Below, in pieces: positions 1-64,000 of a DNA stretch of 64,000 nt (positions within the stretch are counted from its first letter, which is position 1; every line of letters begins with the position of its first letter). The position numbers and the translations under genes were made by a program. A model generated the notes under the pieces. That model was given only the letters and a program-made list of their open reading frames with translations. It was not told the origin of the DNA and did not search any database. The stretch is from Verrucomicrobiaceae bacterium (GTDB taxonomy: Bacteria; Verrucomicrobiota; Verrucomicrobiia; Verrucomicrobiales; Verrucomicrobiaceae), in contig JAIXOU010000134.1 of NCBI GenBank assembly GCA_027486585.1, forward strand, positions 1 through 64,000, written 5' to 3'.

Positions 1-23
1 AGTTTGCCATCCAGTTCGGTGCA

Positions 24-63
24 CGTTTTTTTGATCCGCAGCTAGCTGCGGATCAAAAAAACG
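24..63. repeat. 40-bp perfect palindrome
   Basis: Seven T, a GATCCGCAG arm, its exact complement and seven A form a perfect inverted repeat with no loop, bounded by CG on each side. A transcript from either strand would fold into a stable GC hairpin followed by a U run, so it could be a bidirectional rho-independent terminator. It could equally be the end of a lost mobile element or an assembly artefact, because it lies at the window edge. Confidence 0.75.
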
Positions 64-83
64 CAGCTACCTCCAAACCCTAA

Positions 84-683
84 ACCCAATCCCCGAAACA
101 CATACTTTCGGACACCTCCGACAAGGAGATCGGAGAAGCGATTCTTTCAGGTAAGCCAACTCACCTCATCCCTAGTACGAATAGCTATGATTGGCTCGGA
201 TCGGGAGCTTACTTCTGGGAGCATGATGCTGATCGGGCTTTTCAATGGGCCAAGCACGTCCAAAAACATCCGCAGCATTACCAGCAAAAGATCAAAGAAC
301 CCTTTGTGCTGGGGGCTGTGATTGACCTTGGTTTATGTCTCGATCTGACAAATTCTCTTTGCCTTGATGAGGTCCAACTTGCTCATGAAGAGTTGATGCA
401 GTTCTTCCAAACGATGGACATCCCAATGCCTGTTAATGAGCCTGGCTTTCATGACGATTTGGATCTCGTTAAAAGGCGTCTGGACTGTGCCACTGTGAAT
501 TTCGTGCATAAACTGCGCGCGGATATGAAACGACCAGCTTTCGATTCGGTCCGCTGCCCATTTGCTGAGGGGCAGCCACTTTACACAGGAGCCAAGATCA
601 TGAGCCGCACTCATGTCCAAATTTGTGTCAGGCATCCGCGCACCAGCATCCGGGGCTACTTTCGTCCGCTTCCGCCGCATTGA
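84..683 (+). pseudogene. 5'-truncated GAYFWE-type hypothetical protein
   Basis: The frame is open from just after a TAA at 81 to the TGA at 681-683, about 199 codons, but it has no ATG, GTG or TTG before the GTG at 306. Upstream of that GTG the translation already looks coding: TSDKEIGEAILSGKP, then SYDWLGSGAYFWE, then GAVIDLG near the GTG and CVRHP near the end. I recognise this as a conserved bacterial hypothetical family whose members normally begin with a Y-H-G-T type motif; here the matching position reads ILSDTSDKE, so the very N-terminus seems lost or shifted. Starting at 306 would remove the most conserved block, so a truncated or non-canonically initiated gene is more likely. A link to ADP-ribosyltransferase-like folds (HGT motif) is speculation. 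Confidence 0.5.
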
Positions 684-788
684 ATTGCTAATGCTGAGAG
701 GCCTTAACGCTCATGCTGATGAAAAAGGCTGGTTTTCTGGGAGAGAACCTCGACGCAGTTCCATCATGGCGTTCAGAATGTCCGCAGC

Positions 789-970
789 GAACCGCAACGC
801 GGTTCCGTCATACGGCGTTTGAGGTGGAGACGGTATCATGGAACGATCGAACCGTGACGGAACCTCGTTGAGGTTCGGCGGCGAATGGGGGCGCGAGGTG
901 TTCAAGTCCCAGGGGAGCGCTCGCCGAGGCTCGGCACCCCTGGGCTGTTGACGAAAGCCCGTTGGGCTTT
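789..970. repeat. Cluster of four short hairpins in a 308-base gene-free stretch
   Basis: The stretch 684-991 has no convincing gene. It holds four perfect inverted repeats: 789-805 (GAACCGC, loop AAC), 860-876 (GAACCTC, loop GTT), 908-944 (CCCAGGGG paired with CCCCTGGG, with a smaller GCCGAG/CTCGGC stem inside), and 954-970 (AAAGCCC, loop GTT). Three of the four have 7-bp stems with AAC or GTT loops. The regularity suggests a dispersed intergenic repeat element or a structured RNA, not random sequence. Confidence 0.6.
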
Positions 971-991
971 GGGGGCAACAATGCCAATTAA

Positions 992-1858
992 TCAACGGCA
1001 AAGGACCATCTTGAAAGGAATATCCTTTGGAGGGCCGTCTGTTAGCATTCGTAAAACCAAATCATATGAGACGTCAAACATATTCTCGCTACAACTCCAT
1101 GGAACCACTTCGAAAATTACATTAATCCAACCGCCCGGCTGAATTTTAATTGGTTCGGTATTTTGTATTGCCGATTTACCATTAGGAAGTGGCACGATAG
1201 GCGCAGATGCAGAATAGATACCTTCTCCAGAGTCTCCCAATAGACCACCTGGAAAAATCAAAGTCGGCGTACAAGTAATAGCTCCAATCTTGCAATCCGA
1301 AGGATTATGAATAGCAATCTCAAGACGCCAACCATAGCGATTATTCACGTTTGTTTTTGAATTGGTTATGGTTGCTTCCACAAGAGATTTGCCTTCGAAA
1401 TGAAAGTGCAAGTGATCACATAAATCCACCATACGCGGACCGGGATTCGCAACATACCAAGCAATTCGATCTCTCAGCTTGGTCTTTAGCGTGGCAATAC
1501 TCTTCTCGTAAACGATGTGAAATCGATGCTTGAGATCAAAAGGGATGTCGCTAGCTGAGTTGGTGATTAAAATCACTCTTTTATCAAGCGCATGAGCATA
1601 GCCAACTTCATAAAACACATTGGCATTTTGGTTCGACATATCCGCAACAATCATGTCGGCCTTAGCAATTTGAATGTAGATTTGGTCTAGCATTCCCTCA
1701 TCAAAAACCTGCTCATCAAGTCTTTCGCAATATGCCCCAGCTTCAGTGCATGCGGCCTTGATGCCAAGCTGATAGACATCATCGAACTCCTTCGAAAAAG
1801 GCATGACCACAAACACGAATGGTTTGGGCTTTGTCGAAGGCTCGATGATGTCATTCAT
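992..1858 (-). CDS. Nucleoside 2-deoxyribosyltransferase/TIR-like protein with C-terminal beta domain
   Basis: The 288-aa product opens with FVFVVMPFSKEFDDVY (about 14-29), followed by ADMIVADMSNQNANVFYEVGYAHALDK (67-93), here quoted as ADMIVADM and NVFYEVGYAHA. This matches the Rossmann-like NDT/TIR-like fold, where the conserved Glu (E84 here) in the E-x-G-x-A segment attacks an N-glycosidic bond. About 130 C-terminal residues form a separate, probably beta-rich domain that I cannot name. Related proteins occur as stand-alone signalling or defence NAD-hydrolase-like effectors, but activity here is inferred. It starts only 12 bases after the pyruvate carboxylase stop, with no clear ribosome binding site; its surroundings (hairpins, truncated gene) look accessory. 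Confidence 0.6.
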   Translation of the reverse strand: MNDIIEPSTKPKPFVFVVMPFSKEFDDVYQLGIKAACTEAGAYCERLDEQVFDEGMLDQIYIQIAKADMIVADMSNQNANVFYEVGYAHALDKRVILITNSASDIPFDLKHRFHIVYEKSIATLKTKLRDRIAWYVANPGPRMVDLCDHLHFHFEGKSLVEATITNSKTNVNNRYGWRLEIAIHNPSDCKIGAITCTPTLIFPGGLLGDSGEGIYSASAPIVPLPNGKSAIQNTEPIKIQPGGWINVIFEVVPWSCSENMFDVSYDLVLRMLTDGPPKDIPFKMVLCR

Positions 1859-1870
1859 AACGTTTTGATA

Positions 1871-4800
1871 TTACTTCACCAACCTCACCAGCAGATCCTT
1901 GCTCTCGACGCTTTCGCTGATCTTCACGAGGATCTCGCTGACGGTGCCGGAGGTTGGGGCGCTGATGGCGGCGAACATTTTCATGGCCTCTAGGGTCACG
2001 AGGGTTTCGCCTTCCTTCACTTTTTGGCCGACGGTGACGGCGATGCTGGCGACCATGCCGGGCATGGGGGCGCCGACTTGGGTCGGATCAGCTGGGTCGG
2101 CTTTGACTTTACTGACGGTGTTTACGGCGAGGGCTTTGTTCGTGACGGTGGTGTGGCGTGGGTAGCCGTTCAGCTCGAAGATGGCGGTCTGCTGACCGGC
2201 GGCGTCGGGCTCGGTCATGTTCAGTAGGCGGACGAAGAGGGTCTTGCCTTCTTCGAGGTTGATGTGGATCTCCTCCTTGTCACGCAGGCCATAATAATAG
2301 GCCGGTGTAGGCAGGGCGGCGACATCGCCATAGGTCTTGCGGAAGTCGGCGAACTTCAGGAAAACATCGGGATACATGAGGTAGCTCCAGACATCATCAT
2401 CGGTGGGCTTTTTCTTGAGCTTGCCTTCAAGCTCGGCGCGGACATCGGCGAGATTGATCTTCGCAGCGTGGGTGCCTGGGCGGCCTTTGATGCGCTTGCC
2501 ATTTTTCCCAACGATGGCGTCAGCGAGGGCGTTCCATTTCTTGCGGCTGTCGGCGGCCTTGGCGGGCTCCATACCGTAGAAGGGCTCGCCAAGCCAGCCT
2601 TCGAACATGCTGGTGACATCCTTGCTCCACTTGGTGCCGGTGAGCTGGAAGATGTCGTTGGGCTTCACGCCACGGGCGACGCACTCGATGGCGAGGTCGC
2701 CGACGACTTTGGATGAAGGGGTGACTTTGACGATGTCTCCGCAGAGTTGGTTCACCTCAGCATAAGCGTGAGCGATCTCAGGCCAGCGAGGTCCGAGGCC
2801 CATGCCGATGGCCTGTTCCTTGAGGTTCGTGTATTGGCCGCCAGGCATCTCGTGGAGATACACTTCGGCGGTGCCATAGGGCTCGGAGGTGTCGAAAGGC
2901 TTGTAGAAAGCGCGGACGGCGGCCCAATAGTCGCTAAGCTCCTGAAGCGCATCGACATTCATGCCTGTGTCACGCGGCGTGTGCTGGAGAGCAGCGACGA
3001 TGGAGTTTAAGTTCGGTTGGCTGGTGCCACCGGACATGGAAGCGATGGCGGCATCGCAGACATCGACTCCAGCTTCGGCGGCCTCGATGATGCTTGCGGC
3101 GTTCAGGCCGCTGGTGTCATGGGTGTGGAAGTGGATCGGGATGCCGACTTCATCTTTGAGAGCTTTGACGAGCTTTTTCGCGGCATACGGACGGACCAAT
3201 CCGGCCATGTCTTTGATGCAGAGCATGTGGGCTCCCATCTTCTCCAGCTCCTTGGCGAGACGGACATAGTATTTGAGGTCATACTTGTCGCGCTTCGGAT
3301 CAAGGATGTCGCCCGTGTAGCAAAGAGTGCCTTCGCAGATGCTGCTGGTGTCTTCACGCACGGCTTGCATGGCAGCGGTGAGGTTCGGCAGATAGTTCAG
3401 CGAGTCAAAGATGCGGAAGATGTCCATCCCATTCTCAGCCGAATGTTTGATGAAGCCTTTCACCACGTTGTCGGGGTAGTTGGTGTAACCGACGGCATTG
3501 CTGCCACGGAAGAGCATCTGGAGGAGGATGTTTGGCACCTTCGCGCGGATGTCGCGCAGACGATCCCAGGGATCTTCGCGGAGGAAGCGCATGCTCACGT
3601 CGAAAGTGGCTCCGCCCCACATCTCCAAAGAGAACAGGTCCGGCGTGCGACGCGCCACGGCATCGGCCACGGCGAGCATGTCAAAGGTTCTCATGCGTGT
3701 CGCCAGCAGGGACTGGTGAGCATCACGCATGGTGGTGTCGGTAATGAGTAGCTTTTTCTGCTTGGCGACCCAGCCTTTGCAAAACTTTTCAGGCCCCATT
3801 TCGGTAAGGAGCTGTTTTGTGCCTTTAGCAGGCTCAATGCGGTGATCCCATTTCGGAATGACAGGGACGATGAATGCCTTGTCCTGCTTATGCCCTTTCG
3901 CATGGGGATTGCCATTGACGATGGTGTCGGCAAGATAGTTCAGCAGCTTCGAGGCACGGTCTTTTCGGGCCACGAATTTGAGCAACTCTGGGTTGTTATC
4001 GATGAAGCGAGTGGTGGCTTGACCCGCTTTGAACTCCTCGTGATGCACCACGTTCATGAGGAACGGGATGTTGGTCTTTACCCCACGGATACGGAACTCG
4101 CGTAGTCCGCGATCCATGCGATCAAGCGCCTGCTGATAGGTGCGGGCGAAGACGGTCATCTTCACAAGCATGGAGTCATAATAAGGCGTGATGACCGCGT
4201 TCGTGGCACCAAGAGCACCATCGAGACGGATGCCGAAACCACCGGCGCTGCGATAGGTGAGGATCTTGCCAAAGTCAGGCGTGAAGCCGTTCTCAGGATC
4301 TTCTGTGGTGATACGGCATTGAATAGCGTAACCGCTTTTTTCAATCTTATCCTGAGTCGGCAATCCGAGAGGTTCTTCATGCACTTGATAACCCTGAGCG
4401 ATGAGGATCTGGCTTCTGACGATGTCGATACCAGTGATCTCTTCGGTGACGGTGTGCTCCACCTGAATACGCGGATTCATCTCGATGAAGAACCACTCAC
4501 CAGTCTCGCTATCCACGAGGAACTCGACGGTGCCAGCATGGGTGTAGTTGACTTCTTTGGCCAGTTTCACGGCTGCTTCACAGAGTTCGTCGATGACGCT
4601 TTGTTTCACACCATAACTCGGAGCCTGTTCGATCACCTTTTGATGACGACGCTGCACAGAGCAGTCGCGCTCATGCAGATGCAGGACGTGACCGTGTTTA
4701 TCCGCGAGGATCTGCACTTCGATGTGCTTAGCCTTACCAATGAAACGCTCCAAGAAGACAGCACCATTGCCAAAGGAACGCAGGGCTTCTGTCTGAGCCT

Positions 4801-5410
4801 CATCCAAGAGCTTCTCCAGATCTTTTGGCTCACGCACCACGCGCATGCCACGACCACCACCACCGAAGGCGGCTTTGATGATGAGAGGGAAACCAATCCG
4901 CTTGCCAGCGGCGATGGCTTCTTTACGATCACTGACTGCATCATCCGTACCTTCGAGAATGGAGACTTTCAACTTGCGAGCGATGTTACGGGCAGCAGTT
5001 TTGTCGCCCATCATGTCAAGGATCTTGGCCTCAGGTCCAATGAAGATAATCCCAGCGTCTGCGCAGGCCTGGGCAAAGGCAGGATTTTCAGAAAGGAACC
5101 CGTATCCTGGATGGATAGCGTCCACGCCCTTTTCTTTTGCCAGCGTAACGATGCCTTCAATGTCGAGATAAGCACCGAGCGGGCCTTTGTCCTTGTTCAG
5201 TTCGTAGGCCTCATCCGCCTTGAAACGATGCGGGCAAAAGCGGTCCTCGGCTGCGTAAATACCTACAGTTTTCAGCCCGAGTTCCGTGGCCGCCCGCATG
5301 ACGCGAATGGCGATTTCAGAGCGATTCGCGACCATGAGCTTCTTAATGGGCCGGATTGTCTGAACGGCGGGCTCGGTGCGGGAGGCTTTGGCGGCGGTTT
5401 TCTTGGGCAT
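1871..5410 (-). CDS. pyc: Pyruvate carboxylase (single chain)
   Basis: This 1179-aa enzyme carboxylates pyruvate to oxaloacetate with ATP and bicarbonate in the cytoplasm, feeding the TCA cycle and gluconeogenesis. Order of domains: biotin carboxylase (about 20-480, with KKLMVANRSEIAIR and the ATP-grasp loop GGGGRGM), carboxyltransferase of the HMGL-like fold (about 545-830, LLITDTTMRDAHQSLLATR), the PYC/OADA tetramerisation region, and a C-terminal biotinyl domain with EAMKM, K1144 being the biotin site. Full length for a type I pyruvate carboxylase. I chose the ATG at 5410; the frame stays open to a TTG at 5464 but the extra 18 residues are not family-like. The first 18 residues are Lys/Ala-rich. 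Confidence 0.97.
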   Translation of the reverse strand: MPKKTAAKASRTEPAVQTIRPIKKLMVANRSEIAIRVMRAATELGLKTVGIYAAEDRFCPHRFKADEAYELNKDKGPLGAYLDIEGIVTLAKEKGVDAIHPGYGFLSENPAFAQACADAGIIFIGPEAKILDMMGDKTAARNIARKLKVSILEGTDDAVSDRKEAIAAGKRIGFPLIIKAAFGGGGRGMRVVREPKDLEKLLDEAQTEALRSFGNGAVFLERFIGKAKHIEVQILADKHGHVLHLHERDCSVQRRHQKVIEQAPSYGVKQSVIDELCEAAVKLAKEVNYTHAGTVEFLVDSETGEWFFIEMNPRIQVEHTVTEEITGIDIVRSQILIAQGYQVHEEPLGLPTQDKIEKSGYAIQCRITTEDPENGFTPDFGKILTYRSAGGFGIRLDGALGATNAVITPYYDSMLVKMTVFARTYQQALDRMDRGLREFRIRGVKTNIPFLMNVVHHEEFKAGQATTRFIDNNPELLKFVARKDRASKLLNYLADTIVNGNPHAKGHKQDKAFIVPVIPKWDHRIEPAKGTKQLLTEMGPEKFCKGWVAKQKKLLITDTTMRDAHQSLLATRMRTFDMLAVADAVARRTPDLFSLEMWGGATFDVSMRFLREDPWDRLRDIRAKVPNILLQMLFRGSNAVGYTNYPDNVVKGFIKHSAENGMDIFRIFDSLNYLPNLTAAMQAVREDTSSICEGTLCYTGDILDPKRDKYDLKYYVRLAKELEKMGAHMLCIKDMAGLVRPYAAKKLVKALKDEVGIPIHFHTHDTSGLNAASIIEAAEAGVDVCDAAIASMSGGTSQPNLNSIVAALQHTPRDTGMNVDALQELSDYWAAVRAFYKPFDTSEPYGTAEVYLHEMPGGQYTNLKEQAIGMGLGPRWPEIAHAYAEVNQLCGDIVKVTPSSKVVGDLAIECVARGVKPNDIFQLTGTKWSKDVTSMFEGWLGEPFYGMEPAKAADSRKKWNALADAIVGKNGKRIKGRPGTHAAKINLADVRAELEGKLKKKPTDDDVWSYLMYPDVFLKFADFRKTYGDVAALPTPAYYYGLRDKEEIHINLEEGKTLFVRLLNMTEPDAAGQQTAIFELNGYPRHTTVTNKALAVNTVSKVKADPADPTQVGAPMPGMVASIAVTVGQKVKEGETLVTLEAMKMFAAISAPTSGTVSEILVKISESVESKDLLVRLVK

Positions 5411-5672
5411 GGTTGGTTGGTTTGGGAAAGTCGAGTATTTAAGAGCCGCGATTGTCCACGGCAAGCAAGTCTTTGCAAGCCATGAAGATCAACATGATTA
5501 CCCAAGGGATGTTTTAGTCATGCTATGGGTATCAGGTAACTCTGCGTGGTCTCACTTTCTTCCATGGACATGCTCCACGGCTTTGACGAAAATTGGATCT
5601 AAATCATCGGTCGTCATGTCATTGTGCGCATTGCTCTTGCAGGTTTCGGCGGATGGTTTTAGACAAGAGACT

Positions 5673-6269
5673 ATGTTTACTGGTCTCGTAGAAAGCACAG
5701 GCACTGTCATCACCCTCGATCCACGCGGCGAAAGTGCGCAATTGGTCCTCCGAGTCGGTCCGATGGCCGCAGAGTTGGCGCTGGGAGACAGTGTTGCGGT
5801 CAATGGCTGTTGCCTGACGGTGACGGCATGTGATGACGAAACGGCAAGTTTTGATCTCCTGATGCAGACACTTAAGGTGACGAGTCTGGGCGATCTAAAG
5901 AAAGGTAGTTTGGTCAATCTCGAGCGCGCCATGGCTCTGGGGACACGCTTTGGGGGGCATCTTGTTCAGGGCCATGTGGATACGACGGTGCGCATTCTGG
6001 ATTGGAGTCTGCATGGCCAAGATTATCGATTGGAAGTGGAGTTGCCTGCAGATCAGCGCGGGCTAGTGATTCCCAAAGGCTCGATCTGTCTCGACGGCAT
6101 TTCTCTAACGGCAGCCGAGGTGTCAGCGACAAGCGTCGTCTGTTGGATCATTCCTCATACGCATCAGGTTACCCATCTGAATACCAAGCGCAGCGGAGAC
6201 CGCCTGAATGTGGAGTTTGATATGCTGGGCAAATACGTGCGTGAGCTGATCAAGGCGCAGGCACTGTAG
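5673..6269 (+). CDS. ribE: Riboflavin synthase alpha chain
   Basis: The 198-aa protein converts two 6,7-dimethyl-8-ribityllumazine molecules into riboflavin and a pyrimidine. It begins with the family-typical MFTGLVE and shows the two tandem lumazine-binding repeats: the first with NGCCLTV (about 49) and the second with LDGISLT (about 144), plus GGHLVQGHVD between them. Length is normal. The ATG at 5673 is chosen because MFTGLVE is the conserved N-terminus; the frame is open further upstream. It is divergent from pyc and alone, with no other rib gene nearby; I see no FMN riboswitch in the upstream 200 bases. Confidence 0.96.
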   Translation: MFTGLVESTGTVITLDPRGESAQLVLRVGPMAAELALGDSVAVNGCCLTVTACDDETASFDLLMQTLKVTSLGDLKKGSLVNLERAMALGTRFGGHLVQGHVDTTVRILDWSLHGQDYRLEVELPADQRGLVIPKGSICLDGISLTAAEVSATSVVCWIIPHTHQVTHLNTKRSGDRLNVEFDMLGKYVRELIKAQAL

Positions 6270-6274
6270 TCTGA

Positions 6275-7345
6275 CTACTGGCTGTATTGCATCAGGATCG
6301 CTAGCAGAATGAGACCGAGAATGACTGCAATGGTGATTTTAACCCAGCTCAAGGGGTATTCTCCTGCTATCTTGCCCGTGGCTCCATTGACGGCCACTTG
6401 ATAGTTTTTGCTGCCGTAGGTGTAGGTCAGTAACCAGACGGGCAAGAGCGTGTGCTTGAAGGTTTGGGCGCTAAATGTTGGGGCAATCCGCAGTCCACGC
6501 TGGGTGTCTCCAGGGACTTGATTTGAGCATTCCTGACGAACGATTTCAGTCATGCGGCTGCGCGAGTTTTGGGCAGCTTCAATGAGGTCGATCTGGTATT
6601 GCTCGACGACCCAACCTGTGAGGTAACCTGGGTCATAGGGCAGCAAGGCTGTGGTGGTGGGAAACGGTTCCAGTTCAGCTAGCAAGGAGGCGTGCACACC
6701 TTTGGAAGCTGGCACGAGCAGGTCATCGTGAAACTGGCTGACGTGGCCGCTGGCGTATTCCCAGCGGGTATGCTGCTCACGGTTGCCTTTGTCGTCGGTG
6801 GTGTAGTAGTGATAGCCGGCTTCGGCTTCCCAGGGGCATTCGATGTGGGCATCAAAGGTCCAGTAGGGGAGATAAAGGCCGTGCAAGGTGTCGGTGAGAG
6901 CTTTGTCTCCGACGTCGCTGCGTGCCCAGAAGTGACTGCCATACCATTGTCGGATGGTTTCTCGGACGGTGCTTTCGGAGATCTGAAAGGGAAGTTGGCT
7001 GCCTGGTCGGATGGGTGACTGCACGTCATCCATGTTCATGAGTGCGGGAGAACCGCAGAAGTCGCAGGCTTGAGCCACGCGCTTTTCATCAAACACAGAG
7101 ATAGCCTGGCAGCTTTGGCATTTGACGGTCTTTCTTTCTGCTGCCCAGCCGCGCTTTTCATCTGGAAGCGCGCGCAGGGCTTCCGCTAAATCAGATTCGT
7201 CCACTAAGGTGCCATCGCCCTGCAGTTCAGCTGCTGATTCAGTGCTGCAATAAGGGCATATGAGTGCCTTCTTGGCAGGCGTCCAGACCGCCTGAGCCCC
7301 GCAGGCAGGGCACAGGTATTTGTTGATGGCAATGACTTCGGACAT
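6275..7345 (-). CDS. Zinc-ribbon protein with C-terminal membrane anchor
   Basis: The 356-aa product has two N-terminal zinc ribbons, CPACG...CPYC (12-33) and CQSC...CDFC (about 75-97), which resemble double zinc-ribbon proteins often mis-annotated as PriA- or TFIIB-like. A long central domain contains GLYLPYWTFDAH and a repeated aromatic pattern; the last 25 residues (KITIAVILGLILLAILM) are one transmembrane helix. It ends five bases from the ribE stop on the other strand. Function is not known to me; the layout suggests a tail-anchored cytoplasmic protein, possibly a membrane-associated chaperone or regulator. Confidence 0.6.
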   Translation of the reverse strand: MSEVIAINKYLCPACGAQAVWTPAKKALICPYCSTESAAELQGDGTLVDESDLAEALRALPDEKRGWAAERKTVKCQSCQAISVFDEKRVAQACDFCGSPALMNMDDVQSPIRPGSQLPFQISESTVRETIRQWYGSHFWARSDVGDKALTDTLHGLYLPYWTFDAHIECPWEAEAGYHYYTTDDKGNREQHTRWEYASGHVSQFHDDLLVPASKGVHASLLAELEPFPTTTALLPYDPGYLTGWVVEQYQIDLIEAAQNSRSRMTEIVRQECSNQVPGDTQRGLRIAPTFSAQTFKHTLLPVWLLTYTYGSKNYQVAVNGATGKIAGEYPLSWVKITIAVILGLILLAILMQYSQ

Positions 7346-7390
7346 GGCCCCGTGAATGGCGCTTGGCGTGACCTTGGTAAATGATTCAGG

Positions 7391-8308
7391 CTAGCTTAGC
7401 TTGGCACCCAGTTGCTTGAGCATGGCTTCGAGCATTTGGCCGTACTTCACATAGCTGTCGTATTGTTCCTTGGCCTTCTGCTCGGGGGAGAGTTCATCCG
7501 CAGCGCCTGCTCCGTGAAAGACAACGGCAACATGGGGCTCAATGCTGATGTAGCCTTTATAGTCGGTCTCCACGAGGTCTTTCATGATGCGCTGAGTCTG
7601 GCCTTGGCCTTCCCCCGGGAAAGTGTAAACGGCGTCGTTTTTAGCCACATCCCAGATGCCATCTTTGACATGTACGTGGGCCATGAACGGCTTAACCGCC
7701 TGATACATTTCCCAGGCGTCTTGCTTCTGACCTGGGCGGTCACGGTCATCGATAAAGACCGGGTTGCCGGTATCAAAGACCCATTTCATATCGGGCACGG
7801 CCTCAGCCATGCGCTGAACATAGGTCGGGCTCATGCCGCCCCAGTTCATGCAGTTTTCATGCACCACGGTGAGGCCTGCGTCTGCAAAGCGCTTGTTGAT
7901 TTCATTCATCCGGCGAATGCGCTCTGGGGCAAATTGCTCTTCCAGATCTTTGCCCTCAGCGTCTTTGCACACGGCGTAACTCATGACGCGGATCAGCTTA
8001 GCTCCGAGTCGATTCATACGCGGAATAGCGCGGGAGATTTCAGCCTCGGTGATGCTGAAGTCGTCGGTGATCTTTTTGGCCCAATTGCCGATCAAGGAAC
8101 CAAAGCCACTGATCTTCATGTTCGAGGCTGCTAACCTGTCACAGACTTGGTCAAAGAGCGCATCAGGGATCTCGTGCAAGTTGCCTTTGACTCCATCGAG
8201 CTCGACGCCACGACACTCGATGCTGTCCCAGCCGAGTTCCTGGTGGGCCTTGATTTGCACGTCGAGCGACGCACCTGCTTCATCTGCGATTCCAGTAAGT
8301 TTGATCAT
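7391..8308 (-). CDS. Sugar phosphate isomerase/epimerase, TIM barrel
   Basis: A 305-aa cytoplasmic protein of the xylose isomerase-like TIM-barrel superfamily (AP endonuclease family 2 fold). Visible signs are GIADEAGAS at the start, the metal-ligand strands VVHENCMNWGG (about 148-158), WVFDTGNPVF (about 176), MAHVHVKDG (about 212) and YISIEPHVAV near the end, which supply the His/Glu/Asp metal ligands. No signal peptide. It is followed downstream in the other direction of reading by a secreted lactonase and esterase on the same strand, so a role in carbohydrate or sugar-acid catabolism is likely; substrate unknown. Confidence 0.85.
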   Translation of the reverse strand: MIKLTGIADEAGASLDVQIKAHQELGWDSIECRGVELDGVKGNLHEIPDALFDQVCDRLAASNMKISGFGSLIGNWAKKITDDFSITEAEISRAIPRMNRLGAKLIRVMSYAVCKDAEGKDLEEQFAPERIRRMNEINKRFADAGLTVVHENCMNWGGMSPTYVQRMAEAVPDMKWVFDTGNPVFIDDRDRPGQKQDAWEMYQAVKPFMAHVHVKDGIWDVAKNDAVYTFPGEGQGQTQRIMKDLVETDYKGYISIEPHVAVVFHGAGAADELSPEQKAKEQYDSYVKYGQMLEAMLKQLGAKLS

Positions 8309-8362
8309 GGTGGGTGGTGATTACCTGTTTGATAAACGGCTCCGCTGAGAGGTCAAGGTATG

Positions 8363-9244
8363 TTACTTGCCGAAGTAGCCAGTGACCTTGAGTCTGCGGC
8401 TGAAGATCTTGTCGCCAGCGGCGACAAAGAGCAGGTCGTGGTCTTTGCCTGCGAACTCGCAGCTGACGACTTTGCCCATGGGGTCGGGTTTGGAGATGAT
8501 CCCGGCTAGGCGGCCTGCGGTGTCGAAGACCTGGATGCCGAGTTCGGTGGTAATAAAGTAGCGGCCTTTGGATTCAGTGGTGGCTCCATCGCCAGAGGCG
8601 GTTTCTTTGCCGACGGGCAGCCACATGGTCATGAAGGGGGCACCTGCGGTAAGTGTACCATCATCAAGGATCTGCCAGGTCCAGACGTGTTTGCCGCCAT
8701 GCTCGGAGGCGACTAGGGTGCGTTCATCGGAGGAGAGGGTGATGCCGTTGGGCTTCAGGATGTGGCCCTGATCGGCGGCGATGTGTTTTTTATCTGCGGT
8801 GATGAGGTGGATGGTCTGAGTCGGTGTTTCGGTGAAGTACAAGTGGCCCTTCTTGCTGACGACGAGGTCATTGCATTTCATGTTGGTGAGCAGCACCTCG
8901 ACTTCACCTTTCAGGGTGATGGCGATGATGCGTTGCTCTTTGTTATGGCAGGCATAAAAACGACCATCAGGGCCGATTTGCAGTCCGCTGATGCCGGGTA
9001 GGTTATCAAGAAAAAGATCGGTCTTTCCTGTGGTGACATCGATCTTGTAGATGCCTTTGCCAGCCTTGACGTCGGTGAAGAAAAGGTTGCCTGTCGAGTC
9101 AGTGCAGAGTCCGTCGGTGAAGGCGTAACCGCTGGCAGCTTCTTTCCAACCTTCACCGTCGATAAGGTAGTCGTGCAATGAGGTGTCCTGAGCTGAGCCC
9201 AGCAGTGGGAGGGCAAGGGTGGCGAGGAGGAGGCGTGGGGACAT
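8363..9244 (-). CDS. SMP-30/gluconolactonase-family secreted beta-propeller
   Basis: The 293-aa protein has an N-terminal signal peptide (MSPRLLLATLALPLLGSAQ) and six-bladed propeller repeats with GLCTDSTGNLFFTD, ISGLQIGPDGRFYAC and KPNGITLSSDERTLVASE, typical of SMP-30 lactonases that open sugar lactones using a bound divalent metal. The frame is open far upstream but the signal peptide fixes the ATG at 9244. It lies 64 bases after the esterase gene on the same strand; in many planctomycete and verrucomicrobial proteins these two domains are fused in one chain. Confidence 0.88.
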   Translation of the reverse strand: MSPRLLLATLALPLLGSAQDTSLHDYLIDGEGWKEAASGYAFTDGLCTDSTGNLFFTDVKAGKGIYKIDVTTGKTDLFLDNLPGISGLQIGPDGRFYACHNKEQRIIAITLKGEVEVLLTNMKCNDLVVSKKGHLYFTETPTQTIHLITADKKHIAADQGHILKPNGITLSSDERTLVASEHGGKHVWTWQILDDGTLTAGAPFMTMWLPVGKETASGDGATTESKGRYFITTELGIQVFDTAGRLAGIISKPDPMGKVVSCEFAGKDHDLLFVAAGDKIFSRRLKVTGYFGK

Positions 9245-9253
9245 GGACGGTTT

Positions 9254-9292
9254 TTCTTTGTTCTTGGTTGCTGGTTCTTTGTTCTTGGTTGC
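9254..9292. repeat. Two direct copies of an 18-bp unit
   Basis: TTCTTTGTTCTTGGTTGC occurs twice, at 9254-9271 and 9275-9292, separated by three bases. It sits between the esterase stop and the start of the SMP-30 gene, so it is part of the 5' untranslated region of the latter. Read on the minus strand it is an A/C-rich tract with no hairpin. Probably slippage-derived. Confidence 0.85.
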
Positions 9293-9308
9293 AGAGTCGA
9301 AAGTCGGA

Positions 9309-10184
9309 TTACTTCGTTCCTGCCTGCCAGAGCCAGCGCAGTGTGTCGGGAAGCATGGCGGCGCCGTGTTTGCCGTTATGAGTGCCTTCCCCCAGAACGA
9401 ACTGGTAATCATAGCCGGCAAATTTAAGGGCGGCCGCCATGTCCTGATTGGCGAGCGGCCAGTTGCCGAATTGGTTATCCAAATCGTTTTTGCCATCTTG
9501 AAGGAAGACCTTGATCGGCTTTTTGTCGGTCTTGCGGATGAGCGCAGGATAGACGTGGCCACCGCGAATGTTGGTGAATGAACCGATATGACTGACAACT
9601 TTACGGAAGGCGTCAGGTTTTTCCCAGGCAACCGTGAAAGCGCAGATGCCTCCGCTGCTATTGCCGCAGATGGCACGCTCATCGGGGTTGCTGGTCAGGT
9701 TGTAGTCTTTGGCCACAGCAGGGAGGATTTCCTCTAGCAAAAAGCGCGCATAGAGGTCGCCGAGTGAGTCATACTCAAAGCTGCGATTGCTGCGTGCTTT
9801 GTCATTGGGGTTGCTGGTCGGAAAGGTGCCTGGCTGAATGAAGATGCCGATGGTGACGGGCATTTCGCCTTTGGCGATGAGGTTGTCAAAAACGACTGGA
9901 GCGCGGAATTGTCCGTCGGCTTTCACGAAGCCGCCGCCATCACAAAAGACCATGACTGCGGCAGGCTTGTCTTTGGAGTATTGCGCTGGCACATAGATCC
10001 ACCAGTCGCGCGAGGTGCCAGGGAAGATCTTTGAGTCTTTCCAAGCTGGCATTTGGGTCACCTTGCCTTGAGGGACGTCGGCCCGCACCTGGGAGTCGGG
10101 TCCAAGGACGTATTGATCGTCCTGTGGGGCTGCGTGAAGAGTCAGAGCAAGGGTGAGCGTGGCGAGAGTGTGGCGGATGTACAT
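9309..10184 (-). CDS. Secreted Fes-like esterase (alpha/beta hydrolase)
   Basis: The 291-aa product starts with a signal peptide ([17 protein letters not shown]). The fold is that of the enterochelin/feruloyl esterase (esterase D) family: WWIYVPAQY strand, [11 protein letters not shown], the nucleophile elbow GNSSGG (about 171-176) and a C-terminal GTHNGKHG carrying the catalytic His. Such enzymes split ester bonds on plant cell wall sugars or siderophores. Together with the following SMP-30 lactonase and isomerase genes it may process plant or algal polysaccharide-derived esters. A perfect 11-bp hairpin lies two bases before its ATG. Confidence 0.85.
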
Positions 10185-10186
10185 GA

Positions 10187-10214
10187 GAATGCGGCGTATA
10201 AGAACGCCGCATTC
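10187..10214. repeat. 11-bp stem hairpin abutting the esterase start codon
   Basis: GAATGCGGCGT and its exact complement flank the 6-base loop ATAAGA. On the minus strand it lies between the infC stop (10248) and the esterase ATG (10184), ending two bases before the ATG. No T run follows, so it is not a textbook terminator. It would occupy the ribosome binding position of the esterase mRNA, or act as a processing or REP-like element. Confidence 0.8.
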
Positions 10215-10247
10215 CTAGATCATGTTACAGACTTACTCCAGCAAGCT

Positions 10248-10967
10248 TTACTCAGCTGTGGGCGGAGTTTCGGGCTCTGCCTTTGGAGCTTCCGTCTCGG
10301 GCTTGGCAACTGGCGCGTGATCGTCGTGGTGGTCATCGTGATGATCTTCATCATCATGGCGATTTTCACGTGGATCGTGGCCTTCTTCGTGATGCACAAT
10401 GTCTTTGTGCTCTGTAACGCCTTTAAGGTGAGTTTTGAACTTACGCTTTCTCTGGCGCTCAGGCAGAGGACTGACCTGCATGTTGATGTTACGACCGGCC
10501 ATTTTTGGCTCTTGGTCGAGATGTCCCATGGTGAGCAGATCTTCTTTGATCTTGTTGGCCAAGGTATATCCGAGTTCTTGATGGGCCATCTGACGGCCGC
10601 GGAACTGAAGCTGGATGCGCACCTTGTGACCTTCAGCAAGGAAGTCTTCCGCATGCATGATCTTGATCCCGTAGTCATGGGGATCAATGCCAATACGGAA
10701 TTTCATTTCCTTCACCTTGCCACCTTTGTGGTGCTTGTGGGCTTCCTTCTTCTGCTTTTCCAGCGAGTACTTGTACTTTCCATAGTCGATGATTTTGCAG
10801 ACAGGGGGATCGACGTTTGGGGCGACTTCAACAAGATCGACGCCGCGTTCCCTGGCCATACGAAGAGCAACGGAAGTGACGAGCACGCCGTATTGCTGAT
10901 TCGTACTGCCATCAATGACACGTACCTTTGGCGCACGAATGCGCTCGTTGATACGAGTCTGATCCAC
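10248..10967 (-). CDS. infC: Translation initiation factor IF3 (core)
   Basis: IF3 binds the 30S subunit and checks the initiator codon. From the GTG at 10967 the 239-aa chain has the IF3 N domain (NERIRAPKVRVID, GVDLVEVAPN, PPVCKIIDYGKY), the Lys-rich linker and the C domain (KVKEMKFRIGIDPHDY, KVRIQLQFRGRQM). After residue about 178 a tail of about 60 residues follows, very rich in His, Asp and Glu (HHEEGHDP, DDEDHHDDHHDDH), then Pro/Glu/Ala. The usual rpmI and rplT genes are not downstream. The same frame is open for a further 290 bases upstream without ATG; see the extension entry. The GTG start is therefore a minimum, not a certain start. Confidence 0.93.
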   Translation of the reverse strand: MDQTRINERIRAPKVRVIDGSTNQQYGVLVTSVALRMARERGVDLVEVAPNVDPPVCKIIDYGKYKYSLEKQKKEAHKHHKGGKVKEMKFRIGIDPHDYGIKIMHAEDFLAEGHKVRIQLQFRGRQMAHQELGYTLANKIKEDLLTMGHLDQEPKMAGRNINMQVSPLPERQRKRKFKTHLKGVTEHKDIVHHEEGHDPRENRHDDEDHHDDHHDDHAPVAKPETEAPKAEPETPPTAE

Positions 10968-11293
10968 GTAACGTCCATTCGGTGGGCGGCGATTTCCTTG
11001 CTGACCTGGGCGATTGAAATTTCCACCAGGAGCGGATGAGCCTCCGCCAGCTGGGCGGTAGCCTCCCGGTGGTGGGGGGGCACCAGCGCCAGCAGGTCTT
11101 GGACCTTGCTGTGGAGGTGGTGTGCCAGTGCCGGCTTGAGCGGGGCGCAGCTGATTTTGAGGAGGTCCTCCAGCAGGGCGCTGCGGTGGATTGGTTCCTT
11201 GATTTGGGCGGCCAGGGAACTGGCCACTACTCAGGTTATTGAATGGATTGCTTATAGGGGACCTCCGGGTGGATAGGTATCAGTGAGTGCCAT
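10968..11293 (-). other. Putative frameshifted N-terminal extension of IF3 / short leader ORF
   Basis: A strong Shine-Dalgarno (AAGGAG, six bases before) precedes an ATG at 11293 that reads MALTDTYPPGGPL and stops at TAA 11254-11252. One base out of step, the infC frame is open from just upstream all the way into IF3, encoding about 95 residues rich in Pro, Gly, Gln and Asn (NPFNNLSSGQFPGRP, PPPPGGYRPAGGG). The two frames join if the run of four C (complement of 11257-11260) had five, giving a 109-codon extension and a 348-aa IF3. Alternatives are a single-base deletion or sequencing error, ribosomal frameshifting, a non-AUG start in the extension (IF3 genes are known to use rare start codons for autoregulation), or a 13-codon leader peptide. 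Confidence 0.6.
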
Positions 11294-11486
11294 AGGACAC
11301 TCCTTGAAATTGAGACAGGCTTGAGCACAGAACGGGTTTAACATATCAGACCGTGCGGACCTGCGGCAGCATAGACGACTCTTCCTTATCCCGGTCATGC
11401 GGGATGGTGGAAAGAGAGGTTAAGTTAATCATGCTGAAGAAAAAAATCGCGTTGGAAGGAAACTCAGCGTGGATGCCTAAAGTTCC

Positions 11487-11506
11487 GACAGACAAGGGTG
11501 TCTGTC
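11487..11506. repeat. 8-bp stem hairpin upstream of infC
   Basis: GACAGACA, loop AGGG, then TGTCTGTC form a perfect inverted repeat in the 318-base gene-free stretch 11294-11611 between the glycosyltransferase and the infC leader. No U run follows on either strand. It may be a REP-like repeat or a transcript end. The rest of the stretch presumably holds the infC promoter, but I could not pick a convincing one. Confidence 0.65.
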
Positions 11507-11611
11507 TTCCATAACGCCGGAACTAAACACTTTCTTAGCATCGAGCAAGATGATTTCTGACAATCTCTTGTGACCTGACGCTTGGACCCCACGCGGCAAA
11601 AGAGGACCTGA

Positions 11612-12901
11612 TCAGTCTTTTTTGGCCAAAAGCATGGCTTCCTCAAATTGTTCAGCCATGCGGGCAGCGCTGAATTCGGTGCGCACTTTAGCCATACCCT
11701 GGGTGATCATTTGCTCTCGGCGCTGTCCATCCAAGAGGAGCGTTTCCATGGTTGTGGCTAGGCTTTCGACGTCGTCTGGCTCGCATAAGGCACCGCCTTG
11801 AGTAAGCTCGATCAGTTCAGGGAAGGCACCGTGGCGAGGCTGAACGACGGGGACTCCGCTAGCGATAGACTCGATCACATACAGGCCAAAGGCTTCGCCA
11901 TAAGTAGCTGGCACAGACAGGATCGTCAGGTCGCGAAAAAACTTCACTTTGTCTCCAAAGCTCAAATTTGGCTGCCACTCGACATGACGGTCGCAATTGG
12001 CGGCTTTGAGCTTGGCGCGCAGGCTGGCGAGGTATTTCTCGTCGCCAGCAGTTTTGGCACCGCCGATTTTGAGCTTCAGGCGCGGCACGTTGCCGCGTTG
12101 ATTGAGCAGGATGTAGGCATCGACCAGTGTGGTGAGTCCTTTGCCATGAATCATGCGGGCAAAGTAGCCGATGGTATTCCAGTTTGGATCAGGCTTGGCG
12201 GCAGCAAAGGCTGTCAGCTCAAGGCCATTGTAGGCAAGGCTCATCTTATCTGCGGGGATGTTTAGACGCTCCCGCATGAGATCGCCATAGTAACGACTGG
12301 CTGTGACAAAGCGGCTGACGTGGGTGGCATTGGCCTGCATGGCTGCCCAGCATTGCTCGCGATAAGGATCTATCAGGGTATCTAGAAAGGAGTCTTCGCC
12401 TTGCAATGAGACGATCACGGAAATTCCGAGATCCCGCTGAATCACAGGGCAGAGTCCCATCAGTAGGCCGTTGGAAAGGGAAATGATATCAGGCTTGATC
12501 TCGGTTTTGATCCAGGTCAGCACGCGCTGCCACTCAGACCATTGATTGCCACTTTCACCTGCCAGAGCGCCTAGAGTCATCTGACCCAGATCTTTGGCGC
12601 TGGTCATACTCATCCAGCGCCCCGCGAGTCGGAGCAGTGCTGGGCGGTTTAACCAGTTGTGCACAAAACGCGGGAAGTAGCGCATGAAGGGCAGCTTTTC
12701 CTGGAGGTAGAGAGAGACGCCTCCAGCCTGAACCGGAATCTCGGGATTGGTGACTTCACGATCTGTGACCAGCGGCAGATAAAGCGGCGCCATCAGGGCA
12801 TCATGTCCCCGCGAACGCAGTGCACGAATCAGAGCATGATCGCGCAGACAGCTGCCGCAGTGAAAGCTGCCCGTTCCGGGCGTGAGGTGGAGAATGCGCA
12901 T
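11612..12901 (-). CDS. GT4-family glycosyltransferase
   Basis: A 429-aa retaining glycosyltransferase of the GT-B fold. N-terminal half starts MRILHLTPGTGSFHCGS and contains LRDHALIRALRSRGH; the C-terminal glycosyltransferase group 1 domain shows NTIGYFARMIHGKGLTTLV (about 240) and the sugar-nucleotide binding E-x7-E stretch EAFGLYVIESIASGVPVV (about 347-364). No membrane segment. Likely transfers a sugar from a nucleotide donor in polysaccharide or glycolipid synthesis. It stands alone between infC and a divergent cytochrome gene, so acceptor and pathway are open. Confidence 0.88.
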   Translation of the reverse strand: MRILHLTPGTGSFHCGSCLRDHALIRALRSRGHDALMAPLYLPLVTDREVTNPEIPVQAGGVSLYLQEKLPFMRYFPRFVHNWLNRPALLRLAGRWMSMTSAKDLGQMTLGALAGESGNQWSEWQRVLTWIKTEIKPDIISLSNGLLMGLCPVIQRDLGISVIVSLQGEDSFLDTLIDPYREQCWAAMQANATHVSRFVTASRYYGDLMRERLNIPADKMSLAYNGLELTAFAAAKPDPNWNTIGYFARMIHGKGLTTLVDAYILLNQRGNVPRLKLKIGGAKTAGDEKYLASLRAKLKAANCDRHVEWQPNLSFGDKVKFFRDLTILSVPATYGEAFGLYVIESIASGVPVVQPRHGAFPELIELTQGGALCEPDDVESLATTMETLLLDGQRREQMITQGMAKVRTEFSAARMAEQFEEAMLLAKKD

Positions 12902-13046
12902 GATTAGGGGGAGGAGTTAGTAGCGCAGGACTTGGAATTCGGCAAGAGGCCACACCAAATATGATCAGCGATGTTCGTCCTCCTTTCTCACCAAGGTGAA
13001 CCCTGAAAGACAAGGTCTTCTGCGCTCGTTTGCATGGCTCTCTCGA

Positions 13047-15890
13047 ATGCGATATATCCTCCATTTCATCTTTGTGATCCTGATCGCCCAGCGCTCGGTG
13101 GCAGCTTCATCGGATGTGGAGTTTTTTGAGAAACGTATCCGCCCTCTGTTGCTAGAGCATTGTCAGGAATGTCATGGCGAAGAGAAGCAGAAAGGCAGCC
13201 TCAGGCTGGATCATCAGATGGGCTGGCAAGTCGGTGGCGATTCCGGTCCAGCTCTTGTGCCAAGAAAGGTGGATGAAAGCCTGCTGTGGAAAGCGATCAG
13301 CTACACTGACCGCGATTTAAAAATGCCGCCCAAGAACAAGCTCAGCGCAGAGCAGGTGGCCGATCTGAAGCAGTGGATTGAATCTGGGGCGGTAGATCCT
13401 CGTTCTGCGCCAAGCACAAAAGGCAAGCTAGGCAGTCAGCCAAAGGTCGATGGTCGTTTTTGGTCCTTTCAATTGCCTGTGATCAAACCTGCTCCAGCCG
13501 TAAAAATGAGCGATTGGCCAGTACAGCAAATCGACCGCTACGTGTTAGCCAAGCTAGAGTCACAAGGCCTGAAGCCGGCCCCTGATGCAGAGGCAGCGAC
13601 TCTTGCACGCAGACTGGCCTTTGATCTAACAGGTCTGCCGCCGAGCGATGCCTCGTCATCGATAAAGGAGTCCCTGGAAAAACAAGTGGATCATCTTCTT
13701 GAATCACCAGCCTTTGCAGAGCGCTGGACTTCTCATTTGATGGACATGACTCGCTTTGCCGAGTCTTCAGGTGGTGGTCGATCCTTGCCCTTCAAGGATG
13801 CCTGGCGCTTTCGCGATTACCTATTGGAGTCGATCCGTGATGGCGTGCCTATGAATCGCATGATTCAGGAGATGATTGCTGGGGATCTATTGCCATACCA
13901 GAGCGCTGCTGAGCACCGCCGCCAACTTACAGCCACTGGTTTCCTCGCGCTAGGTCCAACCAATTATGAAGAGCAGGATAAAGGCATGTTACGCATGGAT
14001 ATCGTTGACGAGCAGTTGGATTCCATTGGTAAATCATTCCTCGGCATGACGATTGGTTGTGCCCGTTGTCACGACCATAAGTTTGATCCTATCCCAACTC
14101 GCGACTATTACGCCTTGGCTGGCATTTTACGCAGCACCAAAACGCTGAAAAATTACACAGACAATGTCGCTCACTGGATAGATAGACCTTTGCCATTTGA
14201 TGGTGCGCATGAAGTGGCGTTGCAGGAAATGGAGAAAAAGTCCAAGCAACTCGAATCTCGAATCGCCACCATAAAGGACGATCTGAGAGATGCGGGTGGA
14301 TTGAATCTGCGAAAGGCCAAAAATCTCAGTCCCCGCGATCTTCCTGGGATTGTTATGGATGATTCCGAGGCTCTGAAAGTGGGTGATTGGAAGTCATCAA
14401 GCCGTTTCCCACCTTTTATTGGTGGCGGTTATCTGCATGATGGCAATGAGGGCAGGGGAGAGAAGACACTTTCTTTCTCGCCAAAACTGCCAGTGGCAGG
14501 TCGATATGAAGTGCGCGTGGCTTACAGTGGTGCTCGGAATAGGGCGGAACGTGTGCAGGTTTCTGTGCTTCACGCCGACGGCGAAGACCTGGTCTATTTT
14601 AAGCAAGCGAACGAGGCTCGTGAAGGCTTGAGCTTTGCCACGATCGGTACGTGGCGCTTTGAGAACAGCGGGCAGAATTTTGTCATGATCTCTAATGCGG
14701 GCGCAGAGAGTTACGTGACAGTAGATGCTGTACAGTTTCTACCTGCGGATGCTGAGATGCCGGACATGCCGGCACAGACCGTGAGTCAGCAGGAAAAGGA
14801 CCTTAAATCAAAACTAAGCACTCTGGAAAAAGAGCTGAAGGCACTGCAAAAATCCGGTCCCTCACGTCCAGAGGCCATGGCTGTGGCTGACGACGAACTG
14901 CCTGAGGATGCACGGATTCACATCCGTGGCAGCACTCGTAACCTTGGTGCCGCGGTTCCACGTGGTTTTCTGCAAGTGGCTGTCAAAGGGCCTCTTCCAG
15001 CGATTCCAAAAAATCAAAGCGGTCGCTTGCAGTTGGCCCAATGGATCACCAGTCGAGACAATCCGCTGACGGCTCGTGTTTTCGTGAATCGTGTTTGGCA
15101 TTGGCTTTTTGGCGCAGGCATCGTCCGCACCACGGATAATTTTGGCAGCACAGGTGAACTACCTGCACACCCTGAGTTGTTAGATTATCTGGCTGTGAAG
15201 TTCATGGATGAAGGCTGGTCTTTGAAAAAGCTGGTTCGTGAAATGGTGCTTAGCAGGACCTATCGCCAGTCATCCGAGTTCACCGTGCAGGCTCAGAAGA
15301 TGGACCCTGATAATCGGCTGTTGTCTCATATGAATCGTAAGCGATTGGATGCTGAGTGTCTGCGAGATGCTATGCTCATGGCTGCCGGCACGCTGAATCC
15401 TACGTTTGGCGGCCTTAATGTCCCTGATGCCAAGGCTGTCGATGCGAACGATCAGAAAATTCAGAATCTCGAATACGGGTTCGCCTTTGCGGATACTCGG
15501 CGCAGTGTCTATACCGCCGCTTTCCGCAACGTGCGACATCCGTTGTTTGAGGTGTTTGACTTTGCTGACATCAATCAACCCATCGGCCAGCGCACGACCA
15601 GCACCGTGGCGACGCAGGCTCTTTATTTGATGAACAATCAAGAAGTGATCACTCAGGCTCGTGCCGCTGCTGATTTTGTGGTTCGCAGTAGAGCTGAGGA
15701 TGATGATCGCCTCAGCTTGGCCTATCAACGCTCACTGAGTCGTCTGCCGAGCCAGGAGGAACGGAAATTGACAGTTGATTATCTCCACCGTTCAGCCTCA
15801 GGCAATGACTCTGAGGCTGAGATTCGAGATACTTGGGCACGTCTGATTCAGACGTTGTGGGCCACGCCTGAGTTCCGTTTGGTGAAATAG
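13047..15890 (+). CDS. PSCyt1-DUF1549-DUF1553 heme protein with inserted carbohydrate-binding-like domain
   Basis: The 947-aa exported protein has a signal peptide (MRYILHFIFVILIAQRSVA), a planctomycete-type cytochrome c domain with CQECH (C39, C42, H43), then DUF1549 with a second CxxCH, IGCARCHDHKFDPI, and DUF1553 toward the C-terminus (QWITSRDNPLTARVFVNR). Between the two DUFs, roughly residues 430-565, a beta-sandwich-like segment (GRYEVRVAYSGARNRAERV, VTVDAVQFLP) resembles golvesin/xylanase-type carbohydrate-binding modules, followed by a short coiled coil. The ATG at 13047 is chosen over an upstream GTG because it begins the signal peptide. Usually a DUF1501 partner follows; here the next gene is a convergent sulfatase nine bases away. 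Redox partner and substrate unknown; polysaccharide degradation is inferred. Confidence 0.88.
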   Translation: MRYILHFIFVILIAQRSVAASSDVEFFEKRIRPLLLEHCQECHGEEKQKGSLRLDHQMGWQVGGDSGPALVPRKVDESLLWKAISYTDRDLKMPPKNKLSAEQVADLKQWIESGAVDPRSAPSTKGKLGSQPKVDGRFWSFQLPVIKPAPAVKMSDWPVQQIDRYVLAKLESQGLKPAPDAEAATLARRLAFDLTGLPPSDASSSIKESLEKQVDHLLESPAFAERWTSHLMDMTRFAESSGGGRSLPFKDAWRFRDYLLESIRDGVPMNRMIQEMIAGDLLPYQSAAEHRRQLTATGFLALGPTNYEEQDKGMLRMDIVDEQLDSIGKSFLGMTIGCARCHDHKFDPIPTRDYYALAGILRSTKTLKNYTDNVAHWIDRPLPFDGAHEVALQEMEKKSKQLESRIATIKDDLRDAGGLNLRKAKNLSPRDLPGIVMDDSEALKVGDWKSSSRFPPFIGGGYLHDGNEGRGEKTLSFSPKLPVAGRYEVRVAYSGARNRAERVQVSVLHADGEDLVYFKQANEAREGLSFATIGTWRFENSGQNFVMISNAGAESYVTVDAVQFLPADAEMPDMPAQTVSQQEKDLKSKLSTLEKELKALQKSGPSRPEAMAVADDELPEDARIHIRGSTRNLGAAVPRGFLQVAVKGPLPAIPKNQSGRLQLAQWITSRDNPLTARVFVNRVWHWLFGAGIVRTTDNFGSTGELPAHPELLDYLAVKFMDEGWSLKKLVREMVLSRTYRQSSEFTVQAQKMDPDNRLLSHMNRKRLDAECLRDAMLMAAGTLNPTFGGLNVPDAKAVDANDQKIQNLEYGFAFADTRRSVYTAAFRNVRHPLFEVFDFADINQPIGQRTTSTVATQALYLMNNQEVITQARAAADFVVRSRAEDDDRLSLAYQRSLSRLPSQEERKLTVDYLHRSASGNDSEAEIRDTWARLIQTLWATPEFRLVK

Positions 15891-15899
15891 AACCGAAGA

Positions 15900-17333
15900 T
15901 TATTTCTGGCCACTTTGACCAGCTTCACGCGTGCCTTTACCCTTGGGCATCTTCATCAAGGCGTCGCCCAATTCAGCGCGGATGCTATCGGCGTATTCTT
16001 GGATTTTGCTGACGATTTCAGGATGATCTGCAGCGACGTTCTTCGACTCACTGATGTCTGTGTAAAGATCATACAATTCAGGCGTTGTGACATTTTGCTT
16101 GGCATACTTGGCGGGACTGCCGCCTGTGGCTTTCGGTTGGTTTCCTAGGCTGCGATAGCTGTGTGGCAGTTGCAGCTTCCACTGACCATTCCCAGAGGTG
16201 ATTGCCTGAAGCTGATTCTGTTCGTAATAGGTCGCATAAAAGTCATGCGGATTTTGGGTTTCAGGACCACCGATGATCAGGGGCCAGACATTCTTGCCGT
16301 CGATGTCATGTTTGGGCAATTCAGCACCAATGGTGGCGGCAATGGTCGGCAGCATGTCGATGGTCATCATCATCGAGTCGCTGGTTGTGCCTACGGGTAT
16401 TTTCCCCGGCCAACGCATGAGGCCACAGACTCGAGTGCCGCCTTCCCAAGAGGTGCCCTTACCTTCGCGCAAAAGCCCGGCCGAGCCACTGTGGTCGCCA
16501 TAGCTTAACCAGGGGCCATTATCGGAACTGAAAATGATCCAGGTGTTTTTTGCGAGGCCGTTTTTATCCAGGGTGTCCAGAACTTGTCCTACAGACCAAT
16601 CCACCTCCATCATGACATCGCCAAAGATACCCTTGCCAGATTTACCTTTGAACTTCTGACTTACAAATAAAGGCACATGAACCATGCTATGGGCGAGATA
16701 CAGAAAGAAAGGTTTGTCTTTGCTGCGTTGGATAAAGCTGACAGCCTTGGCCGTGTAATCGGTGGTGAGATGCGTCTGATCTTCGGCGGTAACGTCGTCA
16801 TCAATCACTTGGTCATTTTCAATCATGGGCAATTTTGGGAAACCGCCCTTTTTCATCTCAGGATGATACGGCCACATGTCGTTGGAATAGGGGAGGCCGT
16901 AGTATTCATCAAAGCCGTGCTTGGTCGGCAGGAACTGTGGCAGATGTCCCAGATGCCATTTACCCACCGCAGCGGTAGCATAACCTTTTTGCTTAACGAC
17001 TTCGGCTAGCGTCATTTCATCATCGTGAATGCCCATTTTGGAGTTCGGTCCAAGTGCGCCATGAATGCCGACACGATTGGGATAACAACCTGTCAGCAGC
17101 GCAGTTCGTGAAGCTGAACAAACGGCCTGAGCAACATGGAAGTTGGTGAACTTACGGCCTTCCTTAGCCAACCGATCAATGTTTGGTGTCAGATTGCCTT
17201 GGGCCCCAAAACAGCCAACGTCAGCATACCCCATGTCATCCATGAAGATGACAACGATGTTAGGCTCGAGGTTCTCGGCTAAGAGGAAGCCACTCAGGCA
17301 AAGTAAGCAGAAAATAGGTCGAATGAAACGCAT
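15900..17333 (-). CDS. Secreted type I sulfatase
   Basis: The 477-aa enzyme hydrolyses sulfate esters. It has a signal peptide (IRPIFCLLCLSGFLLA), the metal-binding MDDMGYADVG (D32, D33), and the formylglycine motif CSASR at C72-R76, in which the Cys must be oxidised by a maturase. WIIFSSDNGP (about 270) supplies further metal ligands; AVGKWHLG carries the conserved Lys and His. Full length for an arylsulfatase A-type enzyme. Convergent to the DUF1549/1553 gene, the pair fits breakdown of sulfated polysaccharides. No formylglycine-generating enzyme is in the window. Confidence 0.94.
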   Translation of the reverse strand: MRFIRPIFCLLCLSGFLLAENLEPNIVVIFMDDMGYADVGCFGAQGNLTPNIDRLAKEGRKFTNFHVAQAVCSASRTALLTGCYPNRVGIHGALGPNSKMGIHDDEMTLAEVVKQKGYATAAVGKWHLGHLPQFLPTKHGFDEYYGLPYSNDMWPYHPEMKKGGFPKLPMIENDQVIDDDVTAEDQTHLTTDYTAKAVSFIQRSKDKPFFLYLAHSMVHVPLFVSQKFKGKSGKGIFGDVMMEVDWSVGQVLDTLDKNGLAKNTWIIFSSDNGPWLSYGDHSGSAGLLREGKGTSWEGGTRVCGLMRWPGKIPVGTTSDSMMMTIDMLPTIAATIGAELPKHDIDGKNVWPLIIGGPETQNPHDFYATYYEQNQLQAITSGNGQWKLQLPHSYRSLGNQPKATGGSPAKYAKQNVTTPELYDLYTDISESKNVAADHPEIVSKIQEYADSIRAELGDALMKMPKGKGTREAGQSGQK

Positions 17334-17590
17334 CAGGTGTATCCAACGAAATGAAGGACTCCATTATGTCATTCAAGTTATGAACTGTTATTTCACTAGG
17401 TGCTAAGTGATAGGTGCCTTTTAATCACCACGGTACAAGTGTGTTTTACATGAAGGCTATTACTTAACTAATGTGCTTGCCGTGCTGTGAATGTGCGGCT
17501 GAAAGGGTGGCTCGGCAGTCTGTTGTTGTGGTCTTATGACGTGGCTACATATAGGCCTTTTAATATTGGGAAATGTCGTTATAAAATCTC

Positions 17591-18511
17591 ATGCACGACT
17601 TGCCTGCTGATCCTACACTTACGCCACTTGAGCCACTGCTTGCTGTTCGTGGGCTGAGACGGCACTTTGGTAGCATGCCTGCGGTGGATGGAGTGGATCT
17701 CAATGTGTATGCTGGTGAGATTTATGGCTTCCTGGGTATCAATGGGGCAGGGAAGACTACCACCATTCGCACGCTTATGGGCATCATCGCCGCTGAGGCT
17801 GGGACGATCACGCTCATGGGAGAGACGACTCGCCGCGCGACGGTGGAGCAGAAGCGCAGGATCGGGTATGTCTCTCAGGAACAGAATTTTTATCCATGGA
17901 TGTCATGCCGCACGCTTGGCCGCTTTGTCCGCTCTTTTTACCCGACATGGGATCAGCGTGAGTTTAATCGTTTGTTGGCGGTCTTTAGCATCCCGGAAGA
18001 GCGCCGCGTGTCTCATCTGTCTGGCGGCATGAGGGCGAAGTTGGCACTAGCTCTCGCTTTGGCACCCAAGCCGGACCTTCTCATTCTTGATGAACCCACC
18101 GCTGGACTAGACCCTGTGGCGCGGCGTGAGTTCATGGACATCATCGTGGAAGAGGCCCGTGAACATCAGCGCACCACTTTCTTCTCCTCACATCTCATTG
18201 ATGAAGTGGAGCGCTGTGCTGACCGCATTGGCATCCTTCATGCAGGAAGGATGCGCTTTGAAGGAAGGCTGGAAGAGCTTCGAGGCCAAGTAAGGCGTCT
18301 CATCCTCCCCAAAACGGATGAGCCACAAGAGATGCCTCCAGGTTTTCAAATTTGGCAGGAGCGGTCAAATGAAGCCGCACTCGAACGTGTGGTGCAGGCT
18401 CCTCAAGAGGCCTGGGCTAGCTTCAGCCTGCCAGAAGGTGCCGAAGTCAAACATCTCGGCCTGGAAGAGATTTTCATCGCTTGTGTCAGCACTCGGAGGT
18501 CACTCGCATGA
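17591..18511 (+). CDS. ABC transporter ATP-binding protein
   Basis: A 306-aa cytoplasmic ATPase with Walker A GINGAGKT (49-56), Q-loop SQEQNF, signature LSGGM (143-147), Walker B with LLILDEPTAGLDP (163-175) and switch His in FFSSHLIDEVERC. Its short tail of about 80 residues after the ATPase core is of the drug/Na exporter (ABC-2) type. Its stop overlaps the next gene by four bases (ATGA), so the three genes 17591-21935 are translated together and should form one transporter with two different permease halves. Preceded by about 257 bases with no gene, containing AT-rich sequence just upstream of the ATG. Confidence 0.95.
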   Translation: MHDLPADPTLTPLEPLLAVRGLRRHFGSMPAVDGVDLNVYAGEIYGFLGINGAGKTTTIRTLMGIIAAEAGTITLMGETTRRATVEQKRRIGYVSQEQNFYPWMSCRTLGRFVRSFYPTWDQREFNRLLAVFSIPEERRVSHLSGGMRAKLALALALAPKPDLLILDEPTAGLDPVARREFMDIIVEEAREHQRTTFFSSHLIDEVERCADRIGILHAGRMRFEGRLEELRGQVRRLILPKTDEPQEMPPGFQIWQERSNEAALERVVQAPQEAWASFSLPEGAEVKHLGLEEIFIACVSTRRSLA

Positions 18512-20052
18512 TTCGTGGCCTCTTCACCAAAGAACTGCGGCAACACGGCGGCCTTTTCTTCTTTGCCCTGATCCTCCTCGCTATCGGCATGGAGATGATG
18601 ATTCGCATGAATCTGCTGGTGCGCTCGGGCGGCAGTGCCTTTGCGCTGATGAACATGATGCTGTGGGTGCTCTTTCCTCTGGTCACGCTTATTCTGGCTA
18701 ATGCGCTCATCGCTGCCGAGTTCAGGCAGCGCACGCAGTTGTTTTTAGAGGCACTGCCTTTACCACGCTGGCTGATGCTGACAGTGAAGTATCTCCTCGG
18801 TCTCACCATGGCACTACTCAGTGTAGTGGTCCTGCTAGTGCTGTCCTGGATAGTGGGTGTGGAGACGGATGCGATAACGAGGCGCTTCGCGCTGTTGTTA
18901 ATCATTAAGGCCTCAGCTTGGGCTGCTTTTTGTTGGGCCGTCTGCTTCAGTATGGCTTTTCTGGGGCGTTATCGAGTCATCGCTTCTGTGACTTTGGTGG
19001 GTGGCCTTATTTCTGCCCAGCAATGGTTAGGCATGAAGGTGAACCGCTTTGGTCCCTTTGAACTCATCGGTGATCAGTTTGCCTATGAGCGCAGCACACT
19101 GCCGATAACGGAACTGCTCATCACGTTAGCTCTCATCGTTGTCGTAACGGCTTTTGGCTTCATGCTCGGTCTCGTGCGTGATGCCACGCTAGCCACCATG
19201 CTTTCAGAGAAAATGTCTGCTCGTGAGCGGGCCACATTTATCATCCTCACACTGGTCGCCCTCATGATGATCGGTCATGTCAAAGAGCAGCATGAGAATA
19301 CGGATCCATTGAGTCTGCCAGGCTCTATCGACATTGATAATGGTGTCGTTACCATCTCAGCCGCCGCAGCCGTGAATGAGCCGACAGACTTAGAGAAAGC
19401 GGCACTCAAAGCACATGCCAGTGCTGCTGACGCACTGCTGAAGGAGGTCGCTACCTATCTCCGGACGCCAAAGCTGCCGCCACTCTTCCTAGTGCATCGG
19501 CGTGACCTCGAAAAAGGTGAGATTGAGAATGGCGACCTCGACTCACGTCAAGGCACGTTGCTGCGTTTGAATTTGCTGATTACACCCACAGATGACCATA
19601 AATTGCAAACAGAGATCCTTTATCACCACTTGGGTGCTCATCAGCACTTTCGCAAGCATCTTAAAGATGCACGCTGGGTGCTGCGCGGTTTTTCCGCTTG
19701 GTGGCCGCAGCGGGGTCGCGCGCTTTCAGCGCCATCGGCAACTCTTGTCAGCTTAACTCCTACCGGCGATGATTTGCGGAAGTGGCTGACTTTTGAAGAA
19801 GGGCAGGATGAACGGGACGCCGCTGACTATGCCGCCTTTTGCATTCACACCCTGAGCCAAGCTGGACCGAATGCTCAGCAGCAGTTTTTGAGCAGTGCTC
19901 TCGGTTCAACCTATTCACACGATGGGCGTGGCAGCCTGCGTGACCTCTTTCAACCGCTGACTCAGCTGCTCAATGAAGCTACTAGCTGGACTCTCGATGA
20001 GCTAGCCAAGCGCGCTAATTGTCAACTCAAAGCTAAGGAGGTGCAGCCATGA
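18508..20052 (+). CDS. ABC-2 type permease with soluble C-terminal domain
   Basis: The 514-aa product has about seven membrane helices in residues 15-265 (for example FFALILLAIGMEMMI, LWVLFPLVTLILANALI, ATFIILTLVALMMIG) and the ABC-2 signature EFRQRTQLFLEALPLPR. Residues about 270-514 are soluble. In this tail ILYHHLGAHQHF followed by VLRGFSAWW lies where the partner permease has its HETGH and HEGVA motifs, so it may be a degenerate copy of that peptidase-like domain; this is inference. An odd number of helices would put the tail outside the membrane. Start ATG 18508 has a GGAGGT site and overlaps the ATPase stop. Confidence 0.8.
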   Translation: MIRGLFTKELRQHGGLFFFALILLAIGMEMMIRMNLLVRSGGSAFALMNMMLWVLFPLVTLILANALIAAEFRQRTQLFLEALPLPRWLMLTVKYLLGLTMALLSVVVLLVLSWIVGVETDAITRRFALLLIIKASAWAAFCWAVCFSMAFLGRYRVIASVTLVGGLISAQQWLGMKVNRFGPFELIGDQFAYERSTLPITELLITLALIVVVTAFGFMLGLVRDATLATMLSEKMSARERATFIILTLVALMMIGHVKEQHENTDPLSLPGSIDIDNGVVTISAAAAVNEPTDLEKAALKAHASAADALLKEVATYLRTPKLPPLFLVHRRDLEKGEIENGDLDSRQGTLLRLNLLITPTDDHKLQTEILYHHLGAHQHFRKHLKDARWVLRGFSAWWPQRGRALSAPSATLVSLTPTGDDLRKWLTFEEGQDERDAADYAAFCIHTLSQAGPNAQQQFLSSALGSTYSHDGRGSLRDLFQPLTQLLNEATSWTLDELAKRANCQLKAKEVQP

Positions 20053-21935
20053 ACCCCATACTGCTGATCAAAGAATTCTATAGCCTCAGGCTCACCTTCT
20101 TCATCTGCCTTGGGCTCACTATTTTTTATACAGGCTACATTTTCATAACAGACTTTCCTGACATGCAGACGGAGCCTGAAAATTCGGGAGCCATGGAGAC
20201 GGTCGTCCTCTATGGCATGCTTATCGGTGCGCGGGCACTGTCACAAGAGCGTGAAGAAGAAACGCAGAGCTTCCTTGATGGTCTGCCTATCAGCCGTAGC
20301 GCCATTTTTTGGCACAAAGCACTGGCTGCATGGCTTGTCTTTGCCTCGTGTCTGGTTGTTGAGTTCGTGGGCGAACTCATTCTGCAAATGCCTTCAAGGA
20401 CCTCTGTGAGTGAGGTCACACCGTGGTCTCTCTATCCCCTAGAATTCACACTGGCCATGCTCTTCGGCATCATGGTGATAGGTCTTTCTATGCTAGCCTC
20501 TTTTGTGCGAGGTCACTTCCCCTTGATTGCTGGATTGGTTATCTGGTCCTTCATTTGGCTGCGCTCACAAGGTGGCGACTTGGCAGCATGGTTAAACAGT
20601 CAGCTATTCTTCAAAGACGCCGCCGAAGTGACGATGAAGACACTGCTAGGTCACGGCGGCATCGCCATCATCGCCTTACTGCTGTCATGGTTATTCTTTC
20701 AGTGGCGAGATGGTCGCGTGAGCATCCAGCTGGCACATTTTGCAGACTCACGTTACTACAGCTGGCTTGGCTGGCCGCTGCGCTGCTGCGCTCTTGTAGT
20801 GTGGGTTTTTGCGCTCAAAGACGTGAGTAATGAAGACAAAAATAAATCTCACGATGCGCCAGAGATCATTGCAGCTGGTGAAAAGAAAGCTGCGACATCG
20901 AAGGCTAGCTTTGTTGGCTTTGCCAATCACCGCACGGACAACTATGAAGTGGTCTTTCGCCAGTCCCAGAGAGAAAAGATGCACCCGCTTTTCAGTGGCA
21001 TGGATCAGGTGCATGAGCAAGTGGCCACGTTTTTCCAGCACCCGCCTAGTCGAGATGCACCCATCGTACTCGACGTGGCAAGCATCGTCGCGCGCCACGC
21101 TGGCGGTCAGACGAACTGGAAGAAAATCCGCTTACCTTTGAATAAGGATGTGAGTCGAGACGAATTCTACAGCATCCTCCGACATGAGACGGGCCACGTC
21201 TTTATTGAAGAGCTAAGTCAGGGGGCGGCCACGGCATACTTTCAGCACATGCGTGCTTTTCATGAAGGTGTCGCCACAACAGTCCAGCTCTCAGATCTAG
21301 GCAAGTATAGTACCGAACAGAGGCTCAAGTATGAACGCACCGCAGCACTTGCAGATGAGCGTGGTAGAATCAGCATCGAGCTGTTGTGTGATAATGATGC
21401 CTTATGTGAAAAGCGTGACCCGAACGTTGTCTATCCGCTTGGTCTTATCTTTGCAGATGCCTTACTCGAAGTGGGCGGTCCTGAGTTACCTAAAAACGTG
21501 CTAACGAACCTGCGCCAAAACCCGCCAGCTCCTGGGGCCGATACGGCCACTCTTTGGCGTCATGTCTTACAGGCTAGCGGCACTTCGCTTGATCATATCC
21601 TGTCAGCTTATGCTACACGATTAAAGGCACTCAAAGAGCGTGAGAAGAGTTTCATTGGCAAGCATCCAATCATAAAATCCGACATGAGGGAGGAGGCCGT
21701 TCACCTCATCATTCGCCCGAAACGTCCAGATGAAACTCCAATCGACTCAAGGATCATCTGTGCCATCGAGAACGACCTCGGCCTCGCTACCGAGCTGCAA
21801 TACATCTTTCCTGAAAAAGACGGTAGCTTCCGCATCCCGCTCGCGGCCAAGCAGGGCGGTAAGCTGCGCTACATGATCGGCTGGTCCTCCCCGTTGCTCG
21901 CGCTTCCAGTCTTTGAGTCTTGGGCTGAATGGTGA
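20049..21935 (+). CDS. ABC-2 type permease fused to gluzincin-like metallopeptidase domain
   Basis: The 628-aa chain has about seven membrane helices in residues 10-270 (LTFFICLGLTIFYTGYIFIT, LEFTLAMLFGIMVIGLSML and others) and the ABC-2 motif EREEETQSFLDGLPISR. Residues about 290-628 form a soluble domain with LRHETGHVFIEE, giving H379-E380-x-x-H383, and AFHEGVA with E406 22 residues further on. HExxH plus a downstream Glu in an HEG-A context is the gluzincin zinc-protease pattern (M1-like). By helix count the domain lies outside the membrane. Starts with a GGAGGTG site and overlaps the previous stop (ATGA). Exported substrate or processed peptide unknown. Confidence 0.8.
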   Translation: MNPILLIKEFYSLRLTFFICLGLTIFYTGYIFITDFPDMQTEPENSGAMETVVLYGMLIGARALSQEREEETQSFLDGLPISRSAIFWHKALAAWLVFASCLVVEFVGELILQMPSRTSVSEVTPWSLYPLEFTLAMLFGIMVIGLSMLASFVRGHFPLIAGLVIWSFIWLRSQGGDLAAWLNSQLFFKDAAEVTMKTLLGHGGIAIIALLLSWLFFQWRDGRVSIQLAHFADSRYYSWLGWPLRCCALVVWVFALKDVSNEDKNKSHDAPEIIAAGEKKAATSKASFVGFANHRTDNYEVVFRQSQREKMHPLFSGMDQVHEQVATFFQHPPSRDAPIVLDVASIVARHAGGQTNWKKIRLPLNKDVSRDEFYSILRHETGHVFIEELSQGAATAYFQHMRAFHEGVATTVQLSDLGKYSTEQRLKYERTAALADERGRISIELLCDNDALCEKRDPNVVYPLGLIFADALLEVGGPELPKNVLTNLRQNPPAPGADTATLWRHVLQASGTSLDHILSAYATRLKALKEREKSFIGKHPIIKSDMREEAVHLIIRPKRPDETPIDSRIICAIENDLGLATELQYIFPEKDGSFRIPLAAKQGGKLRYMIGWSSPLLALPVFESWAEW

Positions 21936-21945
21936 TGATGGTGCC

Positions 21946-23337
21946 TTACTTTTTCACTACCTGATAGCTATCTTTGCTGTCTTTGATGACCCAGCCTGCG
22001 GCGTCTAATTCTTTCCGGGCCACATCTGCGGCAGGCCAGTCCTTGGCTAGTTTGGCTTGCCAACGTGCTTCGGCGAGGGCGATGATTTCGGCTGGGATTT
22101 CCACTTCTTCAGCTTCAGCGGGCAGGTTTAATCCCAGAGCTTTGAGCATGAAATGCAGCCCGCTCCAAGCTTGCTGGGCTTCGTCAACAGTGAGTGTGGC
22201 AGGCTTGGTTTTGTTGATCGTGCCAAACATGGCCCCCAGGGCACCTGGCACATTCAGGTCGTTATTCAGCGTGTCCCAGGCTTCCTGGAACGGACCGGGA
22301 GTTAAAGTATCATTCTTGGCAGCGTCACCAAGGGCTTTGGCAAACTTGGCCAGCTTCTGTAGGGCCTGACGGGCTGCATCCAGGGAATGGAAGGTGAAAT
22401 TGAGAGGCGCGCTGTAATAGCCACTGATCAGCACATAGCGCACTTCAGCGGGGGAATAACCACGCTTTTGCAGGTCCTCAAGAGTGTAGAGATTGCCTAG
22501 GCTCTTGCTCATTTTTCCACCATCGACCATCAGATGAGTGACGTGAAACCAATGATGGGCAAATTTGCCATGGGTTGCGCAGCAGCTCTGGGCGATCTCG
22601 TTTTCATGATGGGGAAAAATGAGATCCACACCGCCGCTGTGAACATCAAAATCTTCGCCTAAATACTCAAGCGCCATGGCACTGCATTCCAGGTGCCAGC
22701 CAGGGCGACCTTCACCCCAAGGGCTAGGCCAGAAGTTCTCGCCATCCTCAGGTTTTCGGGCCTTCCAGAGGGCAAAGTCAGCGAGCGAATCTTTGCTATA
22801 CTCGTCACTGTCTGTCGCATTTGAGGCCACCGTGGCTCCGAGACGTAGCTCTCGATCTTCCAAGTGGGAAAGACGCCCATAATCGCCAAAAGATGACACC
22901 TTGAAATAAACACTGCCATCGCCTGTGGTATAGGCATGACCGCGCTGGACCAGTGTCTCGATCATACGAACCTGATGGGGGATATGCGTGACGGCACTGG
23001 GTTCAACATGCGGAGGCAACAGATTTAAAGCGGTGCAATCCGCGTGAAATTTCTCTGTCCAATAGCGGGTGAAGTCGGCCAGTGTTTGGCCAGCTTTTTG
23101 AGAATCGCGGATTGTCTTGTCGTCCACGTCAGTGAGGTTGCGCACATGCAGCGTGGGCAATCCACCCATCTCCAGCGTCCGGCGGAAGACATCCTGAGCA
23201 ACGAAAGTTCGGAAATTCCCAATGTGGGCTGGTCCATAAACAGTCGGTCCGCAGCAATAAAAACGCAGCGTTTTGCCGTCCAGCGGCGTCAATGCTCGGG
23301 GTTCGCGGGTCAGGGTATCGTGGAGAGTCAGTGCCAT
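21946..23337 (-). CDS. cysS: Cysteine--tRNA ligase
   Basis: The 463-aa class I synthetase charges tRNA-Cys. Visible signatures: FYCCGPTVYGPAHIGN with the HIGN box at 38-41 and a zinc-ligand Cys at 28/29, further zinc ligands in HLECSAMA and HHENEIAQ, and KMSKS at 275-279. Length matches bacterial CysRS. It is convergent with the ABC transporter operon (ten bases between stops) and divergent from the following esterase. A second CysRS is not seen. Confidence 0.97.
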   Translation of the reverse strand: MALTLHDTLTREPRALTPLDGKTLRFYCCGPTVYGPAHIGNFRTFVAQDVFRRTLEMGGLPTLHVRNLTDVDDKTIRDSQKAGQTLADFTRYWTEKFHADCTALNLLPPHVEPSAVTHIPHQVRMIETLVQRGHAYTTGDGSVYFKVSSFGDYGRLSHLEDRELRLGATVASNATDSDEYSKDSLADFALWKARKPEDGENFWPSPWGEGRPGWHLECSAMALEYLGEDFDVHSGGVDLIFPHHENEIAQSCCATHGKFAHHWFHVTHLMVDGGKMSKSLGNLYTLEDLQKRGYSPAEVRYVLISGYYSAPLNFTFHSLDAARQALQKLAKFAKALGDAAKNDTLTPGPFQEAWDTLNNDLNVPGALGAMFGTINKTKPATLTVDEAQQAWSGLHFMLKALGLNLPAEAEEVEIPAEIIALAEARWQAKLAKDWPAADVARKELDAAGWVIKDSKDSYQVVKK

Positions 23338-23491
23338 GGGGATGCGAAGATGGCGGAAGTCTGGCTGGGAGCAAGGAGAGAGCGCTATTTCATCTTTTCT
23401 TCGTTGGTTCTAGGCATCTCTGTCGATTTCTCTGCCTGCATCACAGAAATGTCGTGCGTCTAGCCACCGTTACATAGCATCTTCAATACTC

Positions 23492-24361
23492 ATGAAACCG
23501 CTCCTTTTTTTACTGACCTTGGCTTTTGGTGCCCACGCGGCTGAACCTATCACGATCAAACTCTGGCCCCAAGGTGCCCCTGAATTACCCGGTGTGAAAA
23601 TTGGCCCAGAAGAAGTGATTCAAAAAAATGATGGCATTAAACGAGTGACGAACGTCACCGATCCCACGCTAGCGATCTACAAACCCGCAAACGCGAATGG
23701 CACCTCCGTCATCGTCTGTCCTGGTGGTGGTTACAGTATTCTCGCCATTGAGCATGAAGGCACGCAAGTCTGTGAATACCTCAATACCTTGGGCGTTACT
23801 GCGGTGCTGCTGAAATATCGTGTACCAAGGCGTGATCCAATGAATCCAAGCCGAGAGCCCCTTCAAGATGCACAACGGGCGATGGGCATTCTTCGTCATC
23901 GTGCTGCAGAGTTTGGATTAAAGGCTGACCGCATCGGTATTCTTGGTTTTTCAGCAGGCGGGCACCTCACTGTCATGACCAGCCTGCATGCCAATGATCG
24001 GACCTACCCCCAGGACCCTGCGTTGGATGTTCCAGACGCGACACCCAATTTTTCAATTCCCGTTTATCCAGCCTATCTCGTTAGCAAGGAGGATACCTTC
24101 ACTCTGCTCCCAGAAATCAAAGTCACAGAGAAATCACCGCCCACGTGCCTCGTGCATGCTCATGATGATAAAGGTGTGACCAGCTCTAGCTCCAGCGCTC
24201 TGCTTTATCTCGAATACAAAAAACTCAATCTACCTGCTGAACTCCACATTTACGCCAAAGGTGGCCACGGTTTCGGCATGAAGCAGAGTGGACTTCCCAC
24301 GGCTACCTGGTCCATCCGCGTTGGCGAGTGGATGAAGGCCATGGGGTGGTTGGAGCCATAA
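23492..24361 (+). CDS. Secreted acetylesterase-like alpha/beta hydrolase (BD-FAE type)
   Basis: The 289-aa protein has a signal peptide (KPLLFLLTLAFGAHA), then the oxyanion strand VIVCPGGGYSILAIEHEG, the nucleophile elbow GFSAGGH (about 150-156) and the C-terminal His in GGHGFGM. This order is typical of bifunctional feruloyl and acetyl-xylan esterases that remove acetyl groups from plant cell wall sugars. Predicted periplasmic or secreted. It is divergent from cysS and convergent with the TonB receptor. Confidence 0.86.
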   Translation: MKPLLFLLTLAFGAHAAEPITIKLWPQGAPELPGVKIGPEEVIQKNDGIKRVTNVTDPTLAIYKPANANGTSVIVCPGGGYSILAIEHEGTQVCEYLNTLGVTAVLLKYRVPRRDPMNPSREPLQDAQRAMGILRHRAAEFGLKADRIGILGFSAGGHLTVMTSLHANDRTYPQDPALDVPDATPNFSIPVYPAYLVSKEDTFTLLPEIKVTEKSPPTCLVHAHDDKGVTSSSSSALLYLEYKKLNLPAELHIYAKGGHGFGMKQSGLPTATWSIRVGEWMKAMGWLEP

Positions 24362-24380
24362 TCGTTTGCTTGCGATTTTA

Positions 24381-26456
24381 TTAGAACGTCATTTTGATGC
24401 CAGCCACAAAACCACGGCCACCGAGGGGGGCGCGGTCTTTGAGGAATGAAGTGTGTTCTCGAGCTTCGGCATCCGTCAAATTGACGCCTTTTAGATAAAC
24501 ATCGGTGGTGATGGGGCCGCGACTGAGGGTGTAGGAGATGGCTGCATTGACGAGGAAATAGCTATCTGTTGGTAACTCCGCAGCGGAGATGCGATCTTGA
24601 GGCGCTGCATAGACTCCTTCTAAGCGAATGCCCAAGGGGCCACGCTGATAGGCTAGGGCTGTGCTCAAATGAAAAGGAGGAATGCGGGGAAGGGGGGCAC
24701 CGGTAATACGGTCTCGGGCACGCACGGCGTCAGCTTTGAACTCCAGGTCCAGATTGCTTTGATCGGCTGCTGCTGGCTTATCCGTGACAGGATGCAGCAG
24801 ATGGAATGTGGTCTCTAGCTCTGCGCCCAGGAATTCAGCTTCCGTCGAGCGAAACTCCATGACAGGGAAACCTGAGCCTGGATCAACGCCACCAGTTGGA
24901 AAGAGTCCGATGAAGTTGTTGAAGTGATTGTAGTAGCCACCCACGCTGCCGGTGACCCAGCCAGTGCGCTTACGCACGTTGAGATCAATGCCAAGAGACT
25001 TCTCAGTGGACAGACCTGAGTTTCCTAACTCATAAACGCCAGTGGCGATGTGTGCCCCATTGGCAAAGAGTTCCTGGTAATTTGGGGCACGCTCAGAATA
25101 CGTCGCAGTGAGTGCGATGGCGTAGTCATCGGTAGGATTGTAGATGGCTCCGAGAGATCCGCTGAAGTTGTCAAAGGCGCGTGATTCGCCTGGGCCGAAA
25201 TTGGGGTTATCCGAGTCCTGTGACTCGACCGAGATATGGTCGTAACGTCCGCCCATTTGTAAACTTAGTGCGCCGAATTTGCGTTCTTCAAAGATAAAAG
25301 CGCTGTTTGAGGCAGTGATCACGGTTGGCAGGAAGGCCTCTTCGCCATTCGCGGAGAAATGACTGCGGTCAGACTGGAAGCCAACTACACCTTCAAATCC
25401 GGCAATCTTTTCATGCTTCACTTCGATTCGGCCATCAAAGCCTTCGTTAGTAAAGACGGTGCCGACTTCCGCTCCCTCAAATTCCGTGTGCTCATAATCA
25501 GACCAAGCAAAGCGATAGTTGATTTCTTTGATCAGAGGCAGTGGGTCAAAGAAGGCTCCACGAACATCTAGTCGGAGTTGCTCCATATCAATCGTGATGC
25601 CCTCTTCAGCAGGCGACGCATAATTGGTGTGGTAGCCGGTGAGTGAGGCTCCGATGTAGCCTTTATCCCAGATGTAACTTAGACCTCCACTCATGCCTTC
25701 AGCGCGCAGATTGCTACTAGGTAGGCGGCCTTCAGACCCTGCTTCACCGGTTTGTTTGCGGTATTCATCGGAAAGGGAATTCCCCGGGATATCCAGATCT
25801 TCTGTCGCACGAGTAAACGTTTCAAAGTGGAAGGCGACAGGACCTTTGCCGCCTTCGACCATGAGATTGGCGCTGTAGCCATGATCAACCGAAGAATAGC
25901 TGCTGCCAAGACTGCCGCTGATTGTGTCCATGCGCTCTGTTGGGATTCGATTGTCCACCGCATTCACGACACCACCAATAGCGTTTGAACCATAGAGCAG
26001 CGTCGCTGGGCCACGCACGATTTCGATCGAAGTCAGATTCGAAACGTCAAAACTCACAGCGTGATCCACACTAGCACCCGAGGCGTCGATGGTATTGAGA
26101 CCATTCTGTAAGATGCGAATGCGATCTCCATCAAGGCCACGAATGATCGGGCGGCTAGAAACAGGTCCAAAATAACTACCACTGACGCCCGGTTGTCTTG
26201 AGAGCGTTTGTCCCAGTGTGGGTTCGAGAGATTGCTGAAGTTTCTTGCCCGTAAGCACAGAGACTGCTTGGGCCTGTTCGAACAAGGTGTGTCCAAGTGG
26301 TGCTGTAACAACGATCTCGTCCAAAACTTCCGATTTAGTCGGCGCAGGAGACTCACTGGCTTTTTTTAGAGTCGCCGTGGCCTCTTGTGCCATTAAGGGA
26401 TTCAGCAGGAAGCTTGAGAGTAAAATGGAGGCGAAGATTTTGGGTTTCATGGGCAT
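24381..26456 (-). CDS. TonB-dependent outer membrane receptor, probably for zinc
   Basis: The 691-aa product has a signal peptide, a TonB box-like segment (DEIVVTAP, about 46-53), a plug domain with LGQTLSRQPGVSG and RPIIRGLDGDRIRILQNG, and a 22-strand type barrel ending with GRGFVAGIKMTF, the final Phe typical of outer membrane proteins. Plug and barrel resemble the ZnuD group of metal receptors. It is divergent from a ZnuA-like gene with 108 bases between the starts, so the two should be co-regulated and take up zinc. A second ATG six bases inside (26450) is equally possible as start. Confidence 0.86.
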   Translation of the reverse strand: MPMKPKIFASILLSSFLLNPLMAQEATATLKKASESPAPTKSEVLDEIVVTAPLGHTLFEQAQAVSVLTGKKLQQSLEPTLGQTLSRQPGVSGSYFGPVSSRPIIRGLDGDRIRILQNGLNTIDASGASVDHAVSFDVSNLTSIEIVRGPATLLYGSNAIGGVVNAVDNRIPTERMDTISGSLGSSYSSVDHGYSANLMVEGGKGPVAFHFETFTRATEDLDIPGNSLSDEYRKQTGEAGSEGRLPSSNLRAEGMSGGLSYIWDKGYIGASLTGYHTNYASPAEEGITIDMEQLRLDVRGAFFDPLPLIKEINYRFAWSDYEHTEFEGAEVGTVFTNEGFDGRIEVKHEKIAGFEGVVGFQSDRSHFSANGEEAFLPTVITASNSAFIFEERKFGALSLQMGGRYDHISVESQDSDNPNFGPGESRAFDNFSGSLGAIYNPTDDYAIALTATYSERAPNYQELFANGAHIATGVYELGNSGLSTEKSLGIDLNVRKRTGWVTGSVGGYYNHFNNFIGLFPTGGVDPGSGFPVMEFRSTEAEFLGAELETTFHLLHPVTDKPAAADQSNLDLEFKADAVRARDRITGAPLPRIPPFHLSTALAYQRGPLGIRLEGVYAAPQDRISAAELPTDSYFLVNAAISYTLSRGPITTDVYLKGVNLTDAEAREHTSFLKDRAPLGGRGFVAGIKMTF

Positions 26457-26475
26457 GGCTCTTTAGTGCACTTTG

Positions 26476-26508
26476 ATTGCATTAGTAGTGAATGTGCAAT
26501 AATGCAAT
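26476..26508. promoter_or_regulatory. Candidate metal-repressor operator between TonB receptor and znuA
   Basis: The 108-base divergent intergenic region 26457-26564 contains the inverted repeat ATTGCATTA (26476-26484) and TAATGCAAT (26500-26508), and overlapping it TGCAATAATGCA, itself 10 of 12 symmetric. AT-rich dyads like this are typical of Fur/Zur-family repressor sites. Position between two divergent zinc-uptake genes supports a Zur-type site; no consensus for this phylum is known to me, so the assignment is inferred. Confidence 0.4.
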
Positions 26509-26564
26509 TGTTTTGCATGAAAAAATCAATCACCTGACGTATCTCTGAGTAACTTCCCTTTCCC

Positions 26565-27473
26565 ATGCCCCACCAAACTCTACGAACCTTCGCTTTCGCA
26601 GCCTGCTTAGCCCCGCTCAGCTTATGGTCGCAGCCTTTAAAAGTGGCGTCACTGCATCCACTGCTTGCTGATCTGGCAAGACAAGTCGGGGGCGATCAGG
26701 TTACGGTCATCGAGATCATGAAACCAGGCGGGGATATTCATCACTTTGAACCTGCGGCTAAAGATCTGGCGGCGATGCGCGGGGCTCGTCTTGTTCTCGC
26801 TTCGGGTAAGGAGCTGGAAAGCTATCTACCCAAGCTGCGTGATAGCCTTGGCACTGGTATTCAGATCATTGAAGTGGGGGAAAAGATCCCCTCCATCCCA
26901 TCGACCTGCAATCACGACCACGAAGGGGAATCAGCGGAGGAGCATCATCATGGAGCTGATCCACATTGGTGGCACAGTGCCGAGAACATGAAGCGAGCTG
27001 CACGCAGTCTAGCTGAAGCCTTTTCAGCAGCGTCTCCTGAAAACAAGGCCAGCTATGAAGCCGGAGCTAAGGCTGCATCCAAACGTTTCGGTGAGCTGAA
27101 GTCTTGGGCGCAAAAACAAATCGCCTCCATTCCAAGAGGTCAGCGTCAACTGGTGACGGCTCATGCTGCCTTTGGTTATTTCTGCAAAGAGTATGGTTTT
27201 GAGCCCCTGTCAGTCTTAGGGGTGGGTAGAGCGGATGATGTTTCGACCAAGCAAATCGCCCAGACCATCCAGACGATTCGTGAAAATAAGATCGCCGCCG
27301 TATTCCCTGAAGATCAGGCCAATCCTAAGGTGCTGGAGGAAATTGTCCGTAGCACCGGAGTGAAGATGGGAACAGCGCTGATCGCTGATGGCACGGCCAA
27401 GGAGGCGCATACCTTTGAAAGCATGTTTAGCAGCAATGTCCGCGCTATCGTGAGTGTGCTTGGGACGAAGTAA
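26565..27473 (+). CDS. znuA: Zinc ABC transporter substrate-binding protein
   Basis: A 302-aa cluster 9 solute-binding protein with signal peptide (TFAFAACLAPLSLWS). Metal ligands fit the family: GGDIHHFEP (His about 66), the His/acid-rich loop CNHDHEGE...EEHHHG (about 111-131), HWWH after it, LVTAHAAFGYF and a C-terminal Asp. The His-rich loop is characteristic of zinc-binding ZnuA rather than Mn-binding members. No ATPase or permease gene follows (the next gene is convergent two bases away), so ZnuB and ZnuC must be encoded elsewhere. Confidence 0.88.
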   Translation: MPHQTLRTFAFAACLAPLSLWSQPLKVASLHPLLADLARQVGGDQVTVIEIMKPGGDIHHFEPAAKDLAAMRGARLVLASGKELESYLPKLRDSLGTGIQIIEVGEKIPSIPSTCNHDHEGESAEEHHHGADPHWWHSAENMKRAARSLAEAFSAASPENKASYEAGAKAASKRFGELKSWAQKQIASIPRGQRQLVTAHAAFGYFCKEYGFEPLSVLGVGRADDVSTKQIAQTIQTIRENKIAAVFPEDQANPKVLEEIVRSTGVKMGTALIADGTAKEAHTFESMFSSNVRAIVSVLGTK

Positions 27474-27475
27474 AC

Positions 27476-28576
27476 TCAACCGTATTTTACAGGCATAGAC
27501 CCCTGCTGCGCAGATTTTAAACACGCATCCAATGTCTTCTGCGTTAACAGCGAGATTCGCGGCCAATGTGGATCGATCTTTTGAGAAAGAACATGCTTCG
27601 AAAAATCTTCAAGCAGCTGACTCTCCTGAGAACCTGAAGCGTTGTTGCTAGGCTCTGGAAGGGATTCAGTCTGTTGACCTGCATGCATGTCAGCTCGACA
27701 ACCATCAACGACGAAGTTGGATCGCGTGAGACTGTATTGGACTTTATCACCGGAGAAAGGAAGGACGAAGTCGGAGACCTGTAGCAAAGCGTTTTCACCA
27801 CTGACGATGGCCCACTGAGCATGAGCGGCGGTGAAGCAGCAATGGAAGCTGGCTGAGGCACCATTGGCAAAGGTGAGTGTGCCCGAGAAAGCTAAAGGCA
27901 CAGATGGTCCGTTCATCGCTGTCTCTGTCTCTGAGTGAATCCTTCCGGTCACTAGGACTGGGGATTCTTCATTCATGGCCCAGAGAGTGAAGCGCAAGCA
28001 ATACCAGCCCAAGTCACCCAGACATCCAAGTGGCTCCAGCTCTGATTGGGCGCGGATGTTCTCTTTCTGAAAGGCAGCATCAGCCTTGAAACTAAACTGT
28101 GTGGCGATGTGCCGCACGGCGCCGACCTCTTGATCCATGACTTGCCGCAGATGTTTCAAGCGTTGACCATGCATGAACATGACGCCATCCATGAATTGCA
28201 CGTGATTCTCTTCACAAGCGGCAATGATTTCGGCCACATCTTCGGCATCACAGCCTACCGGTTTTTCGACCAAGACATGTTTGCCGGCCCTTGCTGCCTT
28301 GATGACCCACTCTTTGCGCAGGCCTGTCGGGAGTGGGATGTAAACGGCATCAATATCAGCACGTGCCAGCAGGGCTTCGTAGCTCCCTATAGCCTCAGGA
28401 ACCACTTCATGCGGAGCGCTGGCTTGGCATTCGTTGATGAAGGATTCAGCTCTTTTTAGGTCACGGCTGGCGACAGCCACGAGACTGGCGTGTTCAGCAT
28501 CACGAATGGATTGCCAATTTTTCCGGGCAATGAATGCGGCACCTAAGATGCCCCAACGGCAGACGGTTTGACTCAT
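27476..28576 (-). CDS. Gfo/Idh/MocA-family oxidoreductase
   Basis: The 366-aa NAD(P)-dependent dehydrogenase begins with the Rossmann segment CRWGILGAAFIARKN, and has the family EKPVGCDAEDVAEI (K about 99, E98) and the C-terminal alpha/beta domain (LGDLGWYCLRFTLWA). Acts on sugars, inositol or related polyols in the cytoplasm; substrate cannot be told. Four bases separate its start from the next gene upstream on the same strand (the M28 peptidase), suggesting co-transcription. Confidence 0.9.
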   Translation of the reverse strand: MSQTVCRWGILGAAFIARKNWQSIRDAEHASLVAVASRDLKRAESFINECQASAPHEVVPEAIGSYEALLARADIDAVYIPLPTGLRKEWVIKAARAGKHVLVEKPVGCDAEDVAEIIAACEENHVQFMDGVMFMHGQRLKHLRQVMDQEVGAVRHIATQFSFKADAAFQKENIRAQSELEPLGCLGDLGWYCLRFTLWAMNEESPVLVTGRIHSETETAMNGPSVPLAFSGTLTFANGASASFHCCFTAAHAQWAIVSGENALLQVSDFVLPFSGDKVQYSLTRSNFVVDGCRADMHAGQQTESLPEPSNNASGSQESQLLEDFSKHVLSQKIDPHWPRISLLTQKTLDACLKSAQQGSMPVKYG

Positions 28577-28579
28577 GAT

Positions 28580-31495
28580 TTATTCGCGTGATCCAGGGGT
28601 GATTTTAAGTTCCACGGATTTGCCGTCTCTCAGCACTGTGATGGTCGTTTCCTTACCGATTTTCAGTTCGCCCATGAGACTGGTGTAATCATAGATGTTG
28701 AGCACATCCTTACCGCCTAGTTTAACAATGACGTCTCCGCCTTTAAGACCTGCTTTGCCCGCTGGACCAATGGCGGATACGCCACTGAGCTTCACCCCTT
28801 TGATGTCGCCTTGGGCATAGTCAGGGATGGTGCCAAGATAGGCTCTCATGCCTCCGCGAGTGTTCTGGTTTTTCGGGGCCTCCATGGCCACATACTCAGG
28901 ATTCGTGTCAGAGACAGCGATGCCTCGTGCCAGTAAACCCATCAGTTTCGTGATCTTGGCAGCATTTTCGTAGTCGATCTTTTCCGCTGTGTCACTCGGC
29001 ATGTGATAGTCCGCATGACTGCCAGTGAAGGCATTCAAAGTGGGGATGCCGCGCAGATAAAATGTGGTGCTGTCAGTTGGCAAATGGGCATCATTTTGAG
29101 TGGTGATCGGCAGACCGATGGGAGCGTTACGCTTTTCGATTTCCTTGGGCCACCAGCTGCTAGAGCCAACACCTTGGAGCACCAGAGTCTTTTGAAATCG
29201 GCCGATCATGTCCATATTTAGGCAGGCTGCAAACATGCCTGTGAGTTTACCATTGGGATCACCACGGAACATTTTGGCCAGTGACTCCACATAGTGATTG
29301 CTGCCTAGCAGTCCGAGTTCTTCACCTGACCATGCAGCAAAGATGACATCTCTTGTCATCTTGATTTTCCCCTGCTTTTTTTGGTCGGCTAGCCATTGAG
29401 CGATCTCGATCACGCCAGCAACTCCGCTCGCGTTGTCATCAGCTCCATGGTGGATACGGTCCAGTTCATCTCCCTTGGCCCGTGAATTACTTCCACCCTT
29501 GCTGCCTAAATGATCCACGTGAGCACAGACAATCAATGGTGCGACATGTGGATCAGGTTTATCCTTCGCGGGCAAGACACCCAGCACATTGCGTCCCACT
29601 TTTTTCTCCTGTTTGATATCGATCACCGCGCTCAGCTTCAATCCTGTGCACTCAATACCGCCCATGAGATCGCCTGTATCCAGCTTGTCTTGTAGCTCTT
29701 TGAGGCTCTTACCAGCACTTTTCAGCAGGCGATCGGCCACAGCATCCGTCATGCTGATGGCGGCGATTCCAGAGCTGGCCAACGAAGCATCAAAAGCCAT
29801 GGGCACCAGTTGTTCGACGACCTTGCTATTGGGTCCACTGGCAATGATCAAGCCACGCGCTCCTTTCTGGCGAGCCACCAGCGCTTTGTGCCGCAGGCTT
29901 GCATAACGAGTTAGTTCATTGCGCCGATCCTGATTCATGCCTTCCGGTAAATAGCGCAGCACGAGCACCCATTTATCTTTCACCTCGAGATGCGCGTAGC
30001 TGCTGTAGGGATCCAGTTTTTTACCGTCTTTATCCGTGGCCTCATCAGGGGTTTCCACGCCATAGCCGGCAAAGACAATGCCGCTTTCAGCGACTTTTCC
30101 CAACTGTGAGAAGGACAATGGACGCCAATCTTTATCAGCCATTAAAGCTTCACCTTGCAGGGTTAAACGGTTGCCATCTCCAAGGGCCACACCTGCGGTG
30201 AATTCAAAGGGTTCAAACCAGCCTTCATCACCATACTCTTGAAGACCCAGTCCTTTGAAAACATCAGCGACATATTGGGTGGCCAGCTTTTCTCCCGGAG
30301 TGCCAGTCAGGCGACCGTCAAGCTGATCGCTTGCGAGATAGGTGACATGTTGACGAAGATCCGCAGGATTGATATCTGCCTTTGTCACAGCCACATCAGG
30401 AGCCGGTGAGATCTTGGTTTCCTTCGCGGTTGTCACAAGACCCAAGGCAGCTCGCGCATGATCATGATCCCAATCAGCCATGAAGATTTGGCTTTGTGTA
30501 TTGGCTGTGCGACCACTGGTCCAGGAGAGCTTTTTGCCGTCTGGCGTGAAGACCGGCAGCCCATCAAAGCCATCCGTCGTGGTGACGCGCACAGGCTCAT
30601 GCTTGCCAGCAGTATCGACGATGTAGAGCTCAAAGTTGGCAAAGCCATTCAAGTTGGTCGTAAAGATCAGATACTCACCACTGGGATGAAAGTAAGGTGC
30701 CCAACTCATCGCGCCGAGCTTGGTGGCAGCCTTGGCATCACTGCCGTCGGTCTTCATGGTCCAGATCTCGGCCACATCCCCCTTTGGTGTGAATCTGCGC
30801 CAGCAAATCTGCTGACCATCCGCGCTAAAGAAGGGGCCGCCATCGTAGCCAGGTGTTTTCGTGAGTTGCTTCACGTTTGATCCATCGGCATCGCTGAGAT
30901 AGATCTCCATGAAATACTGTTTATCGATTTTTAACCGCTCACTGTCTTCAGGGCTTAGGTCCTTTTCATAAGCCGAGCGATTGCTGGCAAAGACCAGTTT
31001 CTTGCCATCTGGGGACCAGCCGCCTTCTGCGTCGTAGCCGCGGGTCTGAGTCAGGTTTTTCAGGGACTTATCCATCAGGCTGTATTCCCAGATATCGTAA
31101 TGCTCATCATAGTCCCAAGAGTATTTTCGCACACGGCTGGTCTCCCGTTCCTTGTATTCTGCGTTTTGTAGGTCCTTTGAGTTGGGATCAGTGTGCGTGC
31201 TGGCAAAGAGCACCCGTTTGCCATCGGGGTGAATCCAAGCGCAGGTCGTTTTCCCCATGCCTGGAGAGATCCGCTCCTGATCGCCTGTCTCCAAGTCCAT
31301 GAGGTAAATTTGATAAAACGGATTTCCAGGCTCGCGCTCAGACTGAAAGATCATCTTTGTTCCATCCGCATTAAAATACCCTTCTCCAGCCCGTCTTCCC
31401 TCAAAGGTCAGTTGGCGGATATTCGTTAAATAATCCGCTTCCGTTTGGGCAAGCGCAGCGGTGGTGGTCAGGCAAAGAAAAGCAAAGAGTCGCAT
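28580..31495 (-). CDS. TolB-like propeller, M28 aminopeptidase and PDZ fusion
   Basis: The 971-aa exported protein has a signal peptide (MRLFAFLCLTTTAALA), about six WD40/TolB blades (repeated W/SPDGKKL and D-G-S motifs, residues 30-345), a protease-associated region, an M28 di-zinc peptidase domain with AHVDHLG, GADDNASG, WSGEELGLLGS and NMDMIGR (about 660-790), and a C-terminal PDZ domain (about 880-970, GKAGLKGGDVIVKLGGKDV). All zinc ligands for an active aminopeptidase are present. Likely degrades peptides in the periplasm. ATG 31495 is preferred to a GTG nine bases upstream because of the signal peptide. Confidence 0.9.
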   Translation of the reverse strand: MRLFAFLCLTTTAALAQTEADYLTNIRQLTFEGRRAGEGYFNADGTKMIFQSEREPGNPFYQIYLMDLETGDQERISPGMGKTTCAWIHPDGKRVLFASTHTDPNSKDLQNAEYKERETSRVRKYSWDYDEHYDIWEYSLMDKSLKNLTQTRGYDAEGGWSPDGKKLVFASNRSAYEKDLSPEDSERLKIDKQYFMEIYLSDADGSNVKQLTKTPGYDGGPFFSADGQQICWRRFTPKGDVAEIWTMKTDGSDAKAATKLGAMSWAPYFHPSGEYLIFTTNLNGFANFELYIVDTAGKHEPVRVTTTDGFDGLPVFTPDGKKLSWTSGRTANTQSQIFMADWDHDHARAALGLVTTAKETKISPAPDVAVTKADINPADLRQHVTYLASDQLDGRLTGTPGEKLATQYVADVFKGLGLQEYGDEGWFEPFEFTAGVALGDGNRLTLQGEALMADKDWRPLSFSQLGKVAESGIVFAGYGVETPDEATDKDGKKLDPYSSYAHLEVKDKWVLVLRYLPEGMNQDRRNELTRYASLRHKALVARQKGARGLIIASGPNSKVVEQLVPMAFDASLASSGIAAISMTDAVADRLLKSAGKSLKELQDKLDTGDLMGGIECTGLKLSAVIDIKQEKKVGRNVLGVLPAKDKPDPHVAPLIVCAHVDHLGSKGGSNSRAKGDELDRIHHGADDNASGVAGVIEIAQWLADQKKQGKIKMTRDVIFAAWSGEELGLLGSNHYVESLAKMFRGDPNGKLTGMFAACLNMDMIGRFQKTLVLQGVGSSSWWPKEIEKRNAPIGLPITTQNDAHLPTDSTTFYLRGIPTLNAFTGSHADYHMPSDTAEKIDYENAAKITKLMGLLARGIAVSDTNPEYVAMEAPKNQNTRGGMRAYLGTIPDYAQGDIKGVKLSGVSAIGPAGKAGLKGGDVIVKLGGKDVLNIYDYTSLMGELKIGKETTITVLRDGKSVELKITPGSRE

Positions 31496-31578
31496 GGAGA
31501 TCACAAAACATACGCAGCAAGAAGGAACTTGCAGTCAAGAGTCTCAGACAAAAACGGAATCTCGGTTATGCGTTCAAC

Positions 31579-33126
31579 CTACTTTTGAATGAAGCTGCCG
31601 CGATGTTCGTCACGCAGGAGATTTTTTTGGACTTTGCCCATGGTGTTTCGGGGGAGTTCCTTCACGACCACGACTTTCTTGGGCACCTTGAAGTTGGCAA
31701 TTTTGGTTTTGAGAAAGCTTTGAATGGCGAAGGTATCGAGAACGGCTCCTGCTTTTGCCACAACAACAGCGACGCCCACTTCGCCGAAATCGGGATGTGG
31801 CACGCCGACGACGGCGCTTTCTTCGACACCGGCTATGTCGTCGATAAAGCCTTCGATCTCCTTGGGATAGACGTTAAAACCGCCAGAGATGATGAGGTCC
31901 TTTCCGCGGCCAACGATGGAGACGTAATCGTCAGGCACCTGCACTCCAGCGGCTTCACCGCCGAGTCGGCCCATGTCTCCTGTGCGGAACCAGCCGTCCG
32001 TGGTGAACTCTTCTTTGGTCTTGTCGGGCATTTCCCAGTAGCCTTTGAAGATGTTCGGGCCTTTGACTTCGATCAGGCCAATCTCGCCAACTTTGCAGGG
32101 CTGACCATCTTCACCCGTGATGCGGATGGAGACGCCTGGCAAGGGCTTGCCGACAGTGCCTCCGAAACGGGTGCCATCCTGCTGGTGGTAAGGATTGGAG
32201 GCTAACATGCCGGTCTCGCTCATGCCGTAGCGCTCGAGAATCGTGTGACCTGTGCGTTCTTTGAATTCCAAAAAGGTTTCCAATAGCAGTGGTGCCGAGC
32301 CTGAGACAAAGAGGCGGATGGTCCGGCAGACTTCTTGGGTGAAGGCAGTCTCTGTAAGAAGTCGTACATAAAACGTCGGCACGCCCATCATGATCGTGGC
32401 CTTGGGCAGGCAACGCAGGGCGGCTTTGGCATCAAACTTGGATAGCCAGATCATTTTGGCACCTGCCAGCATGGCCCCATTGACTCCAACAAACAGGCCG
32501 TGAATGTGGAAAATAGGCAGCATGTGAAGCAGGACATCATCGCTCCTCCAACCCCAGTAGTGGCGCAGTGTGCTGGCATTTGAACTCAGATTGCCGTGAC
32601 TGAGCATGGCCCCTTTACTGCGGCCAGTGGTGCCTGAGGTGTAGAGAATGGAGGCAAGGGCATCATCGCTCACCGCAACCGTTGTAAACTGCCCATCAAA
32701 GCCAGCGGAAGCCTGCATGAGCGAGCCTGTGCCATCTTCATCCAACGTCACCACATGGGCCACGTGATTGGCTGAAGCAATGGGTGTGATCCAGTCGAGA
32801 TTCTTGCTGGGACAGACCACCACGGAAGGCTTGGCATTGCCAAAGAAATAGTCCAGCTCAGCATCCCGATAGGCGGTGTTCAGCGGCAGAAACACCATGC
32901 CGGCACGAAGGCTGGCCAAGTAGAGCATGAGTCCCTCTGGCGATTTTTCAATCGGGGCTGCAACGCGGGAGCCTAGCGGAAGTTCCAAGGAGGCTAGCCA
33001 CTGAGCCATGCGCGCAGCTCCGCTTTCGATTTCGCCCCAAGAACGATCTCGGCCATCAGGGATCTCTAGACAGATGCTGTCGCGGTTTTCTGGAAAGCTG
33101 GCTTCGAGTAGGGAATATAGATTCAT
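31579..33126 (-). CDS. matB: Malonate--CoA ligase (MatB-like)
   Basis: The 515-aa ANL-superfamily enzyme activates malonate to malonyl-CoA with ATP. It has the P-loop YTSGTTGRSKG (162-172), ERYGMSETGM, GWFRTGDMG and the C-terminal catalytic lysine in NTMGKVQKN (K498). The N-terminal stretch with VAAPIEKS, LPLNTAYRDAELDYF and the LERYGM region follow MatB closely, more than general fatty acyl-CoA ligases. Its ATG overlaps the madM stop by four bases, so it is the third gene of a malonate operon. No malonyl-CoA decarboxylase is nearby. Confidence 0.88.
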   Translation of the reverse strand: MNLYSLLEASFPENRDSICLEIPDGRDRSWGEIESGAARMAQWLASLELPLGSRVAAPIEKSPEGLMLYLASLRAGMVFLPLNTAYRDAELDYFFGNAKPSVVVCPSKNLDWITPIASANHVAHVVTLDEDGTGSLMQASAGFDGQFTTVAVSDDALASILYTSGTTGRSKGAMLSHGNLSSNASTLRHYWGWRSDDVLLHMLPIFHIHGLFVGVNGAMLAGAKMIWLSKFDAKAALRCLPKATIMMGVPTFYVRLLTETAFTQEVCRTIRLFVSGSAPLLLETFLEFKERTGHTILERYGMSETGMLASNPYHQQDGTRFGGTVGKPLPGVSIRITGEDGQPCKVGEIGLIEVKGPNIFKGYWEMPDKTKEEFTTDGWFRTGDMGRLGGEAAGVQVPDDYVSIVGRGKDLIISGGFNVYPKEIEGFIDDIAGVEESAVVGVPHPDFGEVGVAVVVAKAGAVLDTFAIQSFLKTKIANFKVPKKVVVVKELPRNTMGKVQKNLLRDEHRGSFIQK

Positions 33127-33899
33127 GCTGGAATAATCAATTTCACAATAAAGAACACCACTGATGGGCCAAGTAAGCAGCCCAGGCCTGTGTAAAATGT
33201 AGCTGTCATGGCACCATAGGGGACGAGCTTGGGATCAGTGGCTGCCAGACCTGCCATGACACCGCTATTGGTTCCCATCAGACCGCCAAAGATCATGGCC
33301 GCGCGTGGATTGTCTAGCCCGATGGATTTGGCTAAAAAGGGTGTCAAAGTCATGACGAGAATCGCTTTCACTAGACCAGCGGCGACGCTCAGTGCTACGA
33401 CGTCGGAGCTGGCTCCGAGGCCTGCGCCGGTGACTGGACCGACGATGTAAGTCGCAGCACCGCCACCAATCGTGGTGATGCTGACTGCATCCCGGTAACC
33501 AAAAGCATAGGCTACAGCGCCACCCACAGCAAAAGAGACAAAGATGCCAGTAAAAAGGGACAGGACTCCCATGAGGCCGCCTTCACGCAGTTCCGTCATG
33601 CGCACGCCAAAAGCGGTGGCGACGATGGCCAGATCCCGCAGCATGGCACCGCCCATCAGGCCCATGCCCGAAAGCATTGGCACATCAGCGATGCCTTGTT
33701 TGCCACCCGTGAAGATACCGCCAATGTAAGCTAAGATAAGGCCGATTAAAATGGCGATGGCAGAGCCATGGATGCGACCTTTCGTGACGTGTTCAGATAG
33801 CGTGTAAGAGATCCACATGGTCACGCCGACAACGGCAAAAGCCGTCACGAGTGAATAACTGGTGAGGACTTTTTCGACTGGCAAAAGCAGGTCTATCAT
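33123..33899 (-). CDS. madM: Malonate transporter subunit MadM
   Basis: The 258-aa integral membrane protein has about eight hydrophobic helices and the MadM-typical segments GMGLMGGAMLRDLAIVATAFGV, TTIGGGAATYIVGPVTGAGLG and IFGGLMGTNSGVMAGLAATDPKLVPYG. With MadL it forms a sodium-dependent malonate importer. Three bases separate it from madL and it overlaps matB by four bases. Confidence 0.92.
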   Translation of the reverse strand: MIDLLLPVEKVLTSYSLVTAFAVVGVTMWISYTLSEHVTKGRIHGSAIAILIGLILAYIGGIFTGGKQGIADVPMLSGMGLMGGAMLRDLAIVATAFGVRMTELREGGLMGVLSLFTGIFVSFAVGGAVAYAFGYRDAVSITTIGGGAATYIVGPVTGAGLGASSDVVALSVAAGLVKAILVMTLTPFLAKSIGLDNPRAAMIFGGLMGTNSGVMAGLAATDPKLVPYGAMTATFYTGLGCLLGPSVVFFIVKLIIPA

Positions 33900-33902
33900 T
33901 GT

Positions 33903-34277
33903 CTAGGATTCCTCCTTTTCTTTGCCTCGGCCCAGTCGAACGAATAAACCCACCAGACCAAAACAAACGGCCACGCCTAAGGCGCCCGCGAGTGTTGCCA
34001 TGACTCCGCCACTGAGTGCGCCGCGAACGTTTTGACTCGCTGACATGGCCACCACCACTGGCACATAGATAGCGCCCCAAAAAGAGATGCCGGATTCTGT
34101 GCTGACTTGCAGGCGGCCCGTGCGTTTGAGGTAATCCGTGCTGAAGATGAGCAGCAGCATGGCAATGCCGACGCCACCGATGTCTGCATCAACGCCAACC
34201 AAGGCCCCAAGAAGACGTCCTGCCGCCAGTCCAATGAGCAGGCTGAGAGAAAGAATGGCTGTTCCGTAAATGGTCAT
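33903..34277 (-). CDS. madL: Malonate transporter subunit MadL
   Basis: A 124-aa membrane protein with four helices and the segments GVDADIGGVGIAMLLLIFSTDYL, quoted in part as DIGGVGIAMLLLI, and SGISFWGAIYVPVVVAMSASQNV, in part FWGAIYVPVVVAMSASQNV, both typical of MadL. The ATG at 34277 gives the family-like start MTIYGTAIL. An alternative TTG at 34340, preceded by AGAGGA, would add 21 hydrophilic residues; the better ribosome site there makes it a real possibility. First gene of madL-madM-matB. Confidence 0.88.
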   Translation of the reverse strand: MTIYGTAILSLSLLIGLAAGRLLGALVGVDADIGGVGIAMLLLIFSTDYLKRTGRLQVSTESGISFWGAIYVPVVVAMSASQNVRGALSGGVMATLAGALGVAVCFGLVGLFVRLGRGKEKEES

Positions 34278-34413
34278 TTTATGAAAGAGCGGATTCTTTT
34301 CGGAAATGTCTGAAATGGCAATCTTTGTTTTCGAATCCAAAATTCCTCTGAACTTATAAGGACAGGCGGAAAAGAAGGTGCACTTTAGCGGGCCATTTCA
34401 ATTCTTCCTTCTT

Positions 34414-34671
34414 ATGAAACTGATTCGCGATCTTCTGGTGCTCGGCTCGGGTATTTTATCCGCTGTGTATTTGCTCAACTTGGGCTTTGGTGTGGTGGAG
34501 ATCATCCCTGATAATGTGCCGATTTTTGGCAACCTGGATGAGGCGACAGCCGTGGCTCTTTTGATTAACTGCCTAGCCTACTTTGGCTTGGACGTAGGAC
34601 ATCTACTACGCCGCAAAACGGACGCCGCAAAGCCGACTCCAAAGACCCATGACATCGATGTCACGAAGTAG
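34414..34671 (+). CDS. Small DUF1232-like membrane protein
   Basis: The 85-aa protein has two hydrophobic segments around the motif EIIPDNVPIFGNLDEA, which matches the DUF1232 (YkvA-like) signature of a helical hairpin with Pro-Asp and a Leu/Asp pair. C-terminus is Lys/Thr-rich and cytoplasmic. The ATG at 34414 starts MKLIRDLL; an upstream in-frame start would add non-conserved residues. Function unknown. It is divergent from madL. Confidence 0.72.
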   Translation: MKLIRDLLVLGSGILSAVYLLNLGFGVVEIIPDNVPIFGNLDEATAVALLINCLAYFGLDVGHLLRRKTDAAKPTPKTHDIDVTK

Positions 34672-34683
34672 TTGGGTTTCAAT

Positions 34684-36225
34684 TTAAGGCTGCGCCAGAA
34701 TGATCTCGTAGCCGTAGATCTCGCGGAAGATGTCGCACTTGGAGTTGATGGCAATCTGCTCGATCGTGGTGTCCTCAATGCCGGGTGTCAGAATCGTTAA
34801 TCGACTGCCTTCAGGTCGAAGTTGGATGCTTTTGATGCGCTGGGTATGACTGCGATCCAAGGCATCAGCGATGCGTAGTAGCGCGGCCAACTTAAAGACG
34901 ATCATGCGCTCTTCACGGGACAGATCTGCAAAATGCGGGTGACTTGGCTCGGGATTGTAACGCCGGTGGTAACGCGCCAGTAGCGCCACCATCTCGCGTT
35001 CAGCGGTGCTGAGGCCAAAAATCTCGGTCTGAAGAAGGATGTATAAACTGTGCTTATGATGCTCGCGAGGACTGATGAACATGCCGACCTCATGAAGCAT
35101 GGCAGCGACCCGGAGAACCAGTTCGTAGCGTGGCTCTAGCGCGTGCATGTGCTGAAGTTCACGGAAGAGTTGTTGGGCAAAATTAGAGACATGGGTGGCG
35201 TGTCTGCGATCCGTCTTATAACGGAGTCCGATCTCACAGGCCGCCTGCATAACCTCTTCTTGGAACATGGCAGTGCGGGGGCGTGCTGTGACGAGATCCT
35301 GCATCAGCTCTTTTTGGAAGTCGCCATGTGGAACCCAGAGGGTTTCATCCCCAAAACGACGGGCCAAGGCAAGGTTAGTTTGCAGGGCTGGGACGATGCC
35401 CTCACCGCCAGTGTAATGGGTGTGCAGTTGGCGGATGAGTTCGTCTGGACTAAGCTTGGCGAGTTTAGTCGTGTAACGCAGCAGTTCGCTTTCATTCAGG
35501 CGGCAGGCACCTTGTTTAGGCGCTGCTAAAAGCGGGGCCACACTCTGAATCTCGGCGCCGATGGCCACATGATGATTCATTTTGTAGTGCTCGTAATCCT
35601 GCTCAAGCTGATCGACGACACCGCGGATCTGTTCTTCCAAATGAAGCAGATGATGAGAGGACTCGCCGTCACCGCTGGCCACCGCTTCACGGGCACGAAA
35701 GATGCCCAGACGATAGTTGCTGTAGGCTTCCAAACGGCCGTCTTTAAAGTAGAGAGCACGAGTATTGCCTGGGCCGATGTGGGAGACAAAAGTGTTACCT
35801 TCAGCCAGCTTGGGGTTCTTTTCCAGCACACGCCGTGCGATCTGATAAACGAGGCGGGTCATGTCGCCATCATCAATCAATCGTGCCGTTAGCGCTGTGG
35901 TGACTTGCAGGCGATTGAGGAAGATCTCGTGATTGCTGGCTTCAGAAAGGATGTTGGTATTGTAGAGACGAATGGCCTCCAGTGAGATGCCGTATTCCTT
36001 GGTGCTGCGGAGGTAATCCCGCAGAATGCTCGCGGCCTGCTCCATGGTGCTGCGGGTGACTGTGCCTGTGCGGAAAATGTCGCGAGCGATGGGCAGCGGA
36101 CGGTCCATGTGCTCGATCTCTACAAAGCCATGGTTGGGTTCTTGATAACCAATGACAATGGAGAGCGAAGCTGCGCCGACGTAAATGACGGCCTGCTCGG
36201 CTGGGGGACTGGTGGGTTCAGGCAT
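34684..36225 (-). CDS. Degenerate Ppx/GppA-like protein with C-terminal HD domain
   Basis: The 513-aa product matches exopolyphosphatase/guanosine pentaphosphatase in length and order: an actin-like N-terminal half followed by an HD hydrolase-like domain (HATHVSNFAQQLF, AAMLHEVGMFI, ALLRIADALDRSH). The phosphate loops are altered: the usual D-x-G-S-N-S near the N-terminus reads YVGAASLS (15-22), and the second loop D-x-G-G-G-S/T reads HIGPGNT. Phosphatase activity at the actin-like site is therefore doubtful, while the HD His-Asp pair is intact. ATG 36225 avoids a 37-base overlap with the ROK gene that the 36282 start would create. It follows the ROK gene by 20 bases. Confidence 0.78.
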   Translation of the reverse strand: MPEPTSPPAEQAVIYVGAASLSIVIGYQEPNHGFVEIEHMDRPLPIARDIFRTGTVTRSTMEQAASILRDYLRSTKEYGISLEAIRLYNTNILSEASNHEIFLNRLQVTTALTARLIDDGDMTRLVYQIARRVLEKNPKLAEGNTFVSHIGPGNTRALYFKDGRLEAYSNYRLGIFRAREAVASGDGESSHHLLHLEEQIRGVVDQLEQDYEHYKMNHHVAIGAEIQSVAPLLAAPKQGACRLNESELLRYTTKLAKLSPDELIRQLHTHYTGGEGIVPALQTNLALARRFGDETLWVPHGDFQKELMQDLVTARPRTAMFQEEVMQAACEIGLRYKTDRRHATHVSNFAQQLFRELQHMHALEPRYELVLRVAAMLHEVGMFISPREHHKHSLYILLQTEIFGLSTAEREMVALLARYHRRYNPEPSHPHFADLSREERMIVFKLAALLRIADALDRSHTQRIKSIQLRPEGSRLTILTPGIEDTTIEQIAINSKCDIFREIYGYEIILAQP

Positions 36226-36245
36226 GAAAGGAAATAGGCGATTAA

Positions 36246-37382
36246 TTAGGCGGTCACGGTCGGCTTCTTTTCCCGCAGCCAAGCCACTGAGCCGACAGCC
36301 ACGGCAGTGCCACCGAGTTTGGCCACTGAGTATTTGATGCCACGCGCTAGGGCAGGGATGGCAAAGCGGTTGACTTCCTCTTTGAGTAAATTGACGTAGA
36401 GACCTGGCAACTCTTCCACGAGTCCGCCGCCGAGTGTGATTTGATCCGGGGCAAAAAGATTGACCACTGCGGCCACGCCCATGCCGAGGAAGCGGATGGA
36501 ATTGCCAAACATGATCATGCCAGCATCATCGCCACTTTTGAAGCTATTGGCCAAAGCCTTGCTGCGAATGTCACGGAGGTTTCCGCGTGTCTTCTTATCC
36601 AGTTCAGGTAACTGACCGCGATAGCAGGCGATGCCAGCCTGAGAAGCCAGAGCCAGTCGGCTCGTCAGATCTTCGAGCATCACGGCTCCATGCTGTTCGC
36701 TTCCTAGATGCGTTCCGGGCAGATAAATCATGCCCAGCTCCATGGCTGAGGCAGTGCGTCCCATGATCAATTGGCCATTATAGACAAAACCGGCACCGAC
36801 CCCAGTTCCCGGAAACACTCCCAGCAATGAACGTGCGCCTTGACCTGCTCCTAGTTTGAACTCGCCGAAGGTTCCAGCATCCACATCATTGAGGACAGTT
36901 ACTGGTTTTTTAAAGGCTGTTTTGAGAATGCCCGCCAGCCCCATGTTATTCCAGCCCAGATTCGGCGCATTGATCAGGATACCCTTTTCTGGGTTGACTA
37001 GCCCAGGGCAACCAATGCCGATCCCCTGGAGTCCTTTTGGATCGACCCCTGCCTCAGAGATCGCTTCATGGATAGCACTGATGATTTTCTTGCGTCCTTT
37101 GACTTGACCATCGGAGCCGCCGGTCGATTTTCTGGCCGTCCCGAGAACGTTGTAATCTTTATCCAACACACAGGCCAGCATCTTGGTGCCACCGAGATCA
37201 AAGCCGATCCAGAAAGGCAGGCTTTTCAGCTTTGGTGCCTTCTCAACCTTGGCCGCTTTTGCGGATTTATCGCTCTTACTCTTGGCTTTCTCGACCTTGG
37301 CAGGTTGAGCGGCTTTCACTGATTTGGCAGGCTTGCCAGCAGATTGCACTTTGGATGAGGTTTTGGAAGTCTTCTTGGCCAT
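36246..37382 (-). CDS. ROK-family sugar kinase with Lys/Ala-rich N-terminal tail
   Basis: The 378-aa protein begins with about 55 residues of Lys/Ala/Ser repeats (KSKSDKSAKAAKVEKA), then an actin-like ROK domain: GFDLGGTKMLACVLD (phosphate 1), GIGIGCPGLVNPEKG, VLNDVDAGTFGEF (catalytic Asp) and GTGVGAGFV. The Cys-rich zinc motif common in ROK proteins (C-x-C-G-x3-C) is absent; its place reads HLGSEQHGAVMLEDL. Probably a glucokinase or related hexokinase. The basic tail resembles alanine/lysine-rich nucleic-acid-binding tails. ATG 37382 is chosen as the first family-consistent start; co-transcribed with the Ppx/GppA-like gene. Confidence 0.85.
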   Translation of the reverse strand: MAKKTSKTSSKVQSAGKPAKSVKAAQPAKVEKAKSKSDKSAKAAKVEKAPKLKSLPFWIGFDLGGTKMLACVLDKDYNVLGTARKSTGGSDGQVKGRKKIISAIHEAISEAGVDPKGLQGIGIGCPGLVNPEKGILINAPNLGWNNMGLAGILKTAFKKPVTVLNDVDAGTFGEFKLGAGQGARSLLGVFPGTGVGAGFVYNGQLIMGRTASAMELGMIYLPGTHLGSEQHGAVMLEDLTSRLALASQAGIACYRGQLPELDKKTRGNLRDIRSKALANSFKSGDDAGMIMFGNSIRFLGMGVAAVVNLFAPDQITLGGGLVEELPGLYVNLLKEEVNRFAIPALARGIKYSVAKLGGTAVAVGSVAWLREKKPTVTA

Positions 37383-37512
37383 GATGAACAACAGAGCACG
37401 GCAGGGCGGGTATGAGCAAGTGACAAGAATAACCAATCCCGCACTTCGCCGCATCAGGGCATTCGATTCTACTGAAATTAACCAATGTAGAAATTGAATC
37501 GCTTAGCCACTT

Positions 37513-37540
37513 CCCGATACCTGCAGCTTTGGCTATCGGG
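37513..37540. repeat. 7-bp inverted repeat at a gene end
   Basis: CCCGATA and TATCGGG flank a 14-base loop, overlapping the last codons of the membrane protein gene ending at 37533. Could be a weak terminator for that gene on the minus strand, but there is no U run. Confidence 0.4.
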
Positions 37541-38021
37541 ATACTTCGTGGCGCTTGATATTGGGGTGATACACTTCACACTCCTTTTTGTGAAGCCAGA
37601 CACTCAACCAAAACAGGAGCACGCTGCCCACTAGGACAGCTAAGATGCCCCAGTGGGCATGGCGTGATCGACTCATACCCATGGCGATGAGGGTCACTGC
37701 AGCCATGGTGTAATAAGCCCAGGCGGTATCCTGTCTGAGTTGAGTCTGCTCTTGAATGATGGGGCCATATTCCACAGCGCGTGTGGCTAGGATGCGTGGG
37801 GTAGCTTTGAGCCGAAAGTCGAGGTAGGGCCAGACACTGGTACAGGAGACAAAGATGATACCCAGAGCCAAGAGCCGGCATTTTCTCTCATTCACCACGA
37901 ATGCGACAACGAGCAATGTCACGCCAAAGGCCAAACCATAGAGGGGCAGCGACTCCATGAGAAGGTGCGCGTACTCAGGGTCACGCACACTTTGCCATAG
38001 GTTTGTCAATTCGCGCCACAT
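37533..38021 (-). CDS. Four-helix membrane protein of unknown function
   Basis: The 162-aa product has four hydrophobic segments (LYGLAFGVTLLVVAFVV, LLALGIIFVSCTSVWPY, AWAYYTMAAVTLIAMGM, WGILAVLVGSVLLFWLSVW) and His/Glu-rich ends. The YAHLLMESLPLYG segment vaguely recalls DUF2231-type membrane proteins with an early conserved His/Pro, but I cannot confirm that. Lies 31 bases downstream of thrC on the same strand. Confidence 0.6.
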   Translation of the reverse strand: MWRELTNLWQSVRDPEYAHLLMESLPLYGLAFGVTLLVVAFVVNERKCRLLALGIIFVSCTSVWPYLDFRLKATPRILATRAVEYGPIIQEQTQLRQDTAWAYYTMAAVTLIAMGMSRSRHAHWGILAVLVGSVLLFWLSVWLHKKECEVYHPNIKRHEVSR

Positions 38022-38052
38022 ACAGACATCAAGACAGCACGAAGACGCTGTG

Positions 38053-39405
38053 TCAAACTTTGGAACGTAAGAAAGCCTTTACGGCTACTGCCGTGGCCTC
38101 CATGGGATACGTTTGCAGTGCTTTGGACTTCAGGATTTCCAGAGAGGGGTGGATCGGCTCGCTGCCGGTTTCTGCCTGGACCACTTCAGGGAATTTGGCT
38201 GGGCTAGCCGTGCTTAGCACGACACTTACTCGATCTTGTGCCATGTCTGTAAAGGCACAGGCCGTGTGTGGATCAGCCACATACTGGTAGTCTATCCAGA
38301 CTTGAGAGATCGCTGTGGGGATCGTCTCATCATCCATTCGCGTGCTGCGGAAGCTGGAGGCAACATGGGGGAGCGTCACCTGCTCTCCTGCTTTCATGCG
38401 GACCATGGTTTCGCGGACTTTGTTTTGATCTCCATTCAGCCTGTAATACAGGTAGCGCTCAAAGTTGGAAGCCGCTTGAATGTCCATGCTCGGTGCGTGG
38501 CTGGGTTTAACCTCGCCTTCCTGATAGGACCCTGTGGTGAAAAATCGGTGCAGGATGTCATTTTGATTGGTCGCTACTCGGAACCCACCGCAGGGCATGC
38601 CCATTTGCTGGCAAAGCCAGCCCGCCATCACATTGCCAAAATTGCCCGTCGGCACGACGAACTCGACGTTAGCACGAGCCTCCTCTGGCAGTCTCAGCCA
38701 GGCCCAGATGTAATACACACACTGGGCCAGGACGCGGGCGATGTTGATGCTGTTGACGGCAGAAAGATTGACTTCGCTGACAAAGGCGTGATCGCCGAAG
38801 CACTCTTTGACTACTCTTTGAGCATCGTCAAAAGTGCCAGGAACAGGAATAGCATAAACATTGGCTGCCCCTGTGCAGGCCATCTGCCGCTCTTGCAGCG
38901 GAGCCACGCGACCGTTTGGATAGAGGATGAAAATTTCGATCCCGTCCTGCCCCATGCAGCCATGAATCGCGGCACTGCCTGTATCGCCTGAGGTGGCACC
39001 TAAAACAGCCAGCTTTTTGCCCTTCAGTTTGACCTGTCGCTTGTAGAGTAAGCCCAGAAGCTGCAAGGCGAAGTCTTTGAATGCCAGTGTCGGTCCATGC
39101 CAAAGCTCCAGCACATAAGTCTTATCTGAGAGCTTTACCAGTGGAGCCACGTCGGGTGAATCAAAGCGCGCATAAGCCTCAGCCGTCAGTGTATGCCATT
39201 CGTTGTTTGGGATTTCCGGGGCAAACAGAGTCAGAAACTCAGCCGCTAGTTGAGCATAGGACAGCTTCTCCCAAGCTGGTAGCTTATCCGTAATGGAGGG
39301 CAGATTCTCAGGCAAAAACAGTCCACCATCCGTGGCGAGACCGATTTCGACAGCTTCAGAGAATGTATGCGGGCGGGTCTGACCCCGAGTGGAAATGAAA
39401 AGCAT
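38053..39405 (-). CDS. thrC: Threonine synthase
   Basis: The 450-aa PLP enzyme converts O-phosphohomoserine to threonine. It has the N-terminal STRGQ segment, LATDGGLFLPE, the PLP lysine in HGPTLAFKDF (K110), ATSGDTGSAA (phosphate loop) and FVVPTGNFGNVMAGW. Length and motifs fit the longer ThrC class. Alone here: no hom or thrB gene in the window. Confidence 0.96.
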   Translation of the reverse strand: MLFISTRGQTRPHTFSEAVEIGLATDGGLFLPENLPSITDKLPAWEKLSYAQLAAEFLTLFAPEIPNNEWHTLTAEAYARFDSPDVAPLVKLSDKTYVLELWHGPTLAFKDFALQLLGLLYKRQVKLKGKKLAVLGATSGDTGSAAIHGCMGQDGIEIFILYPNGRVAPLQERQMACTGAANVYAIPVPGTFDDAQRVVKECFGDHAFVSEVNLSAVNSINIARVLAQCVYYIWAWLRLPEEARANVEFVVPTGNFGNVMAGWLCQQMGMPCGGFRVATNQNDILHRFFTTGSYQEGEVKPSHAPSMDIQAASNFERYLYYRLNGDQNKVRETMVRMKAGEQVTLPHVASSFRSTRMDDETIPTAISQVWIDYQYVADPHTACAFTDMAQDRVSVVLSTASPAKFPEVVQAETGSEPIHPSLEILKSKALQTYPMEATAVAVKAFLRSKV

Positions 39406-39467
39406 GGTGTGAAAGCCGAATCTGCCAAGACTCCGCCGTAACTCAAGTCCAGAGACAACGGGCGCTT

Positions 39468-40022
39468 TTAGGTTTCTGATTTCTTCAAAGACTCATTCAT
39501 CAAATGGGCATGAAGCTGAGAGGTGAGCGTCTCCACCCGTTCAGAAAGCTTGAGTGACATCTCGGTGAGAACTGTGTTTTGCTTCAGGAGTTCCAGGAGC
39601 AGCGTCGTCTGATTCGCCGCTAGGTCCAGCCGCTCCTGGCTTGCCGTTGCCAGTGCTTCACGGTGCTGCGCATCCGCGTCTGAGTGGGCTTTGTCGCGAT
39701 CTGCCTGTCGAGTTTGAGCCAATAAAATCAACGGTGCCGCGTAGGCTGCCTGGAGACTGAAGGCCAAGTTGAGGAGAATGAACGGATACAAATCAAAATG
39801 CAGCACACCCATCACATTTAAAACAATCCATGCCGCCACGATGATCGTCTGGCAGATGATGAAAGTGGGTGTGCCAAAAAAGCGGGCAAATTTTTCTGCC
39901 TTTAATCCAAACCAATCATTCCCAAAAGCCGTCCCCAAATGGGCCACAGGCAGATGAAAGCGCAGATGATGACTGACTGAAGAGATCGATTGAGTGACAG
40001 AGGCGAGCGGATCAGGGTTCAT
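39468..40022 (-). CDS. DUF1003 membrane protein
   Basis: The 184-aa protein has two transmembrane helices (FIICQTIIVAAWIVLNVMGV and PFILLNLAFSLQAAYAAPLILL, the latter in part NLAFSLQAAYAAPLILL) in the DUF1003 arrangement: FFGTPTFIICQ, then FDLYPFILLNL, then AQTRQADRDKA. A long C-terminal coiled coil (about 125-180, heptads of Leu) extends into the cytoplasm. ATG 40022 is chosen; an in-frame GTG lies nine bases upstream. Function of the family is unknown. Confidence 0.82.
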   Translation of the reverse strand: MNPDPLASVTQSISSVSHHLRFHLPVAHLGTAFGNDWFGLKAEKFARFFGTPTFIICQTIIVAAWIVLNVMGVLHFDLYPFILLNLAFSLQAAYAAPLILLAQTRQADRDKAHSDADAQHREALATASQERLDLAANQTTLLLELLKQNTVLTEMSLKLSERVETLTSQLHAHLMNESLKKSET

Positions 40023-40144
40023 GTTGCACACTATCTGGTAAACTCAGGGTTTACCACATCCAATCCAAGCCAGCGATCTGCTCAGGACCTTGATTGACAA
40101 ATATTCAGGAGCATCCACGATCCATCGTCGGTAACGCCAGACAC

Positions 40145-40218
40145 GCGGGTGTAGTTCAATGGTAGAACACGTGCTTCCCAAGCATGATACGTCAGTTCGA
40201 TTCTGATCACCCGCTCCA
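40145..40218 (+). tRNA. tRNA-Gly (anticodon CCC)
   Basis: Reads as a complete cloverleaf: acceptor GCGGGTG with CACCCGC, D arm GTTCAATGGTAGAAC, anticodon arm CGTGC-TTCCCAA-GCATG with anticodon CCC, T arm GTCAG-TTCGATT-CTGAT, discriminator T and encoded CCA at 40216-40218. The anticodon decodes GGG glycine codons. Confidence 0.95.
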
Positions 40219-40222
40219 TCAA

Positions 40223-40528
40223 TTAATGGATGGATTCCTGAGCTTCAATCTCCGACTTCATGGCGAAGGCGGCTTCTTCGTCACTGAGAAGCAAATCATC
40301 TTCTTCGAACTGATCATTCTCGTCCAAGATGGTGGTCGATTTGATGTGGGGGATGAGCTCGGCGCCTTTGAGTAGGCGACAGAATTCTTTTTTGGAGAGC
40401 TGATGAAAGGTGCCTTCTTTGGTGGCTGGGTCTTTCATCTGCTTGTATTCGATGTGCATGCGTGCCCATTCGACGATTCGGTAATAGACCTCTCCTTTTT
40501 TCCAAATTTGACCTTGTTCTAACTTCAT
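40223..40528 (-). CDS. Small conserved acidic protein
   Basis: The 101-aa protein starts MKLEQGQIWKKGEVYYRIVEW, quoted in part as QGQIWKKGEVYYRIVEW, with a small beta-barrel-like N-terminus and a long acidic C-terminus (DENDQFEEDDLLLSDEE). It resembles small verrucomicrobial conserved proteins whose role is unknown. It ends five bases from the tRNA on the other strand. Confidence 0.65.
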   Translation of the reverse strand: MKLEQGQIWKKGEVYYRIVEWARMHIEYKQMKDPATKEGTFHQLSKKEFCRLLKGAELIPHIKSTTILDENDQFEEDDLLLSDEEAAFAMKSEIEAQESIH

Positions 40529-40563
40529 GGCTGTCTTGTAAGGCCTGATCTGGCGGTATGCTA

Positions 40564-41376
40564 TTAGATTTCCTCAGCATCTCGGCGCTGCAGGCACCAA
40601 GAGCGATAACTTAGCTGACCTGCTTTCAGAGCCTCATAGATCCGCGAGCCTGGGACTCCTGCGAAGTCGAGCCCGAGTGATTGAAGTGGCTTTGGCAGGC
40701 ATTGGCGTATGAGTTGCTGACTGCGCTCTGCATTGATATCCATGCCTCTGAGAACATCGGCACTGATGTCCCGGGTATCCTTGATGATGAACTTTGAATT
40801 TTGCAGAGAGTGTTCCCATTCGGGCACACTGTCACGAAACCGGAAGTCGGCGTAAAGCAGATGGCCGCCGGGCTTCAAGACACGAGCCACTTCGGCCAGG
40901 AAGCCTGGGAAATCAGGGTAGCAGTGGGAGGCCTCGACATTGATGACCGCATCCACCGATTGATCGGGGAAGGGGAGATGTTGGGCGTCGCCCTGCTGAA
41001 ATTGCAGACCTCTTACTTGATGTCGCCCTTGGCAAAAGTCGATCCCAGTCGGATTCAGGTCGATACCGATGTAGCTGGCTGGAGCCTGTGTGCGGCTAAT
41101 CCATGAGGCACCACCGCCATGGCCACAGCTAATTTCTAGCACTGACTTATTCTGTAAATCGATCTGTGTGGCGACGTGACGATAAAGCTGGATACAGGCG
41201 CGGTTGGGTTCGTCAGCTGGATTTAGATGGAAAGTTTCTGGAGGATCCGTTTGAAAAGCGTAATTCAGGAACAAAATATCCTGGGACTGGAGCCGTTTAG
41301 TCAGGAACGGATACCAGAAGCGCCAAATGAGCTTGCGCATGGGGCCGATGGAAAAGAGGTATTCGAAGATAGACAT
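40564..41376 (-). CDS. SAM-dependent methyltransferase, phthiotriol-methyltransferase-like
   Basis: The 270-aa enzyme has the class I SAM fold: motif I VLEISCGHGGGASWI (about 81-95), YIGIDLNPTGIDFCQ (motif II), GDAQHLPFPDQSVDAVINVEASHCYPDF and ARVLKPGGHLLYADFRF. The SCGHGGG and VINVEASHCYP segments are very close to mycobacterial phthiotriol/phenolphthiotriol dimycocerosate methyltransferases (Rv2952 type). Acceptor here unknown, probably a lipid or quinone-like hydroxyl. ATG 41376 chosen over an upstream TTG. Confidence 0.85.
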   Translation of the reverse strand: MSIFEYLFSIGPMRKLIWRFWYPFLTKRLQSQDILFLNYAFQTDPPETFHLNPADEPNRACIQLYRHVATQIDLQNKSVLEISCGHGGGASWISRTQAPASYIGIDLNPTGIDFCQGRHQVRGLQFQQGDAQHLPFPDQSVDAVINVEASHCYPDFPGFLAEVARVLKPGGHLLYADFRFRDSVPEWEHSLQNSKFIIKDTRDISADVLRGMDINAERSQQLIRQCLPKPLQSLGLDFAGVPGSRIYEALKAGQLSYRSWCLQRRDAEEI

Positions 41377-41523
41377 GAAGGGAATCAAGCATTCTAGCCA
41401 AAAATGACCGCTCTAAAGGAATGATTTCAGGAGAATTACGGAAGAGCTAAAGAAAGACTTGTTTCTAGTGCGAGTGAATGGTTTGCTGTAGAGCCTGTAT
41501 TCACAGCGCCAATACATTCACCG

Positions 41524-42135
41524 ATGGAGACTGTCATAGATAAACCTACCGCAGCTGCCAGCAGTTCCGCTGAGGATCGCATTCTCGTGGAGCGTGCTCA
41601 GGATGGCGACACACGGGCTTTCGATGACCTTGTCCGCAAGTACACGCCCAAATTGTATGGCATGGTCTATAACATGACCTCTAATCGAGAAGACACGGCG
41701 GACCTGCTGCAAGAGATCTTTGCCAAGGCCTACCGGTCCGTGAAGCGTTTCCAAGGAAAGTCGTCTTTTTACACTTGGATCTACTCGATCTCGGTGAACA
41801 TGACTTTGAATTTCCTGAAAAAGCGGGGTCGCTATGCCAAAGTCAGCCTGGATGACGTGGACAGTGGCATTCAAAATGACCCTGAATTTGTGAAGGTGAC
41901 GACGGCTGCGCGGGATACAGTCCGGGAAGTAAATATCAACGAATTACAAAAAAGGTTGAACGCAGCCATGATGAAGCTGTCTGAGGATCACCGCACGGTT
42001 GTCACCCTGTATGACATCCAAGGCCATCAGCACAATGAGATCTCAAAAATTCTCGGCGTTTCTGAAGGAACAGTTAGATCACGTTTGTTTTACGCTCATC
42101 GGATTCTTCAGACCTATCTGGAGGATTTGGTGTAG
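41524..42135 (+). CDS. ECF-type RNA polymerase sigma factor
   Basis: A 203-aa sigma-70 family factor: region 2 with LVRKYTPKLYGMVYNMTSNREDTADLLQEIFAKAY (in part DLLQEIFAKAYRSV) and TWIYSISVN, and region 4 with MKLSEDHRTVVTLYDIQGHQHNEISKILGVSEGTVRSRL (in part EISKILGVSEGTVRSRL) helix-turn-helix. Typical of RpoE/SigW-like ECF factors. The next gene, 53 bases downstream, encodes a single-helix membrane protein and is the likely anti-sigma or co-regulated partner. Confidence 0.95.
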   Translation: METVIDKPTAAASSSAEDRILVERAQDGDTRAFDDLVRKYTPKLYGMVYNMTSNREDTADLLQEIFAKAYRSVKRFQGKSSFYTWIYSISVNMTLNFLKKRGRYAKVSLDDVDSGIQNDPEFVKVTTAARDTVREVNINELQKRLNAAMMKLSEDHRTVVTLYDIQGHQHNEISKILGVSEGTVRSRLFYAHRILQTYLEDLV

Positions 42136-42188
42136 CTCATCGTTTAGTCGCCCATTAATTATCAAAGACACATCCCAAATACCTGCTT

Positions 42189-42713
42189 ATGAGTGAATTT
42201 GAAGACATCCAGCGCCTGATCCGCCTCAAGAGATTTGAGGCTCCAAAAGAAGACTTCGTCGAGGACTTCCTGGCAAAGTTTCATGAGCGTCAGCGCTCTG
42301 AAATGCTACGCCAATCGTCCCTGAGTCTGCTCTGGGAGCGCGTGACGACGTATTTTGATGATCTTGTCGCTCCGCGTATGGTTCTAGTACCTGCGGTAGC
42401 CTGTGTTGGGCTTTTGGCCATCTGGGGCGCAATGAATATCGGCTCTAATAATGCCTCTGATGCCCCATTCAACCTAGCATCATCACAGCCAATGCCGGCT
42501 GTGATGCCTAAACAGCCTGCCTTTAGTGTGGATAGCCAACTGATCCGTGAAGTGGAAAATGACCGTGCTCTTGAGATCGAAGGCATCTTGCTGAGTCGCC
42601 ATTTTGAAACGGACAACACACTTCAGCCAGAGATCGTCGATGTCGTTAGTGTCTCTGGTTCTGCCTCCCCAGTTTCCGCAGAGCTGCAACCTGTGGCTGG
42701 CTTCAATCGCTAA
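42189..42713 (+). CDS. Putative anti-sigma/membrane partner of the ECF sigma factor
   Basis: The 174-aa protein has an Arg/Glu-rich N-terminal cytoplasmic region (about 1-58), one transmembrane helix (MVLVPAVACVGLLAIWGAMNI, in part LVPAVACVGLLAIWGAM, about 62-80) and an extracytoplasmic tail of about 90 residues. This is the layout of a membrane anti-sigma factor, but it lacks a recognisable zinc HxxxCxxC motif. Its last 11 bases overlap the convergent oxidoreductase gene. Confidence 0.6.
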   Translation: MSEFEDIQRLIRLKRFEAPKEDFVEDFLAKFHERQRSEMLRQSSLSLLWERVTTYFDDLVAPRMVLVPAVACVGLLAIWGAMNIGSNNASDAPFNLASSQPMPAVMPKQPAFSVDSQLIREVENDRALEIEGILLSRHFETDNTLQPEIVDVVSVSGSASPVSAELQPVAGFNR

Positions 42714-43545
42714 TCCGACCAATCACGGAAAAGTCGAGTTCGCCTTTTCCTTCTAGAACACCTGCGCGCATGGCCTCCGCTGTGCATTCAAGCGCAGGTG
42801 TTTTGATTTGAGCAGATGCTGCCAAACTGCGGGCAAAGTCGGCATCTTTGAGCATGTTTTGGAGTGAAAAATGTGGCTCGAAATCTCCACTTATGATGGT
42901 GGGCAGTTTCATGCCAATGAGAGTGCTGTAGTTGGCGTTGGCCTCCAAAGCTATTTTCAGGAGATCTAAGGACACACCTTGGCTTTGCGTGATGGCTACG
43001 GCCTCAGAAAGAGCCTTGAGGGTGATGGAGCTGACTAGATTCGTGACAATTTTGAGCACCATGGCATCGCCAATTTGGCCCAGGGGCAGTATTTTTTGCG
43101 AGCTAAGCTCGAGGATGGGGCGGGCGCGTTCGAGCAAAGCGGCGTCACCACCGACATAGTAGACGAGTTTGGCATTTTGAGCTGCCATCTTGCTGCCGGT
43201 GAACGGAGCATCGAGAAAGGCGGCACCGCTTTGCGCACAAAGCTCGGCCGCGGCAAGGGTGGCGGCTTTACTGACCGTGGCATGATTCATGACCAAATGG
43301 TCGCGGGTCAGCGCAGGCTGCAGACTACGCAGGGCAGAAAGCAGGGCCTCGTCATCGCGGACAAAAATCTGAATGATCTGTGCTGCTTCGGCGACGGCAC
43401 GTGGAGAGGTCATGAAATTGGCCTGCGAGCGCGGGCTGTGGCTCCAGGTGAAAACGTTTTGTCCGGCTTTTTTGACATTTTCAGCCACTCGACTGCCGAT
43501 GATGCCAAGGCCGATAATGCCGATGTTTTGGGAGGTGGGATTCAT
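42703..43545 (-). CDS. 3-hydroxyisobutyrate dehydrogenase-family oxidoreductase
   Basis: The 280-aa beta-hydroxyacid dehydrogenase has GIIGLGIIGSRVAENVKKAG (in part GLGIIGSRVAENVKKAG), FLDAPFTGSKMAAQNAKLVYYVGG (in part DAPFTGSKMAAQ) and the catalytic Lys in MVLKIVTNLVSS. It reduces or oxidises small 3-hydroxy acids or acts as a glyoxylate/succinic semialdehyde reductase. ATG 43545 matches the family start; a longer frame exists. Confidence 0.88.
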   Translation of the reverse strand: MNPTSQNIGIIGLGIIGSRVAENVKKAGQNVFTWSHSPRSQANFMTSPRAVAEAAQIIQIFVRDDEALLSALRSLQPALTRDHLVMNHATVSKAATLAAAELCAQSGAAFLDAPFTGSKMAAQNAKLVYYVGGDAALLERARPILELSSQKILPLGQIGDAMVLKIVTNLVSSITLKALSEAVAITQSQGVSLDLLKIALEANANYSTLIGMKLPTIISGDFEPHFSLQNMLKDADFARSLAASAQIKTPALECTAEAMRAGVLEGKGELDFSVIGRISD

Positions 43546-43646
43546 GCATAGTCTGTGCGGCGGGAGGAATCGTCTGGCAAGCATTCTGTGCTTTCCTTTG
43601 CGTCATCGCGACAGCCGCCTATGCATGGAGAACTTTTTATTCCACC

Positions 43647-44627
43647 ATGTCATCCTTCCGCACCCTCTTTGGCCAGTTGAAGACAGAAATGCAAAAAGCC
43701 ATCGTCGGCTATGATGGCCTGTTGGGAGATGTGCTCGTGGCGATCTTTTCGGGTGGCCATGTCTTGCTGGAAGGCGTTCCTGGACTGGGGAAGACCTTTC
43801 TGGTGCGCACGCTTTCGCAGGTGGTCGGCGTGGAGCCGGGCCGTGTGCAGTGCACGCCTGATTTGATGCCAGCGGATATTTTGGGCACTCACATCGTCAA
43901 TGAAAACGAGCAGGGACGGCGCGTGATGTTTTTTGAAAAAGGACCTGTCTTTAAAAATCTGCTGCTGGTGGATGAAATCAATCGTGCGACGCCAAAGACA
44001 CAGGCTGCTCTTCTGGAAGTCATGCAGGAGCGTGCGGTGACGACCGGTGGTGAGCGACATACGCTGCCAGAACCTTTCTTTGTACTGGCCACTCAGAATC
44101 CCATGGAGATGGAGGGCACCTATCCTCTGCCTGAGGCTCAGTTGGATCGCTTCATGTTTAAAATTCGGGTACCTTTCCCAGACTTGGATTCTCTGGTAGA
44201 GATCAGCCGCCGCACGACTGGATTTTCTGAGCCGACCATGAATGCGATCTGCACGGGAGCTGAGATTTTAAAGATTCAAAAAGAGCTGGCCCAGATGCCT
44301 GTGGCTGATCCTGTGGCACATTATGCCAGCCGATTGATTTTGGCCACGCACCCCGAGCAGCCGGGGGCATTGCCTGAGGTGAAACGTTTCGTCGCTTATG
44401 GCAGCAGCCCACGTGGACTTCAGAGTTTGATTCGTGGAGCCCGTGTCTGGGCTGCAGTGAACGGTGCTACCTCGGTCTCGACGGATGATATTCGTGCCAT
44501 CGCGCATGTGGCCTTGCGCCACCGTATTATCCTGAATTTTGAGGGTGAAGCTCAGCAGGTCAAAGTGGACGACATCATCACCAAGCTGCTGGAACAGATC
44601 AAGACCCCTGCGATGCAGGCAGCCTGA
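43647..44627 (+). CDS. MoxR-family AAA ATPase
   Basis: The 326-aa chaperone-like ATPase has Walker A EGVPGLGKT (42-50), Walker B LLLVDEINRATPKTQAALLEVMQE (in part LLLVDEINRA), sensor 1 FFVLATQNPMEMEGTYPLPEAQLDRF (in part VLATQNPME) and sensor 2 near the C-terminus (PSSPRGLQSLIRGAR, in part SPRGLQSLI). MoxR proteins act on VWA-domain partners, usually encoded next to them with DUF58. Here no DUF58 or VWA gene is adjacent; the BatA/VWA gene lies 15 kb away. Last 29 bases overlap the convergent phosphatase. Confidence 0.93.
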   Translation: MSSFRTLFGQLKTEMQKAIVGYDGLLGDVLVAIFSGGHVLLEGVPGLGKTFLVRTLSQVVGVEPGRVQCTPDLMPADILGTHIVNENEQGRRVMFFEKGPVFKNLLLVDEINRATPKTQAALLEVMQERAVTTGGERHTLPEPFFVLATQNPMEMEGTYPLPEAQLDRFMFKIRVPFPDLDSLVEISRRTTGFSEPTMNAICTGAEILKIQKELAQMPVADPVAHYASRLILATHPEQPGALPEVKRFVAYGSSPRGLQSLIRGARVWAAVNGATSVSTDDIRAIAHVALRHRIILNFEGEAQQVKVDDIITKLLEQIKTPAMQAA

Positions 44628-45330
44628 TGCTTTGGGTCGTCTCAGCGATGACTTCCATTTCGTCTAATTTCAGGGTGCGCTGTTCCCCTTTTTCGTTAGC
44701 CTGATAGATGGTGCCGGTTTCGACCTCTAAGCAGGTAAGCCAGCCTTGCCCATAAACCCAGGTATCAATGCAGATGGCAAAGGGTCTCACCGCAGGCCAT
44801 CCTGACTTTTGGGCGGTATGTCCGCAGATCATGGTCTTGCCTGAGACGTGAGGGAAGGCATCGCAAAAACGGGTCCAAAAGAGCCAGTCATCACTTTGGT
44901 CTCTCAAAGCATAGACGGAGTTCGCATTGGCATGAACGAAGAGATGTGTGGCATCCTCGTGATAGCGTAGACAGCGCTCGCTGAGAAACTCAACGTGTGC
45001 TTTGGGCACGGCTGACCAGGAAAGCTTGGTGGGGTCACCTGAGTAGGAGATCAGGGTCTCGGTGCCTCCTGCGGCCAACCAGCCTTTGGGGGCGATGCGT
45101 CCAGCCATGACCTCTAGAAAAAGAATTTCGTGATTGCCTGTGAGAGGCTTGAGCTGGGTCGTTTTTTCCAGACCAATAAGGAGGTCGATCACACCCTTGG
45201 AATCTGGGCCACGATCCACGTAATCGCCCAAAGTAACGAGTACATCGTTGGTCCCCGGTCGCACGGTGTTTAAGAGCGTGCGCAGGGCCGTAGAACAGCC
45301 GTGAATGTCTCCGATCACCAAGGTTCTCAT
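44599..45330 (-). CDS. PPP-family serine/threonine phosphatase
   Basis: The 243-aa metallophosphatase shows GDIHGC (7-12), GDYVDRGPDS (about 36-45), GNHE (about 64-67), a central HAN and the C-terminal ICGHTA, giving all di-metal ligands. Similar to PrpA/PrpB and to bis(5'-nucleosyl)-tetraphosphatase-like PPPs. Substrate could be a phosphoprotein or Ap4A. Divergent from the GlcF-like gene. Confidence 0.92.
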   Translation of the reverse strand: MRTLVIGDIHGCSTALRTLLNTVRPGTNDVLVTLGDYVDRGPDSKGVIDLLIGLEKTTQLKPLTGNHEILFLEVMAGRIAPKGWLAAGGTETLISYSGDPTKLSWSAVPKAHVEFLSERCLRYHEDATHLFVHANANSVYALRDQSDDWLFWTRFCDAFPHVSGKTMICGHTAQKSGWPAVRPFAICIDTWVYGQGWLTCLEVETGTIYQANEKGEQRTLKLDEMEVIAETTQSIRLPASQGS

Positions 45331-45422
45331 GATTTACTTTTGCTCGCATTGGGATGAGTGCAAGAGATCCCGTAAGGAAAGCATGACTTTCAGTGAAATG
45401 CTCTCCACTATTCCGCTCGCCA

Positions 45423-46754
45423 ATGAATTTACTCAAGTCGCTCGACTATTCAGTTCTCCAGCAATGCATGCATTGCGGAATGTGTCTGCCCACTTGCCCC
45501 ACTTACGTTGAAACCAAACGTGAGCGGAATAGCCCACGAGGGCGCATCTCCCTGATGCGTAGCGTGGCCGATGGTGAGCTGACGGTATCAAAGGAGTTTG
45601 CCGACGAAATGTATTACTGCCTAGGCTGTCTGGCCTGCCAGACGGCCTGCCCGGCTGGCGTCAATTATGCCGAGCTTTTTGAAACGGCCCGTGCTGAGGT
45701 GGAGCGTAGCGGGGTGCTGGATGCCCCGGAACGTGGCTTCTGGCGTTGGTTGACGCTGAGTGTGCTGTTCATGCATCCGCGTCTGCTGCGCTTGGCAGGT
45801 TGGGGACTGCGCCATTGGCAGCAATCGGGACTGGATCGCCTCATGCGTCGAGTAAAGTTTTTTGGCTTGTTGCCAAAGCATCTGCGCGATCTGGAACCGC
45901 AAACGCCACAAGTTGCAGCAGCTTTTTCAGACTCACTCATTGCGCCGTTTGAGTCGCCGAAAGAGAAATCGACGTATCGTGTCGGTCTTCTCACCGGTTG
46001 CATTCAGGACCTGGCCTTTTCCAATGTGAATCGAGATACGGCCGATGTCCTGCTGGCCAACGGTTGTGATGTCATCACGCCCCGCGCGCAGTCCTGCTGT
46101 GGCTCACTCCATGCACACAATGGTGCGGTCGAACTGGCACGTGAACTGGCTCGACGCCAGATCGACAGCTTTGATCTCGATAACCTGGACGCCGTCATCA
46201 CCAATGCAGGTGGCTGCGGTGCCCATTTGAAGCAGTATGGACATCTTCTCCATGAAGATCCGTTTTATGCGGCCAAAGCCCGACAATGGGATCGGAAGGT
46301 GAAGGATATCCATGAATGGATGGCTCACATCGGCATTCGTAAGCCTGAACAAGGAGCTGGTGTGGCTGAAGTGACCTACCATGAGAGCTGCCACCTTTGC
46401 CACGGTCAAAAAGTCACCTCACAGCCGCGACAGATGCTGCAAGCCATTCCTGGGCTTGTTTTAAAGGAAATGCCTGAGAGCAACTGGTGCTGTGGGAGCG
46501 CTGGGATTTACAATATCACTCAGCCAGAGCAGTCCGCCAAACTGCTGAAACGAAAAGTCGCCAATATCGAAAGCACCCAAGCTGTCGTCGTCGCCACCTC
46601 CAATCCCGGCTGTCATTTGCAGCTCGTTAACGGACTTCAGGGCAGAGCAGCTGTCACCCAACCTGTGACCCTTTTGGCCAAAGCCTACCGCGCCGAGATC
46701 TTAAATGAATCATCATCTAGTGTTTCCCCGTCATTGCATTCAGTGGAATTCTGA
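45423..46754 (+). CDS. glcF: Glycolate oxidase iron-sulfur subunit-like (GlcF family)
   Basis: The 443-aa protein carries two 4Fe-4S ferredoxin motifs, CMHCGMCLPTCP (C15, C18, C21, C25) and CLGCLACQTACP (C66, C69, C72, C76), then two CCG domains (SCCGSLHAHNG; HESCHLCHG; NWCCGSAG). This is the electron-transfer subunit of glycolate or lactate oxidation. No glcD or glcE gene follows, so its flavin partner is elsewhere. ATG 45423 chosen; a GTG 30 bases upstream is possible. Confidence 0.88.
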   Translation: MNLLKSLDYSVLQQCMHCGMCLPTCPTYVETKRERNSPRGRISLMRSVADGELTVSKEFADEMYYCLGCLACQTACPAGVNYAELFETARAEVERSGVLDAPERGFWRWLTLSVLFMHPRLLRLAGWGLRHWQQSGLDRLMRRVKFFGLLPKHLRDLEPQTPQVAAAFSDSLIAPFESPKEKSTYRVGLLTGCIQDLAFSNVNRDTADVLLANGCDVITPRAQSCCGSLHAHNGAVELARELARRQIDSFDLDNLDAVITNAGGCGAHLKQYGHLLHEDPFYAAKARQWDRKVKDIHEWMAHIGIRKPEQGAGVAEVTYHESCHLCHGQKVTSQPRQMLQAIPGLVLKEMPESNWCCGSAGIYNITQPEQSAKLLKRKVANIESTQAVVVATSNPGCHLQLVNGLQGRAAVTQPVTLLAKAYRAEILNESSSSVSPSLHSVEF

Positions 46755-46780
46755 GCGATTCCATCTCAACCTTCATTCTC

Positions 46781-47683
46781 ATGCATCTCCCCGGCATCTC
46801 CCTCGCCCGCTTCACCCTGATGGGCTTCCTCGGTTCACTGACACTGGCGGTCAGTTTTGCGCAGACTCCTGAGGCTGTTGTTTCGCCTAAATTGCCAGTG
46901 CCGCCAAAGCCGGGTGCTGAAGGTGGTAAGACGCCCATCCCAGAAGATCTCATCGGTGATGAGCATGTCCGTGAGGAATTCGGCGTCAATGAATTCACCA
47001 CGCCCAGCATTCGTAAGCTCTTTGAAATGCTGGATGGACTCGGCAAGCTCTCCTATGACAATCTGAAGCGGCCGATCAATCGCCAGACACCTTCGGACCG
47101 TGTGCTTGTCTCCTTGGGACTTGGCACACTGATCGCTGATGGTTTCCTTATCGTGCAATGTGAAAAGGTAGAGGCCATGGAAGATGTTGGTCGTGCTCTG
47201 ATTAAATACGCCAAGGTCATCGGGGCCGGTGCCCGCATGAACCGCCATACGCAGAGTCTTTTTGAGCATAGCATTGATGGAAACTGGGATAACCTACGCA
47301 GCGAGCTGGCCTTAACTCAAGCCGATGTAGAAGCTGAAATGGTTCAGCTGCGTGATGTCGATATCGCGCATCTGGTCAGCCTCGGTGGCTGGCTGCGTGC
47401 TTTTGAAATTGCCACACGCAGCGTTGCTGACAATTACACGGAAGAAAAAACCCGCCGACTCATACGCCCTGACATCGCTGAATATTATGCGGCTGGCCTG
47501 GCTAATCTGAGCCCTGCGCATCAGGCCAATCCAACGCTCAAAGCTCTGCAAGAAGGCCTGGCTGCTCTGACTCCGCTGATGGTGGCTCCTGAAGGCAAAG
47601 GTCTCACCGCTGAGCAGGCTACGGCCTTAGCTGAAAAAGCCGCAGTGCTTTCTCACATCGTGACTGATCCGATGAATAAGTGA
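46781..47683 (+). CDS. Secreted helical protein of unknown function
   Basis: The 300-aa product has a signal peptide (FTLMGFLGSLTLAVSFA), a Pro/Lys-rich linker and a mostly helical body. No motif known to me; KRPINRQTPSDRVLVSLGLGTLIADGF (in part TPSDRVLVSLGLGTLIADGF) looks like the most conserved part. Lies 26 bases after the GlcF-like gene and 30 bases before the next gene. Confidence 0.6.
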   Translation: MHLPGISLARFTLMGFLGSLTLAVSFAQTPEAVVSPKLPVPPKPGAEGGKTPIPEDLIGDEHVREEFGVNEFTTPSIRKLFEMLDGLGKLSYDNLKRPINRQTPSDRVLVSLGLGTLIADGFLIVQCEKVEAMEDVGRALIKYAKVIGAGARMNRHTQSLFEHSIDGNWDNLRSELALTQADVEAEMVQLRDVDIAHLVSLGGWLRAFEIATRSVADNYTEEKTRRLIRPDIAEYYAAGLANLSPAHQANPTLKALQEGLAALTPLMVAPEGKGLTAEQATALAEKAAVLSHIVTDPMNK

Positions 47684-47713
47684 TCTGTTAGCGATACCCC
47701 TCCACCTTTTATC

Positions 47714-48184
47714 ATGGCACAACTTTCCCCCGAACAACTGGCCCACGTCGAACAATGGGCCTCTGATGGCGCTAACCTGAATCAGGTCCAAGATCGACTG
47801 CGTTCAGAATTTGGCATCAATCTAACTTACCTCGATGCCCGCCTTCTCATGCTGGATATCGGCGTGAGAATCAAGGATCGTCCGAAGGAAGTGATCAAAG
47901 CGCCAGAGCCTGCTTCTGCACCAGATAACCTGGATGAAGGTGTGGATGGCCTTGAAGACCTGCCCGCAGGTTCTGTGAAACTGGTGGCCGATCATATCAC
48001 CATTCCTGGTGCCATCATCAGCGGGAAAGTCAGCTTTAGCGATGGTCAGTTAGCTTCTTGGCATATGGACCAAACAGGCCGTCTGGCTTTGACCGGTGCG
48101 CCAAAGGGCTACCAGCCACCAGCTGCCGACATTCCACTCTTCCAGCAGCAGCTTGATTTGCTGATGCAGCAGGCGGGGATTTAA
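47714..48184 (+). CDS. Conserved hypothetical protein
   Basis: The 156-aa protein starts with a helix-turn-helix-like segment (EQLAHVEQWASDGANLNQVQDRL, in part DGANLNQVQDRLRSEFG; about 8-35) and ends with a beta-rich part (LVADHITIPGAIISGKVSFSDGQ, in part ITIPGAIISGKVSFSDG). The helical start may be DNA binding, but this is weak. No signal peptide. Last four bases overlap the convergent PQQ-propeller gene. Similar proteins seem common in Verrucomicrobia. Confidence 0.6.
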   Translation: MAQLSPEQLAHVEQWASDGANLNQVQDRLRSEFGINLTYLDARLLMLDIGVRIKDRPKEVIKAPEPASAPDNLDEGVDGLEDLPAGSVKLVADHITIPGAIISGKVSFSDGQLASWHMDQTGRLALTGAPKGYQPPAADIPLFQQQLDLLMQQAGI

Positions 48185-49383
48185 GGTTTAGTTGCCGGTG
48201 CTGAAGTTGGAGCTGCGGATTTAAAGGAATACAAACTGCCGTCGTCCGCACCCACGATCACATAATCTCCGGCTACGGCGGGAGAGGTCTTGATGGGAGC
48301 CCCGATCTCGTTTTGCCAGACCTCTTTGCCGTCTTTCACATCCAAGGCATAGAGGTAGCCGTCGTCACTGCCAAACAGCGCCACTTTACCAGCGCAGATG
48401 ACGGCGCTGCTATCGATCCGGTCCCGGCAGCGGAACTCCCACAAAGCCTTGCCTGTCGTGCGGTCGATGGCGTGAAAACGCTTGTCGCGTCCTCCACAAA
48501 AGACCGTCTTTTCCCAAATGGCAGGTGCCGCATAGAACTCGAATTCACGTTCGCCATATTCCCAGATTTTAGCGCCATCGGTCAGGCTATAGGCACCGAC
48601 ACGATTGCCGTAATGAGAGACATAAATCACGCCATCTGAGATCGCCACATTGTTACCGATATAGGAGCCGACTTCGATCTGTCGCACCTCTTTTCCTGTG
48701 GTGACATCATGCACATGCATCACGCTATCGCAGCCGCCAAAGACGACCATGCCATCTCCAACGGCAGAGCCTCCATTGATGTAGTAGCCTGTCTCGGCTG
48801 CCCAGTCTTGTTTGCCGGTCTTGGCGTCCAAGCAATAGACCTTGTAATCGTAGCTGCCGATCAGGATCTTTTGAATTTGCGTTTTAGGATCTGTCCAGAC
48901 ATTGGCTGCGGCATGGATCTCCGCATCGGTTTCATACTTCCAGGCTTCCTTGCCTGTGTCCGCGTTCCAGGCATAGACAAAGCCATCCTGGCAGCCCACC
49001 ACCACCAGATCCCCTGCAAAAGCTGCCGCGCCATCAAAGGCTCCCTTGGCTTCTACTGCCCAGATCTTTTCACCGTTGGCAAGATTCAGGCATTCGAACT
49101 TTCCATCCTTGCAGCCTGCATAGACTTTGCCCTCACGCACCACGGCACTGCTGACGAGCATTTCAGCCTGTCCTTTCGGCTTTTCCATCATCTGATGCTG
49201 CCAGGCCAGCTCCAGCGGAAATCGCAACGCCACTAGCGATACCCCCGTCATGGCCTCATTGCCCCGAGAGTGAATCCATTCACCCGTCGTTTGCACTGGG
49301 GCTGTGACTTGCGCAGAGGAGATTTGGGTCAGAAGGCAGCAGAGAAAAAGAAGACGAAACATGGGATAGCAAAAACGTTTCAT
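48181..49383 (-). CDS. Secreted PQQ-type beta-propeller protein
   Basis: The 400-aa product has a signal peptide (FRLLFLCCLLTQISSA) and seven or more outer-membrane-assembly-like PQQ repeats (VVVGCQDGFVYAWNADTGKEAW, in part DGFVYAWNADTGKEAWKYE; SDDGYLYALDVKDGKEVW, in part YLYALDVKDGKEVW). It resembles BamB/quinoprotein propellers, without a visible PQQ-ligand cofactor set, so a structural or binding role is likely. Start is uncertain: ATG at 49404, 49383 or 49362; 49383 gives the basic residues before the hydrophobic core. Confidence 0.8.
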   Translation of the reverse strand: MKRFCYPMFRLLFLCCLLTQISSAQVTAPVQTTGEWIHSRGNEAMTGVSLVALRFPLELAWQHQMMEKPKGQAEMLVSSAVVREGKVYAGCKDGKFECLNLANGEKIWAVEAKGAFDGAAAFAGDLVVVGCQDGFVYAWNADTGKEAWKYETDAEIHAAANVWTDPKTQIQKILIGSYDYKVYCLDAKTGKQDWAAETGYYINGGSAVGDGMVVFGGCDSVMHVHDVTTGKEVRQIEVGSYIGNNVAISDGVIYVSHYGNRVGAYSLTDGAKIWEYGEREFEFYAAPAIWEKTVFCGGRDKRFHAIDRTTGKALWEFRCRDRIDSSAVICAGKVALFGSDDGYLYALDVKDGKEVWQNEIGAPIKTSPAVAGDYVIVGADDGSLYSFKSAAPTSAPATKP

Positions 49384-49472
49384 TCCTAGCCTAAATTGCT
49401 CCATCCTGATCTATTGATGAAAGTCACAGGAGCGTGTCATGGATAGGCTAAGCTAAACGGGATGAGATTAGG

Positions 49473-51581
49473 TTAGCACGCGAGGTTCAGTCCTAGCATG
49501 CCTTTAGCCAATCGCAGACAAACAAGGCTGTGGGCTTTGAGTGGAAAGCTGGAGGCTCCAGGGATCAAGGGTGGTTCGTCTGTCGGGAATGCCGTACTTT
49601 GGGCCGTATCATAGACCAACTGCCAGTGAGAGTCCTTTGTGCCTGGAACAATGAATCCCTGTGGTAAGTCACCGCGATTGAAGAGAAAAACCAATGGTGA
49701 AGAGGCCGCGAGTAATGCACCGAACAGCGTGCGTGAGGGATCATGCCATTCGTCGTGGCAGAGGAGGCTGCCATTGCCCTCTAGCCAGGCGACATCTGGT
49801 ATGCCACTGACCGGACTGAAGGTGCCATCAAAGTAAGTGGTTCTTTTTAATTCAGGCGTACTCCGGCGCAAAGCGATGATCTGGCGGGTGAAGGTCAACA
49901 TGTCCTCGTCGCACTGAGTCCAGTCGATCCAGCTTAGCTCGTTGTCCTGACAGTAAGCATTGTTATTGCCCTTTTGACTGCGGCCACGCTCGTCTCCCGC
50001 ATTGATAAAGGGCACACCGACCGAAGTCATCAGGGTGGCTAGCAGACTGCGGCGGAGTCGCGCGCGCAGACGCAGCACTCGGCTGTCATCAGTGACGCCT
50101 TCGACACCGCAACTGACACTATGATTGTGATTGTCACCATCACGATTTTCCTCACCATTGGCTTCGTTATGCTTGCTGGCATAACTCACCAGATCCAGCA
50201 GAGTGAAGCCATCATGAGAGGTGAGAAAATTGATGCTGCTCAGGGCTGGTCTCTGGGTGCTGCCATAAATGTCCTGACTGCCGCAGAGACGCTTGGCAAA
50301 TTCAGCGGTGCTGCCATCATCGCCCGCCCAAAAGCGCCGCACCGTGTCACGGTACTTGCCATTGAGTTCACGCCAGGGTTCTGGGAAAGCACCGACCTGA
50401 TAGCTGTCCATGCGCATGATGTCCCAAGGCTCGGCGATCAGCTTCACCTGTGATAAAATCGGATCTTGGGCTACAGCGGAGAGGAATTGGCAGTTGGCAT
50501 CAAAGTTATCATGATGATCACGGGCCACCGTCACGGCTAGGTCAAAGCGGAAACCGTCCACATGCATCTCAGTCACCCAGTAGCGCAGGCTATCCATGAT
50601 CAGCTTCAGGCCGGGGGCGCTTGCTGAATCCACCGCATTGCCACAGCCTGTGACATTGATGTAATTCGATCCATGTTCGTCAAATGTATGCCGATAATAC
50701 ATGCGGTCATCCAAGCCGCGCAGCATCAGCGTGGGGCCGCGCTCATCACCTTCGGCGGTGTGATTGTAAACCACATCCATGATCACCTCGATCCCAGCCT
50801 TATGCAATGCTTTGATCATGTCCTTAAACTCGCGGATCATGGCCTGCGGATCTTGGGCCGCAGCATACTCAGCGTGTGGGGCAAAAAAGCCGATGGTATT
50901 GTAGCCCCAGTAATTGGTGAGACCTTTTTCCAAAAGAAATTGATCGTCGAGGTGCTGATGCACTGGTAGCAACTGCAGGCTGGTGACTCCCAACTCCTTG
51001 AGGTATTGAATGACCTTCGGGTGCCCTAGTCCAGCATAGGTTCCGCGAATCTCCTCTGGCACTTCGGGATGGCGCTGGGTAAAGCCTTTGACGTGTAATT
51101 CATAAATGATCGTATCCTGCCAGGGCACCTTCGGCAGGACATCTCCCTGCCAGTCATAATGGCCATCCACGACCACCGATTTCAGGGCCTCCGACCCATT
51201 GTCGTGGGCCCCAGGGAAGCTGTGCGGTCCATTCGTGCTTAGCATGCTGCTAGCTCCGTTCGCCTGTCCGACGATGGCCCGGGCATAAGGATCCAGTAGC
51301 AGCTTATGGGGATTGTAGCGCAAAGCATTCTGCGGCATCCATGGTCCATGAGCGCGGTAACCATAGAGCTGACCTGATTTTGCCTCAGGCACAAACACAT
51401 GCCAGATGTCCTTTTCGCCTCGACTCATTCTAACTCGAGCGGTTTCCTGCGCGGGATTGGCTGCCTCGTAAAGGCAGAGATCCAGCATGGTGGCATGGCG
51501 GGAAAAAACGCAGAAATGTACGCCAGCCTCAGTGATGAACACACCAGGAGTCGAGGTGAAGCAAGCGGGGATAGTGGACAT
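49473..51581 (-). CDS. glgX: Glycogen debranching enzyme
   Basis: The 702-aa GH13_11 enzyme hydrolyses alpha-1,6 links in limit dextrins. N-terminal CBM48-like domain (GVHFCVFSRHATMLDLCLYE, in part FCVFSRHATMLDL), catalytic barrel with VVYNHTAEG, the nucleophile D347 in DGFRFDLA, acid E384 in IAEPWD and D457 in SHDG. AGDERGRSQKGNNNAYCQDNE (in part GDERGRSQKGNNNAYC) is typical of GlgX/isoamylase. No other glycogen gene is adjacent. Confidence 0.95.
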   Translation of the reverse strand: MSTIPACFTSTPGVFITEAGVHFCVFSRHATMLDLCLYEAANPAQETARVRMSRGEKDIWHVFVPEAKSGQLYGYRAHGPWMPQNALRYNPHKLLLDPYARAIVGQANGASSMLSTNGPHSFPGAHDNGSEALKSVVVDGHYDWQGDVLPKVPWQDTIIYELHVKGFTQRHPEVPEEIRGTYAGLGHPKVIQYLKELGVTSLQLLPVHQHLDDQFLLEKGLTNYWGYNTIGFFAPHAEYAAAQDPQAMIREFKDMIKALHKAGIEVIMDVVYNHTAEGDERGPTLMLRGLDDRMYYRHTFDEHGSNYINVTGCGNAVDSASAPGLKLIMDSLRYWVTEMHVDGFRFDLAVTVARDHHDNFDANCQFLSAVAQDPILSQVKLIAEPWDIMRMDSYQVGAFPEPWRELNGKYRDTVRRFWAGDDGSTAEFAKRLCGSQDIYGSTQRPALSSINFLTSHDGFTLLDLVSYASKHNEANGEENRDGDNHNHSVSCGVEGVTDDSRVLRLRARLRRSLLATLMTSVGVPFINAGDERGRSQKGNNNAYCQDNELSWIDWTQCDEDMLTFTRQIIALRRSTPELKRTTYFDGTFSPVSGIPDVAWLEGNGSLLCHDEWHDPSRTLFGALLAASSPLVFLFNRGDLPQGFIVPGTKDSHWQLVYDTAQSTAFPTDEPPLIPGASSFPLKAHSLVCLRLAKGMLGLNLAC

Positions 51582-51649
51582 GTGGTTTGCCCTTCATGAA
51601 GCAGAAGCCACGCCGTTGCACGTAGGAAAATAGGAGAACTTGAGGCGGA

Positions 51650-52678
51650 TCACTTCAATTCGGCAAAACCACAGAAGACACTGGAGTCCTCTGGCGGCCG
51701 CGCGGGCAGGGGATCGTCATGATCCAGATGCTCATAAATGGCGCTAAAAAACTCTTCCTGAGTGGTCACACGTCGGATGCGATGCTCTAGCTGGCCTTCA
51801 GCGATGCCGGTGGTGATAAAGACCATGTAGCGCTTCATCTTCTGCACATGCGGGCGCACATCAAATCGAGGATGAAAAGCCGCTGTCACATCCCAGAGCG
51901 CCTGAATGTAGCGCAGCATGTCACGTCCCGTCGGTGCCGTCGAGCTGCCGCCTTCCCAGTGAGTGCGCAGATGAGAGAACAGCCATGGGTGTCGTATCGC
52001 CCCGCGCCCCAGCATTAGCCCAGCAGCTTGCGTGTCCCGCAGGTAAGCCAGTCCTGTGGGGACATCGACGACATTGCCATTAGCGATGACTGGACAAGGC
52101 ATAGCCTGCACAGCAAGGCGGACACACTCTGGATGCACTGGTGTTTTGTAGGCATCCCGAACGGTGCGACCGTGAATGGTCAACATCTGGATGTCGTGCT
52201 TTTGAAAGACCTCCAGCAGCCGTGGAAACTCCGCTTTATCCGCGAAGCCGACGCGGCATTTAACGGTGAATCGTCCTTGGATGTTTTCACGTAGGGCGCG
52301 CAGGATTTCATCCACACGCTCTGGCTGGCGCAGCAGTCCGCCTCCGGCATCTTTTCGGCACACGATGGGGGCTGGACAGCCAAGATTCAGGTCGATCCCA
52401 GCCACGGCATGTTTTTCCAGCAGCTTCGCCGTGCGCACAAGTGCTGGGATATCCTGACCGATCATCTGGGCCAGAACAGGCCTGCCGGTATCGTTTTCCG
52501 TGATGGAGCGCAGCGTATTGCCATCCAGTTTAGACTCGGCAGTGACGCGGAAATACTCCGTCACGTAGATGTCTGGCCCCCCATAGCTGGCCATCAGCCG
52601 CATGAAGGGCAGATCAGTTACGTCCTGCATCGGCGCCAGAACCAGGACGGGGCGGTCTTTGGGAAAGAGTTCTCGCAT
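51650..52678 (-). CDS. tRNA-dihydrouridine synthase
   Basis: The 342-aa FMN enzyme reduces uridine in tRNA. LAPMQDVTDLPFMRLM at the start, the catalytic Cys in DLNLGCPAP (about 100), KCRVGF (FMN phosphate/ribose), TIHGRTVRDAY and NGNV plus LGRGAIRHPWLF follow the DUS family. Which of DusA, B or C it corresponds to cannot be told. Thirty bases downstream of pyrH on the same strand. Confidence 0.93.
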   Translation of the reverse strand: MRELFPKDRPVLVLAPMQDVTDLPFMRLMASYGGPDIYVTEYFRVTAESKLDGNTLRSITENDTGRPVLAQMIGQDIPALVRTAKLLEKHAVAGIDLNLGCPAPIVCRKDAGGGLLRQPERVDEILRALRENIQGRFTVKCRVGFADKAEFPRLLEVFQKHDIQMLTIHGRTVRDAYKTPVHPECVRLAVQAMPCPVIANGNVVDVPTGLAYLRDTQAAGLMLGRGAIRHPWLFSHLRTHWEGGSSTAPTGRDMLRYIQALWDVTAAFHPRFDVRPHVQKMKRYMVFITTGIAEGQLEHRIRRVTTQEEFFSAIYEHLDHDDPLPARPPEDSSVFCGFAELK

Positions 52679-52708
52679 AGGCCCTGAGCTTTAGCGTGGC
52701 CCAAGAGG

Positions 52709-53452
52709 CTAAGCTTTGCCGTCAGCACTCACCAGAGTTCCCATGACTTCTCCGACCAGAGCACGGCGGATGTTGTCAGGCTCATTCATGCTGAAAACGA
52801 TGATCGGCATGTTGTTTTCCATGCACAGAGAAAAGGCGGTCGAATCCATGACTTTAAGCTGCTGGGTCAGGCAATCGTGGAAGCTGATGTTGTCATAGCG
52901 GACAGCGTCTTTGTTTTTATTCGGATCACTATCGTAGATGCCGTCCACCTTGGTGGCCTTAAACACACAATCAGCGCCCATTTCAGAGGCGCGCAGCGCC
53001 GCCGTCGTGTCGGTAGAAAAGAAGGGATTCCCTGTGCCTGCCGCAAAGATGACCACTCGCCCCAGTTCCAGATGCCGCATGGCCACCCGGCGGATGAAGG
53101 GTTCTGCCACATTTTTCATTTCAATGGCACTTTGCACGCGTGTCGGCACGTCCATGGCCTCCAGCATCGATTGCAGTGCTAGCGAGTTCATGACCGTGGC
53201 CAGCATGCCCATGTAGTCCGCAGTGGCACGTTCCATGCCCTTATTGCTAGCGCTCACGCCGCGCCAGAAGTTGCCTCCACCGACCACAACCGCGATTTCC
53301 AGTCCCGTTTGATGAGCCGCTTTGATCTGCGCAGCGATGTCCTCCACGATGGGCGGACTGATATTGTCCGTGCTACCGATTTCTCGGAGAGCCTCGCCGC
53401 TAAGTTTAAGAAGAACGCGCCTGAATTTACGTGTGCCAGTTGTTTCGACCAT
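52709..53452 (-). CDS. pyrH: Uridylate kinase
   Basis: The 247-aa hexameric UMP kinase (amino acid kinase fold) shows [52 protein letters not shown] and [12 protein letters not shown]. It phosphorylates UMP to UDP. The usual tsf/frr neighbours are absent; dus and glgX follow on the same strand. Confidence 0.97.
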
Positions 53453-53630
53453 GAATGTGTGGATTTGAACGGTGATACATGATCGTCATGGCCGATGCAA
53501 CGATCAATTCAAATCAATCGCTGATGATAGGACCGTTCAGCGTCGGTTTGTCATTCGCCGAGTCGTTCCTTGCAGCCGTTTTTTCTTTCATATTTGCCAT
53601 TCATTGGCAGCTGGTCTTCATGGTGGGCCG

Positions 53631-54053
53631 TCAGAACATTTGATTCAGAAAAATGAGGAGCAATCCAATCAACAGATAACCGGCGAAGAAAGCGACTGGC
53701 CATAGAAGGAGGCGTATCAATCCAGAAATCGATTCAAGACGAACTGCCAAATAACTTGTGAGCACGAAGGATAATCCTCCTGCGGGAAGCGCCAGAGAGC
53801 GGTTCGAATAGGTCGAGCTGTCCACATAGCTGTCATGGTAGATCATGTGTGCTGTGTAGAACGAAAGGAGGATAAACAGGGTGATACAAATCACTTGGAG
53901 CACCCAGTCTCGCTGTTCATGAGGTCTCATCCTGTTCAAAGATCGTTGCATCGTTTGTTGATTGACCTGGGTTTTTATGGCTGAGGCCTGATCTGTGGTA
54001 GCAGTTCGGAAGCGTAAGTCTTGTTCGTCGGTGAGTGCTATTAATGCTCTCAA
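53631..54053 (-). CDS. Three-helix membrane protein of unknown function
   Basis: The product is up to 140 aa with three hydrophobic segments (VICITLFILLSFYTAHMI, LPAGGLSFVLTSYLAVRL, LLLWPVAFFAGYLLIGLLLIFL, in part FAGYLLIGLLLIFL). The TTG at 54053 overlaps the TGA of the gene upstream, hinting at coupling, but lacks a clear ribosome site; an ATG at 53948 starting MQRSLNRMRPHEQ is a good alternative. Not recognised. Confidence 0.5.
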   Translation of the reverse strand: MRALIALTDEQDLRFRTATTDQASAIKTQVNQQTMQRSLNRMRPHEQRDWVLQVICITLFILLSFYTAHMIYHDSYVDSSTYSNRSLALPAGGLSFVLTSYLAVRLESISGLIRLLLWPVAFFAGYLLIGLLLIFLNQMF

Positions 54054-54497
54054 AATAGATTGTGATAGTCAGTGGCGTCTATCCAAATCCAAGCAGCGGC
54101 TCTACTGGGATCGTTCCCCGGGAATAGATGATAAATGCGTCCCTGCTCGCGTCTTACGGCAGGCTTGGTCCAATGAGTCCCTTCAAAACGAGTTCTTAGA
54201 ATATGCTCCTCGGCATAGTATCCGCTAATGCAATTGAAGCACTTCAGCTCAATTGCATTCTCTGCGGAATCTCCCGAACGGGATTCAGTGTGGTAATAGG
54301 TCACCCAACTTTGGCGGGTGGTCCCATCTCCCATTATGATAGTTTTGGGGATAGTCGTCTTGGTAAGTGGCGGTAAAAAAAACTGACCTCCTCTCATCAT
54401 GCTTATAGACGCATGATGATAGAGTCAGAGTGAGCAGAAGAGACAAGGAAAGAATTACTGGCAGGACTCTGAAATCTGACGGTTCATTTTCGGGCAT
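54050..54497 (-). pseudogene. Lipoprotein gene split by a frameshift at a T8 run
   Basis: The first part, from ATG 54497, encodes a lipoprotein signal (VILSLSLLLTLTLSSC, lipobox LSSC) and CVYKHDERRSVFF. A run of eight T on the coding strand (A at 54375-54382) follows. In the original frame the protein then ends after 70 residues; in the other frame a long open part continues (LPPLTKTTIPK, WVTYYHTESRSG, IWIDATDYHNLF) to the stop at 54050. With seven T the whole would be one 148-aa lipoprotein. So this is either a one-base insertion, a phase-variable tract, transcriptional slippage, or a sequencing error. The mature protein (WVTYYH, CFNCISGYYAEE, WTKPAVRREQGRIYHLFPG) is not recognised. Confidence 0.7.
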
Positions 54498-54643
54498 AGC
54501 GAGTAATGTGTAGACTTGGGCAACAACTCGTATCAGGCGACAACGTGAGTGAATCGTCGATAACGACAGATGACATACGAGCCGTTGGCTGCATTTTATT
54601 AATGATCAGCTGCTTCTATCGCAGGTCTTGATTTCGAGTCTGA

Positions 54644-55030
54644 CTACGGATTTGCCGCGGTACCACGGCGCATATCGATAAAAGACCCTGGCGCTATCTG
54701 TCCGCGAAAATGATCCTGCCCGACCATCATCAAGGACTCCGTTCCGAAGCTATCCCACCGCAGAACCAAGAGAGGCGTTTCGGCGTCGGCGGTCAGTACC
54801 CAACGCCCCGTCGTGCCTTGGTCCTTGGCGACCAGTGTTCCGTTTTTTCGGAAAGTGATACTATCGGTCCAAAATGGGTGAGTGACATTCCAGTCGCCCA
54901 CAATGCTCCATCGCGGGTAAATGTCTTTCTCGCTCGGTTCAGGTTCCGAAGTTTTCGGAATGGAGGTCTGTGCGACGATGGAACAGACCAAAGCTGCGCA
55001 AAGCAAAAGTGTTAAAAGCGAGACTTTCAT
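54644..55030 (-). CDS. Small secreted protein of unknown function
   Basis: The 128-aa product has a signal peptide (SLLTLLLCAALVCSIVA) and a compact beta-rich domain (SIVGDWNVTHPFWTDSITF, in part WNVTHPFWTDSITF; GRWVLTADAETPLLVLRWD, in part GRWVLTADAETPLLV) like a small lipocalin- or META-like barrel that reports a fixed-fold GDW start. Identity unknown. Same strand as its neighbours in the accessory island. Confidence 0.6.
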   Translation of the reverse strand: MKVSLLTLLLCAALVCSIVAQTSIPKTSEPEPSEKDIYPRWSIVGDWNVTHPFWTDSITFRKNGTLVAKDQGTTGRWVLTADAETPLLVLRWDSFGTESLMMVGQDHFRGQIAPGSFIDMRRGTAANP

Positions 55031-55346
55031 GATAGGATGTGTGGCAGGCTACTTGCCGATGGTTTTGCTGGTTGGCGATTTAATTTCAAGCCTAGCTATC
55101 TGATGGTTAACAATTTCGTGGTTTACGTCAAGATCCATATGGGCCACGGACTTTTGAAGTTATCGGGTAGAACCGCAGGTCTTGGAGAACCTAGTTACCA
55201 CACGACAATTTAGTTTGAGGCATTATCGAGATGACGAATGCACGTGCATTTAAGTGACGATTGATGGATGCTTTTTAAGTGGCTTTTTCGGCTTGGATTT
55301 CAATCCACTTCTGGCGTTATCTTCGCCTAGGGGTAAAATCTCAGCA
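55031..55346. other. 316-base stretch without a gene
   Basis: I see no convincing gene, RNA or repeat between the secreted protein start and the end of the next membrane protein gene. It is more AT-rich than most of the window and probably holds the promoter of the secreted protein. Confidence 0.5.
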
Positions 55347-55874
55347 TTAGCTGTTGCGGGGATTGCGGAGTAGCCTCGCATAAAGCAAAGCCAAAATGGC
55401 GAAGAGCAGGGGCCAGAGGAAGAAGTAGCTTTCGACATGAACCTCACCTTGAAAGTCAGGACTCGATGGAAGAGTGCGAGATAGCGACAGGCCGACGAGG
55501 GTAGATCCTGCGATACTCGCGTGCAGATAACATGCGAGACGTCCGACAGTGGGAGTTAGGCTCCGACACGAGGTGATATATACGGCAATTCCGAGACCAA
55601 TAATCAGCCCGGCAAACAGAAGAGCCATCAGTAGAATGATCAGAACAGCGCCAACGAACATCAGGAGATAGCCAGCACCTTCGCCCGGAGTAAAAGTGTC
55701 CTTAAGAACGTTCGTAACACCCACAGCGATACCCATGAAGGAGTAACCATACAAAGCACCCTTGGTGATAAACTGGCCAGTCAAAATCGCAGTGACTGAG
55801 GCAACGCCTAAACCAATACAAACACCTCTCTTGGGATTGAATGGGATTGAAGGTAGAGGCGGTGGGATGGTCAT
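55347..55874 (-). CDS. Multi-pass membrane protein of unknown function
   Basis: The 175-aa protein has about five hydrophobic helices (GVCIGLGVASVTAILTG, LLMFVGAVLIILLMALLFAGLIIGLGIAVYI in two, in part LIILLMALLFAGLIIGLG, ASIAGSTLVGLSLS, FFLWPLLFAILALLYARL) after a short Pro-rich start (MTIPPPLPSIPFNP). The layout suits a cytoplasmic-membrane protein; not recognised. Confidence 0.6.
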   Translation of the reverse strand: MTIPPPLPSIPFNPKRGVCIGLGVASVTAILTGQFITKGALYGYSFMGIAVGVTNVLKDTFTPGEGAGYLLMFVGAVLIILLMALLFAGLIIGLGIAVYITSCRSLTPTVGRLACYLHASIAGSTLVGLSLSRTLPSSPDFQGEVHVESYFFLWPLLFAILALLYARLLRNPRNS

Positions 55875-55996
55875 GAGATAAATCTAGCATCGGCTAACAT
55901 TAGAACCATGGCACGGTGGAAATGGAGTATCTAGAGCTGAACCGAGCTTTAGGCATTTTCCATTCCTCGGTTGCGCGTAGTCTGGCGAGTAGATGA

Positions 55997-56254
55997 TCAA
56001 AGGCGGCGCTGGCAGCTGCGCAGGCACTAGGCTGCAAGCGCCTGAAGATCGGCGATGCCCCAGCCACGATCATTTGCTTCATGCTCGATAGCGGCAAAGA
56101 AGTTCACCTGGTGGTGATGAACACGGCTGACCTGTTGAAGCAGGCGAAACCGCAATTCAGCTCTCAAGAGGAGTGGAACCTAGCCACCTGGTCTGATGGT
56201 CAGCAGACATTTCTTTTGGCTACGACGGACAATGCTGCAGCTTTGAGGAGGTAG
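55997..56254 (+). pseudogene. Remnant of an anti-sigma-like gene
   Basis: After a TGA at 55994 the frame reads 85 codons to a TAG at 56252: LGCKRLKIGDAPATIICFMLD, in part KRLKIGDAPATIICFML, then EVHLVVMNTADLL, EWNLATWSDGQQTFLLATT and AALRR. This is the C-terminal half of a verrucomicrobial anti-sigma-type protein family (the EVHLVV and W-x-x-G-x-x-T-F/Y-LL pattern), without start codon, membrane helix or N-terminal half. The rest of 55875-56311 shows no other gene. Confidence 0.5.
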
Positions 56255-56311
56255 GTGGGTAAGGTGTGAGTCGGGGCGTGGAGGCCCAGTTTGCAAAGCC
56301 TTGGCTGCTGG

Positions 56312-57205
56312 CTACATGGCGAAAATTCGGTCCATGCGTTCGGTGAGCATCGTGAGGCCGTTGGGATTGATGCCGCCACGTTGCTCACTGATGGCCCAGC
56401 CGGTGTAGCCGACGTCGTCGAGGGCTTTCATGATGGCTGGCCAGTTATTGTCGCCCTCGGTGAGGTCACAGTCGAAGCCTTTCCAGACGCCTTCGTCTTT
56501 CATTTTCTTGGTGCTGTATTCTTTGACGTGAATCCGGTTGATACGTTTGCCGAGGACTTTAATCCATTGCTCAGGCCAGCCGTAACGGAGGACGTTGCCA
56601 ATATCAAAATGCCAACCGACAATGGGGTCGCCAATCTCGTCAAGGAATCGGACGGCTTCCAGCGGACTGAGAATAAAGTTGTTCCAGACGTTCTCGATGG
56701 AGATTTTGACGCCAAGTTCTTTGGCGAGTGGGACGGCTTTTTTGAGCTCGATGATGGAGCGTTCCCATGCGATGTCGTAGGGGACGATTTCGCTACAGGT
56801 GCCGGGGACGACGAGGATGGAGTCGGTGCCGTAGGCCTTGGCATCCCGCAAAGTGGTGAGGACGCCTTGGAGGCCTTCTTCTCGGACTTTGGGATCCTCG
56901 TGGGTGAGTGTTTGTTTCCAATGGGTGTGGCAGCAGACGCTGGCGGCCTTGAGCCCGGAGGTGCCTAGGGCGTCGATGACTTCCTGTTGATTCATTCCGC
57001 CAGCGGGCTCGACACCTTCGTAGCCGGCCAGTTTGGCAGCGGTGTATTTTTCGATGAGGCTGCCTTTGATGCCGAGGGTGCCGCCCATGATGGCTTTGCG
57101 GAGTTGCCTCTTTGGTGCAGCGGGTGCTTGAGCCTGAAGGGTGCTGGTGGCAGCGAGGGCGCTGGCTTGAAAGGCAGTGGTGAGGAATTGGCGGCGCGAG
57201 GTCAT
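56312..57205 (-). CDS. Exported sugar phosphate isomerase/epimerase-like protein
   Basis: The 297-aa TIM-barrel protein starts with a Tat-type signal (SRRQFLTTAFQASALAATS, twin Arg at 4-5), then AIMGGTLGIKGSLIEKYTAAKLAGYEGVEP (in part TAAKLAGYEGVEP), ISIENVWNNFILSPLEA, GWHFDIGNVLRYG and RIHVKEYS, with Glu, Asp and His metal ligands. Xylose isomerase-like superfamily; substrate unknown. ATG 57205 is chosen because it starts the twin-arginine signal. A frame extends upstream but is not family-like. Confidence 0.86.
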   Translation of the reverse strand: MTSRRQFLTTAFQASALAATSTLQAQAPAAPKRQLRKAIMGGTLGIKGSLIEKYTAAKLAGYEGVEPAGGMNQQEVIDALGTSGLKAASVCCHTHWKQTLTHEDPKVREEGLQGVLTTLRDAKAYGTDSILVVPGTCSEIVPYDIAWERSIIELKKAVPLAKELGVKISIENVWNNFILSPLEAVRFLDEIGDPIVGWHFDIGNVLRYGWPEQWIKVLGKRINRIHVKEYSTKKMKDEGVWKGFDCDLTEGDNNWPAIMKALDDVGYTGWAISEQRGGINPNGLTMLTERMDRIFAM

Positions 57206-57234
57206 GGCTGAAAGGTACGGTGCTAGCGGTAGAA

Positions 57235-57447
57235 TCATTTCATGACGATGAGGCCACGAGAGAAGTCTGCGACGGTAAGGCACACAGGCACATTGGCCCC
57301 AGGCTCAAAGGTCATGGGTGGATCTTCTTCATTGAGAAAGGCCATGATGATTTTCCCATTGGGTAGTGTGGCATGCCAGGTGCGGTGGCTGTGCTGACTT
57401 TGAATAATGACATGGGAATCGACGGTTTCAGGGATGTCTAATTTCAT
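57235..57447 (-). CDS. Divergent IF1-like S1-fold protein
   Basis: The 70-aa protein matches initiation factor IF1 in length and pattern: an N-terminal strand, WHATLPNGKIIMAFLNEE (IF1: V-x-L-x-N-G-x-x-V-x-A-H), EPGANVPVCLTVADFSRGLIV (IF1: G-D-x-V-x-V-E-x-S-x-Y-D-x-x-R-G-x-I), but without the usual positive charges and with DPPMTF in place of R-M-N-Y-I. It may be a paralogue of the true IF1. Its ATG overlaps the stop of the upstream S41-like gene by four bases. Confidence 0.6.
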   Translation of the reverse strand: MKLDIPETVDSHVIIQSQHSHRTWHATLPNGKIIMAFLNEEDPPMTFEPGANVPVCLTVADFSRGLIVMK

Positions 57448-58565
57448 GGGGCGCGCTGGGCTTTTTTGATGGTGGGGCGTGCATCTCTAGGGTTAGCGGT
57501 CCAGTCAAGCCCCGTAGCTTGTAGCTGGGCTCGCATGATGAGCATGTCCACGGCTCGCTGTAGGACGAGGTCACGCGGTGTATTCTGATCCGCAGAGGCA
57601 GTCTGACCTGCACTGCGGCGGATGTAGTCGTCGAGTTCGGGGTGCTTTCCCGCAACGAGGGCGGCTTCGTTGTAGCGAGGCTTACTTTGATCAAAGGCAG
57701 AGTTTTTGAGGTTACTGGCCGATTGGCTTTCTGGGTGGTCAAAGAGCTGGCGTTTGATGCGGGAGGGCAGGGGAATGAGGTGATCGGGCTGGAGGCCTTT
57801 TTTGAAAAGGGAGGTGTCGTCAGGTAGCAGCATCTCTGCGCGGGCAAACCGGAGGATCCACTCATCGTCGAGGGGTATGCTCTCATACTGAACGCTGGCT
57901 CCGCGGGTGGGACTGCCGACAAGGATGGCCTGCCGCCGATGGCGAAGTGTAGCAGCGATGGTCTCACCCAGATTACCGGTTTCTTCATCGATCAGGACGA
58001 TGATGGGGTGAGTCCAAAGGCTGTTCTGATGACTGATGAAGAGTTGAGTGTCATCGCGGCCGACTTGCTTGAGTTTAAAGAGAAGCTCTCCCTCGGGGAC
58101 GAAGCACTCGAGCATGGCAGCTGCGGTGGCAAAGTCACCTGGCGCTGCTGCGCTGCGCAGGTCAAGGATGAGCTGGCTCATGCCGGCAGCATGGAATTCA
58201 CGCAATTTGGCCTGCAAGAGTGCGGCCTCACTTTCACTGAAGGCGAGCGGCCGGAGAAAGGCGATCTCTGGGGTCAGGGTTTCTGAGAGGATACCGCTTT
58301 TCAAAGGCGGTCGCTGAGCTTCAATCTTGGTAAGCAACTCGGCCCCGAGATCGAGCCGCTGGAGGAGGCCTTGCATGGCAGCACGGTTCAGCTCGTCAAA
58401 GTTCAACTCGGTGCTGCGGATGTAATCACTGCGAAGGATCTGAAAGGCAGACTGGATGGCGGCCTGGGATAGCTTTTCGACCTTCTCAGTGTCCGTTACA
58501 ATGGCTGCAGTGCTTGCTAGCAAAAAGGAGCTTAGGCTACTGAGGAGCAGTATGAGACGTTTCAT
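57444..58565 (-). CDS. Catalytically degenerate S41 (C-terminal processing) peptidase-like protein
   Basis: The 373-aa protein has a signal peptide (RLILLLSSLSSFLLASTAA), a short N-terminal region and the S41 core: AFLRPLAFSESEAALLQAKL (in part FLRPLAFSESEAAL), LILDLRSAA, IIVLIDEETGNLGETIAATL (in part VLIDEETGNLGE) and ILVGSPTRGASVQ. In active members the nucleophile lies in SASASE and the base in FGKGTVQ; here these read TGNLGE (catalytic Ser replaced by N198) and RGASVQ (no Lys). No PDZ domain is present. Thus probably a non-enzymatic relative. Overlaps thiD upstream and the IF1-like gene downstream by four bases each. Confidence 0.8.
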   Translation of the reverse strand: MKRLILLLSSLSSFLLASTAAIVTDTEKVEKLSQAAIQSAFQILRSDYIRSTELNFDELNRAAMQGLLQRLDLGAELLTKIEAQRPPLKSGILSETLTPEIAFLRPLAFSESEAALLQAKLREFHAAGMSQLILDLRSAAAPGDFATAAAMLECFVPEGELLFKLKQVGRDDTQLFISHQNSLWTHPIIVLIDEETGNLGETIAATLRHRRQAILVGSPTRGASVQYESIPLDDEWILRFARAEMLLPDDTSLFKKGLQPDHLIPLPSRIKRQLFDHPESQSASNLKNSAFDQSKPRYNEAALVAGKHPELDDYIRRSAGQTASADQNTPRDLVLQRAVDMLIMRAQLQATGLDWTANPRDARPTIKKAQRAP

Positions 58566-59371
58566 TCGGCGTTTTGATGCAGATGATTGAGCGCATGGAC
58601 AGTGCCAAGCGCTGTTTGCCAGCCGAAGTGATCGGCGATGGCTGCGCTGATGTAACCTTTGGCCTGCGTGACGGCATCCAGGAGGTTAAGGCCCTGGGCC
58701 AGTCCTGCGGCGATGCTAGCAGAGTAGGTGCAGCCGGTGCCATGCGTCTGCACATCTGGGGTGCGGTCGGCCTCGAGCCAGTAGAGGCCGTCATCCGTGC
58801 AGAGGACATCGGCAGCGGAGTCGTCGCTGAGATGGCCGCCCTTGACGAGCACGCTGGTCTGATATTTCTGGGCTAGTTCCCAGGCGCAGGCGGCCATTGA
58901 TTCACGGTCAGTCACAGGTTGTTTCCAGAGGACGGTAGCCTCGTCCATGTTCGGGGTGATGAGGCTGGCTAAAGGCAATAGCTGGGTCTCGATCGACGAG
59001 ATGGCATCATCCATCAGGAGCTTCCCCCCGCCAGTGGCGACCATGACAGGATCGACGACTAGGGGGATGTCCTTGGCATGATTGCGCCAGGCATGAACGA
59101 CAGCCTGAACCTGCTCTGTGCCGCCGAGCATGCCAGTCTTGGCTGCGCGAATGGGGAAGGCTGCCAATAAAACGCGGATCTGATCGGCGATGATCTCAGG
59201 ATCAAGTAGGTGGATGAGGGAGACTCTTCCAGGAGTCTCTGAAACGACGCTGGTTAGGGCTGTGAGCGCGTAACCGCCCAGGGCTGAGATGGCCTTTAAA
59301 TCTGCCTGTATTCCCGCTCCGCAGGAGGAATCGGATCCGGCAATGGTCAAAACTGGCGCTGGGGAAGTCAT
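58562..59371 (-). CDS. thiD: Hydroxymethylpyrimidine/phosphomethylpyrimidine kinase
   Basis: The 269-aa ribokinase-fold enzyme phosphorylates HMP and HMP-P for thiamine synthesis. Visible: LTIAGSDSSCGAGIQADLK (substrate), TGMLGG, LVVDPVMVATGGGKLL (in part VVDPVMVATGG), VKGGHL and the anion hole/catalytic Asp in HGTGCTYSASIAAGLAQG (in part HGTGCTYSASIAAGL). No TPP riboswitch motifs are visible in the 103 bases upstream. Overlaps the S41-like gene by ATGA. Confidence 0.95.
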   Translation of the reverse strand: MTSPAPVLTIAGSDSSCGAGIQADLKAISALGGYALTALTSVVSETPGRVSLIHLLDPEIIADQIRVLLAAFPIRAAKTGMLGGTEQVQAVVHAWRNHAKDIPLVVDPVMVATGGGKLLMDDAISSIETQLLPLASLITPNMDEATVLWKQPVTDRESMAACAWELAQKYQTSVLVKGGHLSDDSAADVLCTDDGLYWLEADRTPDVQTHGTGCTYSASIAAGLAQGLNLLDAVTQAKGYISAAIADHFGWQTALGTVHALNHLHQNAE

Positions 59372-59455
59372 GTACAGGGATCAATGCACGAGCGTGGCGA
59401 AAGGCCAAGAGAAATGACGTGGAGCGGATGAAATGCGGAGTTCTCTAGCTAGACC

Positions 59456-59469
59456 TATTCATGAATAGA
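59456..59469. repeat. 14-bp perfect palindrome upstream of thiD
   Basis: CTATTCATGAATAG is fully self-complementary and lies between the BatA-like stop (59475) and the thiD start (59371). It could be a repressor site or part of the BatA 3' end; no direct support. Confidence 0.35.
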
Positions 59470-59474
59470 GCAGA

Positions 59475-61316
59475 CTAAAAAACAGCTTTTCGATGAAAGA
59501 GCCAACTTTCCAAAATGAGCAACAGGAGCACGAGCCAGAGTAGGGCAAGAGGCCAGTCGCTGACGCCGGCCGTGGCTTTGATGTTGGGCATTGCGGTGGG
59601 GGCAGGTGAGTCCTCGTTCAGACTGGGTAGATTGGTCTCTGTGGCAGAGGCTAGGATGCTGGTGCCGCGGTGATCAGAGGACTGCCAGGCACCGATCTGT
59701 TCGATGGCAAAGAGTCCATTGGAGGCTTCGTGAGTGGTCTCGTTGAATTGGTTGCCGTCCCATTCGGTCCACTGGATAAGGCCTGTCTCATTGAGCAGGT
59801 CACCGGGGTGCTGAGGGCGTAATTCACTCACGGCATCTGTGCTTTCTGCACACCAATAAAGAGCGTTCCCGAGCAGCAGGGGGAAAGCTGGCAACAGGGC
59901 TAACTGCTCGGAGCGTGAGGGAGAAAAAGCGCTGATGACTAGGCGCTGCCCAGAGATCTCGCCTGCGGCAAGGATGGGCTCTGTGCCAGCCATCCAGAGA
60001 GGCTCTAGAGAACCACTGAGCTGAAGGATGCTGGTTTGCGTGATGGCGAGTCGGCTGCTGCTGACGCGATAAAGCAGGGGATGATCCGGGGCGACGCTAC
60101 GGACGCTGTCATGAGGCAGGCCGGGCTCCTGCAAACGCTGTAACTGCACCGGACCGGAACTCTGCGGTGGATTCAGCGCGATGATGGGGCGGTCAGTCGG
60201 CCAGTTCTCGGGTAACCAGCCTTCAAAGACATAGACGTCGGGCTTATCCTTCAGCGGCCAAGCCGCAGGAGTGCCCTTGAGGATTTCAATCCGGCCTGCT
60301 TCGATCATCGAGGTCATGGCTAGCTCGGTGAAGGGGTCGGCTTTTTCAGCAACCCAGGCAACGATGATGGGCCGTGTTTGGGGTAAAAAGGTCACGATCG
60401 CATCATCCCAAGCGAGGGCGTCTCCAGCGGTCTTTAAACGCAACTCCAAACGCTGACCGCGCACACCTTCCAGGGGCAAAAGAAGGGTGGTGGAAAGGCC
60501 TGGCGCTAATTCTAATTCGCGCAACTGGATGAGTCTTCCTGCCAAAGTGACTTCTAACTGGGAGGTGATGTTGGCTCTGTTGGACTTGGCAGCGCTGATT
60601 TTGACAAAAGTCTCAAAGCGGTCTCGTGCCATGGGTGCCTGTCGTATCTGGAAGCCTGTGATGCCGATGTTTTGTGCGCTGGTCATCGCAGCATCGAGAA
60701 AGGCGTAGGTGAGGCCGTCGGTGTTGGTGAACGCTGTGTCCCCAGCATGCCAAATTTGGGAACGTGTCTCAAGCTCGGCCAGGCGGCGACTGACGGTCAA
60801 AGCGGCAGCGGGTCGGCCCTCCATGGGCATTGGCTGGATCTCAGCCAGTAGCCTCAAGCATTCTCGGCGGTTCCGACTGCGGGAGAGCAACACGTGGGGC
60901 TTCGCATCAAAAGCAACCAAGGAAAGCACGACCTGATCAGGCAATGCATTCAAGCGCTGCTGAAGAAGCCTCTTGGCCACATCAAGGCGAGTTTTGCCCT
61001 GGGCATCTTTAGCGGCCATGGAGGCAGAGTGGTCGATCACAAGGACGATGGCACCTGGGGCGTTTTTGCCCGCATCACTGGTCGGCCGCGCCATGGCCAA
61101 TGCTGAGAGTAAGATGACTAACAGGGTCAGCAGAAGCGAGAGCCATTTTTTTAACTTTCTCAGCCAGGCAGACTCCTGGTGCTCACGTGAAAGTGAGCGG
61201 AAGAAGAGCAGGGTGGAGACAGAAACTCGGCGTGCTCGTTTCCTAAAAAGATACAAAGCCAGCGGGATGAGCGCTAGCCAGGCTAGATGAAGGAGTGCCG
61301 GTGAGAGAAAATGCAT
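59475..61316 (-). CDS. BatA/VWA-domain membrane protein
   Basis: The 613-aa protein has the BatA N-terminal domain (FLSPALLHLAWLALIPLALYLFRKR, in part LLHLAWLALIPLALYLF; WLRKLKKWLSLLLTLLVILLSALAMARP, in part LLLTLLVILLSALAMARP; two helices), then a VWA domain with the MIDAS motif VIDHSASM (D94 region), a long central region and a C-terminal helix (WPLALLWLVLLLLILESWLF). These proteins partner with MoxR ATPases in cell-envelope stress or aerotolerance systems. A MoxR gene occurs at 43.6 kb but is not adjacent; no BatB-E or DUF58 gene is next to this one. Confidence 0.86.
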   Translation of the reverse strand: MHFLSPALLHLAWLALIPLALYLFRKRARRVSVSTLLFFRSLSREHQESAWLRKLKKWLSLLLTLLVILLSALAMARPTSDAGKNAPGAIVLVIDHSASMAAKDAQGKTRLDVAKRLLQQRLNALPDQVVLSLVAFDAKPHVLLSRSRNRRECLRLLAEIQPMPMEGRPAAALTVSRRLAELETRSQIWHAGDTAFTNTDGLTYAFLDAAMTSAQNIGITGFQIRQAPMARDRFETFVKISAAKSNRANITSQLEVTLAGRLIQLRELELAPGLSTTLLLPLEGVRGQRLELRLKTAGDALAWDDAIVTFLPQTRPIIVAWVAEKADPFTELAMTSMIEAGRIEILKGTPAAWPLKDKPDVYVFEGWLPENWPTDRPIIALNPPQSSGPVQLQRLQEPGLPHDSVRSVAPDHPLLYRVSSSRLAITQTSILQLSGSLEPLWMAGTEPILAAGEISGQRLVISAFSPSRSEQLALLPAFPLLLGNALYWCAESTDAVSELRPQHPGDLLNETGLIQWTEWDGNQFNETTHEASNGLFAIEQIGAWQSSDHRGTSILASATETNLPSLNEDSPAPTAMPNIKATAGVSDWPLALLWLVLLLLILESWLFHRKAVF

Positions 61317-61407
61317 GCAGGACCGAGTCCGTGAACGGCCACCATAGCAGCAAACTCAGGGATCAGTCACCTGAGAAGTGGCGGACAAGAGAAGAATCAG
61401 ACTGGTT

Positions 61408-62370
61408 TCATCGTTGGCGCTGAATTTCCAGCCATTTCAAGAGATCTCCACTCACCTCAGCACGCTGCACGTCATGAAGGAGAAGGTGATAGCTGCGGGT
61501 GTACCAGAGGAGGCGCTTTGTGGGTGAGCGGACTTGGCCAAAGAGTGTTTGCACCTGATCTGGGCTGCTAAGGATGTCATTCGGAGAGGCTAAAAACAAC
61601 ACTGGCATGCGCAGTCGTTTAGCAGCACTAGGATTGGCATCCAAAAGCCGGCCAATCTCGGTAAGTAGCCGCAGGCTAAAGGCAGTCAGATGATGCTCAG
61701 TGATCGCCATCTGACTGCCGTGAGTCGTGGTGCTGGTGACTTGGATTTTTTTTTCATCGACGCCTGCCAGATCGCCTAACGAATAGCGTGATCTCGGTGA
61801 AAGGGTGGCGGCAGTCTCCAGTAAAAAGCGCCGAAAGCCTGAAACGGTCATCTTTAATCCTGCCACAGGTGAGGCCAGGATGATGCCGTCTGGATCACGA
61901 CGGTCGGGCAACCTGTTCGCCGCAGTGTGTAGGCAAATGAGGCTACCAAGACTCTCTCCATACCAAAAGACTGGGGTTTTCGGATGCTTTCGTTTCACCA
62001 GCAGGTGAAAGGTCTCTAGGTCGCGCAGCCATTGCTTTGCCGATTGGATATCTCCCCGATCACTGACCACCGGATCATGACCCTGCCCACGTAAATCGTA
62101 GGCATAGACGATGAAGCCTTGCTTGGGCAGAGTGTCGCCAATGAACCAGAAATCGGAGGTGGCACCACTCAGGCCATGTACGGCAATAACGACGCCGCGT
62201 ATGGCTGTGCCAGGGGCAGGTTGCCAGGTCTGATAAGGCATGATCTTCCCATCAAAACTGGACCAATCCTGAAGATGTAAGGCTGGTCGGGATGGAAGCT
62301 TTGGCAGGCTACTGCAGGAAAGCAGGGTTAAGGAGAGTGCTAGAAAGGCTAGACGTGAAAGGTAAGTCAT
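61408..62370 (-). CDS. Lipoprotein alpha/beta hydrolase (monoglyceride-lipase-like)
   Basis: The 320-aa serine hydrolase has a lipoprotein signal (FLALSLTLLSCSS, lipobox LLSC), VVIAVHGLSGATSDFWFIGD (in part VIAVHGLSGATSDF), the nucleophile elbow YGESLGS (about 147-153), an Asp near FLASPNDIL and the His in SYHLLLHD. Similar to lysophospholipases of the Hydrolase_4 type. Its ATG overlaps the M14-like gene stop by four bases. Confidence 0.85.
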   Translation of the reverse strand: MTYLSRLAFLALSLTLLSCSSLPKLPSRPALHLQDWSSFDGKIMPYQTWQPAPGTAIRGVVIAVHGLSGATSDFWFIGDTLPKQGFIVYAYDLRGQGHDPVVSDRGDIQSAKQWLRDLETFHLLVKRKHPKTPVFWYGESLGSLICLHTAANRLPDRRDPDGIILASPVAGLKMTVSGFRRFLLETAATLSPRSRYSLGDLAGVDEKKIQVTSTTTHGSQMAITEHHLTAFSLRLLTEIGRLLDANPSAAKRLRMPVLFLASPNDILSSPDQVQTLFGQVRSPTKRLLWYTRSYHLLLHDVQRAEVSGDLLKWLEIQRQR

Positions 62371-63125
62371 GGAGTTGGCGCGTGCTTTAGCGCTGCTGCA
62401 ACAAAGGCAGCCTGTGCCGCCACGCGGTCATCCAGGCTGAACTCGGAAGGGGTTTCGAAAGTAAGCGTGATGGGGCAACCGAGTTGCCAAAGCACGAAGG
62501 CCTCTGGCATACCGGGGAAATTGGGAGGTAACTTGCTGCGGCGGATGACGCCAGCCTGCGCTCGGCTACCTTCAATGATTCGGCGTGGATCGACAGCGAT
62601 ACGCTGAGTGCACTCTGACATGACTTTTGAGCTCAAGGATTGCCTGGGCGGGCAGAGCTCATAGACATAGCAGCCTTGGGAATCGTAATCTTCATGCAGA
62701 CACAATCCGATGCGTAATTTTCGCTCAGAGACAAGCTTTCGCCAAGGGGCCGTAATGGGGTCCTGCGCGAGATCGAATCGCCGATTGATGTCCAGCCCCC
62801 GATGATCGTGGCGCGTGTTATTCCGCAATCCTGCGGGATTAAAGCAGGGAAAGATGAGGAAGGAGCCAGTGCTGAGTTGTTGGAGATTGCTTTCGGCCCA
62901 TTTCAGCAAGCCCCAGGCCGCCCCAGCCTCATCTCCATGAACCCCCGTAGAAAGGTAGTCGGCAGCGGCTTGATTGCGGCCCTGAGGGCTTTCCAAATAC
63001 AGGATTTTTTCACCAGCGACCTCTGTTAGCACTCGCACACGCAGCCCTGTGGCACGGGCGACAATTCGCCAACGGGCCATGAGGGCACGTGGATCGTGAG
63101 CTTGATGAAGAGGTAGTAGCGGCAC
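62367..63125 (-). CDS. M14-like zinc deacylase (succinylglutamate desuccinylase/aspartoacylase type)
   Basis: The 252-aa protein has the zinc motif STGVHGDEAGAAWGLLKW (in part GVHGDEAGAAWG; H-x-x-E), PCFNPAGLRNNTRHDHRGLDINR (in part NPAGLRNNTR and GLDINRRF) and IGLCLHEDYDS (third zinc His), followed by CYVYELC. This is the aspartoacylase/AstE-like branch of M14 carboxypeptidases. Substrate unknown, perhaps a cell-wall peptide or acylated amino acid. GTG start at 63125; an ATG at 63080 (MARWRIVARAT) is an alternative. Co-transcribed with the lipoprotein hydrolase. Confidence 0.8.
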   Translation of the reverse strand: MPLLPLHQAHDPRALMARWRIVARATGLRVRVLTEVAGEKILYLESPQGRNQAAADYLSTGVHGDEAGAAWGLLKWAESNLQQLSTGSFLIFPCFNPAGLRNNTRHDHRGLDINRRFDLAQDPITAPWRKLVSERKLRIGLCLHEDYDSQGCYVYELCPPRQSLSSKVMSECTQRIAVDPRRIIEGSRAQAGVIRRSKLPPNFPGMPEAFVLWQLGCPITLTFETPSEFSLDDRVAAQAAFVAAALKHAPTP

Positions 63126-63296
63126 TTCCCGATCATGACTGAAATCCCTGCAAGTTCAAATGCAGCGTATGCCAGCAGCCGGAAAGTTTGAGTTGGCCGG
63201 GAAATCAGCCTTTGCGCAGAAATGGCAAGGCTGGATAGAAGATGGGTTGCCGCATTGAAGGTCTTGCAAAGAGTCCTTTGGTGGTCACTGTGCTCT

Positions 63297-63647
63297 GTGC
63301 TTAGAAACGTTCTCAAATCCAAACTCCACCGCGCAACTGTCACTGATGCTAATGTCCAGTATGAGGGAAGCATCACCATTCCGACTGATTTGATGGAGGC
63401 AGCGGATCTCTGGGAGGGGGAGCGGGTCCTGGTAACGTCGATCACAAATGGTCAGCGCTTAGAGACTTACGTGATCACAGCTCCTGCTGGTTCGGGGCAG
63501 ATCGTGATTAATGGGGCTGCCGCTCATCGGATCAATACGGGCCATTTAGTGACAATCATGGCTTTTGGCCTGACGGATCAGCCCGTGGTTCCCAAGCGTC
63601 TGCTTCTCAATGAGCGCAACGAGATCGTGAATAAGACGGTGCTTTAA
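63297..63647 (+). CDS. panD: Aspartate 1-decarboxylase
   Basis: The 116-aa pyruvoyl enzyme makes beta-alanine for pantothenate. With the GTG at 63297 the self-cleavage pair falls exactly at G24-S25 (VQYEGSITI), as in the family, which fixes this start. Also visible: KLHRATVT (Lys9, His11), TNGQRLETYVI (Thr, Tyr) and NGAAAH. Zymogen cleavage at G24-S25 creates the pyruvoyl group. Confidence 0.95.
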   Translation: MLRNVLKSKLHRATVTDANVQYEGSITIPTDLMEAADLWEGERVLVTSITNGQRLETYVITAPAGSGQIVINGAAAHRINTGHLVTIMAFGLTDQPVVPKRLLLNERNEIVNKTVL

Positions 63648-63671
63648 AATGAAGCTGCCCCGATAGTCGAC

Positions 63672-64000
63672 TCAAGCCGTGTGTCGGCCGAGCATCACTT
63701 CTAAATTGCGCTCAACAATCGCACCCATGGAGTCACAGACATCAAAGGTGTCGGTGTGATGGTATTCACCAAGTTCGCGGGCCAATTGCCGCACTTTCTC
63801 TACGGGCTCGCGCGGATTTGCCTTCATGCAGGTGATGAGTGTGCTGATGCGCTGATGCTCACTGATGTAGCGGCGGGCAATCAGGCTGCGCTCCTCCTCT
63901 TGATACTGCTTCATCGTGGGTAGATTAAGCCACTTGGAGCAGAGCCAGACGATGGGGTTATTTTCTTTAAAAAACTGCGGGAGATAGAGGCTACGCCGAC
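63672..64000 (-). CDS. Partial unknown gene running off the window end
   Basis: From the stop at 63672 the frame is open to the window edge (about 109 codons). An ATG at 63914 would give an 80-aa protein (MKQYQEEERSLIARRYISE in part), but the sequence upstream still looks coding (RRSLYLPQFFKENNPIVWL), so the gene probably starts beyond 64000. Composition is helical, with Glu/Arg-rich and Cys-containing segments (TCMKANPREPVEKV, FDVCDSMGAIVERN). Not recognised. Confidence 0.45.
   Translation of the reverse strand, partial: RRSLYLPQFFKENNPIVWLCSKWLNLPTMKQYQEEERSLIARRYISEHQRISTLITCMKANPREPVEKVRQLARELGEYHHTDTFDVCDSMGAIVERNLEVMLGRHTA

Follow-up and report, generated by a model that had tools for sequence, protein, structure and literature searches.

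A two-chain ABC-2 transporter unit with a predicted zinc-peptidase domain and a degenerate twin of that domain

One gene in a 64,000-nucleotide stretch of Verrucomicrobiaceae DNA (the window) encodes an ABC permease, P2, with an HExxH motif in its C-terminal part, which raises the question of whether a transporter subunit here carries its own metallopeptidase and what such a combination might do. An earlier note, made from the sequence alone, had read P2 as a permease paired with a second one and fused to a gluzincin-like domain; its coordinates, strand and length for the open reading frame are exact (Table 1). The start codon of P1 at 18508 overlaps the stop codon of an ABC ATPase gene (NBD) in an ATGA, the P2 start overlaps the P1 stop in the same way, and an AAGGAGG lies upstream of P2. 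The NBD, P1 (with a pseudopeptidase domain) and P2 (with the peptidase domain) form one operon with ATGA overlaps. The NBD contains a Walker A motif (residues 49-56), the signature LSGG (143), Walker B with its Glu (163-168), and the H-switch.

Table 1 Features of the NBD-P1-P2 unit, with positions in the window.
Feature	Coordinates	Strand	Basis
NBD, ABC ATPase	17591..18511	+	306 aa; PF00005 E 1e-29; motifs
P1, ABC-2 permease with degenerate C-terminal peptidase-like domain	18508..20052	+	514 aa; predicted structure
P1 pseudopeptidase domain, homologue of the P2 peptidase domain without HExxH	19291..20049	+	hhalign
P1 HHLGAH, counterpart of the P2 HExxH region	19624..19641	+	alignment
P2, ABC-2 permease fused to gluzincin-like metallopeptidase domain	20049..21935	+	628 aa; ATG start
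Membrane part of P2 (residues 1-262): NosY-like core of six helices, and a seventh	20049..20834	+	VIA; helices in model
P2 peptidase domain, residues 290-628	20916..21932	+	VIA to IRAP
P2 H350-A-G-G353-Q-T-N-W357, ahead of HExxH in the place of the M1 GAMEN strand; without conserved Glu	21096..21119	+	profile alignment to M1
P2 HETGH, residues 379-383, putative zinc ligands and catalytic Glu	21183..21197	+	conservation; aligned to M1 HExxH
P2 E406, putative third zinc ligand	21264..21266	+	invariant 33/33; aligned to M1 NEG
P2 Y462 of YPLG, at the Tyr of M1 Y-x-x-G	21432..21434	+	invariant 33/33; aligned
P2 C-terminal beta-rich part, residues 541-628	21669..21932	+	strands in model

Predicted zinc site and fold of the P2 domain

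The residues on which the earlier reading was built, H379-E380-T-G-H383 and E406 (in HEGVA, 405-409), are present as claimed. Because 3.3% of composition-preserving shuffles of P2 hold an HExxH somewhere, the motif alone is weak evidence. Its conservation among homologues, proposed earlier as a check, was therefore decisive: H379, E380, H383 and E406 are invariant in 33/33 aligned proteins (the window P2 and 32 others; the sources are Verrucomicrobiota, Planctomycetota and a single Acidobacteriota record), as are Y462 and G465 of YPLG. HExxH and Glu are separated by 22 residues in every one of the 33, and this constant spacing, along with the invariance, places the motif beyond chance. The scan that yielded the other 32 proteins used patterns built on these same motifs. 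A whole-protein search free of that bias detected P2 in 13 of 142 genomes, counting that of the window, and the motif is present in every one of these; with P1 as bait, 12 of the same 142 genomes were recovered, all of them among the 13 with P2. The invariance spans a deep tree of P2 proteins, and between the window and genome G038 the domain shows a dN of 0.028 and a dS of 0.124. Gluzincins (clan MA(E)) are defined by an HExxH and, further along, a Glu as third ligand; 33/33 P2 proteins have both.

Structure prediction, the other check proposed earlier, gave an M1-like and hence metallopeptidase-related fold for the domain (AlphaFold, Foldseek, VIA). Residues 290-584 align to IRAP by VIA with a Z of 15.9 (3.6 Å over 239 aa), and a Foldseek search with residues 290-628 placed M1 aminopeptidases on top, led by IRAP (5mj6, E 1.2e-4), with ERAP1 next and LTA4H lower. 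The predicted zincin-type catalytic fold has a mean pLDDT of 93 at residues 371-390 and 401-410. In addition, the profile of the domain aligns to that of 27 M1-type proteins (probability 95.8, E 7.4e-9, 210 columns); this alignment brings HExxH, the Glu after it and the Y-x-x-G Tyr into register. No Pfam peptidase model matched the window P2; among the 13 P2 members, the window's included, and at E up to 1, Peptidase_MA_2 matches five (best 3.1e-5), SprT-like six (best 7.7e-5) and the M1 model PF01433 two (best 0.13). Sequence searches of the PDB returned only chance-level rows. The missing Pfam match and the HExxH frequency in shuffles are what could be said for a chance motif in an unrelated domain, an explanation that is refuted by the fold, the invariance and the register with M1 and has, in our judgement, almost no probability left. 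The gluzincin-like reading of the earlier note is thus supported by the M1-like fold and the invariant HExxH and E406, and P2 is predicted to carry an intact zinc-peptidase domain.

The domain is not a canonical M1 peptidase. The M1 family has an HExxH-x18-E arrangement and a GAMEN motif with a Glu. The spacing in P2 proteins is x22 in 33/33, and the GAMEN Glu is not conserved: the aligned place holds H350 and the place expected by distance lies near T355, neither of which is Glu, while an isolated Glu in the equivalent stretch occurs in only two of the 33 rows (L032 and L040). The domain therefore resembles M1 aminopeptidases such as IRAP, ERAP1 and LTA4H in the fold of the catalytic part, the HExxH, the third-ligand Glu and the Y-x-x-G, but differs from them in its spacing, in the lack of a conserved GAMEN Glu and in a model without the N-terminal saddle domain. 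The GAMEN Glu holds a free N-terminus in M1 enzymes; lacking it, P2 would more probably act as an endopeptidase or a broad peptidase than as an aminopeptidase of the classical type.

Membrane parts, topology and the degenerate twin on P1

The seven helices of P2 called in the earlier note agree with the AlphaFold model, which has them at residues 14-34, 46-69, 83-113, 128-174 (one stretch read as two), 196-219 and 235-269, and the ABC-2 motif is borne out by PF12679 (E 5.4e-7, 29.6 bits against a cut-off of 27.2). By structure, the membrane part comes closest to NosY (residues 1-221, VIA Z 18.8, 3.1 Å, 216 aa). Structure searches found the membrane parts of both P1 and P2 to be NosY/PmtCD-like, with ABCG transporters matched as well. 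In P1 of the window ABC2_membrane_4 and ABC2_membrane_5 score below cut-off, so its ABC-2 assignment rests on the fold; at E up to 1 these models match 11/12 and 8/12 members, respectively. With a Pfam match in P2, a six-helix core and a partner NBD, the unit has the features of an ABC-2 (type V) transporter.

The likeness to NosY also bears on a non-catalytic reading, in which the P2 domain would bind zinc or another metal as a receptor or chaperone and have a NosDFY-like role in metalloenzyme maturation. One member of a related transporter family, TC 3.A.1.145, is annotated as multi-copper enzyme maturation (PMC3924187), which points the same way. E380 and Y462, however, show the same invariance as the putative zinc ligands, and a pure metal site would need neither; we consider this reading highly improbable.

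The earlier placing of the P2 domain outside the membrane fits both the odd helix count and the charges of the loops, which average 3.1, 3.1, 1.5 and 3.7 Lys plus Arg on the inside and 0.6, 1.2, 1.2 and 0.8 on the outside (31-33 rows per loop). Together, the number of helices and the charges of the loops make it probable that the C-terminal domains of P1 and P2 alike lie outside the cytoplasm. The placing of the P2 domain relative to its membrane part is unsure because the model has a pTM of 0.56.

Of the two paired permeases of the earlier note, P1 is itself fused to a degenerate copy of the P2 domain, which the note had overlooked. The C-terminal domains of P1 and P2 align by hhalign with a probability of 91.5 (E 8.8e-7, 308 columns), and HExxH is absent from the aligned place in 31/31 P1 proteins. 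By this alignment the two domains are homologous and the P1 copy has lost its HExxH. One apparent survivor, HEWAH at residue 481 in the P1 protein of locus L050, was rejected as it lies outside the aligned place. In structure searches the VIA matches listed for whole P1 were filled by the membrane part, and Foldseek with the C-terminal domain gave aureolysin at E 0.11. The argument that selection keeps the dead domain is that every P1 protein seen has it; the window and G038 (dN 0.0053, dS 0.0055 for this domain) give no help.

Distribution, neighbourhood and proposed function

The order NBD-P1-P2 is kept in 29/32 loci of the motif scan, including one (L030) whose NBD is truncated where the contig starts; the remaining three (L054, L055 and L057) begin within the unit. 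A weak planctomycete match, G611, was considered as a route to a wider family and rejected: it is a 530-aa permease of the usual tandem ABC-2 type and lacks HExxH. Among neighbouring ORFs of at least 110 aa at the 32 loci, sought as conserved cargo, regulator or partner, no cluster beyond the unit occurs in more than seven loci, and cluster c2 is the one that reaches seven. Adjacent co-directional genes have Pfam matches of many kinds in 15/20 cases (esterase in three; HAD, PSCyt2/PSD1, MscS, GNAT, EamA, methyltransferase, DUF4349, BD-FAE, SDR, ECF sigma, MgtE and amidohydrolase once each) and none in 5/20. No cluster of small ORFs, taken as 25-120 aa in length and lying up to 700 bases from the unit, recurs in more than 5/33 loci; the upstream region is absent or too short in six. 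Neighbours vary between loci, and no neighbouring gene is conserved with the unit family-wide.

We favour, with somewhat better than even confidence, a reading in which NBD, P1 and P2 would form one type-V (ABC-2, NosY/PmtCD-like) transporter-peptidase that cleaves peptides it exports or extracts. Two ATPase subunits would lie beneath a P1-P2 heterodimer, and both C-terminal domains would sit at the periplasmic mouth of the transporter. ATP hydrolysis would drive the export or extraction of a membrane-associated peptide or lipopeptide, and the emerging peptide would be cut by the predicted zinc site of P2. The dead domain of P1 would form the other chamber wall and act as a lobe for binding or gating, replacing the missing M1 saddle domain. 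The unit may thus cut the peptides it moves, in line with the cargo trimming suggested in the earlier note, although no conserved cargo gene turned up beside it. A bolder form, which we put forward tentatively and consider unlikely, is that live and dead gluzincins, which would have arisen when one permease-peptidase fusion was duplicated, cover the ABC-2 channel exit as a proteolytic chamber, making the unit a periplasmic degrader that couples ATP-driven extraction of membrane peptides to their destruction in one step, rather than a mere exporter with a trimming enzyme.

Mechanotransmission is the mode of MacB/FtsEX-like ABC systems. By analogy, the ABC part may transport nothing, and ATP hydrolysis would open and close a periplasmic peptidase that processes envelope proteins or lipoproteins. 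It would suit such a role that the unit stands alone, with no recognisable cargo gene found beside it in the neighbourhood comparisons, and that two homologous external domains could form a gated clamp. However, alongside NosY the structure matches of the membrane parts include PmtCD and ABCG transporters, and no MacB/FtsX chain is among the matches listed, at most 50 to a search, which leaves this alternative doubtful.

The unit might instead be a defence pump. Foreign amphipathic peptides, such as antimicrobial peptides and bacteriocins, would be drawn from the inner membrane and degraded on its periplasmic side. The best NCBIfam match of the NBD is PmtA, PmtCD is among the closest solved permeases, and presence is patchy, with 1/387 genomes in a phylum draw (the window's own) besides the 13/142 above. 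Against this, the PmtA score of 178 bits is far under the model's 350-bit cut-off, no regulator or resistance gene is conserved alongside the unit, and PADLOC has no match for P1 or P2; such a pump seems rather improbable. A phage-defence system was also rejected on this lack of PADLOC matches for P1 and P2; the NBD has ten matches there (best mad3, E 1.9e-25), which are read as general ATPase likeness. No viral or plasmid carriers were found with the single window P2 as query.

Comparison with known systems

Relative to the favoured transporter-peptidase, the closest known systems include ABC-2 exporters fused to a Peptidase M1 domain, named as TC 3.A.1.145 in 2013, exemplified by Myxococcus xanthus Q1D520 (1200 aa, 13 TMSs) and given a conjectural function there (PMC3924187). 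The earlier note held that longer permease-M1 fusions exist and that the compact paired form is less described; the second point seems to stand, with no account of the split form found in the open-licence literature, and the first is to be corrected in that the fusions are this named family. Its members resemble P2 as ABC-2 permeases with a C-terminal zinc peptidase domain, but hold both ABC-2 halves and one M1 domain on a chain of ~1200 aa, whereas the unit here has two chains (514 and 628 aa). Its peptidase domain is compact, departs from M1 in spacing and in the GAMEN motif, and has a degenerate twin in P1.

Four one-chain ABC-2/M1 fusions (1170-1201 aa) were found in genomes that also hold an NBD-P1-P2 unit, and an ABC ATPase gene lies just upstream of 3/4; a domain like that of P1 is seen on neither of their ABC-2 halves. 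The membrane part of P2 aligns to their second ABC-2 half (probability 91.0, E 1.1e-6, 89 columns) and, with somewhat less likeness, to the first (probability 73.6, E 2.9e-5, 231 columns); the P2 domain aligns poorly to their M1 part (probability 34, E 4.3e-4, 120 columns). No such fusion was seen in near relatives at the 17 of 32 loci examined. Long open frames exist in relatives, for example one of 1289 aa in G034. For the split form with a pseudopeptidase, nothing was found in the open-licence literature. The general kind is known, and the split paired form with a dead twin seems little described.

NosY of NosDFY has the same six-helix ABC-2 core as P2 and is a homodimer not known to carry a peptidase domain, whereas P1 and P2 would form a heterodimer of fused permeases. 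PmtABCD, the exporter of phenol-soluble modulins, shares the PmtCD fold and the top NBD match with the unit; it is not known to have peptidase domains, and the NBD here scores under the PmtA family cut-off. The small size of the unit and its natural pair of putatively active and inactive domains make it tractable for structural work and for assays, and through the P1 copy the unit itself provides a way to test what a pseudopeptidase is for. Among exporters that carry a protease, the best known are of cytosolic cysteine-protease types, namely the peptidase-containing ABC transporters (PCATs) with a C39 domain. The unit resembles these as an exporter with its own protease and differs in that its zinc site is predicted outside; if true, transport would be coupled to cleavage beyond the cytoplasm by a zinc peptidase that is fixed to the external face of an ABC-2 channel and accompanied by a dead twin.

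Organization and distribution of the NBD-P1-P2 unit

The permease P2, whose C-terminal domain resembles a gluzincin peptidase, is encoded last in an operon behind an ABC ATPase (NBD) and a second ABC-2 permease (P1), with an ATGA overlap at both gene junctions, an AAGGAGG motif before the P2 start, and a convergent gene approximately 10 bp past the P2 end. The open reading frame, the HExxH motif, and E406 described in the earlier note proved exact (HETGH at residues 379–383, HEGVA at 405–409). P2 is present in a single copy in this genome, and its nearest named relative, from a Verrucomicrobiaceae MAG, is 95% identical. Elsewhere in the window, the sulfatase and PSCyt1/PSCyt2/PSD1 genes form a pair familiar in Planctomycetota and Verrucomicrobiota, and translations read by eye revealed a TonB-type receptor divergent from a metal-binding protein about 2.4–5.5 kb downstream of the unit.

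Features of the operon and its surroundings
Feature	Coordinates	Strand	Remarks
Sulfatase adjoining PSCyt1/PSCyt2/PSD1 (DUF1549/DUF1553) protein	12996-17333		
ABC ATPase (NBD)	17591-18511	+	Operon gene 1
P1	18508-20052	+	Operon gene 2
P2	20049-21935	+	Operon gene 3; 628 aa
TonB-type receptor / ZnuA/TroA-like protein	24381-27473	- / +	His-rich loop in the ZnuA/TroA-like protein

Whole-protein searches recovered P2 from 13 of 142 genomes, including the window's own, and a pattern-led scan gave 32 loci, partly the same as these 13. The order NBD-P1-P2 holds in 29 of the 32 loci, and the remaining three start within the unit. Beyond the unit, no gene set was common to more than 7 of the 32 loci (ORFs ≥110 aa), no small ORF of 25–120 aa nearby recurred in more than 5 of 33, and the 20 adjacent genes scanned were of many kinds or without known type. 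A cluster designated c2 lies near the unit, downstream of P2, in seven loci (L034, L036, L037, L039, L042, L047, and L055), on the minus strand where listed and often in several copies.

The unit is rare: of 387 genomes drawn evenly across the phylum, at least 1 carries it (that of the window), as does at least 1 of 198 in a planctomycete class (the centre genome itself), both being lower bounds because at most three and seven candidates per genome, respectively, were scored among the matches listed. A second match in the planctomycete class was rejected as an ordinary permease. The P2 tree branches deeply and agrees with the phyla for the most part; an exception is P2 from locus L030 (Pirellula sp. 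Prado165), which is placed inside Verrucomicrobiaceae through either lateral transfer or a misbinned contig.

Conservation, fold, and topology of P2

HExxH and FHEG are kept in all 13 whole-protein finds. The residues singled out previously, H379, E380, H383, and E406, are invariant in a 33-row alignment of the window and the 32 loci, which were found with patterns of these same motifs and include four incomplete rows (contig ends truncate L054, L055, and L057, and the frame of L046 breaks close to its end). Also invariant are D342, L377, F398, R402, H405, G407, A409, Y462, G465, G477, and W503, and 22 residues separate HExxH from the Glu in 33/33 rows. Aligned with a profile of 27 M1-type proteins (those with the HExxH-x18-E pattern among loci L058–L109), the P2 profile matched with probability 95.8 (E 7.4e-9), bringing into register HExxH, the Glu, and the Tyr of Y462-x-x-G465, which in M1 is the catalytic Tyr. 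The Glu of the M1 GAMEN motif falls on P2 H350 in this alignment and, by distance, near T355 in GQTNW; no conserved Glu occurs at either place in the 33 rows, where isolated Glu residues appear in this stretch in L032 and L040 only.

Pfam identified P2 as an ABC-2 permease (PF12679, over cut-off) and matched no peptidase model to the window protein. When 13 members, among them the window protein, were scanned individually at E up to 1, SprT-like was matched by six (best E 7.7e-5) and Peptidase_MA_2 by five (best E 3.1e-5); the family thus carries a peptidase signal that is too weak for Pfam in the window P2 alone. The AlphaFold2 model built from the 33-row alignment has a mean pLDDT of 83.3 and pTM of 0.56, with pLDDT 93 in the ten-residue blocks holding HExxH and the Glu. 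A Foldseek search of this model against the PDB bore out the proposed metallopeptidase fold, with M1 aminopeptidases at the top (IRAP, 5mj6, E 1.2e-4; ERAP1), NosY at E 7e-3, and LTA4H lower (E 0.03 and above). Residues 1–221 superimpose on NosY (Z 18.8, 3.1 Å over 216) and residues 290–584 on IRAP (Z 15.9, 3.6 Å over 239) in VIA-align, both above the Z of about 13 below which values mean little for helical models; ERAP2, LTA4H, and others score similarly to IRAP.

P2 has seven membrane helices. With loop limits set by us from the predicted model, mean K+R is 3.1, 3.1, 1.5, and 3.7 in loops placed inside versus 0.6, 1.2, 1.2, and 0.8 outside (31–33 rows per loop); the P1 values are 2.9, 3.6, 2.0, and 3.6 versus 0.5, 1.3, 2.6, and 1.1. 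Because of the helix count and the K+R-rich inside loops, the soluble domain, suggested earlier to lie outside the membrane, is most likely periplasmic.

The degenerate partner P1 and a possible mechanism

The C-terminal domains of P1 and P2 align over 308 columns (probability 91.5, E 8.8e-7; control of P2 domain versus P1 membrane part, 0.2), and their membrane parts are likewise homologous (99.2). HExxH is absent from the aligned place in all 31 P1 proteins (window plus 30), most of which replace the Glu-bearing motif with W-x-x-(D, C or other)-G; W390 is invariant. The P1 domain matches the M1 profile weakly (probability 56, E 1.1e-4), and the P1 model (mean pLDDT 78.6) has fold matches in NosY and PmtCD as well as in a pump from mycobacteria, and a weak one in a single gluzincin (aureolysin, Foldseek E 0.11). 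With P1 as bait, 12 of 142 genomes were found, all among the 13 with P2; in the thirteenth, G127, the contig begins inside P2. The simplest history suggested by these alignments is that one permease-peptidase fusion was duplicated and that P1 then lost the zinc site before the members seen diverged.

P1 is 514 aa in the window and 621–637 aa in L040, L043, L044, L050, L051, L052, L053, L054, and L056; in those aligned, the extra ~100 residues form a C-terminal extension. The planctomycete P1 of L050 (5998-7878) has HEWAH at residue 481, away from the aligned catalytic place. P1 of the window and of genome G038 (L014) are unusually close (dS 0.047 in the membrane part, 0.005 in the domain), with P2 (0.08 and 0.12) and NBD (0.21) more diverged, possibly reflecting local recombination.

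Alongside the operon, gene order, folds, invariant predicted zinc site, and degenerate twin established by computation, we envisage that P1 and P2 form a heterodimer whose external domains would make a periplasmic chamber, and that ATP may drive peptide delivery to the putative zinc site of P2.

Comparison with one-chain permease-peptidase fusions

PMC3924187 describes TC 3.A.1.145 as a fusion of an ABC-2 exporter with Peptidase M1 (1200 aa, 13 TMSs), for which the substrate is a guess. Four such fusions occur in genomes G494 and G496 (1170–1201 aa, 11–13 hydrophobic peaks); Peptidase_M1 exceeded the Pfam cut-off in both of the two scanned and ABC-2 in one, and an ABC ATPase (PF00005) lies directly upstream of three, the fourth beginning at a contig edge. 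The P2 domain matches their M1 part weakly (probability 34, E 4.3e-4, 120 columns). The P2 membrane part resembles their second ABC-2 half (probability 91.0, 89 columns) and somewhat less their first (73.6, 231 columns), whereas the P1 membrane part scores about 5 against either half and the P1 domain matched nothing in the four fusions by profile alignment.

The P2 feature is real and was rightly read by the earlier note. This predicted peptidase probably works like TC 3.A.1.145 and is probably kin to it. Unlike M1 peptidases, P2 has x22 spacing and lacks the GAMEN Glu, and its domain is therefore not M1; the unit also departs from TC 3.A.1.145 in having two chains and a dead twin. Permease-peptidase fusion is a kind already known, of which this unit is a variant.
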